Assembly: GCA_017303775.1 (NCBI GenBank)
Contig: JAFLCH010000010.1
Location: 1-34,537, forward strand
Origin: Anaerolineae bacterium
GTDB lineage: Bacteria; Chloroflexota; Anaerolineae; Aggregatilineales; Phototrophicaceae
DNA length: 34,537 nt
Direction: 5' to 3'
Shown here: positions 1-34,537 of the stretch, one piece after another
Layout: each line of letters opens with the position of its first letter
Position numbering within the stretch: the stretch's first letter is position 1
Position numbers and translations under genes: made by a program
The notes under the pieces: model-generated
What the model was told of the DNA's origin: nothing
The model's database searches: none
What the model saw: the letters and a program-made list of their open reading frames with translations, nothing else

Positions 1-1343
1 CCGGGGCCGCCTGAATCAGGAACCGGGCGTCTGTAAAGATAAATCAACGGTGTATTCAGCTCCTGACTTTCTACATTAGCCCAGCGAGAGACAACATTGG
101 GGATTTCGCCCCCTATATCTTCGCCATCCTTTTGTGCTCGCGCCCCACCAGCTCCGCCAAAGGTGTCCGTTAATGGCGCAACAAAAAATGCGCCTGAAGC
201 GGTTAAACCATGCGTTTCGATATGGGCATGACTGCCGTGCCAGACAGCAGTTGCCCGATGTTTATATTTCTCGCTGGCGCCCATCATTTTCGAGAGGACG
301 AGTGTAGAAAGATTGTTTACGATCTGGATTGTGCCCACTGTGGCAATGGAGATAGGAGCGGGACGCTGGCAGTTCACGACGGATGACTGAGGGGCTATCA
401 TCTTTATTGGTCGTGTTACCCCATCGTTCCACGTTACATCCCAAGCTAATAGGGGAAAGATCGGCGCGAACATCGCTCCCCAAGACGCCCAGTAGCAACA
501 ATTGACTCCTACCGATGATTGTGGACTAGAGCCTGTAAAGTCATAGGTGAGTGTGTCATCCTTTTTGGTCATGGCCAACTGCACGACCAAAGTCGAGCCG
601 TCGTGTAAGTCAATATACTCACGTCCGTGCCAAGTCCCATCTGGTAGTTCACGCAGGCGTTCTCGAATGAGTTGTTCGGACTGTTGGATAAGGGCTTCTG
701 AAACGCTGTTGACCATCTCGACGCCATAATCATGATAGAGTTTGTTCATGCGGTCTTTGGCTACGAAATTGGCAGCTAACTGCGATTTCATGTCGAGTTG
801 GGTCATGCCGGGGTCGCGCACCATATTCAAAAAGGTTTCGACAACATCTTTGCGCATGACACCGCGTTCAATGATTTTTAGCCCTTTGGTCTGAAAGCCT
901 TCATGGTAAGATTCAGTAGCATTGGGAGAAAAGCCTCCGGGATCAATCGCGCCAATGTCGGTTACATGAACAAAATTGGCAACAAAGCCCGTCAAATTCC
1001 CTTCATAAAAAATAGGCGAGATGAGATAAACATCCGGAGGGTGCAAAGCGGCTGTATAGGAGTCGTTGAAAAAGTAGACATCCCCTTCATAAATCCCGGG
1101 ATTTTCAGAGAAATTGGCGATGATATGCTTTACCGCCTGCGAGGCGCTAGTCAGATGATGAAGAAACCCCACACCCCCAACCATGAGACCACCATCAGCT
1201 TTGTAGAGGGAAACCATCATGTCATGTCCCTCATTCGTGATCGGTGAACCGGAGACATTTTCCAGTGCGATGATGGCTTCATCAATCACTTGCAGCAATT
1301 TGTGGCGGATAATTTGAAACGTTACTGGATCCAGCGTCGTCAT
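1..1343 (-). CDS. hyuB: HyuB-type hydantoinase/oxoprolinase subunit B (partial, cut by window edge)
   Basis: The reading frame starts at ATG 1341-1343 and stays open to base 3, giving 447 residues with no stop, so the C-terminal part lies outside the window. The N-terminus (MTTLDPVTFQIIRHKL) and internal stretches such as NFVHVTDIGAIDPGGF, GREYIDLHDG and TDTFGGAGGARAQKDG are typical of hydantoinase B/oxoprolinase B proteins, usually 520-600 residues. HyuB acts with HyuA in ATP-dependent opening of cyclic amides (5-oxoproline, N-methylhydantoin, caprolactam and related rings). Its start overlaps the HyuA stop by 4 bases (ATGA), so the two are translationally coupled and very likely form one enzyme. 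The exact substrate cannot be told from sequence. The family call is secure. Confidence 0.93.
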   Translation of the reverse strand, partial: MTTLDPVTFQIIRHKLLQVIDEAIIALENVSGSPITNEGHDMMVSLYKADGGLMVGGVGFLHHLTSASQAVKHIIANFSENPGIYEGDVYFFNDSYTAALHPPDVYLISPIFYEGNLTGFVANFVHVTDIGAIDPGGFSPNATESYHEGFQTKGLKIIERGVMRKDVVETFLNMVRDPGMTQLDMKSQLAANFVAKDRMNKLYHDYGVEMVNSVSEALIQQSEQLIRERLRELPDGTWHGREYIDLHDGSTLVVQLAMTKKDDTLTYDFTGSSPQSSVGVNCCYWASWGAMFAPIFPLLAWDVTWNDGVTRPIKMIAPQSSVVNCQRPAPISIATVGTIQIVNNLSTLVLSKMMGASEKYKHRATAVWHGSHAHIETHGLTASGAFFVAPLTDTFGGAGGARAQKDGEDIGGEIPNVVSRWANVESQELNTPLIYLYRRPVPDSGGP

Positions 1344-3448
1344 GAGTTTACCTCGCGGGCTATAATCAGGTTTTTATATTTATCGACATGAGCTACTTGG
1401 TCAGGATTGGTGACGACAGTTGTAAATGGTGTCCAGATGATCGCGGGGCCGGGTATTCTGTTGCCGGGAACGAGTTTGTTGAAGTCGTAGCCTTTAACTT
1501 GTTGAAAGGCTTTTGCTTTTTCAACCCATGCCTGACGCGTATCGACAACAGCATGGTCAGCAGCAGAATTGCCAAAATCGTACTCATTCAACTGAGGTGT
1601 TTTTACGGTACCTGCGCCGCGTACACGATAGCTAACCAGTTCAATACCGGCTTCACGGTAAGCTGAGTCTTTACCATAACGCCCCTCGTATAGGGCTGCA
1701 AATTGTTCTATCGTTTTTTCCAACAGTTCAGATGTGATGACCGGATTATTGTCCATCGGGGCGGTTAGAATGTGTACCTGCCGACGGTAGCGCATATCAA
1801 TCGACCGTTCGATGGTGATTGCATCCCGTGAAAACCCTTCTTTAAGCAATTGGGCTGTGACTTTTTCAGTGAGTTGGTCGTAAATAGATTGGATTTGTGA
1901 GATGTTCCAAGGCTCGGTCATTGGTTTGATTGTTTGATCTTCGTGTACGATGTTGGAGGTCGTAAGACCAAACGCGCTGTGAACTGAGGCTGAGTGAGGA
2001 ATGACAATTTGAGCTACCCCTAATTCATCTCCATAGGCTGCTATATGCATCCCCGCTGTTCCCCCAAATGAGAAAAGGGTGAACTGACGGGGATCTAACC
2101 CTCGCTGGATAGTCACTTTGTGTAGCAAGTCGTAAATCATGCTGTTGGCAAGTCTGTAAATGGCTGCGGCTGCTTCTGGCACAGAGCGCCCTAACGGATC
2201 GGCCACCTTTTCCTTAAATACGGCTGCTGCTTTTTCAATGTTTAATGATTTCCGACCCCCCAGAAAAAAATTCGGGTTCAAATAGCCTAAAATCGCATCA
2301 ACATCGGTGACAGTGGGTTCCTCTCCTCCGTTTTCGTAACAGATTGGACCGGGGTATGAACCTGCACTTTTGGGGCCTACCTGTGGAATACCAGTACGTC
2401 GATCGACAGATATAATGCTGCCGCCCGCTAGGCCTAGCGAGACCACATCAAACTTGGGCATGGTGTAGTGATAACGGAGTACCATGGATTCGCGTTGATA
2501 CTCGATGGCGCCTTCCCGGACAACACCGACCTTGAAGGTTGTGCCGCCCATATCTGCCGCAATAATATTTTTATGACCGAGCATGTTGCCCAGATGTCGT
2601 GATCCGACCAGCCCTGCGACAGGCCCTGACTCGATCATACCGACCGGTGAGGCTAGTGCTTTTTCGGCAGGCAACAACCCTCCATAGGCTTGTGCTACTA
2701 ATAGGGACCCCTTGAATCCCTGATTGATGAGCTTCTCTTGAAGGTTATCAATGTACTTTTTTACCACTGGCCCTAAGCGGCTGTTGAGTGCAACGGTGGA
2801 TGTTCGCTCGTATTCGCCGACGATGGGAGCGATTTCATGCGACAAGGTGAGGAAGGTGTTCGGACTTAATTTACGGATAATTTCGCCGATACGTTTTTCA
2901 CTTTCAGGGTTGACGATAGCCCACAGGAGGCACACACCTAATGCTTCTACGCCTGCTTCTAGGAGGCTTTGAACGGCACTTTCAATTTCCGCCTCATCGG
3001 GCACATACAAGATGCGTCCGTTGGTATCGGTTCGTTCCTTGACGCCGCGAATGTGTGAAATGGAAATGATCGGGGGTAATTTTTCCGTATCGATGGGGTT
3101 GCGTTTTTCGTCTTCAGTCAATCCCGACCAACGTCCGTAACCGCCACGTGTTGAAAATAGTGTTTGCTCGAATCCACGTGTGGTAATGAGACCTGCATGA
3201 GCTAAAGTTCCATCTACAACAGCGTTCTCAGCAACAGTGGTGCTATGTAAAAACAATTGAGTGTTGTGAAGAATATTTTCCAAGGATAATTGCATGTCAG
3301 TGGCAGCTACTCTCAAAGAGTCGAGGATGCCAGTCGAGAAATCGGGAGGGGTAGAAAAGGCTTTGCCCAGAGCAATACGCCCATTTTCATCCACAATGAC
3401 ACTATCAGTACATGTACCACCTATATCTACTGCTAAAACATATCGCAT
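1340..3448 (-). CDS. hyuA: HyuA-type hydantoinase/oxoprolinase subunit A
   Basis: 702 residues, full length for HyuA. The N-terminus carries an actin-like phosphate-binding motif (DIGGT, residues 8-12), and a second one, ADMGGTTFKVGVV, lies near residue 300. A glycine-rich LFSFGGTAGMH segment follows around residue 465. These mark the ATP-binding ASKHA fold of hydantoinase A/oxoprolinase. With HyuB it should hydrolyse a cyclic amide at the cost of ATP. The start is supported by AAGGA about 9 bases upstream. It lies 89 bases after the creatininase-family gene, and both belong to the same run. Known members act on 5-oxoproline, N-methylhydantoin, hydantoins, acetone (carboxylases) or caprolactam. 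The neighbourhood (creatininase-like hydrolase, aminotransferases, acyl-CoA ligase) favours a lactam or hydantoin-like ring, by inference only. Confidence 0.93.
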   Translation of the reverse strand: MRYVLAVDIGGTCTDSVIVDENGRIALGKAFSTPPDFSTGILDSLRVAATDMQLSLENILHNTQLFLHSTTVAENAVVDGTLAHAGLITTRGFEQTLFSTRGGYGRWSGLTEDEKRNPIDTEKLPPIISISHIRGVKERTDTNGRILYVPDEAEIESAVQSLLEAGVEALGVCLLWAIVNPESEKRIGEIIRKLSPNTFLTLSHEIAPIVGEYERTSTVALNSRLGPVVKKYIDNLQEKLINQGFKGSLLVAQAYGGLLPAEKALASPVGMIESGPVAGLVGSRHLGNMLGHKNIIAADMGGTTFKVGVVREGAIEYQRESMVLRYHYTMPKFDVVSLGLAGGSIISVDRRTGIPQVGPKSAGSYPGPICYENGGEEPTVTDVDAILGYLNPNFFLGGRKSLNIEKAAAVFKEKVADPLGRSVPEAAAAIYRLANSMIYDLLHKVTIQRGLDPRQFTLFSFGGTAGMHIAAYGDELGVAQIVIPHSASVHSAFGLTTSNIVHEDQTIKPMTEPWNISQIQSIYDQLTEKVTAQLLKEGFSRDAITIERSIDMRYRRQVHILTAPMDNNPVITSELLEKTIEQFAALYEGRYGKDSAYREAGIELVSYRVRGAGTVKTPQLNEYDFGNSAADHAVVDTRQAWVEKAKAFQQVKGYDFNKLVPGNRIPGPAIIWTPFTTVVTNPDQVAHVDKYKNLIIAREVNS

Positions 3449-3537
3449 TCTTACGTCCTTCTTTCAATAGTGGACTGCAATAAAAGCATTAGTTGTCAAT
3501 ACGCTACGCGTTTGAAGTCACAACTTTCTGGGTAGGT
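3449..3537. other. Short intergenic gap, no gene
   Basis: Eighty-nine bases between the creatininase-family stop and hyuA. On the minus strand it contains TTGACA (3499-3494), but no well-placed -10 box follows, so I do not call a promoter. The hyuA ribosome-binding site lies at its downstream end. Confidence 0.5.
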
Positions 3538-4365
3538 CTAGACACGATTGTAGAAACCGGGCATATCTCGACCTCCGCTTCCATGTGTCAGGCCACGAAT
3601 TAGCTCAATCAGCATATCGGTCAAGATAGCGAAAGATTCTTCACCTTCGACAGCTGTTGCTCGTGCCGGGTCACCGTTGTAAGCCTGTACCAAGCCCATC
3701 TCTACAAAATCTTTCTGACCACGCCCGATCACATTAACGAGGCTGATAGGTATCTCAGGTAAGGCTGGCATCAATTGGGTATCAACTAATTCAGGGTGAT
3801 CCGCCAGAACAAGAGATGTTTCATAACGTCCAGCGTGACACTCACTCTTTTTGAATTCCTCGGTGAGGCGTACAGCGCGTTCGCGGCGGGTGAGGTCAAG
3901 ATAACCTATAAGAACGCCGGTCGATTCTTGAATGAGGTCGATACTACGATGAAGTGTCTGGACATGTTCCGGCTCGAAGTGGTTGTTAACAAGGATGATA
4001 TATTGGAATCCTTGTTCAATTAATGAGCGGCATATATCAACAATCATTGCTTGCAAAGTGGCTTCGTTGACATGAATGGTTCCCAAGAAACGACCTGCAT
4101 AACGGGTGACCGCATAGCCAAGGCTTGGCAAGATCAGTGCAGTGACTTCAGAGTCATCTGCTAACTGTTGGGCTGCACGTCGACACATTCCCTCAGAAAT
4201 GATGACATCAGTACTTAACGGTGAGTGAGGGCCGTGTGCTTCTGTTGCGCCGACGGGGAAGAGGAGCACCGTTTTTCGACCGGCTTTGAGACGAGACTCA
4301 AGTTGGCTATAAGAGTGGTTCGCAAAATAAAGCTCTCTATTTTGCATGTCTTGTCTTTCAACCAT
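3538..4365 (-). CDS. Creatininase-family metal-dependent amidohydrolase
   Basis: 275 residues from the first ATG (4365); an alternative ATG at 4347 would remove six residues. Metal ligands of the creatininase fold are all visible: E42, H44 and D53 in GATEAHGPHSPLSTD, then H129 and E131 in LVNNHFEPEH, then H177 and E182 in CHAGRYETS. Spacings match Pseudomonas creatininase (Glu34, His36, Asp45, His120, Glu122, His178). The HxE form (HFE) resembles real creatininases (NGHYEN) more than the NGHGGN form of MftE-type or formamide-hydrolase members. The reaction is probably hydrolysis of a cyclic or linear amide. It lies 10 bases after the MDR gene and just before hyuA/hyuB, a context suggesting creatinine-, hydantoin- or lactam-like substrates. 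True creatininase activity is not proven. Confidence 0.88.
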   Translation of the reverse strand: MVERQDMQNRELYFANHSYSQLESRLKAGRKTVLLFPVGATEAHGPHSPLSTDVIISEGMCRRAAQQLADDSEVTALILPSLGYAVTRYAGRFLGTIHVNEATLQAMIVDICRSLIEQGFQYIILVNNHFEPEHVQTLHRSIDLIQESTGVLIGYLDLTRRERAVRLTEEFKKSECHAGRYETSLVLADHPELVDTQLMPALPEIPISLVNVIGRGQKDFVEMGLVQAYNGDPARATAVEGEESFAILTDMLIELIRGLTHGSGGRDMPGFYNRV

Positions 4366-4375
4366 ACTTCACAAC

Positions 4376-5422
4376 CTAATCTTTGCTGACTTCAAGTACG
4401 ATCTTGCCGAAAAAATCACCTGCTTCGAGCTTGGCTTGTGCAGCGCCTGCTTCAGACAATGAGAAGGTACTGTCGATATATGGTTTAAGCGTGCCGTCAA
4501 ACACGAGATTCATGACGGCATGAAAATCTGCCATCGTGCCCATCATCGAACCTAGAATGCTTAAGTGCTTGGAGAAGATGAAACGGTTATCAATTTCGAT
4601 TTTGGGGCCAGACGTGCTGCCTACTGTCACCAACCGTCCACCTACACGTAATGAGCGAATGCTGTTGGAAAAAGTATCTTGCCCCACATTATCGACTACT
4701 ACATCGACACCCTGTTTCCCCGATAACTTGTAAACTGCTCGTGACCAATCTTCTTCCGAACGGTTGATGAGGACATCCGCACCCAGTGCCTTGGCCTTTT
4801 CCAGTTTTTCGGCATTCGAACCGACCACAAAAACCTCGGCACCAAGATATTTGGCAATTTCAATAGAGGCGGTATTTACCCCTCCACCAGCACCGATGAT
4901 GAGTACACGTTCACCGTGCTGTACATGAGCACGAGTAACGAGGCTGTGCCATGCCGTCAAATAGACGAGTGAGGCCGCTGCTGCAACGTCATAACCCACG
5001 TTAGGCGGGATGATCAGACAATTTCGTGCCGGGACAGTCACATATTCGGCGAATGTGCCGTTGGTATGTTCACCTAAAATCGAGAATCGTGGGCTGCGGT
5101 TGTCCATACCAGAAAGACTTGGCAGTGAAAGCGGATCACTTAATGTCCCGTTGATAACAACGCGATCACCAATCTTCACATTTGTAACCGCTTCGCCGAT
5201 GGCTGTTACAACTCCCGCACCATCCGCACCTTGTACATGAGGGAAATGTAAATCTAACCCTGCCCATCCTTCTCGTACCCAAATATCAAGATGGTTTAAG
5301 GCAGCGTTGCGAATATTCACCAACACATCGTTTGGCCCGATGCCGGGTACGTCAACGTCACCATATTCAACGACTTCCGGCCCACCATGGCGAGTAAGGT
5401 AGAATGCTTTCATCTTATTCAT
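4376..5422 (-). CDS. Zinc-independent MDR family oxidoreductase (quinone oxidoreductase-like)
   Basis: 348 residues from ATG 5422. This start has AAGGGAG about 10 bases upstream and begins 4 bases after the acyl-CoA ligase stop. The longer frame to 5467 would overlap that gene and has no good ribosome-binding site. The N-terminal GroES-like domain (GPEVVEYGDVDVP, HVQGADGAGVV) is followed by a Rossmann NAD(P) site (IIGAGGGVNTASIEIAK) and the C-terminal FFGKIVLEV signature. The catalytic-zinc Cys is replaced (AALNHLDIW) and the structural-zinc Cys cluster is absent, so it should be a zinc-free reductase of quinone, enone or enoyl-CoA type. Next to an acyl-CoA ligase and an enoyl-CoA hydratase homologue, reduction of an unsaturated CoA ester or enone is plausible. 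Confidence 0.88.
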   Translation of the reverse strand: MNKMKAFYLTRHGGPEVVEYGDVDVPGIGPNDVLVNIRNAALNHLDIWVREGWAGLDLHFPHVQGADGAGVVTAIGEAVTNVKIGDRVVINGTLSDPLSLPSLSGMDNRSPRFSILGEHTNGTFAEYVTVPARNCLIIPPNVGYDVAAAASLVYLTAWHSLVTRAHVQHGERVLIIGAGGGVNTASIEIAKYLGAEVFVVGSNAEKLEKAKALGADVLINRSEEDWSRAVYKLSGKQGVDVVVDNVGQDTFSNSIRSLRVGGRLVTVGSTSGPKIEIDNRFIFSKHLSILGSMMGTMADFHAVMNLVFDGTLKPYIDSTFSLSEAGAAQAKLEAGDFFGKIVLEVSKD

Positions 5423-5426
5423 TGAT

Positions 5427-6959
5427 TTATGACTCCCTTTGCTCAAATAATTGCCGTCGCAGCTCACCTTTAAGCAGCTTACCTGTCGGGTTCACCGGCA
5501 GCGGATCTTTTCTGATGATGAGTTTGCGTGGCATCTTGTATCGGGCGATTTGACCATCACAGAATGCCCGTAATTCATCCAACGTCAATGTTTCTCCCTT
5601 GCGCAAGACGACCACCGCACAGACAGTTTCCCCCCATTTCTCATCAGGTACACCAATAACTGCAACCTCTGACAGCTTAGGATGTTTATAGAGGAATCGC
5701 TCCAATTCGGCCGGATAGATATTCTCCCCACCGGAGATAATCATGTCCTTTTTGCGGTCAACAATTGTGATATATCCGTCCTCATCCTGCGTCGCAAGAT
5801 CACCGGAATGAAACCAACCATCCCTAATGGCGGAACGGCTTGCAGCTTCGTTGCGCCAGTAACCTGTAATAACATGAGGGCCACGAATCAGGATTTCGCC
5901 TACCTCACCAACCCCGACAGTTTCGCCTCTAAATCCAGCTAGGCGCACCTCTGTATGGAAAAAGGGTAATCCGGCTGAACCTATTTTTTTAATCGCCATT
6001 TCTTTGGGCGTTACGATCGCCGGGCCGGCTGTTTCGGTAAGGCCATACGATTGCAGCACCAGAATGCCACGGTCATGGTAGGCTTTGATCAAATCCGCGG
6101 GAACAGGCGCCGCTGAGGCCAATAACCAGCGGAGAGAACTCAGGTCATATTGATCATATTCAGGAGCATTCAACAATCCGTTTAGCATAGCGGGGACAGC
6201 CATAAAGTGATTGATCTTCTCGCGCTCGATGAGCGACAGAGCACGATTAGTGTCCCAAACCGGAATAAGAACCACTGTTGAACCAATATGAATATAGGTC
6301 GTAACGAAACTGATGCCTCCCACGTGATACATGGGCAAGGGAAGCAAGTTAATATCCGTTTGGCGGTGGTCTAATGTGTGTGTGATTGTTAAGGAACACC
6401 AAAACAACTGATTGTGGGTTAGTAACGCCCCTTTCGGTTGGCCGGTTGTTCCTGACGAATACATTAATACGAGTGGATCATCATCTCCACCTATAACCTC
6501 GAAGTCATCACCACTGAAGCCCGAGAGAAAATCATGGTAAGTTCGAACAGTGCTTTTGGGGGCTGCTCCAACCATAATTTCTTGTTGGAGTTCCGGTACC
6601 TCATCCCGTTGACCGCTTGCAGATTCAAGAAATTCTTCACTGTAAAAAAGTGTCTTTGCCCCAGAGTTTTCAAGAATATAGCGCACCTCAGGACGTGCCA
6701 GACGCCAGTTAATCCCGGTTAATATTGCACCAAGCTTGGCTACGCCAAAATAAAACTCGTAGTACTCGACACAATTTCGCAATAAAACTGCTACTCTGTC
6801 ACCGCGCTTAACGCCACTTGCAGCTAAGGCTCGAGCCGTTTGATTTGCCCGACGATTTAGATCGCGAAAAGTCAGGCGTTGATCACCGGATATTAGCCCG
6901 ACCTTATTCGGTTGGAGGTAAGCGCGGCGAGCGAGAATAGCACCGATATTTATCCCCAT
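5427..6959 (-). CDS. Acyl-CoA synthetase (AMP-binding, ANL superfamily)
   Basis: 510 residues from ATG 6959, two bases after the preceding TGA and with GAGAGGA a short distance upstream. An in-frame upstream ATG at 6989 would overlap the preceding gene by 29 bases and is less likely. Adenylation motifs are complete: SSGTTGQPKGALLTH (P-loop), SYGLTETAGP, GWFHSGDLATQDEDGYI, DRKKDMIISGGENIYP and the C-terminal lysine motif PVNPTGKLLKGELR. It activates a carboxylic acid to the acyl-adenylate and then to acyl-CoA in the cytoplasm. Placed directly after an enoyl-CoA hydratase homologue, it probably channels the deaminated carbon skeleton made by the cluster into beta-oxidation-type chemistry. Chain length or ring nature of the acid cannot be read from sequence. 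Confidence 0.95.
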   Translation of the reverse strand: MGINIGAILARRAYLQPNKVGLISGDQRLTFRDLNRRANQTARALAASGVKRGDRVAVLLRNCVEYYEFYFGVAKLGAILTGINWRLARPEVRYILENSGAKTLFYSEEFLESASGQRDEVPELQQEIMVGAAPKSTVRTYHDFLSGFSGDDFEVIGGDDDPLVLMYSSGTTGQPKGALLTHNQLFWCSLTITHTLDHRQTDINLLPLPMYHVGGISFVTTYIHIGSTVVLIPVWDTNRALSLIEREKINHFMAVPAMLNGLLNAPEYDQYDLSSLRWLLASAAPVPADLIKAYHDRGILVLQSYGLTETAGPAIVTPKEMAIKKIGSAGLPFFHTEVRLAGFRGETVGVGEVGEILIRGPHVITGYWRNEAASRSAIRDGWFHSGDLATQDEDGYITIVDRKKDMIISGGENIYPAELERFLYKHPKLSEVAVIGVPDEKWGETVCAVVVLRKGETLTLDELRAFCDGQIARYKMPRKLIIRKDPLPVNPTGKLLKGELRRQLFEQRES

Positions 6960-6960
6960 A

Positions 6961-7776
6961 TCAGGTATCCTCTCGAAAAGGGCCATCACGGGCTTCTAGA
7001 AAGGCACGCATACCTTGCTGAACCAACAGATCCATAAGCCGTCGTTGGTCAGGTAAGTTGGCTCCGAGGACGAGGCCATCCGAATGGACGTGCTGACGCA
7101 TACTATTACTGAAGCCCATCATGTCATAGACGTTACGCAGACTGCGTTTAGTCATTTCCAGCGGATAAGCAGGTACTTTGGCAATTCTCTCTGCCAATTT
7201 CAGGCTTGCGGTTTCCAATGTGCCAGCAGGAACAACACGATTAATCAACCCCATCTGTAACATGGTCGCAGCGTCAATCATATCGCCCGTGTAGTAATAC
7301 TCGTGCAGAAATTTGCTATGGGTTAGAAACGGCATGATAGGCATTGGCGATAAGGCGTAATGCCGTATCTCTGGTTCACCTAAACGGGCATGTTCAGCAG
7401 CAATCGCGAGATCACAGGTCAACGCAAGCGCAGCACCAGCAGCAACTGCATAACCGTTAATCGCGGCAATGACAGGCAGTCGCAGATACCAAATTTTGAA
7501 AAACAACTCCAGATTGCCACGCAGAATAGCCTCCAACTGTGATAGATCAAAGTCATCGATTGACTCCATATCCCAACCGGTACAGAAGGCTTTTTCCCCG
7601 CTACCCGTGATAATGAGAACCCGCAAGTCTTTATCATCTTCTACCTCATCCAGAGCGTGTATCATTTCATTGCGGCTTTCTGGTAGACGCAGTGAATTGA
7701 GTCGCTCCGGACGGTTAATAGTTAACCGCATCACAGAGCCGTGACGCTCCAGTATGATGTCTTGATAGTTATTCAT
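6961..7776 (-). CDS. Enoyl-CoA hydratase/isomerase (crotonase) family protein
   Basis: 271 residues, normal for crotonases. Oxyanion-hole segments are present: AFCTGWDMESI (residues 63-73) and NGYAVAAGAALALTCDLAIA (107-126). Both catalytic glutamates of hydratases seem kept: E136 in GEPEI, equivalent to rat Glu144, and E159 in LHEYYYTGD, equivalent to Glu164. The usual PGAGGTQRL stretch is replaced by LSPMPIMPF, so the active-site loop differs from classical enoyl-CoA hydratases and another crotonase reaction (isomerase, hydrolase) is possible. It starts 7 bases after the AT1 stop and ends one base before the acyl-CoA ligase start, so it is clearly part of one operon. Confidence 0.92.
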   Translation of the reverse strand: MNNYQDIILERHGSVMRLTINRPERLNSLRLPESRNEMIHALDEVEDDKDLRVLIITGSGEKAFCTGWDMESIDDFDLSQLEAILRGNLELFFKIWYLRLPVIAAINGYAVAAGAALALTCDLAIAAEHARLGEPEIRHYALSPMPIMPFLTHSKFLHEYYYTGDMIDAATMLQMGLINRVVPAGTLETASLKLAERIAKVPAYPLEMTKRSLRNVYDMMGFSNSMRQHVHSDGLVLGANLPDQRRLMDLLVQQGMRAFLEARDGPFREDT

Positions 7777-7783
7777 GTGTGTA

Positions 7784-8998
7784 TCACAACGCTTCTAGTG
7801 CTTCACGGACGCGCGTTAACCCTTTTTGTAATACATTCATGTTGCTCGCACCTGATACACGGAACCAACCCTCCCCACATGGGCCAAAAGCAGACCCGGC
7901 CGTCAGCGCTACATTGCCGCGTATGAGGACAAAATCAGTTAGCTGTTCGACCTCAGAATCAGACAGCGGGCCGTCAGTATGCTGTCTGAGGTAGCTCCGC
8001 ATCGCCTCGCCTTTCTCACGCAAAAATTCCCGTGCATCAACAAACGTATAGAATGTCCCATCTTGCGGCTGGCAATGCACATACGGCATTTGGTTGATCT
8101 GATTGACAATAAATTGGCGGCGGTGTGTTAGTTCATCAAGCATCGCCTTGAAGTGTTCACTTGAACTTGTCAAGGCAGCAAGTGCAGCCCGCTGCGAAAT
8201 TGCCGGGGCGCATATACTGGAAAATTGTTGTGCTTTTACAAGCGCTGATGTTAATCCTTTGGGGCTGGCAACGTAACCAACGCGCCAACCGGTCATTCCG
8301 AACCCTTTTGAAAACCCATTAACAGTAAAAGTTCGTTCATGCATTCCCGGCAAGCTGGCAGGACTGATAATCTGCTTGCCATCAAACATAATTCTTTCGT
8401 AAAGTTCATCCGAGACTACCCATAGGTCATATTTGATAGCCAATTCGGACAGAGCTTCGGTTACTTCACGACTGAGAGCTGCGCCGGTTGGGTTACCGGG
8501 GCTGTTCATAAACAAGAGTTTTGTTCGCGGAGTTATAGCTGCTTCAACGGCACTAACGTCAGGATTCCAGTTATCTTCGCCTCTTGTCGGAATCTCAATT
8601 GGGGTCGCATTACATAACTCGACAAGCGGCCCAAACGCGCTATATGCCGGGCCAAACATAATCGCTTCATCACCGGGGTCGAGAACCACTTGCGTGACAG
8701 CTGCTATAGCTTCGCTGCTACCACAGGTTACAAGAATATCTTCAACGCTGTATGAAAGGCTATTTTCTTTTGCGAGTTTGCCGATGATTGCTTCTCGTAA
8801 TGGAAGAATGCCGCTGTTGGTCGTGTATCCGGTGAAATTTTCTTCAATTGCTTGAATCGCAGCATCTTGAACCGCTGGAAATGGATCAAAGTCAATTGTC
8901 CCAACACCCAACGAAATGAGATCGTCCCGTTTAACATCAAAGTACTTGCGGATTCCTGAGGGCTTAATATTTTGGATGCGCGTAGAAAGTGGCTTCAT
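7784..8998 (-). CDS. Class I/II PLP aminotransferase AT1
   Basis: 404 residues. The PLP lysine is K231 in NGFSKGFGMTGWRVGY. The cofactor motif SPGNPTG is intact (N169), as are SDELY (D197, Y200) and the carboxylate-binding Arg in GEGWFRVSG. It belongs to the aspartate/aromatic aminotransferase fold, subgroup I-gamma. It transfers an amino group between an amino acid and a 2-oxo acid in the cytoplasm; the substrate is unknown. About 25 residues around 325-350 (REKGEAMRSYL to SEVEQLTD) are extra compared with typical members and are shared only with AT2 (12265-13485), so AT1 and AT2 are a recent pair. The start is supported by GAGAGGAAG upstream. It lies between the M55 peptidase and the crotonase gene. 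Confidence 0.93.
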   Translation of the reverse strand: MKPLSTRIQNIKPSGIRKYFDVKRDDLISLGVGTIDFDPFPAVQDAAIQAIEENFTGYTTNSGILPLREAIIGKLAKENSLSYSVEDILVTCGSSEAIAAVTQVVLDPGDEAIMFGPAYSAFGPLVELCNATPIEIPTRGEDNWNPDVSAVEAAITPRTKLLFMNSPGNPTGAALSREVTEALSELAIKYDLWVVSDELYERIMFDGKQIISPASLPGMHERTFTVNGFSKGFGMTGWRVGYVASPKGLTSALVKAQQFSSICAPAISQRAALAALTSSSEHFKAMLDELTHRRQFIVNQINQMPYVHCQPQDGTFYTFVDAREFLREKGEAMRSYLRQHTDGPLSDSEVEQLTDFVLIRGNVALTAGSAFGPCGEGWFRVSGASNMNVLQKGLTRVREALEAL

Positions 8999-9056
8999 TT
9001 ATGAAAAACTTCCTCTCTGAAGATGGCTGTCGGTGTGCTTGAAAGTGTTTGTTCTT

Positions 9057-9887
9057 CTATACCATTACGCCTAAACCATAGGTCGTCATGGAAAGTATCG
9101 AGCTTAATAGAAAGAATTTGAATAGTTCGGCAAAGTCATCCGATTGGTAGCGTACTGAGCGATCACCGGTACGTACACAGCCCGGAATGAGGTCATGCAT
9201 ATCACCCATTAAAGGGCTGTAAAGCTCAAGTTCCATTGTTAGCGGTGGTTCAATAACAAAGGGTTTGATTTCCGGAAGTCGCTTAATCGCCCGTTCTGCT
9301 GCCTCTTTAATCTTTTCCTGCGCGACTGATGGATGAAGATTAATGGCTGAAGCCGCGCTGACACCTTCCTTAACAGCAACCGTTTCCATGTTAGGAACTA
9401 GATTCAAGGCGTCACGACAGGACTCGTCGTCTCCGGTGACCAAAACAGTAGGCACACCGTAATAGCCAGCCAGAGCGACGCAGAGGCCGATTTCCGACAT
9501 ATAACGACCATTGACAGTGCAGTTGTAAGCGTGAAAAGTGTGACCTAAAATGCCGTATCGTTTCCCGGCGCCGGCGTGGTAGCCAATCATAAACATGGCA
9601 CCGAAGCCCCGGTCTATACCGTGCATAAGGTGAAACAGTTTGCTGCGGCCTGTGAGGAGCTGAGCTTTACGGTTAAGATCTTTTGGAATTACATTGCGAT
9701 GCTTGCCATGACCTTCATTAACCAATACCCCATTCACACCAGCCGCTAAAGCACCTTCAATAGAAGCGTTTATTTCTTCAGTCAGTAAGACGCGCGTTGC
9801 ACCAAATTCAGGTTCTCCATGCCGAACTTGTTCAAGATTGGTTACGGTGGTAACCCCTTCAACATCGAGCGTAATGTAGATGTCCAT
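9057..9887 (-). CDS. dppA: M55 family D-aminopeptidase (DppA-like)
   Basis: 276 residues. The zinc ligands of Bacillus subtilis DppA are found at almost identical positions: D8 and E10 in TLDVEG, H60 in NEGHG, H104 in IGYHAGAG, E132 in MSEIG, with H116 in GHTFHAY as the likely catalytic His. The family cleaves N-terminal D-residues such as D-Ala-D-Ala, or other small peptides, and forms ring-shaped oligomers. In B. subtilis dppA sits with a dipeptide ABC transporter; here it directly follows the importer 1 SBP gene, which supports uptake and hydrolysis of small, perhaps D-amino-acid-containing, peptides. AGGGA lies about 10 bases before the ATG. Family call strong; substrate inferred. Confidence 0.93.
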   Translation of the reverse strand: MDIYITLDVEGVTTVTNLEQVRHGEPEFGATRVLLTEEINASIEGALAAGVNGVLVNEGHGKHRNVIPKDLNRKAQLLTGRSKLFHLMHGIDRGFGAMFMIGYHAGAGKRYGILGHTFHAYNCTVNGRYMSEIGLCVALAGYYGVPTVLVTGDDESCRDALNLVPNMETVAVKEGVSAASAINLHPSVAQEKIKEAAERAIKRLPEIKPFVIEPPLTMELELYSPLMGDMHDLIPGCVRTGDRSVRYQSDDFAELFKFFLLSSILSMTTYGLGVMV

Positions 9888-9924
9888 GATTGGAATTCCC
9901 TGCTCTAATAAAGATTCTGAATGG

Positions 9925-9968
9925 GAGAAGAGAACACATTACACTTGATGCGATGATGTTCTCTTCTC
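9925..9968 (-). repeat. Perfect 12-bp inverted repeat after the SBP1 gene (intercistronic hairpin)
   Basis: GAGAAGAGAACA at 9925-9936 pairs perfectly with TGTTCTCTTCTC at 9957-9968 across a 20-base loop. It lies between the SBP1 stop (9984) and the M55 start (9887). No T-run follows on the minus strand, so it is more likely an mRNA-stabilising or attenuating hairpin than a complete terminator. Such hairpins often keep SBP mRNA more abundant than the downstream genes. Confidence 0.7.
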
Positions 9969-9983
9969 AGTTTCGGTTACAAG

Positions 9984-11594
9984 TTATTCACTTATATAGG
10001 CGTCATAGAGCCAAATGTATTCAGGATTGTTTAGCGCTTCCCAACCTTGGAGCTTGGGATTAGAACCATGGGTGATTTGGACATCCCACAGTGGAATCCA
10101 GATCGCAAGATCCATGATACGCTTCTGCAAGTCCTGATAAATCTGCCGCCGGGTTTCACGATCAGCTTCTGCCGCACCAGCTGATAGCAGACTATCGATG
10201 TCTTCATCTGGTAAATGTGACCAATTGAAGCCTGTACCGATGTTTGTTGATAACCACATAGCGCTCAGATTGGAGGGGTCAGCCATGCGCCAACGCAGTC
10301 CGCAGACATGGCGTCTTGCATTGTGACACTCATCAACAACCACCCCGGCTTCAGCAAATTCGAGGTTCAGTTGAATGCCGACCTCAGCCAATTGAGCTTG
10401 AACAAATTCGGCCGCGATGGCACGATCCGGAATTGTCGATAGCTCAATGTGCGACAAGGCGAGCGGTTCTCCATCTTTATCCAGTATCCCGTCACTATCA
10501 GTGTCCGTCCAACCAGCTTCTGCAAGCAGCGCTAGCGCCATTTCTGGATCGTACTGGTTGTAATCATTGACACCTTCCCAATACGACCATGTGGAAGAAG
10601 AAATCGGGCCGTTGCCGATTGGGAAAATGTTGTTGAAGAGAACTTCCAACATCAGAGGTCTGTCGAAAGCGTGTCCCAGAGCTTGGCGCACTCGAATATC
10701 ATCTAATGGGGGGAGCGAGGCATTGAGGACAAACCCGTTGGGTGTTCCGGGGCCGGGAAGCGCGGTTGTTACGAGGTCAGGGTTCTGAGACAGTTGAATA
10801 TATTGATCCGACTCGACTCGGTTAATGAGATGAACTTCGCCCGCTTCCAGACTAGCCAAGCGTGTGGTTGCTTCGGGAATAAACTGCCACGTGATACTCT
10901 CCAAAAGGGCTGGCCCTTGGTGTGCAGCGTTCCCCGGACCCCAGTTATAGTCTTCATTGCGGACAACCCGCATAAACGACTGATCGACCCATTCTTCTAG
11001 AATGAAAGCGCCGCTTCCAACTGCGTTACGGCCAATATCTTCATCACCAAACTCTTCAAGGGAAGCGGGTGACATGAAGTAAAGATCAGATACACCGATG
11101 AGGAAAATGGGATTCGGTTGACTGAAATTGACTTGCGCTGTAAAACTGTCGATCACTTCAGTGGATACATAGGTTGAACCTAAACGCGCCTGAGCTACGC
11201 TGGCAGAGGAACATGACTCGCTGTCGCGGATTGTCGCTACACGGTCAAAATTAATCTTGACTGCTTCAGCGTTAAACGGCGTTCCGTCATGAAAGACCAC
11301 ATCATCACGTAAACTAAAGGTGTAGGACGTGAAATCTCCATTGACTTCCCAAGACTCCGCCAAGTATGGGTAAAATTCTTGATCACTGGGTTCCCAGAAT
11401 ACGAGTGAATCATAGATTGTTTTGTATTGGTTATCCGCAATACTTGAAAAAGTACAGGTGGGATCTAGTGTCTCTGGTTCAGAGTCTGTACCCCAAATCA
11501 GATTCCCGCCTGTTTGTGCGGCCATGGGCAACACCGGCACTATTAGGGTAAGCATCATGAGAAGTGAGAGAAGCAAAAATCGCGTACGGTTCAT
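9984..11594 (-). CDS. Peptide/nickel-type ABC importer substrate-binding protein SBP1 (family 5, normal order)
   Basis: 536 residues. A Sec signal peptide (basic MNRTR, hydrophobic core, MAAQ) ends near residue 27; there is no lipobox Cys. The family-5 SBP domains come in the usual order: YLAESW (residue 77 on), FHDGTPF (101-107), GSGAF (193-197), YDPEMALALLAEAGW (348-362), QLAEVGI (401-407) and WIPLW (499-503). It binds a peptide-like ligand outside the membrane and delivers it to DppB1/DppC1 (14.4-15.4 kb). A Cys pair (C423, C431) lies at a site where SBP2 also has two Cys. GAGGAT lies upstream of the ATG. The gene is separated from its permeases by an aminotransferase and a cupin gene, and is preceded by tiny ORFs. 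Confidence 0.94.
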   Translation of the reverse strand: MNRTRFLLLSLLMMLTLIVPVLPMAAQTGGNLIWGTDSEPETLDPTCTFSSIADNQYKTIYDSLVFWEPSDQEFYPYLAESWEVNGDFTSYTFSLRDDVVFHDGTPFNAEAVKINFDRVATIRDSESCSSASVAQARLGSTYVSTEVIDSFTAQVNFSQPNPIFLIGVSDLYFMSPASLEEFGDEDIGRNAVGSGAFILEEWVDQSFMRVVRNEDYNWGPGNAAHQGPALLESITWQFIPEATTRLASLEAGEVHLINRVESDQYIQLSQNPDLVTTALPGPGTPNGFVLNASLPPLDDIRVRQALGHAFDRPLMLEVLFNNIFPIGNGPISSSTWSYWEGVNDYNQYDPEMALALLAEAGWTDTDSDGILDKDGEPLALSHIELSTIPDRAIAAEFVQAQLAEVGIQLNLEFAEAGVVVDECHNARRHVCGLRWRMADPSNLSAMWLSTNIGTGFNWSHLPDEDIDSLLSAGAAEADRETRRQIYQDLQKRIMDLAIWIPLWDVQITHGSNPKLQGWEALNNPEYIWLYDAYISE

Positions 11595-11596
11595 TT

Positions 11597-11668
11597 TTAT
11601 ATCCTCATAAATATGCCAAACAAATTGGCAAGCCCCGGATCATTGTCTAATCGTGTAGAGGTCTTCAT
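11597..11668 (-). CDS. Possible 23-residue leader ORF upstream of SBP1
   Basis: ATG at 11668-11666 opens a 23-codon frame beginning MKTSTRLDND and ending FGIFMRI, with TAA at 11599-11597, only two bases before the SBP1 ATG. GAGGTGA sits just upstream. It also contains the SBP1 ribosome-binding site (GAGGAT). It may serve translational coupling or attenuation, or be chance. I recognise no homologue, and its reality is unproven. Confidence 0.35.
   Translation of the reverse strand: MKTSTRLDNDPGLANLFGIFMRI
11614..11630 (-). repeat. Small hairpin next to the SBP1 ribosome-binding site
   Basis: TGCCAA (11614-11619) and TTGGCA (11625-11630) form a 6-bp stem with a 5-base loop, within the leader ORF and just upstream of the SBP1 ribosome-binding site. 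It could affect SBP1 translation. Confidence 0.4.
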
Positions 11669-11677
11669 ATTTCACCT

Positions 11678-11698
11678 CTAGTCCTTCGCTATGCCCAT
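11678..11698 (-). CDS. Possible six-residue leader ORF (MGIAKD) with a very strong ribosome-binding site
   Basis: AAGGAGGAG (11709-11701), nearly a perfect complement of the 16S anti-Shine-Dalgarno sequence, lies 2 bases before ATG 11698-11696, which opens only six codons before TAG (11680-11678). The next ribosome-binding site (GAGGTGA) begins within this stop codon. Such an arrangement is typical of a leader peptide or ribosome entry site, but no function is shown. Confidence 0.3.
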   Translation of the reverse strand: MGIAKD

Positions 11699-11719
11699 GT
11701 CTCCTCCTTAACTGACCAA

Positions 11720-12193
11720 CTATTCGTCTATTGATTCGATCTTGAAACGACGTAGGTCGAATGAAGTATTTTCTTGTTTTGGAGGTTCCGCTTTTAGTGG
11801 ACGATAAAAAAGTACGCGCAGCGGTTCGTCACCCGTATTCTTCCAACCATGCCGGGCAAAGGCAGGTACAAAAACAAAGTCACCAGCCTGAAAGTGATGC
11901 AATTCATTTTCGATGGCAATTAATCCTTGCCCCTGCACGATGTAACTGAATTCTTCTTGGCTATGGGAATGCAACTCTTTGTCTGCTGAACCAATTCCGG
12001 GGTCCATTTCGAATAAACCTGCATTAACCGTCAGTGCCCCACATACATCACTATCGATATAGCTCCAACCTTTTCCACCCGGATATTCTTTAGCCTCATC
12101 CGCAGAAACCACGATCCGGGTCCAGTAACGATTAACCTCAGTTGGGCTGACTTCACTCAATTTCATTTTTCGCTTATCGATTTTTCGTGACAT
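11720..12193 (-). CDS. Cupin-domain protein
   Basis: 157 residues from ATG 12193, which has GGAG 6-7 bases upstream; a GTG at 12241 in the same frame has no good ribosome-binding site. A single cupin barrel is seen: motif 1 ELHSHSQEEFSYIVQGQG with the HxHxxxxE metal site, and motif 2 FQAGDFVFVPAFARHGWKN with the second His. The protein could be a small metal-dependent enzyme (isomerase, dioxygenase, lyase) or a ligand sensor. It sits between AT2 and the SBP1 leader, so it probably acts on the same substrate or its keto acid product. The family is clear; the function is unknown. Confidence 0.87.
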   Translation of the reverse strand: MSRKIDKRKMKLSEVSPTEVNRYWTRIVVSADEAKEYPGGKGWSYIDSDVCGALTVNAGLFEMDPGIGSADKELHSHSQEEFSYIVQGQGLIAIENELHHFQAGDFVFVPAFARHGWKNTGDEPLRVLFYRPLKAEPPKQENTSFDLRRFKIESIDE

Positions 12194-12264
12194 TTTGTTC
12201 TCCGCTAAGGTTGACAGTCGCTGATTAACGATTGAGGTCACCGCAATAGATCGCTGTCCATGGG

Positions 12265-13485
12265 CTATAATATCGAGGCCGCAGCTTCTTCAATCCGTTC
12301 GATGCCCTTTTGCAAATGATCCATATAGCTTGCCCCTGATACTCTGAACCAACCCTCACCCGCTGTCCCAAAAGATGAACCGGGAGACAAATAAACCCGA
12401 CCGCGGACAATCATGAAGTCGGTGAATTGTTGGGCTATCGAATCGGGTATTTCGTATCCTTCAACTTCGCTCAGCAATACCTTCCGCACCTTATCCCCTT
12501 TCTCTCGCATAAACTCACGCACATCCACAAAGGAATAGAACGTTCCATCTTGCAGGGGCGCATGGATACCCTCAATAGCGCTAAGATGACTGCATAGATA
12601 GTGGCGGCGTCGGTCGAGTTCACTGAGCATTGCTGCCAATGGTTCTTGCGGCCCGGTAAGCGCAGCCAGTGCTGCATATTGCGATATGGATGGGGCGCAT
12701 ATACCAACATAGAGACGAGCGCGGTGAACAGGTTGCAAAAGTTCCCGGGGCGCGCCCATATAGCCAACCCGCCAGCCAGTCATACCATATGCTTTTGAGA
12801 AGCCGTTTATAGTAAATGTCCGTTCGCGCATGCCCGGCAGCGAAGCGGGGCTAATGACTTTTTTGCCATCGAACATAATCCGTTCGTACAATTCATCGGC
12901 AATGACGTATAAATCGTGTTTGATGGCGATTTCACACAGACCACGGACACTTTCTTCACTTAAAGCTGAACCGACCGGGTTACTAGGGCTGACCATAAAG
13001 AGTAATTTGGTGCGTGGCGTAACGGCGGCCTCGACCATTTCTAAGTCAGGTTGCCAGTTGTTGTCTCCGTTGGTTGGAAGGATGATGGGGATGCCAGAGG
13101 CGAGTTCCACAATGGCCGAAAAATGACCAATGTAATGGGGGTCAAACATGATGGCTTCATCCCCCGGTTCCATAAATGCATGTGGAATCGCACTGAGAAT
13201 TTCACTGCTGCCCGATGTTACGAGAATCTCGTCCGGGTCGTAGTGAACATGGTTTTCGTTAGCCAGTTTTTCGGCAATAGCTTCCCGCAATGACAACAAT
13301 CCCACATTGTCCGTGTAACCGACATAATCTGCCTCGATTGCCCGAATGCCGGCCTGATGAATGTGTTCAAATGTGTCGAACTGAATCGTGCCGGTACCCA
13401 TGTAATGAACATCTGGCCCGATTTTGAGTACTTCTCGTCCACCGGTACTGGCGATATTCTTTATCCTGCTAGATGATGGTTTCAT
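12265..13485 (-). CDS. Class I/II PLP aminotransferase AT2
   Basis: 406 residues, collinear with AT1. PLP lysine K231 in NGFSKAYGMTGWRVGY, SPSNPVG cofactor motif (N169), ADELY (D197/Y200) and GEGWFRVSG are present. The extra segment REKGDKVRKVL to DSIAQQFTD is shared with AT1, so the two are paralogues. The N-terminal ligand-facing region differs (GTGTIQFDTFEHIH versus GVGTIDFDPFPAVQ), which suggests a different amino donor. It follows the importer 1 permease gene dppC1 by 83 bases and precedes the cupin gene. AAGGA lies about 13 bases before ATG. It deaminates an unknown amino acid or amine-bearing intermediate in the cytoplasm. Confidence 0.93.
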   Translation of the reverse strand: MKPSSSRIKNIASTGGREVLKIGPDVHYMGTGTIQFDTFEHIHQAGIRAIEADYVGYTDNVGLLSLREAIAEKLANENHVHYDPDEILVTSGSSEILSAIPHAFMEPGDEAIMFDPHYIGHFSAIVELASGIPIILPTNGDNNWQPDLEMVEAAVTPRTKLLFMVSPSNPVGSALSEESVRGLCEIAIKHDLYVIADELYERIMFDGKKVISPASLPGMRERTFTINGFSKAYGMTGWRVGYMGAPRELLQPVHRARLYVGICAPSISQYAALAALTGPQEPLAAMLSELDRRRHYLCSHLSAIEGIHAPLQDGTFYSFVDVREFMREKGDKVRKVLLSEVEGYEIPDSIAQQFTDFMIVRGRVYLSPGSSFGTAGEGWFRVSGASYMDHLQKGIERIEEAAASIL

Positions 13486-13568
13486 TTTGGGCGTTAAATC
13501 CTTACTTAAAATCGATAGTTGGAATTTGTTGGCTGTTTTTTGTCCTGCTGAAACATCCTCGTTGTCGG

Positions 13569-14474
13569 TTATGTTTTTAGTCGTGGATCTAGTGCGTCGC
13601 GGAGACTATCCCCTAAGAGGTTATAGGCAATGACCGTAAACATAATGGCTAGACCGGGCATTGTGCTGAGCCACCATGCGCGTTGTAGATGGTTTCGCCC
13701 TTCGCTCACCATAACCCCCCATTCTGGAGTCGGAGGTGATGCGCCAAGACCCAAGTAACTCACAGATGCGCCTATTAGAACAGCGGTCGCAAAACCCAGT
13801 GTGGTGAGGACGATGACGGGAGCCATGATGTTGGGCGCAATATGGTAAAAAATGATTCGGGTGTTTGTACTGCCAATAGCCCGCGCTGCCTCTATGTAGT
13901 CAGATTCTTTTGCCGAGAGCACACTGCCACGTACCACTCGTATGTAGTTCGGGATCGTCGAGATCCCAACGGCGATCATCACATTTCCCAATCCCGGGCC
14001 GAGTGCAGCTAAGATAACCAGCGCCAGTAAAATGCCCGGAAGTGCCAGCAAAATATTGGTCAGAAACATCGTGGCATTGTCGATCCACCCACCAAAATAA
14101 CCAGCTATCAGACCCAAGAGACCACCAAATAAAAGGGCAATGCCTACACTAATAACGCCCATTTGTAGGGATATGCGCGTGCCATACAAGATGCGTGTCA
14201 TGATGTCGCGACCGAGACGATCCGTACCGGCCAGATGTTCCCATGATGGAGACTGTAGTGCCTCGGTTGGTGACATCTTGATGGGGTCATACGGCGATAA
14301 AAGTGGTGCGGCTGCTGCGGCAAAAATCAGACTAATTAAGTATCCACCGCCAATAATGCCACCATTGCTGCGTAGAATCCGGCGTAATACTATTTGAAAG
14401 AAGTTGTTCTGCTTAGGTTTTAGGGCGGAACGAATCATCTTTTGTGGTTGATCATTCCCCGGTTCGTTAGCCAT
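13569..14474 (-). CDS. dppC: ABC importer permease DppC1
   Basis: 301 residues from ATG 14474, which overlaps the DppB1 stop by 8 bases; an upstream in-frame ATG at 14531 would overlap by 65 bases and is less likely. It is a multi-TM inner-membrane permease of the DppC/OppC type with an N-terminal OppC-like segment (LAGTDRLGRDIMTRILYGTR) and the EAA loop ESDYIEAARAIGSTNTRI, which contacts the ATPase. It ends with the family's DPRL tail (DALDPRLKT). It works with DppB1 and SBP1. No ATPase genes lie in this half of the cluster. Confidence 0.95.
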   Translation of the reverse strand: MANEPGNDQPQKMIRSALKPKQNNFFQIVLRRILRSNGGIIGGGYLISLIFAAAAAPLLSPYDPIKMSPTEALQSPSWEHLAGTDRLGRDIMTRILYGTRISLQMGVISVGIALLFGGLLGLIAGYFGGWIDNATMFLTNILLALPGILLALVILAALGPGLGNVMIAVGISTIPNYIRVVRGSVLSAKESDYIEAARAIGSTNTRIIFYHIAPNIMAPVIVLTTLGFATAVLIGASVSYLGLGASPPTPEWGVMVSEGRNHLQRAWWLSTMPGLAIMFTVIAYNLLGDSLRDALDPRLKT

Positions 14475-15420
14475 TGTTTTTTGTCGCTCCCTGCCCGATG
14501 CGAATCCGAGGATCGAGAAAACCATAAGCAATATCGACAGCCAGATTAGAGAGAATGAAAATCACTGCTAATAGAAGGGTTGCACCTTGAAGAACTGGCA
14601 TATCGCGTTCTAAGAGGGCATCAACAGCGATACGACCGATTCCTTGGCGGGCAAAAACATTCTCGACAATGACTGCGCCGCCTAGCAGTCGACCAAATTG
14701 CAGACCGATGACCGTCACCACTGGAATTAACGAATTGGGGAATACATGGCGCAAGATCACTCTGGACTCGCGCAGTCCTTTTGCTCGTGCAGTCGTAACA
14801 TAATCTCGGCTAAGCTGTTCTAGACTTTCGGTTCGTACTAGTCGCGCAATCAGGCCAGTACCTGCTAGTCCTAATGTAAGAGAGGGTAAGATCAGTCTTT
14901 CGATACCACCTTGACCGGTAATGGGAAACCAACCTAGTTGAACCGAAAATACGAGGATGAATACGATTCCTAACCAAAAATTGGGGATTGACCAGCCGAC
15001 AAGTGCAATGACCATGCTCAGCGTATCGATCCACGTGCCGCGGAATATTGCCGCTAGGTTTCCTAGCGTGACACCGATAACAACGGCTATGAGCGTACCA
15101 ACGACTGCCAACTGTAGGGTGGCGGGAAATGCAGCAGCAATAATCTGTGTTACGGGTTGATTGGAACGGATCGACCGCCCGAAGTCACCTTGTAGAGCGC
15201 CGCTGAGGAAACGACCATATTGAACAATAACAGGGTCATTTAAGCCTAATTGTTCACGCACCCGTTCCAATTCTTCTGCGGACGAGGCTGTGCCGGATTG
15301 CAGAGCCATAATATCCGGCGCTTGCCCCGGAATATAACTCAACATGAAGAAGATGAGCGCGGAAACACCGACTAAAACAGGTATGGCCAGAAGAAGCTGA
15401 CGTTGAATATAAACTAACAT
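14467..15420 (-). CDS. dppB: ABC importer permease DppB1
   Basis: 317 residues, usual length for DppB. The N-terminus MLVYIQRQLLLAIPVLVGVS is a standard DppB first TM helix. The periplasmic loop (REQLGLNDPVIVQYGRFL), the EAA loop SRDYVTTARAKGLRESRV and the C-terminal DPRI are present. It pairs with DppC1, whose start it overlaps by 8 bases. The ribosome-binding site is weak: GAGG sits about 20 bases upstream, inside the loop of a small inverted repeat (15424-15453), so translation may be controlled. It is preceded by a 161-base gap after the TIGR04076-like genes. Confidence 0.95.
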   Translation of the reverse strand: MLVYIQRQLLLAIPVLVGVSALIFFMLSYIPGQAPDIMALQSGTASSAEELERVREQLGLNDPVIVQYGRFLSGALQGDFGRSIRSNQPVTQIIAAAFPATLQLAVVGTLIAVVIGVTLGNLAAIFRGTWIDTLSMVIALVGWSIPNFWLGIVFILVFSVQLGWFPITGQGGIERLILPSLTLGLAGTGLIARLVRTESLEQLSRDYVTTARAKGLRESRVILRHVFPNSLIPVVTVIGLQFGRLLGGAVIVENVFARQGIGRIAVDALLERDMPVLQGATLLLAVIFILSNLAVDIAYGFLDPRIRIGQGATKNNG

Positions 15421-15524
15421 AAGTGCTATAACTCAGCCTCAAAAAACATAGCAAAATACACCCATTGCGTTTATGCGCAGCGGTACGATAAAGGCTCAAC
15501 TGTTTATCTTGCGAGTGCATTTTC

Positions 15525-15552
15525 GATAACCAAACCACTAGGGCTGGTTATC
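15525..15552. repeat. Perfect 8-bp inverted repeat in the gap before dppB1
   Basis: GATAACCA (15525-15532) and TGGTTATC (15545-15552) are separated by 12 bases. No T-run follows on the minus strand. It could be a regulator operator or an RNA hairpin controlling dppB1. The rest of the 161-base gap holds no convincing gene; a 94-residue frame there runs into dppB1 out of frame and is spurious. Confidence 0.5.
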
Positions 15553-15581
15553 TTGGTTAAGTGATAGTGATGTAGATAGCT

Positions 15582-15956
15582 CTAGACCGTTCTTCGGCTA
15601 AGCCCTTCAGGATAGCTTTTTTGTAGGGATTCGATGGTAATAAGATTAGCCTGTGCCTGAAGTTCCTTGGCTTCTACTTCGGAAATGCGTTCAACACGAA
15701 ACTGTGCCGCGCAGCTTGCTTGACCACAGGTGACGTGCATAACATCCGGATTTTCTTCTGTTGGGTCTGACCCCCCAAATCGCAATGTCCAATAAGCCGG
15801 AAACATAGCGTTGAATGCAAAAGAACAAATGCCGGGTGGTGTGCTTCGCATATACCAGACTTGTCCAACTTCATGTGAGACTCGACAACCCGCTCCGCAT
15901 CCCTTTGTGACGGTAGCCTTGACCGGGAACATCAGGCCTTCAAATTCATTACCCAT
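15582..15956 (-). CDS. Small TIGR04076-like protein, copy 2
   Basis: 124 residues from ATG 15956, with GGAGAG about 7 bases upstream; a TTG two codons earlier is less likely. The pattern PVKATVTKGC, VSHEVGQVW, TPPGICSFAFNAMFP, LRFGG and a final FRVERI resembles the small uncharacterised TIGR04076 family (Cys- and Gly-rich, about 90-125 residues). Several Cys are present (GCGAGC, HVTCGQASC), which may bind metal or a cluster. It follows the first copy (16060-16437) by 103 bases and is clearly its paralogue. No function is known to me. Confidence 0.7.
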   Translation of the reverse strand: MGNEFEGLMFPVKATVTKGCGAGCRVSHEVGQVWYMRSTPPGICSFAFNAMFPAYWTLRFGGSDPTEENPDVMHVTCGQASCAAQFRVERISEVEAKELQAQANLITIESLQKSYPEGLSRRTV

Positions 15957-16059
15957 GATCAACTCTCCCCTCAGATTTATTTCCAGAGATCGCCTTCACC
16001 CATACTGCAATCCCAAAATATTTCAAAGTAGTTTTCTAGCCTGCGGGTTCGCAAGCTAT

Positions 16060-16437
16060 TTATTGACTCTTATCGCCTGAAGGTGTTTCTGATTTCTTGT
16101 CCAGATCATCTACGATACGCTCTAGTGAGATGACGACACGCTTATTGGGGTCGGGGCATCGGCGATAAATCATTGTCATGGCTTCGTTCGTATATCCCTC
16201 GGCGCCGTGCTCCCCCGGTCGTGACTGTAAAACCTTTTCGGCCTCTGGTTCTTTTCCGCCGTAACGAAGTGCGAGATAGGCGTTAAACGAGCAAGCAAAT
16301 ATAGAACTGCAAATGCCCGGCGGAGTCGTGTCTTCCCATATCCATTCATCGCCGACTTTATGACCAGCGGCACAAGTAGGGTGGGTTTCGGTCACTTTCA
16401 TCCGAACCGGATAAACCTTTTTGGGGTTAGCTGCCAT
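16060..16437 (-). CDS. Small TIGR04076-like protein, copy 1 (first gene after a strong promoter)
   Basis: 125 residues starting MAANPKKVYPVRMKVTET, with GGAGGATAGA directly before ATG. Shared landmarks with copy 2: HPTCAAGHKVGDEW, TTPPGICSSIFACSFNAYLALRYGG and VISLERI. Between LRYGG and SLERI the two copies differ, and the charged C-terminal tail here (DKKSETPSGDKSQ) is absent from copy 2. The Cys set differs too. It is the first gene downstream of the promoter at 16.63 kb, so it leads the importer 1 operon. Family assignment is from pattern memory only, and the function is unknown. A soluble metal- or substrate-binding role is a guess. Confidence 0.7.
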   Translation of the reverse strand: MAANPKKVYPVRMKVTETHPTCAAGHKVGDEWIWEDTTPPGICSSIFACSFNAYLALRYGGKEPEAEKVLQSRPGEHGAEGYTNEAMTMIYRRCPDPNKRVVISLERIVDDLDKKSETPSGDKSQ

Positions 16438-16626
16438 TCTATCCTCCGCTCTTATGCCTTAATCAATCAAGTGCTAGCTCGTTACGGTTGTTGCGATTGA
16501 TGCCCTATCCTTTGAAAGATGGATATCGAAAATGTAGGAGCACCTCTTTGCAGTTGTCTCCAAACATATCCAAAACAGATCAATACACGCTGCGAAAAAT
16601 GCACACTAAATTCTGAAATCTACAGA
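16438..16626 (-). other. Long 5' leader of the importer 1 operon
   Basis: About 180 bases separate the predicted transcription start (near 16620) from ATG 16437. An inverted repeat, GATTGAT (16495-16501) with ATCAATC (16462-16468), could form a 7-bp stem just upstream of the ribosome-binding site. I recognise no riboswitch class. A 20-codon ATG frame exists but has no ribosome-binding site. Nothing else is seen. Confidence 0.45.
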
Positions 16627-16656
16627 ACTATAGCACAAACAATGCGATAAAGTCAA
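16627..16656 (-). promoter_or_regulatory. Sigma70-type promoter for the importer 1 operon
   Basis: On the minus strand TTGACT (-35, 16656-16651) and TATAGT (-10, 16632-16627) are separated by 18 bases. Both boxes match the consensus in 5 of 6 positions. It lies in the only gap of nearly 300 bases between genes, after the Mo-hydroxylase large subunit, so it probably starts a separate transcript reading leftward. Upstream of it a 5-bp inverted repeat (ATCAC 16690-16694, GTGAT 16705-16709) may be a weak terminator or operator. Confidence 0.72.
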
Positions 16657-16730
16657 GAAAACAGTGTAAAAATTCCGATAATCGTATAAATCACCATTTC
16701 TGTTGTGATAATTGAAAAGGCGAGGTTGCT

Positions 16731-19010
16731 TTAACGAGAAGTTCGGTCGTTGGATTGAAGGGTTTCGAGCGCATCGAGTACCATTTCTGGTCGAGCGGGT
16801 ATCCTGTTAAGACGAATACCGACCGCATCATAAATTGCGTTGAGCACCGCTGGAGCTACCGGGGCTACTCCAATTTCACCCACACCTTTTGCCCCGAAAG
16901 GGCCGAGCGGGTCATGCGTTTCAAGGTTCTGGATTTCAATCGGGGGCATATCGAAGGCCGTAAAGATACCATACTCACGAAACGAATTATTTTGAACTTG
17001 ACCGCCTTCAACGAACAACGTCTCGCTCAGTGCATAACCCAATCCCATGTGGATACCCCCTTCTAGCTGTCCTTCAACCAGCATCGGGTTAATCACTCGA
17101 CCAACATCATTGGCTGTTCGCACCCGCAATACTTTCACCTGTCCGGTTTCGGTATCGACTTCAACCTCAATGGCCTGTGCCCCAAAGCTGTAGGTTGCTG
17201 AAAGGTTGCCAACCATATCGGAGCCGACTTGTTCGTTCGGAGGGTCATACCAACCTTGTGCTTGAACAATTTGTCCATCCTTGCGGAAGTGGCGCGCTCG
17301 CATGATCTTATCCAAAGGTAAACCCAACTCCGGTCTACCTCGCACATATACACTGCCATCTCGCATCACCAGCTCGCCCGTGTCCACCTTCAGCAACTCC
17401 GCTGCGGTTTCCAGAATCTGACGTCGCGCTTCCTCCGCTGCTTGTAGCGCAGCATTGCCTGCTACAAAAGTTGTACGACTAGCATGTGCACCTACATCCC
17501 ATGGCGCTACCCCGGTATCACCATTTACGAAACGTACAGCGCTAATGGATACGCCAAGTGTCTCCGCCACAATTTGAGACAGAACCACATCCGTTCCTTG
17601 ACCGATTTCGGTAGAGCCTGTTGTGATTGTTACCTGTCCGAAGTCATCCACTTTGACGATTACTCCGGAGCCGTCCGAGCGGTGCATACGCGCGCCACCC
17701 CCAACATTCAATGTGGCAGCGAATCCGATACCCCGTCGTTTGCCCGGCGGGCTTGGCTCTTTATGTTTATCACGCATACTTCCGACCATTTCCAAACATT
17801 CCTTCAGCCCACAGGTGGAGATCTTCAGCCCTTGCGGAGTAGTCTCATCTGGCCGATTCGCGTTCTGTAACCGAAATGATAATGGATCCATGCCCAACGC
17901 AACTGCTAGACGATCCATTTGAGCTTCCACAAAGAGTGTCGCCTGTGGCCCTCCGAAGCCACGCATCGCCCCGGTAACAGGGTTATTGGTATAAACAAGA
18001 TCGGCCTCATATCGGGCGTGAGGCACACGGTATAGCGAACCAACGACTTGTGCCATGACCACGGGGATAACCGTTCCTAACGAGGCATACGCGCCAATGT
18101 CTAATAGTGCTCGCGCGTCGCGTACCCACAGCGTGCCATCCTTGAGCGCGCCGGTTTTGATAGTGACTTTAACAGGCTGGCGAAGGGGTGCGGCTAGAAA
18201 TTCTTCTTGTCGGTCATAGGCAATGCGAACCGGTTGTCGTGTCGCCTGCGCCAGCAGGACAGCGACTGCCTCAAATGGATAAACATCTAGCCCACGACCA
18301 AATGCGCCTCCAATCGCCGTTTGTTTAATACGTATGCGTCCCGGAGGCATCTCTACCGCTTGCCCCAACTCATACTGCATCAGATAGGGCGCTTGATTGG
18401 TCGTATATACGGTTAACTCACCGTCGGCATCAAATTCAGCAATGACTACCGATGGCTCCATAGGTGTCGGGGCGACGTAGGGTATCAAGAATGTATCTTC
18501 CACGACAACATCAGCCTCCAATAGAGCTGCATCCGGATCGCCATGTACGTAGCTTCGTTTGTCGTGGAGATTGCTCGTTCGTGTGTCATGGATGAGGAGA
18601 GCCTCAGCTTTCAAGGCTTCACTCGCGTCCAAAATTGCGGGTAAGGGTTCATACGTGACATCAATGAGGGAGATTGCTTCCAGAGCCGCATCCATACTTG
18701 TCGCGGCGACGGCAGCAACTTCATCACCGACACGCCTGACCACATGACGATTGAGGATAGGGTTATCTCGCCCTAAACCTATTCTTGTGTCCGGCACATC
18801 TTCTCCAGTGAGAATCGCCTTAACACCCGGTACGGCGGCAGCTCTTTCTGTATTAATCCGGATAATTTTGGCAAAAGGAAATGGGCTGCGTAAGATCTTG
18901 CCATGCAACATGCCGGGACGCCGGAGATCGTGACCGTAGATGATAGTTCCCGTCGTCTTAGCGGCAGCATCTCGTTTGGGAACACGCTTCCCAATCCAAC
19001 TATCACCCAT
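16731..19010 (-). CDS. XDH-type molybdopterin-binding hydroxylase large subunit
   Basis: 759 residues from ATG 19010, with a near-perfect GGAGGT just upstream; the start overlaps the 2Fe-2S subunit stop by 8 bases. A longer frame to 19034 is less likely. Domain order is standard: N-terminal GKRVPKRDAAAKTTG to LRSPFPFAKI, then Mo-cofactor domains with GGAFGRGLDVYP, GAMRGFGGPQATLFVEAQMDR and the catalytic Glu in GAKGVGEIG near the C-terminus. The GFGG loop is xanthine-dehydrogenase-like; the AYRCSFR loop of form I CO dehydrogenase is absent. It should hydroxylate an N-heterocycle or aldehyde using water. No xdhC-type chaperone gene is in the window. Substrate unknown. Confidence 0.94.
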   Translation of the reverse strand: MGDSWIGKRVPKRDAAAKTTGTIIYGHDLRRPGMLHGKILRSPFPFAKIIRINTERAAAVPGVKAILTGEDVPDTRIGLGRDNPILNRHVVRRVGDEVAAVAATSMDAALEAISLIDVTYEPLPAILDASEALKAEALLIHDTRTSNLHDKRSYVHGDPDAALLEADVVVEDTFLIPYVAPTPMEPSVVIAEFDADGELTVYTTNQAPYLMQYELGQAVEMPPGRIRIKQTAIGGAFGRGLDVYPFEAVAVLLAQATRQPVRIAYDRQEEFLAAPLRQPVKVTIKTGALKDGTLWVRDARALLDIGAYASLGTVIPVVMAQVVGSLYRVPHARYEADLVYTNNPVTGAMRGFGGPQATLFVEAQMDRLAVALGMDPLSFRLQNANRPDETTPQGLKISTCGLKECLEMVGSMRDKHKEPSPPGKRRGIGFAATLNVGGGARMHRSDGSGVIVKVDDFGQVTITTGSTEIGQGTDVVLSQIVAETLGVSISAVRFVNGDTGVAPWDVGAHASRTTFVAGNAALQAAEEARRQILETAAELLKVDTGELVMRDGSVYVRGRPELGLPLDKIMRARHFRKDGQIVQAQGWYDPPNEQVGSDMVGNLSATYSFGAQAIEVEVDTETGQVKVLRVRTANDVGRVINPMLVEGQLEGGIHMGLGYALSETLFVEGGQVQNNSFREYGIFTAFDMPPIEIQNLETHDPLGPFGAKGVGEIGVAPVAPAVLNAIYDAVGIRLNRIPARPEMVLDALETLQSNDRTSR

Positions 19011-19479
19011 TAGCCACCTCCAAAATCGCTTCAATGATTTTGGCGTATCCGGTACAGCGACATAGATTGCCGGCTAAAGCTTCACGAATAGCCGCTTCAC
19101 TCAACGGGCGCTCAGGAATTTCGTCGAGGATAGCAGCCGCTGACATGATCATACCCGGTGTACAGAATCCACATTGCAGCGCACCACGATTGATGAATGC
19201 TTCCTGCAATGGATGATGTTCCCCCGTAGTCTCACCGGCTAATCCTTCAATAGTTTGTACATCCGCCCCATCGGCATTTACAGCCAGTACCAGACAGGAT
19301 GGCACACGAAGCTGATTGAGATGGACGGTACAAGCCCCGCAGTCTCCCATACGGCAGCCTTCGTTAGTTCCTGTAAGCCCTAAATCATCACGCAGAACGT
19401 CGAGTAGGGTATGATGCGCCGCGACACTAAGCGAATAAGGAGATTTGTTGACTGTTAAAGTGATAGGGTGGTTGCTCAT
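19003..19479 (-). CDS. XDH-type hydroxylase 2Fe-2S subunit
   Basis: 158 residues, typical length. All eight iron-sulfur Cys are visible: C42, C47, C50 and C62 for the plant-type cluster (EGCRMGDCGACTVHL, PSCL), and C103, C106, C140 and C142 for the second cluster (QCGFCTPGM, LCRCTGY). It carries electrons from the Mo centre to FAD. Its start overlaps the FAD-subunit stop by 4 bases (ATGA), and its stop lies inside the large-subunit start, so the three subunits are made together in the order FAD, FeS, Mo. Confidence 0.96.
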   Translation of the reverse strand: MSNHPITLTVNKSPYSLSVAAHHTLLDVLRDDLGLTGTNEGCRMGDCGACTVHLNQLRVPSCLVLAVNADGADVQTIEGLAGETTGEHHPLQEAFINRGALQCGFCTPGMIMSAAAILDEIPERPLSEAAIREALAGNLCRCTGYAKIIEAILEVANG

Positions 19480-20330
19480 AATAGTTCCAATAGTTGGGTC
19501 AATGCGCGTCGCGTCAAAACACCAACCATCCGGCGACGATAGGCTTCAGAAGCGCGGCTGTCACCCGTTTGTTGTACTGTTTCGGTCGCGGTCAAAGCGG
19601 TTCTTTGAATAGTTTCAGGCGTGATGATTTGACCCCGTAATAGCGATTCCGCTTCCATCAATCTCGCTGGACGACCTGCACAATTTCCAGCAGCAATGCG
19701 CACAGCGGTCACCTGACCGGAGTCTGTTTGTGTCCAGATGGCGACATTAGCGAGGGGAACATCCGCGGCATTACGCACCATCAGCTTTTGATAACTCGCA
19801 TGGCCTCTCGCTCCGGAGAGGATCACCGCGCTGATTATTCTGGTTTCTTGCTGGCTGATGACCTTCGTATCACCTAAGAAATCATTTAAGGGCATACGCA
19901 CCTCGCCGGAATTCGTCGCTACAAGCACATGAGCGTTCAATGCGATTAGCGCAGTCGCCAGATCAGCCGCCGCTAGCCCGGAAGCGATGTTGCCACCTAT
20001 TGTCCCTAAGTTTCTGACTTGCGGCGTGGCTGTTAACTGAGCAGTTTGTACCAGTACAGGTGCATAAGACCGGATTAATTGGGAGTCGATAATCTCTCTA
20101 AGCGTGATCAGCGCACCGATCTTAAGCTCACCTTCAGCAGTAAGCTCAATTTCCCTCAATTGTCTGATGTGCTTAAGGTCGATGATTGTTTCAGCCGAAG
20201 CCTGTCCGCGCTCCATCGCCACCAGTAAAGCAGTCCCACCAGCTAGAAAGTTGGCGTTGTCATGCACCCGTCGCATTTCGACCGCTTCAGCAAGGGAATG
20301 AGGCGCGAGATAAACAAAAGGACGCAGCAT
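19476..20330 (-). CDS. XDH-type hydroxylase FAD-binding subunit
   Basis: 284 residues, standard for the CoxM/XdhB-like medium subunit. FAD-binding motifs AGGT (residues 30-33) and TIGGNIASGLAAADL (110-124) are both present, and the C-terminal domain follows. It accepts electrons from the 2Fe-2S subunit and passes them to NAD or another acceptor. It starts 36 bases after the amidohydrolase stop with only a weak ribosome-binding site, so translation may be coupled to the preceding gene. Confidence 0.94.
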   Translation of the reverse strand: MLRPFVYLAPHSLAEAVEMRRVHDNANFLAGGTALLVAMERGQASAETIIDLKHIRQLREIELTAEGELKIGALITLREIIDSQLIRSYAPVLVQTAQLTATPQVRNLGTIGGNIASGLAAADLATALIALNAHVLVATNSGEVRMPLNDFLGDTKVISQQETRIISAVILSGARGHASYQKLMVRNAADVPLANVAIWTQTDSGQVTAVRIAAGNCAGRPARLMEAESLLRGQIITPETIQRTALTATETVQQTGDSRASEAYRRRMVGVLTRRALTQLLELL

Positions 20331-20366
20331 TATAGGTTTAACCCCGTTCTTGCCAGCGTCGTCAGC

Positions 20367-21302
20367 CTAAGAGCTGGCTGACTGTGATGGCTGATTTAGT
20401 CGTAAATTGATTAGTTTGATAGCGTTCTCACCCAGAATCGCCTTCTTAACATCCTCGGAGAAATCCATCGCTTTGAGGTGCGCCACACACTTTCCTGCTT
20501 CTTCAAGGTTTGCCCAAGGATAGTCAATCCCGAATAAAACATGGTCAAGGCCAAGCGCATCAATTGCAGCTTGGGTTTGAGCTTGGCTAAAACGGGACAT
20601 CGGCGACATATCAACGTAAAACCGATCCCACAGCGCTGCTGAGGCGGGGTTACGTTCAATCAACATGTCTTTATAGTAGATATAACCGCCCCCTTGGTGG
20701 GCAAAGATGATCTTCAAATTCGGGTACTTTGCCATCATGCCCGAATCGAACACCCGCGCTGGATTATCATAAGTGTGATCCATCCAATGCATGCCGCGTG
20801 TGCCGCTGTAGGCGTGCGGAAGGGCAGTCGTATGAGTCAACAAAGGTACGTTCAAATCAGATGCAGCAGCATATATCTCGTGCATTGAATCCGCGTCTAG
20901 TGGGACATTCTGAATTTTGGGGTAGATTTTCGCCCCATAAAAGCCCAGTTCTTTGATTGCATATTCCAACTCGCGGGCACCGTTCTCACCTGCGGCCATT
21001 GGTATGGCGGCAAAACCGATCATCCGGTTGGGATGTGCAGCGATGATTTCCGCGTTGTAATCATTCATCGCACGAGCGCCTGTGCCCGAATTGGCGACAT
21101 TGTTGACGCAAACAATGTCCACCCCCCATTCATCCATCCGATCCAGATAATCTTCAATGCGCGCTAACTGCTGCGCTTCAGCCTTGGCCTTAAAACCGGG
21201 ACCCATGCGGTCAGAAACAGACCACATCGGATCATCAAGTGCGGCTCTGGGGAAGGGCTTGGCGGAAGCGAAAATGTGGGTATGTATATCAATAACTGTC
21301 AT
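20367..21302 (-). CDS. Amidohydrolase-2 family TIM-barrel metal hydrolase/decarboxylase
   Basis: 311 residues. The metal site is complete: HxH at H7 and H9 (IDIHTHIF), H157 (LLTHTT), H202 (IIFAHQGGG) and D260 (FGIDYPW). This pattern belongs to the amidohydrolase 2 group (ACMSD, gamma-resorcylate decarboxylase, lactonase and related), in which one divalent metal drives hydrolysis or non-oxidative decarboxylation. The start is supported by GGAG about 9 bases upstream. It lies between AT3 and the Mo-hydroxylase genes, so it likely acts before or after hydroxylation of the same compound. I cannot tell hydrolase from decarboxylase. Confidence 0.9.
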   Translation of the reverse strand: MTVIDIHTHIFASAKPFPRAALDDPMWSVSDRMGPGFKAKAEAQQLARIEDYLDRMDEWGVDIVCVNNVANSGTGARAMNDYNAEIIAAHPNRMIGFAAIPMAAGENGARELEYAIKELGFYGAKIYPKIQNVPLDADSMHEIYAAASDLNVPLLTHTTALPHAYSGTRGMHWMDHTYDNPARVFDSGMMAKYPNLKIIFAHQGGGYIYYKDMLIERNPASAALWDRFYVDMSPMSRFSQAQTQAAIDALGLDHVLFGIDYPWANLEEAGKCVAHLKAMDFSEDVKKAILGENAIKLINLRLNQPSQSASS

Positions 21303-21418
21303 CTTAATTAACTCCGTATTACTGTAACTTTTCCCTCTTCAGTGCTTGCCACCTTGCTATGCCGGGATAGGTGTTGGGCTTTTCAGTCCGGTACGAATGC
21401 TTGTAAGCGTTTTGCGTC
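21303..21418 (-). other. Gap between AT3 and the amidohydrolase gene
   Basis: The 116 bases hold the amidohydrolase ribosome-binding site and a short GTAAG/CTTAC inverted repeat right at the AT3 end. I see no clear promoter or gene. Confidence 0.4.
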
Positions 21419-22597
21419 TTACATTTCAGCCCGGATTCGCTCGCAAGCGGTTGACAGGCGTCGTATGCCCTCTCGTAAGTTTTCTTCCGTCTCGGAAAAT
21501 GAAAGGCGTAGATTGTATTCCCCCGCGGTTGGCCCGAAGCCTACTCCGGGGCCAACCCGTACCTGTCCATACTCCATTACCCTTTTCGCAAATTCGGTGG
21601 AATGTAATCCGAAGCCGCTGATATCCGGCCAGAGGTAATAACCGCCTTCAGGTTCAAAGCACGTGAAACCATCAATCTTATTGATACCCTCGATGAGAAT
21701 ACGCATCCGCCGTGTATATTCAGTTTTCATTTGATGGAAGGAGTCTTGAGGCCCTGTTAAAGCCGCTAATGCAGCATATTGTGCGGGCGTGTTCAACCAT
21801 ATGCAGTTTGTCAAAAAGACATCTTGGACGGGTTTCATCAGTGTGCGTGGCCCGGCGCCATATCCCACCCGCCAGCCGGTCATCGCATAACATTTGGAGA
21901 ACCCATTGACGGTGATAGTCCGTTCGTGCATACCCGGCAGAGAGGCAATACTCACGTGCGGTGGAGCGTCAAAAGTGAGTTTCTCATAGATCTCATCCGA
22001 AATCACGAGCAAATCATGTTCGATAGCCAGAGCAGCAATACGCTCCAGATCCTCTAAATTCGCTACGGCTCCGGCGGGTGTGTCAGGATTGGTTAAGCCA
22101 ATGATTTTTGTACGCGGTGTGATTGCAGCAGCAATATCGTCGGGGTCGATTTTATAGCGGCGCTCTTTTTTTAAGGGTACGAAGACGGGCTTCCCACCGT
22201 TAATCACCGTATTGTAATAAAAGTAAGTGGGAGATCCGGGACGCCCGAATATAACTTCATCACCGGGTTCAACAAATGTCTTCATGACATCAAATAGGAT
22301 CAGATGCGATCCACCGCCAATCACAATTTCCTGCACAGGATCGACGTTAATCCTATTATCGCTGGCTAACTTGGCTGCGATGGCTTCTCGCAGTGGCAAG
22401 AGATCCTCATAGTGAGTGTGCCCATCTCGAATGGCAGCGTGTGCCGCCTCTCGAATATGATCGGGCGTGACAAATCCTGTATGCCCCCGATTAAGCTCAA
22501 TCGGTTCTGCCCCATTGCTGGCGACATGATGTAGTGCTGATTGTTCACGTGCGCGCATGAGCGCCTGAGCTGTTGTGGAAGGCTTTAGTCCGGGCAT
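21419..22597 (-). CDS. Class I/II PLP aminotransferase-fold protein AT3 (divergent cofactor motif)
   Basis: 392 residues. The PLP lysine K235 (NGFSKCYAMTGWRVGY), SDEIY and the C-terminal Arg (YNLRLSFSE) are kept. The usual NPTG motif reads TNPDTPAG, so the Asn that binds the PLP 3'-oxygen is Thr here. The fold is that of aspartate aminotransferase subgroup I-gamma. Its closest partner in the window is AT4, with which it shares the GHTGFVTPDHIREAA-like N-terminus. AGGAG lies upstream of the ATG, 23 bases after the FAH gene. Transamination is likely but another PLP reaction (lyase, racemase-like) is possible. Confidence 0.9.
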   Translation of the reverse strand: MPGLKPSTTAQALMRAREQSALHHVASNGAEPIELNRGHTGFVTPDHIREAAHAAIRDGHTHYEDLLPLREAIAAKLASDNRINVDPVQEIVIGGGSHLILFDVMKTFVEPGDEVIFGRPGSPTYFYYNTVINGGKPVFVPLKKERRYKIDPDDIAAAITPRTKIIGLTNPDTPAGAVANLEDLERIAALAIEHDLLVISDEIYEKLTFDAPPHVSIASLPGMHERTITVNGFSKCYAMTGWRVGYGAGPRTLMKPVQDVFLTNCIWLNTPAQYAALAALTGPQDSFHQMKTEYTRRMRILIEGINKIDGFTCFEPEGGYYLWPDISGFGLHSTEFAKRVMEYGQVRVGPGVGFGPTAGEYNLRLSFSETEENLREGIRRLSTACERIRAEM

Positions 22598-22620
22598 TAT
22601 TTAACTCCTATTTTAATTTT

Positions 22621-23508
22621 TCACACTGTGATAACTGGATTGGTCAAACATCCCATACCATGAATGTCGACTTCCAGCACATCACCGTCCGTAATGTGCA
22701 TATCAGCCGGCGGACTCAAAACAGTTCCACTAGCCAATAAGGTTCCGTCAAGCAGTGGATTATGAGCCGAGGTATAAAAAATAAGTTCTTCATGCGACCA
22801 GTAAATTTTTCCGGTATTGCCCGTTTCTTCCCAAAGCGTTTTTCCTGCTCGGATGACACGGCCCGTAACGTCAAGGTTAAGTGGGTTACCAATCGCTTCT
22901 GGCGCAACAACATAAGGGCCATAGCTCACACAGCGATCAAATACTTTCGAATAGGTGACGTAGAGCGGATCGCGTTGGGGGAAGTCGCGTGAACTGACAT
23001 CATTGACGATTGTGTAGCCAATGACGTCACCCTTCGAAGATAAAATAAGCCCAAGCTCCGGCTCTGGAATCATGAGATGCGCGTCACCTCGGCTGCCGAC
23101 CGGCGCATTCGGCCCCACACACCGATGCGGTGTAGCCTTAAAGAAGATGACCGGATGCTTGGAACGGCGCTCTTGGATGAGCGGAGTCTCTAGGGTTTGC
23201 TCACCTCGCAAGTAGGTGAATGCTGCTCCCCATACTTCAGGAGCAGCATAAGGTAAGTCCAGATAAGGTTTCTCTGGATCAGGGTGAATGTCGAGTTCGA
23301 CAAGCGACCATGACAGAGGGTGTGCTTTCTGCAATAATTCCGCCGCTGCCTCGCTCACCGTAACATGTTTTTGTTGAGCGTACTGCCACAGCGCAAGATA
23401 GTCTGCCGGATCATCCGGTTCGACATTGAGCTTGTAAAGCGCATTCTTGCCATCAACGAGACAGAAATGTCTCGCGCTTTTATCACGTATACAAACAAAG
23501 CGATCCAT
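22621..23508 (-). CDS. FAH-fold dehydratase/hydrolase (2-dehydro-3-deoxy-pentonate dehydratase-like)
   Basis: 295 residues. The C-terminal FAH domain has the acidic metal site PEPELGLIL (E-x-E) followed by YTIVNDVSSRD. FFKATPHRCVGPN, RDPLYVTYSKVFDRCVSYGPYVV and the overall length resemble 2-dehydro-3-deoxy-D-arabinonate dehydratases of archaeal and bacterial pentose pathways more than FAA hydrolase. It should act on a 2-oxo acid with Mg. GGTGGAG overlaps the end of AT4, 6 bases upstream, and AT3 follows directly. Being sandwiched between two aminotransferases suggests it processes a 2-oxo acid made by one of them. Sugar-acid specificity is not shown. Confidence 0.87.
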   Translation of the reverse strand: MDRFVCIRDKSARHFCLVDGKNALYKLNVEPDDPADYLALWQYAQQKHVTVSEAAAELLQKAHPLSWSLVELDIHPDPEKPYLDLPYAAPEVWGAAFTYLRGEQTLETPLIQERRSKHPVIFFKATPHRCVGPNAPVGSRGDAHLMIPEPELGLILSSKGDVIGYTIVNDVSSRDFPQRDPLYVTYSKVFDRCVSYGPYVVAPEAIGNPLNLDVTGRVIRAGKTLWEETGNTGKIYWSHEELIFYTSAHNPLLDGTLLASGTVLSPPADMHITDGDVLEVDIHGMGCLTNPVITV

Positions 23509-23514
23509 TCGTCG

Positions 23515-24732
23515 TTACTCCACCATATGTTCCTCAATTTGGACAAGACCGCTGTCACGCAGCCGTTCGACAGATCGCCGGAAACGTTCAATGCTGGCTA
23601 ATATTTCTGCTTCTGGTGCCGAGCATGAAACGCGGATAAGTCCTTCGCCGCCGCTGCCGAAAATGGTTCCAGCCTGTACCAACACCTGTTCAGTCAGGAA
23701 CAGATGACCGGCAAATTGTTCCGACGTAAAGCCAAACGAACGGATATCAGCGACCGAATAATACGTCCCATCAGGGAAGAAACAGCGCACACCGTCAATA
23801 GCATTCAACCCATCAACGACCAAACGCATCCGGCGCTTATATTCAGCCACCATCTCTTGGAAAGGTTCTTGCGGTCCTGTCAAAGCAGCCAGAGCAGCAT
23901 ATTGCGCTGGTGTATTCAGCCAGATGGTGTTGAGAGCATTAACCCGATCAACTGCCGGAAACAACCATTCAGGAATGGCCGCATAACCCACCCGCCACCC
24001 GGTCATCGCATAACCCTTGGAAAAGCCGTTTACGGTGATCGTTCGTTCGGCCATACCCGGCAGTGACGCGATACTGACATGCGGGTGATTTCCGAAGTTG
24101 ATCTTTTCATAAATCTCATCGGAGATCACCAGCAGATCATGGCGTTGTGCGATCTCGGCAATCTGTTCCACATCCCGTTGTGACAATATCACGCCTGTCG
24201 GTGCATTCGGGATCGTCAAACCGATAATTTTGGTTCGCTGGGTGATAGCAGCTTCAATCGCTGCCGGATCTAAACGGAAGTTGTCCTCTGGCTTGAGTAC
24301 AATCGTGACGGGCGTCCCACCTTGAAAAATCGTATTCTTTTCATAGTAGGCTCCCGGAGTGGTCATGATAACTTCGTCACCGGGGCCGACCAGCGTCGCC
24401 ATAATTTGAAAAAGCACAGCATGCGCGCCATCAGAGAGCAGCAGTCCCTTCTTAGGGTCAACTGTAATACCATTGTCCGTTTGCAGCTTCTGTGCAATCG
24501 CTTCCTTCAATTCAGGCAGCAGTTTATAACGTGTCTCACCAGCTTCTATCGCCTTGATGGCTGCTTCACGAACATGACTGGGGGTTACAAATCCAACATC
24601 CCCTTGGCCTAAGTGAAATACCTGTTCGGCTTGAGCAACAAGCGCCGACATACCACCCGTGCGGACGGTTTTGCTAACTTTGCTAGGCAGCCAATTGCGT
24701 ACCCGCGCTGGAACTGCGGTTTCAAAATTCAT
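23515..24732 (-). CDS. Class I/II PLP aminotransferase-fold protein AT4 (divergent cofactor motif)
   Basis: 405 residues from ATG 24732, with AAGGAG about 10 bases upstream; an upstream ATG at 24786 has no such support. PLP lysine K239 in NGFSKGYAMTGWRVGY, SDEIY and the C-terminal LIRVSCSA Arg are present. The cofactor motif reads TIPNAPTG: the Asn of NPTG is Ala (residue 177), a change parallel to AT3. The N-terminal extension (about 35 residues, VRNWLPSKVSKTVRTGG) is longer than in AT3. It follows AstE2 by 100 bases and is followed tightly by the FAH gene. The reaction is probably amino transfer. Confidence 0.9.
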   Translation of the reverse strand: MNFETAVPARVRNWLPSKVSKTVRTGGMSALVAQAEQVFHLGQGDVGFVTPSHVREAAIKAIEAGETRYKLLPELKEAIAQKLQTDNGITVDPKKGLLLSDGAHAVLFQIMATLVGPGDEVIMTTPGAYYEKNTIFQGGTPVTIVLKPEDNFRLDPAAIEAAITQRTKIIGLTIPNAPTGVILSQRDVEQIAEIAQRHDLLVISDEIYEKINFGNHPHVSIASLPGMAERTITVNGFSKGYAMTGWRVGYAAIPEWLFPAVDRVNALNTIWLNTPAQYAALAALTGPQEPFQEMVAEYKRRMRLVVDGLNAIDGVRCFFPDGTYYSVADIRSFGFTSEQFAGHLFLTEQVLVQAGTIFGSGGEGLIRVSCSAPEAEILASIERFRRSVERLRDSGLVQIEEHMVE

Positions 24733-24832
24733 CCCAATTTTTCTCCTTAAGACTAATTCACATAATGGTTCAGGATCTCTTTCCAAAGAGGAATCTGCTA
24801 TTTCTTGACTCTTGGCCTGAGATCCCCGTCAA

Positions 24833-25798
24833 TTAAAGTCGTGCGACGCTCGCAACCCATTCCCCTGCGCTGATGACCGGGTAAAAGCGAATGGCTGCAA
24901 CCATGCCATTCGTTTGCGCTGTCACGCGACCTATTTCGTCGCCAAATACGTCATACACAATCCCTAAAACATCACCCTCCCCAACTTCTTGGGCAGCTTC
25001 CACGGTTGGGAAAAAGCTGCCACCATAAGGGGTGTAGTGATAGAGTTCACTGCCTGTTTCGCGCGGTGTAACCCTTAATTCGGGTTCGCCGTCCAGCATC
25101 TTCAGACGCTTGAGCACATTCAGTACCCCGCGTGTGCCGCGTTCCGTATCTTCTGCGTTAAAACCCATGCGTCCCATACCGATAATCAAGCTGGGTGCGC
25201 CATTTCGGCTGGCAATCTGGAACATGGCCTTGGGCGGTCCTTCACCTTTGGGCTGCATCACAATGATCAAATCCGTATTGAAAGCTTCAGCCATGTCATA
25301 AGATCGTTTTACGATGCCGTCCGGTGCCGCCCCATCGATCCCGGCCAACGCAGCCAGCGTCGAACGTTTGCTGCCCCCATGCATATCAATCAAGTAGTCC
25401 GCCTTGACCACAATTTTGTGATACAGGTTATGGCCAATACGCTCCGAGATCGTGCCGTGTGCATTGCCCGGAACCGAGGGGGTATCATTATCAGCAGGGG
25501 TAAGATGCGTTCCAGCTTCAAAGGCAAGCGGATTAACAACCGGAATAGCGATGACCTGACCACGCAGTTGACCCGCATCGATCTGTTCTGCGATACGCCA
25601 TGTCATCGGGATCGTGTTCAAATCATCTCCGTGTACCCCCGAAGTCACGACCAGCGTCGGGCCTTCATGCGCACCATTGATAAGAAATACAGGGGCTTGC
25701 ACCTGTATTCCGGCAGCCGATTCATCGAACAGAACAAACCCCTTTACCTTTTCTCCCGGACCAGCAGTCAGCCCATCAACTTTAAGCTCTGTTTTCAT
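24833..25798 (-). CDS. AstE/aspartoacylase-type zinc deacylase, copy 2
   Basis: 321 residues from ATG 25798, with GGGAGAG about 6 bases upstream; it overlaps the copy 1 stop by 17 bases. A longer frame to 25954 lies inside copy 1 and is spurious. Zinc ligands of the M14-like succinylglutamate desuccinylase/aspartoacylase family: H56 in SGVHGDDLN, D59 in place of the usual Glu, and H140 in IDMHGGS. A C-terminal beta domain (GEGDVLGIVYDVFG, MVAAIRFYPV) follows. The family removes acyl groups from N-acyl amino acids or diamines (DoeB removes acetyl from N-acetyl-diaminobutyrate). It is a tandem paralogue of 25782-26774. Confidence 0.88.
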   Translation of the reverse strand: MKTELKVDGLTAGPGEKVKGFVLFDESAAGIQVQAPVFLINGAHEGPTLVVTSGVHGDDLNTIPMTWRIAEQIDAGQLRGQVIAIPVVNPLAFEAGTHLTPADNDTPSVPGNAHGTISERIGHNLYHKIVVKADYLIDMHGGSKRSTLAALAGIDGAAPDGIVKRSYDMAEAFNTDLIIVMQPKGEGPPKAMFQIASRNGAPSLIIGMGRMGFNAEDTERGTRGVLNVLKRLKMLDGEPELRVTPRETGSELYHYTPYGGSFFPTVEAAQEVGEGDVLGIVYDVFGDEIGRVTAQTNGMVAAIRFYPVISAGEWVASVARL

Positions 25799-26774
25799 AA
25801 ACGCTCTCCCACCGCGCAATACTGGCAACCCAATCACCGGCAGCAACAACCGGGTAGAAACGAATCGCGTCAACAATTCCAGCCACTTCCGCTTTGATTT
25901 GCGCTTTCGGCTGCCCGAAAACATCAAAAACGGTGCCGAGCAAATCCCCCACATTCACTTCTTGACCAGCCGAAACAGCCGGGAAAAAGCCGCCTCCGTA
26001 GCCCGTCTTTTGGTACAGTTCGGTGTACGTGATATGAGGTGGTGTCGTGACGGGTGATGGCTCACCCGGCAGCATCTTGATGTGTCGCATGACATTCAGC
26101 ACGCCCGCTGTACCGCGTACAGTGTCTTGCTCGTTAAATCCCATCTGACCCAGCCCAACATATATGCCAACAGCTTCACGCCGACACGCCGCCTGTGCCA
26201 GACCACGGGGTTGGCTGCCGGGTTTGGACTCCTGTACAACGATGAGTTGCGGTTGGAACGCAGTAGCCATGTCTTGAGCTTTAGCAAATATCTCCGGCTT
26301 ACAACCCCCATCGATGTGAGCCAGTGTGGCCAGAGTCGCGTTTTTGCTCCCCCCATGCATATCAATGACATAATCAGCCTGTACCACGAGTTTGTTATAA
26401 ATATGATGTCCGATGCGTTGTGAAATTGTTCCAGCCGCATCGCCGGGAAAGACCGGCGAACTGTGGTCAGTGGGTGTCAGATGCGTACCGGCTTCAAACG
26501 CCAACGGATTGATGATCGGTGCTGCGATCACTTGCCCGTAGAGTGTGGCGAGGTCAATACTTTCAGCGATTCGCCAGACCATAGGGATCGTGTTGAGATC
26601 GTCCCCATGCACGCCGGACGCGATCATGAGGGTAGGGCCTTCATGCGCCCCATTCAGTAAGATGATTGGAATTCGGGTGCGGATGCCAGCAGCCGATTCA
26701 TCCACTGTAATGAATCCCTGTGCTCGTTCACCCACACTCGCCCTGATATTTTCAATAACAAAATCTGATTTCAT
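25782..26774 (-). CDS. AstE/aspartoacylase-type zinc deacylase, copy 1
   Basis: 330 residues, starting 13 bases after the DppF stop with GGTGA upstream. Metal site H56-x-x-D59 (SGVHGDDLN) and H140 (IDMHGGS) as in copy 2; the shared INPLAFEAGTHLTP and GGGFFPAVSAGQEVNVGD regions show clear paralogy. The C-terminal tail WESVYENRA is unique. It should hydrolyse an amide or acyl bond of an imported N-acyl compound. Position directly after the importer 2 ATPases suggests it acts on the transported substrate first. The pair may form a heteromer or have different acyl specificity. Exact substrate unknown. Confidence 0.88.
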   Translation of the reverse strand: MKSDFVIENIRASVGERAQGFITVDESAAGIRTRIPIILLNGAHEGPTLMIASGVHGDDLNTIPMVWRIAESIDLATLYGQVIAAPIINPLAFEAGTHLTPTDHSSPVFPGDAAGTISQRIGHHIYNKLVVQADYVIDMHGGSKNATLATLAHIDGGCKPEIFAKAQDMATAFQPQLIVVQESKPGSQPRGLAQAACRREAVGIYVGLGQMGFNEQDTVRGTAGVLNVMRHIKMLPGEPSPVTTPPHITYTELYQKTGYGGGFFPAVSAGQEVNVGDLLGTVFDVFGQPKAQIKAEVAGIVDAIRFYPVVAAGDWVASIARWESVYENRA

Positions 26775-26787
26775 AGTTTTTCACCAC

Positions 26788-27783
26788 TCAATAAAGATGA
26801 CACGCAGCCCAATGCTTCGGCTTAACTTCTTGCAAACTTGGTTCTTCAACCCGGCATCGATCCATCACAAACGGGCAGCGCGGATGGAAACGGCATCCCG
26901 TTGGTGGGTTAACGAGGTTCGGCACTTCGCCCTCCAGTAAAACCCGCTCCCGTTTCACATCGGGATCGACTTCCGGAATAGCCTTGATGAGCAGTTGGGT
27001 ATAAGGGTGGAATGGCTCATCAATAACCGTATTGGTATCCCCGAGTTCAATCAGCTTCCCCGCATACATCGTCATCGTCCGGTCGCAGATATAACGAACA
27101 GTCGAAAGATCGTGCGAAACGTACAGAATCGCTGTCTCAAGCGTTTGGCTTAACTGTTTCAATAAATTGAGGATTCCGGCGCGAATAGAAACATCCAGCA
27201 TCGAAACCGGTTCGTCAGCCACCAGAAACTTCGGTTCGATGACAATAGCGCGCGCAATCGCAAGTCGTTGTCGTTGCCCGCCGCTTAACTCGTGGGGATA
27301 ACGATCAAGAAAATTCTCCGGCGGGCTGATTTCGGCTCGCTCAAGTGCCTGCAATACGCGTTCCAGATGCTCATCCTTCGTCCCAATTTTGTTCAGCCGC
27401 AGCGGTTCTACGACCGATTCGAAAACGGTAGATCGCGGATTGAGCGATTCATAGGGGTTTTGAAAAATGATCTGTGCCTGTCGTCGGAAGTTCTGTAAGC
27501 GGTCTCCACTATGGGTGGTTATATCTTCCCCCATAAAAGTGATGGTTCCACCGGTTGGTTCATACAGGCGCAGCGCCGTCATACCCACCGTTGTTTTTCC
27601 GGAACCGCTTTCACCGACAATCCCGATTATCTCACCGGCTCGGATAGAAAAGCTGACGCCATCAACCGCCCGGACGAACTGCTGTTTCTCGCGTTTCAGC
27701 AGGGCATCAATGAATCCTTGTTGCAGTGGATACCACTTTTGAAGGTCTTTAACGGCAAATACAATCGAATTGCTATCGTTCAT
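26788..27783 (-). CDS. dppF: Peptide-type ABC importer ATPase DppF
   Basis: 331 residues. Walker A GESGSGKTT, Q-loop FQNPYESLNPR, signature LSGGQRQRLAIARAI, Walker B FLVADEPVSMLD and the switch His (LYVSHD) are all present. The OppF/DppF C-terminal Cys motif GCRFHPRCPFVMDRC is present. It drives import by ATP hydrolysis with DppD at the inner face of the membrane. It lies 66 bases after dppD and just before the AstE pair. Since importer 1 has no ATPase genes, this pair may power both importers. Confidence 0.96.
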   Translation of the reverse strand: MNDSNSIVFAVKDLQKWYPLQQGFIDALLKREKQQFVRAVDGVSFSIRAGEIIGIVGESGSGKTTVGMTALRLYEPTGGTITFMGEDITTHSGDRLQNFRRQAQIIFQNPYESLNPRSTVFESVVEPLRLNKIGTKDEHLERVLQALERAEISPPENFLDRYPHELSGGQRQRLAIARAIVIEPKFLVADEPVSMLDVSIRAGILNLLKQLSQTLETAILYVSHDLSTVRYICDRTMTMYAGKLIELGDTNTVIDEPFHPYTQLLIKAIPEVDPDVKRERVLLEGEVPNLVNPPTGCRFHPRCPFVMDRCRVEEPSLQEVKPKHWAACHLY

Positions 27784-27849
27784 GCTCTAGCGACTACCTT
27801 ACTTGAATGTTCGTGTATTTTCGTTTCGTGTCTTTAGGCTGAACCAGTC

Positions 27850-28902
27850 TCACACGCTTGGTTTTCTGACCTGTAGTTCACGGTTTTTCGTAATTCTTGC
27901 CTGCTTCCACAACTGTCCATCTGCTGCCCGTTCTCTAAACTCCGGAGCCAATTCCGGGAAGTGGCAGGCTGAGTAATGTCCCGGCTCAACCTCGGTGATG
28001 ATTGGCTCCTCTTCAATACAGCGCTCTTGTGCAAACGGGCAGCGTGTATGAAAGCGGCAGCCCGACGGCGCATTCATTAAGTCCGGTGGGCTGCCCGGAA
28101 TCGATATGAGTTCTTGAATCGGCCCTCTTAGCCGTGGAAATGCATTCTTTAGTCCCAGTGTGTAAGGGTGATACGCTTGCCTGAGCAGGGGGCCGGTTGC
28201 CGCATATTCCACAATCTTGCCCCCATACATGACAATCGTTTTGTCACAGTTTTCTGCAACGACCGAAATATCGTGTGTAACCAGCAGGAGGGACTTCTGT
28301 AATTGCTTCTGAATCCGATCAATCCGATCTAAGATTTGGTCTTTGACGATAACATCTAGTGCTGTCGTAGGTTCATCCGCCACAATCAAATCTGGATTCA
28401 GGGATAAAGACATCGCGATCAACACCCGTTGGCGCATGCCTCCACTGAATTGATGGGGATAATCGCGCAGTCGGTTGGGGTCTAAACCAACCATCTTGAA
28501 TAACTCACCTGCGCGGCGATACCCCTCTTCCTTAGTGATATTCTCATGCGCCTGAATGGATTCCAGAATCTGATCCCCAATTCGCGCAACCGGATCGAGT
28601 GCGTTCATCGCACTCTGCGGAATGAAAGACATCTCGCGCCAGCGTACCGTACTCAATTGCCGGTCAGACCACTGCGTAATATCCTTGCCATTTAAGATAA
28701 TCTGCCCATTGGCGATCTTGCCGTTCTTAGGCAGCAGTCGCAGTATCGCCCGCGCCAGTGTTGACTTACCGGAACCCGATTCGCCGACGATCCCGAAGTA
28801 CTCTCCCTTTTCAATCGTAAAAGAAACGTTGTCGACTGCTTTAAGCAATCCTTTGCGCAGTTGATAAACAACCTCAAGATTCCGAACATCTAAGAGGCTC
28901 AC
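27850..28902 (-). CDS. dppD: Peptide-type ABC importer ATPase DppD
   Basis: 350 residues starting at GTG 28902, which overlaps the DegT gene stop by 4 bases (GTGA); AAAGGAAAGAG lies upstream. Walker A GESGSGKST, signature FSGGMRQRVLIAMSL, Walker B LIVADEPTTALD and VTHD are intact, and the C-terminal Cys motif GCRFHTRCPFAQERC follows. It forms the ATPase dimer with DppF. Being read through from the DegT gene rather than from the permeases is an unusual operon order. Confidence 0.96.
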   Translation of the reverse strand: MSLLDVRNLEVVYQLRKGLLKAVDNVSFTIEKGEYFGIVGESGSGKSTLARAILRLLPKNGKIANGQIILNGKDITQWSDRQLSTVRWREMSFIPQSAMNALDPVARIGDQILESIQAHENITKEEGYRRAGELFKMVGLDPNRLRDYPHQFSGGMRQRVLIAMSLSLNPDLIVADEPTTALDVIVKDQILDRIDRIQKQLQKSLLLVTHDISVVAENCDKTIVMYGGKIVEYAATGPLLRQAYHPYTLGLKNAFPRLRGPIQELISIPGSPPDLMNAPSGCRFHTRCPFAQERCIEEEPIITEVEPGHYSACHFPELAPEFRERAADGQLWKQARITKNRELQVRKPSV

Positions 28903-30026
28903 GAGGCTCTTTCCTTTTGTTGGGCAGCGTTGGCAAGGGTATGGATGATATAAGTCACGTCTTCATCGCTTAAATGAGGGTGAATAGGCAGACAAATGAG
29001 TTCTTCAGCGGCCATTTCAGCCACAGGGAAATCACCTTTTTCATAACCCAGATGCTTGTACAAAGGTCTTGTATGCAAAACAGGCGTGAAGTGTGCGCCG
29101 GCTTCGATTCCATATCGTTGTAAGCCTGCGATGATGGCATCGCGTTGAGGCACACGAATGATATAAGTTCGCCAGCTTGGTTTTGTGTGCGTCGGCGGAT
29201 GTAAACGGGTTATGCCAAGCGCGTCACAAGCTTCATCATATCGTGCGGCGATCTCCCGCCGTCGCGCCAACCAACCCTCTAGATACGGCATTTTGGCATT
29301 AAGGGCAGCCGCCTGTATGCTGCTAATCATCACGTTGTAGCCCTCAAGGTCGAGGTCTGTGCTTCCCATAGCGGCTTGGTATCCGAAGCCGGAAATTTGT
29401 CGCCCCCGTATCGCGATCTCATCATCGTTCGTGACGAATATGCCTCCCCAGCCAATGCCGCCGAGAATTTTGGTTGGTGCGAAGCTAAAAGCCGCCATCT
29501 GTCCCAAACTACCGGCTCGCTGCTGCCGGTATTCAGCTCCCACAGCTAATGCGGCGTCTTCAATGACCATTAACTGGTGCTCGCGTGCGATCTCATTGAT
29601 AGCGTCCATCTCCGCCACCTGACCATGCAAATGGACGGGCATAATGGCTTTGGTGCGTTCGGTAATTGCCGGAGCAATTTTCTTTGGGTCGAGTGTTAAA
29701 GTTTCTTCGCTGATGTCTGCAAAACGGATCGTAGCATTCGCTAACGAAATGGCCGCCGTTGTGCATTTACTGGTGTACGGAGCAGTAATGACCTCATCAC
29801 CAAACCCTATTCCAGCGGCACGTAAACCGACCAGCAGCGCCATGGTTCCTGAAGCCGTTCCCACACCATGCCTGACACCGCAAAATTGGGCAAAAGTCTC
29901 TTCTAGCTGGCGAACATTCTCATCGAGCACATACTGTCCGGATTGCAGGACGGACAGCACGGCCTCGTCTATATCCTTTTTAGCCGCCTCATAGTCACGG
30001 GTCGCTTCCGATAATCTGAGTTGCAT
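28899..30026 (-). CDS. DegT/DnrJ/EryC1-family PLP enzyme, inside the importer operon
   Basis: 375 residues, standard for sugar aminotransferase-like DegT proteins. The PLP lysine is K186 in FSFAPTKILGG and the pyridine-N Asp is D157 in VIEDAALAVGAEY. The usual EDAAQAHGA reads EDAALAVGA, so the Gln and His seen in most family members are missing. Known members aminate keto sugars in cell-surface or antibiotic sugar synthesis; a few act in other ways. Its ATG shares a base with the dppC2 stop (TGATG), and its stop overlaps the dppD start, so it is an integral gene of the importer 2 operon. No sugar-nucleotide genes are near, so a catabolic role is possible. Confidence 0.9.
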   Translation of the reverse strand: MQLRLSEATRDYEAAKKDIDEAVLSVLQSGQYVLDENVRQLEETFAQFCGVRHGVGTASGTMALLVGLRAAGIGFGDEVITAPYTSKCTTAAISLANATIRFADISEETLTLDPKKIAPAITERTKAIMPVHLHGQVAEMDAINEIAREHQLMVIEDAALAVGAEYRQQRAGSLGQMAAFSFAPTKILGGIGWGGIFVTNDDEIAIRGRQISGFGYQAAMGSTDLDLEGYNVMISSIQAAALNAKMPYLEGWLARRREIAARYDEACDALGITRLHPPTHTKPSWRTYIIRVPQRDAIIAGLQRYGIEAGAHFTPVLHTRPLYKHLGYEKGDFPVAEMAAEELICLPIHPHLSDEDVTYIIHTLANAAQQKERAS

Positions 30027-30967
30027 CAGCCGCCGTACTCCCGTAGACGGGGATCGGTCGATGCCTCGAAGGCTCTACCCACCATGTAAGATGCCGTCAC
30101 AAATAGGGCGATGCACGCGCCCGGTGGAACAATCCACCACCATGCCCGCCGCGCAGCCCCCGCCCGAAACGCATCATTCAGCATCGTTCCCCAACTTGGA
30201 AAACGCGGGTCGCCAAAGCCCAGAAAACTGAGTCCGGCTTCCGTCAATACACCGGTACTGACCGCCAATGCCGTATATAGCAAGATCAACGGCAGCACAT
30301 TAGGCAAAATGTGGCGGTAGATAATGTAGGCCGGTTTCGCCCCCGCTGCTCTGGCCGACCAGATGAAAGGGCGCTGCTTCAAGCTTAAGACCTGAGCACG
30401 AATGACTCGTGCTGTGCTGCGCCAGAACAACAGCGAGATGATCAGAATGACATTCCAGATGCTCGTCCCCAGCAGCGATACGAGGACAATCGCAAACGGC
30501 AGAAAGGGAATACCATACGTAATATCCACCAGTCCCATCAGAAACTCATCGAGTTTGCCGCCGCTGTAGCCTGCCCATAAAGCGACATTACTACCAATAA
30601 ACACCGTCACAATGGCCGATAAGAAACCAACAACCACAGCCACCCGCGCCCCCGATAGCGTCTGGCTAAAGACATCACGACCTGCCGTAGTAGTTCCAAA
30701 CCAGTAACGCGCTGAAGGTGGTTCGCCGCGCGCCAGACTGCCATCCTCCAAATACTGGAGATCGTTCGGGCCATACGGTGTCAAACTGTCACCAAATGCA
30801 GCGATAAAGAAAAACACCAAAAGAATGATTAAACCAATAGTCCCCGGCCCATCGCGCAAGATTTCACGAAACTGCATAACCAGCCACGAGCGGCGGCTTG
30901 CATGAACGCCCTTTCTTGCTGGCCGTCCAGCCTCACCGTAATTTCCTTCCGGATTTGTAGTGTTCAT
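30026..30967 (-). CDS. dppC: ABC importer permease DppC2
   Basis: 313 residues. A cytoplasmic N-terminal extension of about 35 residues (MNTTNPEGNYGEAGRPAR) precedes the first TM helix (TIGLIILLVFFFIAAFGDSL). The OppC-type FGTTTAGRDVFSQTLSGAR segment, EAA loop QRPFIWSARAAGAKPAYI and DPRL tail are present. AGGAA lies just before ATG, 7 bases after dppB2. It forms the membrane channel with DppB2. Confidence 0.95.
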   Translation of the reverse strand: MNTTNPEGNYGEAGRPARKGVHASRRSWLVMQFREILRDGPGTIGLIILLVFFFIAAFGDSLTPYGPNDLQYLEDGSLARGEPPSARYWFGTTTAGRDVFSQTLSGARVAVVVGFLSAIVTVFIGSNVALWAGYSGGKLDEFLMGLVDITYGIPFLPFAIVLVSLLGTSIWNVILIISLLFWRSTARVIRAQVLSLKQRPFIWSARAAGAKPAYIIYRHILPNVLPLILLYTALAVSTGVLTEAGLSFLGFGDPRFPSWGTMLNDAFRAGAARRAWWWIVPPGACIALFVTASYMVGRAFEASTDPRLREYGG

Positions 30968-30974
30968 TGGGTTC

Positions 30975-31946
30975 CTATTTCAAACTGATGCGTGGATCGA
31001 GCTTGTGGTAGAGAATATCGACGATGAAATACATGATGACTACCGAGGCCGACCACATGAAAAAGGCAGCCTGCGCCAGTGGATAATCCCGTGAATTCAC
31101 TGCCTCCACCAATGCCCGGCCAATTCCGGGCCATGAAAATACGGTTTCGAGTAGAACCGATCCGGCGACGGCAATCGTCGCTAAAAATGCCAGATACGTC
31201 ACGACCGGCAGCAGCGCATTCCGCATCGCATGCCGTACCACCACCCGTTCCGGCACACCCTTAGCCCGAATAACATCAAGGAATTCCTCGTTTTGTACCT
31301 CGATCATGCTGCTCCGCATGAGCATAATCGGGCTGGCAGCCAGATAAATCGCTGCCGTCATCATCGGCAGAATCAGATGCCGCAGGAAATCGATATTAAA
31401 GTAAATATCCCAGACCGTTTCCGCCGTGTACCCCAATTCGCGCATCCCGCTGGATGGAAACCAGCGCAGCCAGAAACTAAAAATAATTAATGCCACCAAC
31501 CCCAACCAGTACAGGGGAACACCGTGCAGAACCAGCGGTATCATGATCCCCCATCGCTCGATGATCGACCCGCGTTTCCACCCCATATAACTGCCGATGC
31601 CGATAGCGGCTACGATGGCCAGTACAACCGCCGGAACCATCAGCACAAGGCTGTTGCGCAAGAACGGCCCCAGCACTTCCATAACAGGCACGCGGTAAAA
31701 GAACGATCGACCGAAATCGAGTTTCAGTAGATTGCCCATATAAGTGAGGTACTGCGTAAAAACCGGCTTATCAATCCCCCAGAATTCTCTCAACTGCTGT
31801 TGACCCTCAGCCGTAAGCGAAGAATCAATCAACAGCGACGCGGGGTCAGCCGGAATTAACCGGAACATGAAGAAGATGATGGTCATGATGACCCATAAGG
31901 TAAAGATCATCCGAATAAAGCGGCGTAAGATGTATTCTCGGCTCAT
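30975..31946 (-). CDS. dppB: ABC importer permease DppB2
   Basis: 323 residues with the usual DppB topology: first TM helix (MIFTLWVIMTIIFFMFRLIP), LREFWGIDKPVFTQYLTYM loop, EAA loop NEEFLDVIRAKGVPERVV and final DPRISLK. The ribosome-binding site is weak, so translation may depend on read-through from the SBP2 gene past the hairpin at 31984-32010. It pairs with DppC2. Confidence 0.95.
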   Translation of the reverse strand: MSREYILRRFIRMIFTLWVIMTIIFFMFRLIPADPASLLIDSSLTAEGQQQLREFWGIDKPVFTQYLTYMGNLLKLDFGRSFFYRVPVMEVLGPFLRNSLVLMVPAVVLAIVAAIGIGSYMGWKRGSIIERWGIMIPLVLHGVPLYWLGLVALIIFSFWLRWFPSSGMRELGYTAETVWDIYFNIDFLRHLILPMMTAAIYLAASPIMLMRSSMIEVQNEEFLDVIRAKGVPERVVVRHAMRNALLPVVTYLAFLATIAVAGSVLLETVFSWPGIGRALVEAVNSRDYPLAQAAFFMWSASVVIMYFIVDILYHKLDPRISLK

Positions 31947-31983
31947 GACATTGCCATTAAAGTATTGGATTGGAAACGAGTAC

Positions 31984-32010
31984 GGGGATCAGCACCGGTG
32001 GCTGATCCCC
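31984..32010. terminator. Strong hairpin after SBP2: intercistronic attenuator, or terminator on the plus strand
   Basis: GGGGATCAGC (31984-31993) pairs perfectly with GCTGATCCCC (32001-32010) across a 7-base loop. On the plus strand it is followed by TTTTT (32011-32015), the form of a rho-independent terminator, although no plus-strand gene is seen. On the minus strand it lies between the SBP2 stop and dppB2 without a T-run, which fits partial attenuation or 3'-end protection of SBP2 mRNA. Confidence 0.75.
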
Positions 32011-32024
32011 TTTTTGAAATGAGA

Positions 32025-33707
32025 TTACCCACCTACATTGTAAGATGCAGGATAGTGGAGTCGGCCTTCTGCGTCCCACGTATAGCCAGCTTCGGCCAGA
32101 ACCGCGCGGGCCGCTTCCGGATCATATCCGTAGGACATCGTATCCGGGTTGAAAAACGCGCTTGTCGGGTGCATGAAGTTGCCGTCTGCCGTGGATCCGC
32201 CGCCCAGACCAGCCACCACTTCAAGCATCGACGCTTTGGGAATGAGATGGTGTATCGCGCGCCGGAAGGCAAGGTCGCTGCCCGGTAGCACGCGGTTATC
32301 GATGTAAACCGATTGTATACCGACGCTCGGCGTGATCACCAGTTCAAGGTGTTCCATCGCCTCAAGGGTTTCGATCTGTGAATCACCCCGGATATACGTA
32401 CCATTGGCATCCAGTTCTTGGTTCTCCAACATGCCAATCCACACCTCTGGCGTCGGGATGATCGCCACAAGGATATTGATCGCCGGCGCTTGGAAGTGGT
32501 TCGGGTTCCCGTTGAACAACCATGATTCATTCTTCCGCCAGTGTCCGAAGGTGAACGGCCCGCTGCCGATGGGTTCTGCGTTTTCAAATGTCTGCGGATC
32601 GCTGACCTCCGACCAGATGTGCTGCGGCACGATGTAAATGGCCGTCAAAATGTTGGATTCGAAAGGTGCGAAAGCATTCTTCAGCGTGAAGCGTGCCGTA
32701 TAATCGCCCGTTTGCTCAACACCTGCCACCACATTGAAAATGCCTGCCCAGTTCGGGATCGCATTTTCCATCGCGTAATTCACGGTAAAGACCAGATCCT
32801 CAGCCGTTACCGCTTCGCCGTCATGGAACGTCATACCCTCACGCAGCTTAACGTCGATAGTCGTGTTGTCGACCCATTCCCACGATTCTGCTGCCCATGG
32901 GATGGTTTCCAACAGCTCATTCTTCCGTGCCAGCGTGTCATAAATCCACGTCATCGTAGCCGTATTAAACAGACCGCCTGTGGCGACAAACGGGTTTGTC
33001 GAATTGCCGTCATGATTATTTTCAATTCTCAACGTCGTCTGATCAGTCAATGGCTGGACGTTCAAGAACGAGGTCAAGTTGTTAAACCGTGAAATACCGG
33101 CGCTGGGGCGTTGCAGGAAACCCTCGAATTTGGTCTTATCATACGCCTGTACGTCATTGATGTAGTACACCGGGATGAATGGCGTCTCTCGTGCGAAGAT
33201 CTCCTGAATTTGCAGGATCATTCCCTTACGAACCTCAGGATCAAGCTCGATAGATTGGGCTTCGATCAACGCATCAACCTCTTCGTTCATCCAGTTCGCG
33301 AGGTTACTACCGCCCGCGCCCGCACCCGCCTTGCTTGAATGGAGGACATCCGTCAAGAACCAGTTCGGGTCAATGCGTTCGTCCGTAACCCCCGCACCCG
33401 TTGAGGTGAAGGTGCCGCAGTTCCGCTCTATACTGCAACTCTGAATCCACGTATTGGCCTCAATCGGCTGAATATCTAGCGTGATGCCGATTTGTTCCAG
33501 TTCGGGCTGAATTTGCCGCCACCATTCCTCATAAGAGGGGAATGCCAATTGCGATACGACCAGAGGTGGAACCAATGCGCCCATTTCTTCCTGTGCGCTT
33601 GAAGTGATCCACGTACCCAGTAGGAGACTGGTGATAAGGATCAACGACGTGATTTTGGAAAGCCGGCGTGAAACTATTCGGTGTCGCAAATACGGTAATA
33701 GAAACAT
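32025..33707 (-). CDS. Importer 2 substrate-binding protein SBP2, circularly permuted family-5 SBP
   Basis: 560 residues with an N-terminal signal sequence (core ITSLILITSLLLGTWITSSAQ, no lipobox Cys). AGGGGA precedes ATG. The family-5 SBP landmarks come in permuted order. First the normally C-terminal part: ELEQIGITL (69-77), DPNWFLTDV, EEVDALIEA and FIPVYYI (177-183). Then the normally N-terminal and middle parts: AAESWEW (272-278), FHDGEAV (294-300), GSGPF (381-385) and YDPEAARAVLAEAGY (528-542), ending shortly after. SBP1 in this window has these elements in the normal order. A Cys pair (C91, C97) matches the SBP1 site. It should bind the importer 2 ligand outside the membrane. The single open frame argues against a sequencing error. 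Confidence 0.9.
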   Translation of the reverse strand: MFLLPYLRHRIVSRRLSKITSLILITSLLLGTWITSSAQEEMGALVPPLVVSQLAFPSYEEWWRQIQPELEQIGITLDIQPIEANTWIQSCSIERNCGTFTSTGAGVTDERIDPNWFLTDVLHSSKAGAGAGGSNLANWMNEEVDALIEAQSIELDPEVRKGMILQIQEIFARETPFIPVYYINDVQAYDKTKFEGFLQRPSAGISRFNNLTSFLNVQPLTDQTTLRIENNHDGNSTNPFVATGGLFNTATMTWIYDTLARKNELLETIPWAAESWEWVDNTTIDVKLREGMTFHDGEAVTAEDLVFTVNYAMENAIPNWAGIFNVVAGVEQTGDYTARFTLKNAFAPFESNILTAIYIVPQHIWSEVSDPQTFENAEPIGSGPFTFGHWRKNESWLFNGNPNHFQAPAINILVAIIPTPEVWIGMLENQELDANGTYIRGDSQIETLEAMEHLELVITPSVGIQSVYIDNRVLPGSDLAFRRAIHHLIPKASMLEVVAGLGGGSTADGNFMHPTSAFFNPDTMSYGYDPEAARAVLAEAGYTWDAEGRLHYPASYNVGG

Positions 33708-33833
33708 TGAATTCCCCTCATCTCTCTGTCGCGTACGATAGATAAAAACACTTCACACGATCATGGTCATTGCTTGACCGGCGTATATACAACTTCAGGG
33801 TAAAACCCGTCTCAAACGCAACAACTGATCTCG

Positions 33834-33851
33834 ATTGACACTCAGGTCAAT
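33834..33851. promoter_or_regulatory. Operator-like inverted repeat upstream of SBP2
   Basis: ATTGAC (33834-33839), 6-base spacer, GTCAAT (33846-33851): a perfect 18-bp palindromic site in the 187-base gap between the Lrp-type regulator and SBP2. It resembles the TGTCATA sites near the regulator start (shared GTGTCA core), so it may bind that regulator. No clear -35/-10 pair was found in this gap; TTGAGA followed at about 20 bases by TATATA is too widely spaced to call. Confidence 0.5.
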
Positions 33852-33894
33852 TGCTGAGGAAAGTTTCTAACCGTTTGCCCATCACGCGCTGCTT

Positions 33895-34395
33895 TTAGCT
33901 CTCCGTTTCCGAACCGTCTTCATCTTTTATGAATTGGTCATAGCGGAACGTTCGCTTGATGGCCTTCAGCACATGGCTGGATGATATATGGCGTATGCCT
34001 TTGATTTTTGATAGTTTTTCAGTGAAGAAGTAAAACATTTCTTCTTCGCTTGTGAATGCCGATACCATGATCAAATCATAAAGACCGGTGGTATAGCTGA
34101 CGTATGTCACCTCGGCGCATTCCGCCAGCGCATCTGCAACTTCTGTTATCCGGCCCAGATCAACCTCAATGCCCGAAAACAATTGGTGGCGGTGTCCAAT
34201 CTTCCACGGGTCTACAATCGCCACAATTTGCAGTACTTCCTCATCAATGAGCCGTTGAATGCGGTTTCGCACCGTACCGTCCGACACATTGAGTTTGCGC
34301 GCGATTGCGGTATTCGTTTGCGACGCATCCTCCATCAAATAGGCCAGAAGTTTTTTGTCGAATTCGTCTAGTTTGATCATCACGCTCAGGTCCAT
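33895..34395 (-). CDS. Lrp/AsnC family transcriptional regulator
   Basis: 166 residues from ATG 34395; an alternative ATG at 34380 (MIKLDEFDKK) is equally usual for the family. The N-terminal helix-turn-helix (residues about 26-52: TNTAIARKLNVSDGTVRNRI) is followed by the RAM ligand-binding domain (IEVDLGRITEVADALAEC, VSYTTGLYDLIMVSAF). Such proteins form dimers or octamers and respond to amino acids. Placed at the head of a cluster rich in aminotransferases and peptide importers, on the same strand, it most likely controls the cluster and itself. The last residues (DEDGSETES) are acidic and variable. Confidence 0.94.
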   Translation of the reverse strand: MDLSVMIKLDEFDKKLLAYLMEDASQTNTAIARKLNVSDGTVRNRIQRLIDEEVLQIVAIVDPWKIGHRHQLFSGIEVDLGRITEVADALAECAEVTYVSYTTGLYDLIMVSAFTSEEEMFYFFTEKLSKIKGIRHISSSHVLKAIKRTFRYDQFIKDEDGSETES

Positions 34396-34412
34396 TTTTT
34401 TATTTGAGTATT

Positions 34413-34436
34413 TGTCATAAGTATAACAGTGTCATA
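34413..34436. promoter_or_regulatory. Direct repeat TGTCATA flanking the regulator's -10 box
   Basis: TGTCATA occurs at 34413-34419 and again at 34430-34436, on either side of the TATACT -10 box (34425-34420). The spacing of 17 bases start to start, close to 1.5 helix turns, fits an operator for autoregulation. Confidence 0.5.
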
Positions 34437-34449
34437 CCTAAGTCGTGAA
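34420..34449 (-). promoter_or_regulatory. Proximal promoter of the Lrp-type regulator
   Basis: TTCACG (-35, 34449-34444), 18-base spacer and TATACT (-10, 34425-34420) on the minus strand; the -10 matches 5 of 6 and the -35 4 of 6. The start of transcription would fall about 18 bases before ATG 34395. Confidence 0.5.
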
Positions 34450-34498
34450 ATTGCGGACGAAGACATGACAGGTTACAACTTAAGCGTGTGATGACAAC

Positions 34499-34527
34499 AG
34501 AATAGCAACTTACTACGATTTTGTCAA
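34499..34527 (-). promoter_or_regulatory. Distal promoter of the Lrp-type regulator
   Basis: A perfect TTGACA (34527-34522) with a 17-base spacer and TATTCT (34504-34499) on the minus strand. It would give a leader of about 100 bases. Together with the proximal site it suggests two start points for the regulator gene. Confidence 0.55.
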
Positions 34528-34537
34528 CAAAAACATG

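Follow-up and report, generated by a model that had tools for sequence, protein, structure and literature searches.

Natural permutants among importer binding proteins

Only few natural circular permutants have been reported among the binding proteins of ABC importers. The glucose-binding protein MglB-2 of Treponema pallidum (Tp0684, 'Type Ic / Cluster Bc') is such a permutant, in which part of the N-lobe has been moved and a fourth hinge crossing added, and its homologues are found mostly in treponemes and Gram-positives (PMC4990184). Here we describe SBP2 (P0001), a substrate-binding protein (SBP) encoded in a stretch of 34,537 nucleotides from an Anaerolineae bacterium of the Phototrophicaceae (contig JAFLCH010000010.1; hereafter the window). 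SBP2 resembles MglB-2 in being a naturally permuted binding protein of the ABC-importer type, probably also with a bilobed flytrap fold, but MglB-2 has a cluster B sugar-binding fold and is not of family 5. With the family-5 or cluster-C SBPs (DppA, OppA, AppA, NikA, SapA), SBP2 shares homology in both of its halves as well as the B-C-D-F partner genes, and differs from them in that the halves are swapped. While natural permutation of an importer SBP is known for cluster B (PMC4990184), a literature search conducted mostly outside subscription papers and preprints found no permuted family-5 SBP. Profile annotation matches such proteins only piecewise, so that they carry just the general name "ABC transporter substrate-binding protein".

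Together, a permuted family that has a permease lineage to itself and a young permutant with ordinary kin, both described below, offer a clean natural test of whether the order of the chain and the position of the anchor make a difference to ABC import. The loop behind the conserved AEAGY helix, at which these chains are opened, is also a site where designers of biosensors could open family-5 SBPs.

Swapped order of the two halves in SBP2

On the evidence of its sequence, SBP2 is a family-5 (cluster C) SBP with its C-terminal third placed first, behind a signal peptide. The gene and the parts of its product are the following:

32025..33707, minus strand: SBP2, permuted family-5 substrate-binding protein (560 aa, P0001), from the ORF, PF00496, profile matches and a rotation scan
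33594..33707, minus strand: signal peptide, residues 1 to ~38, Sec-like by eye and without lipobox
33075..33545, minus strand: transposed C-terminal half, residues 55-211, equivalent to canonical profile 383-534 (profile; BLASTP 66-187 to SBP1 398-506)
33048..33074, minus strand: new linker from the old C-terminus to the old N-terminus, ~residues 212-220, TSFLNVQPL (gap between the profile matches)
32064..33047, minus strand: old N-terminal half, residues 221-548, equivalent to canonical profile 35-365 (profile; fold match over 221-556)

A scan for lipobox and RR motifs found neither in SBP2. The old N-terminal half stops after the AEAGY helix, and the final 12 residues form a new C-terminal tail. 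PF00496 matches SBP2 in two stretches at 192.5 bits (curated cut-off 32.4) and is the sole Pfam family above its cut-off, while the PDB sequence matches shown are of family-5 type; we therefore rejected a permuted cluster-B SBP of the TpMglB-2 type as an identity for this protein. The best profile matches in the PDB include AppA (1xoc) and DppA (1dpp/8z1y), and all PDB sequences for which an alignment in two stretches was displayed have the ordinary order. Against the NCBIfam equivalogs (DppA, OppA, NikA, GsiB, SapA and others) SBP2 stays below every cut-off, with a best score of 103 bits vs 393 (NikA).

The preliminary description of the locus had read the landmark motifs of SBP2 in the order ELEQIGI, FIPVYYI, FHDG, GSGPF and AEAGY and those of SBP1, another SBP encoded in the window, in the order FHDG, GSGAF, AEAGW, QLAEVGI and WIPLW, and both orders hold on reading the sequences. 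It had also proposed that the C-terminal segment has moved to the front behind a signal peptide, which agrees with the matches of a canonical profile built from about 65 proteins classed as having canonical order: residues 55-211 correspond to profile 383-534 (85 bits) and are followed by residues 221-548, corresponding to 35-365 (250 bits), so that both halves are homologous and the canonical order of halves is absent. The alignment with SBP1 suggested at the time likewise gives two significant BLASTP pieces in swapped order (255-550 to SBP1 60-371, 6e-13; 66-187 to SBP1 398-506, 2e-6). The break had been placed right after the AEAGY helix; it does follow this helix, though not immediately, and lies in the loop between profile ~366 and 383.

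When the mature chain of SBP2 was rotated in ten-residue steps and scored as a single match to the profile, the score climbed from 250 bits without rotation, peaked at 341 with the cut placed near residue 219, and dropped beyond it. Rotated at 219, SBP2 gives one full-length match (profile 36-534), and shuffled chains score below 0. Applied to all SBPs that we collected, the order test returned 25 permuted sequences (among them a re-fetched copy of the window and the frameshifted L079), 76 canonical and 2 undecided ones. In 24 of the 25 permuted sequences the rotated form outscores the native one by 48-154 bits, the exception being the haloarchaeal L054 with 246 bits, unchanged on rotation.

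Lobe arrangement and proposed working

Compared with E. coli DppA (1dpp numbering), the halves of SBP2 align with residues 3-339 and 354-493, which places the opening of the chain between ~340 and 353. Domain II of SapA spans 313-531 (PMC8519434) and domain 2 of MppA spans 288-506, with its hinge at 286-287 and 507-508 (PMC6022919); these limits locate the SBP2 break inside the second lobe, and the permuted chain would accordingly run through the end of lobe II, the edge of lobe I, the linker, the rest of lobe I and the start of lobe II. By homology, the chain would cross between the lobes twice, just as that of an ordinary family-5 SBP does, and the altered hinge motion raised in the preliminary description finds no support here. 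Altered docking or tethering to the permeases is possible as a prediction.

An AlphaFold model of SBP2 from a three-row alignment reached a pLDDT of 42.6, and adding canonical half-fragments gave a mean pLDDT of 63.3 and a pTM of 0.52, with low confidence in the C-half. The best Foldseek matches of the model are family-5 SBPs; structural alignment to family-5 entries gives Z 16-18 over residues 221-556, the only segment that the matched rows span.

We propose that the chain was opened in the second-lobe loop after the conserved AEAGY helix and that the old C- and N-termini were fused by the linker of ~9 residues, with the export signal preceding the new N-terminus. The two lobes would be complete with both crossings and would close on a ligand held between them, to be handed to the adjacent B-C permeases in a process powered by the D-F ATPases. 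In this view SBP2 most likely serves its importer as an ordinary Venus flytrap, and we infer an intact fold, normal transport and a near-neutral permutation. Taken as a whole, it is very probable that SBP2 is a cluster-C SBP with a true, inherited circular permutation and that it would work with the adjacent importer as proposed.

Distribution and inheritance of the permuted family

A database search for the same order, which the preliminary description had recommended, finds it in other Chloroflexota, in a Verrucomicrobia MAG and on alphaproteobacterial and haloarchaeal plasmids. Six genomes that share the window's family or order contain same-order homologues (L011-L016), and the homologue from the Verrucomicrobia MAG (L002) is full-length with 31% identity over 12-553. 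Complete circular plasmids of haloarchaea and alphaproteobacteria carry others. Among the haloarchaea inspected, the order was found in Halalkalicoccus, Halobaculum, Natrinema, Halarchaeum, Natrononativus, Haladaptatus (two species) and Halorussus, and the other genera with this order on inspection are Neorhizobium, Nitratireductor, Ketogulonicigenium, Microvirga, Roseomonas and Maritalea. With P0001 as query, 29 plasmid records reach a coverage of 80% or more; the Halalkalicoccus protein as query retrieved 51 plasmid records, in part of which the order was inspected. Full-length same-order homologues are 25-32% identical to SBP2 and nearly all lie beside permease genes; around L081 and L143 the stretch fetched has no permease genes, and in G024 and G229 other genes intervene. 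In an alignment of 22 permuted proteins, each half contains invariant residues.

In an even sample of 301 Chloroflexota genomes, with the top four candidates per genome scored so that counts are a lower bound, at least three (G000, G030, G229) have strong full-span matches, in addition to two cases of a second type described below. Among 288 genomes of the Verrucomicrobia MAG's phylum, a strong match occurs in one, namely that MAG, and the viral contigs searched contain no permuted relative. A Fusobacterium protein (L044) has a match covering both halves, yet its order is ordinary.

In the haloarchaeal members a lipobox, mostly with a twin-arginine motif, precedes the transposed C-half. Three haloarchaeal permuted SBPs (L047, L049, L054) share a longer C-terminal tail (AFVERIQ...). 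The permuted SBP of Neorhizobium galegae VafX2 (L055 6655-8308) is annotated as two genes and may be frameshifted. The contig L001 contains at 1856-2869, right after a LamG-like ORF, an SBP fragment made of a signal peptide and the N-half from ~TAEDLVF, the product of either a chimeric contig or a truncation.

For phylogenetic trees, the halves of all SBPs were put into one common order. Among 89 rows, the 22 permuted proteins group in a single clade (SH-aLRT 99), and in a more careful tree of 31 rows the 8 permuted proteins included do so as well (100/99). The N-half alone recovers this main permuted clade with support 100; with just the 158 columns of the C-half it is not recovered, though no supported branch contradicts it. 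The B and C permeases encoded next to the SBPs of the main family likewise form one clade (support 100), in which those of SBP2 are nearest to the ones of L001 at 66% identity. With one SBP clade and one permease clade, the importer and its permuted SBP seem to have been co-inherited. Judged from these alignments and trees, the permuted order is conserved across Bacteria and Archaea, and transfer between the domains is a likely explanation for the spread of the main family.

A second, young permutation at the same loop

An OppA-like SBP with the same swap, ending at LLAEGGYKV, is encoded in two Chloroflexota genomes, G099 and G246 (as L078 and L079, respectively), which belong to one genus and consist of a single contig each. 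These proteins resemble SBP2 in that the same loop is opened within the same kind of operon, but they differ from it in having arisen separately, within an OppA-like clade whose other members are ordinary, in being young and in carrying a twin-arginine-like signal. The closest relatives of L078 have ordinary order and are 53-65% identical to the permuted form (N-half 55-60%, C-half 53-64%), and the permeases adjoining L078 are 68-81% identical to those of these ordinary kin. A third genome of the same genus (G150) has a canonical relative. A single origin of all permuted SBPs was rejected in the 31-row tree (AU p = 1.8e-6), with a log-likelihood 232 lower when L078 was held with the main family.

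Between L078 and L079, dN/dS is 0.027 over 479 codons, pointing to purifying selection that maintains the young permuted form. Synonymous divergence between the two is uneven (0.85 in the C-half, 0.26 in the N-half), maybe due to recombination. Compared with L078, L079 lacks 1 bp near position 3900 (~codon 95), which is either a sequencing error or the sign of a young pseudogene. Inspection by eye of the short flanks of L078 revealed no remnants of duplicated halves.

Across the permuted proteins, the profile match of the N-half stops at 360-366, or at 374-399 in three haloarchaeal proteins whose tails are longer, and that of the C-half mostly begins at 370-384. Judging from these breakpoints, both permutation events opened the same loop, and the trees indicate that the permutation arose at least twice independently. 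We consider it fairly likely that family-5 SBPs have a natural hot spot of permutation in the lobe-II loop behind the AEAGY helix, opened independently on two or more occasions, one of which founded an old subfamily of importers that spans Bacteria and Archaea and has a permease clade to itself.

Alternative explanations

The SBP2 host assembly consists of 439 contigs at 76% completeness, a setting in which assembly or binning might join two rearranged SBP genes into a chimera. The preliminary description had allowed for such a chimera in this assembly only, but full-length same-order homologues, at their low identity to SBP2, exist in other genomes and on complete circular replicons, which rules this out for practical purposes. 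It is very improbable as well that the gene is decaying or non-functional or that its product dimerises by domain swapping rather than acting as a monomeric flytrap. The 1-bp deletion in L079 would fit decay, and domain-swapped SBPs do exist (AliC, by the title of its structure); against this, the permuted form is conserved across domains with invariant residues in both halves and has a low dN/dS in the young pair, and the ~9 residues joining the old termini are what one would expect of a chain that closes on itself.

Fusion across a tandem duplication is a common way for permutants to arise, and two different SBP genes lying in tandem could have been fused in this manner, one supplying the C-half and the other the N-half, instead of a single gene being permuted. 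In the C-half tree SBP2 indeed lies nearest by path to canonical rows and not to other permuted proteins, but the N-halves of the main clade hold together at support 100 with no supported C-half branch in conflict, and for both halves of L078 the nearest sequences belong to a single set of ordinary orthologues with the same operon context. We regard such a two-gene fusion as unlikely. Rather unlikely, too, is an adaptive role of the permutation, by which the anchor or signal end would have shifted from lobe I to lobe II and changed the seating of the SBP on the permeases or the release to them. The lipobox of the haloarchaeal members would put the anchor on lobe II, the permeases of the main family form a clade of their own, and the same loop was opened twice, all of which would suit this idea; however, many members including SBP2 lack a lipobox, and the close similarity of the L078 permeases to those of its ordinary kin suggests that no large permease change was needed.

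Operon context and gene neighbourhood

SBP2 is encoded together with BPD permeases and oligo_HPY ATPases, in the following arrangement:

33895..34395, minus strand: Lrp/AsnC-type regulator, directly upstream of SBP2
30975..31946, minus strand: permease B (BPD_transp_1), domain match, in the permease clade of permuted systems
30026..30967, minus strand: permease C (BPD_transp_1, OppC_N), domain match, in the permease clade of permuted systems
28899..30026, minus strand: DegT/DnrJ/EryC1 aminotransferase inside the operon, between C and D
27850..28902, minus strand: ATPase D (ABC_tran, oligo_HPY)
26788..27783, minus strand: ATPase F (ABC_tran, oligo_HPY)

All transporter genes of the SBP-B-C-D-F operon noted in the preliminary description are present, but the operon is not an uninterrupted series of them, with the DegT/DnrJ aminotransferase gene (28899-30026) between C and D. 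An aminotransferase gene of this type also separates permease C and ATPase D in L001 (4885-6045). The 78-nt gap from the SBP2 stop to permease B contains a 10-bp stem-loop (31984-32010); stem-loops of such kind can occur where an SBP is expressed above its permeases. In Halalkalicoccus (L040), an Lrp/AsnC-type regulator is likewise found upstream of the permuted SBP.

Genes for hydantoinase/oxoprolinase A and B, creatininase, D-aminoacylase and Asp/Glu/hydantoin racemase recur near permuted SBPs, as do those for M20, M28, M55 or M81 peptidases and for Lrp/AsnC or IclR regulators. With low confidence, these neighbours suggest small amide- or peptide-like nitrogen compounds as the likeliest class of ligands. 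The scoop of E. coli DppB contacts residues R383 and D436 of DppA (PMC12136057), which both fall in the transposed half. In our alignment by eye, the acidic position is often kept among permuted SBPs (DER in SBP2, PER in many) but the arginine is not, and on this reading the ligand need not be a plain dipeptide. In G229, a gene for glycine/sarcosine/betaine reductase component B (L080 3237-4529) lies beside the permuted SBP, with a similar ORF on the other side.
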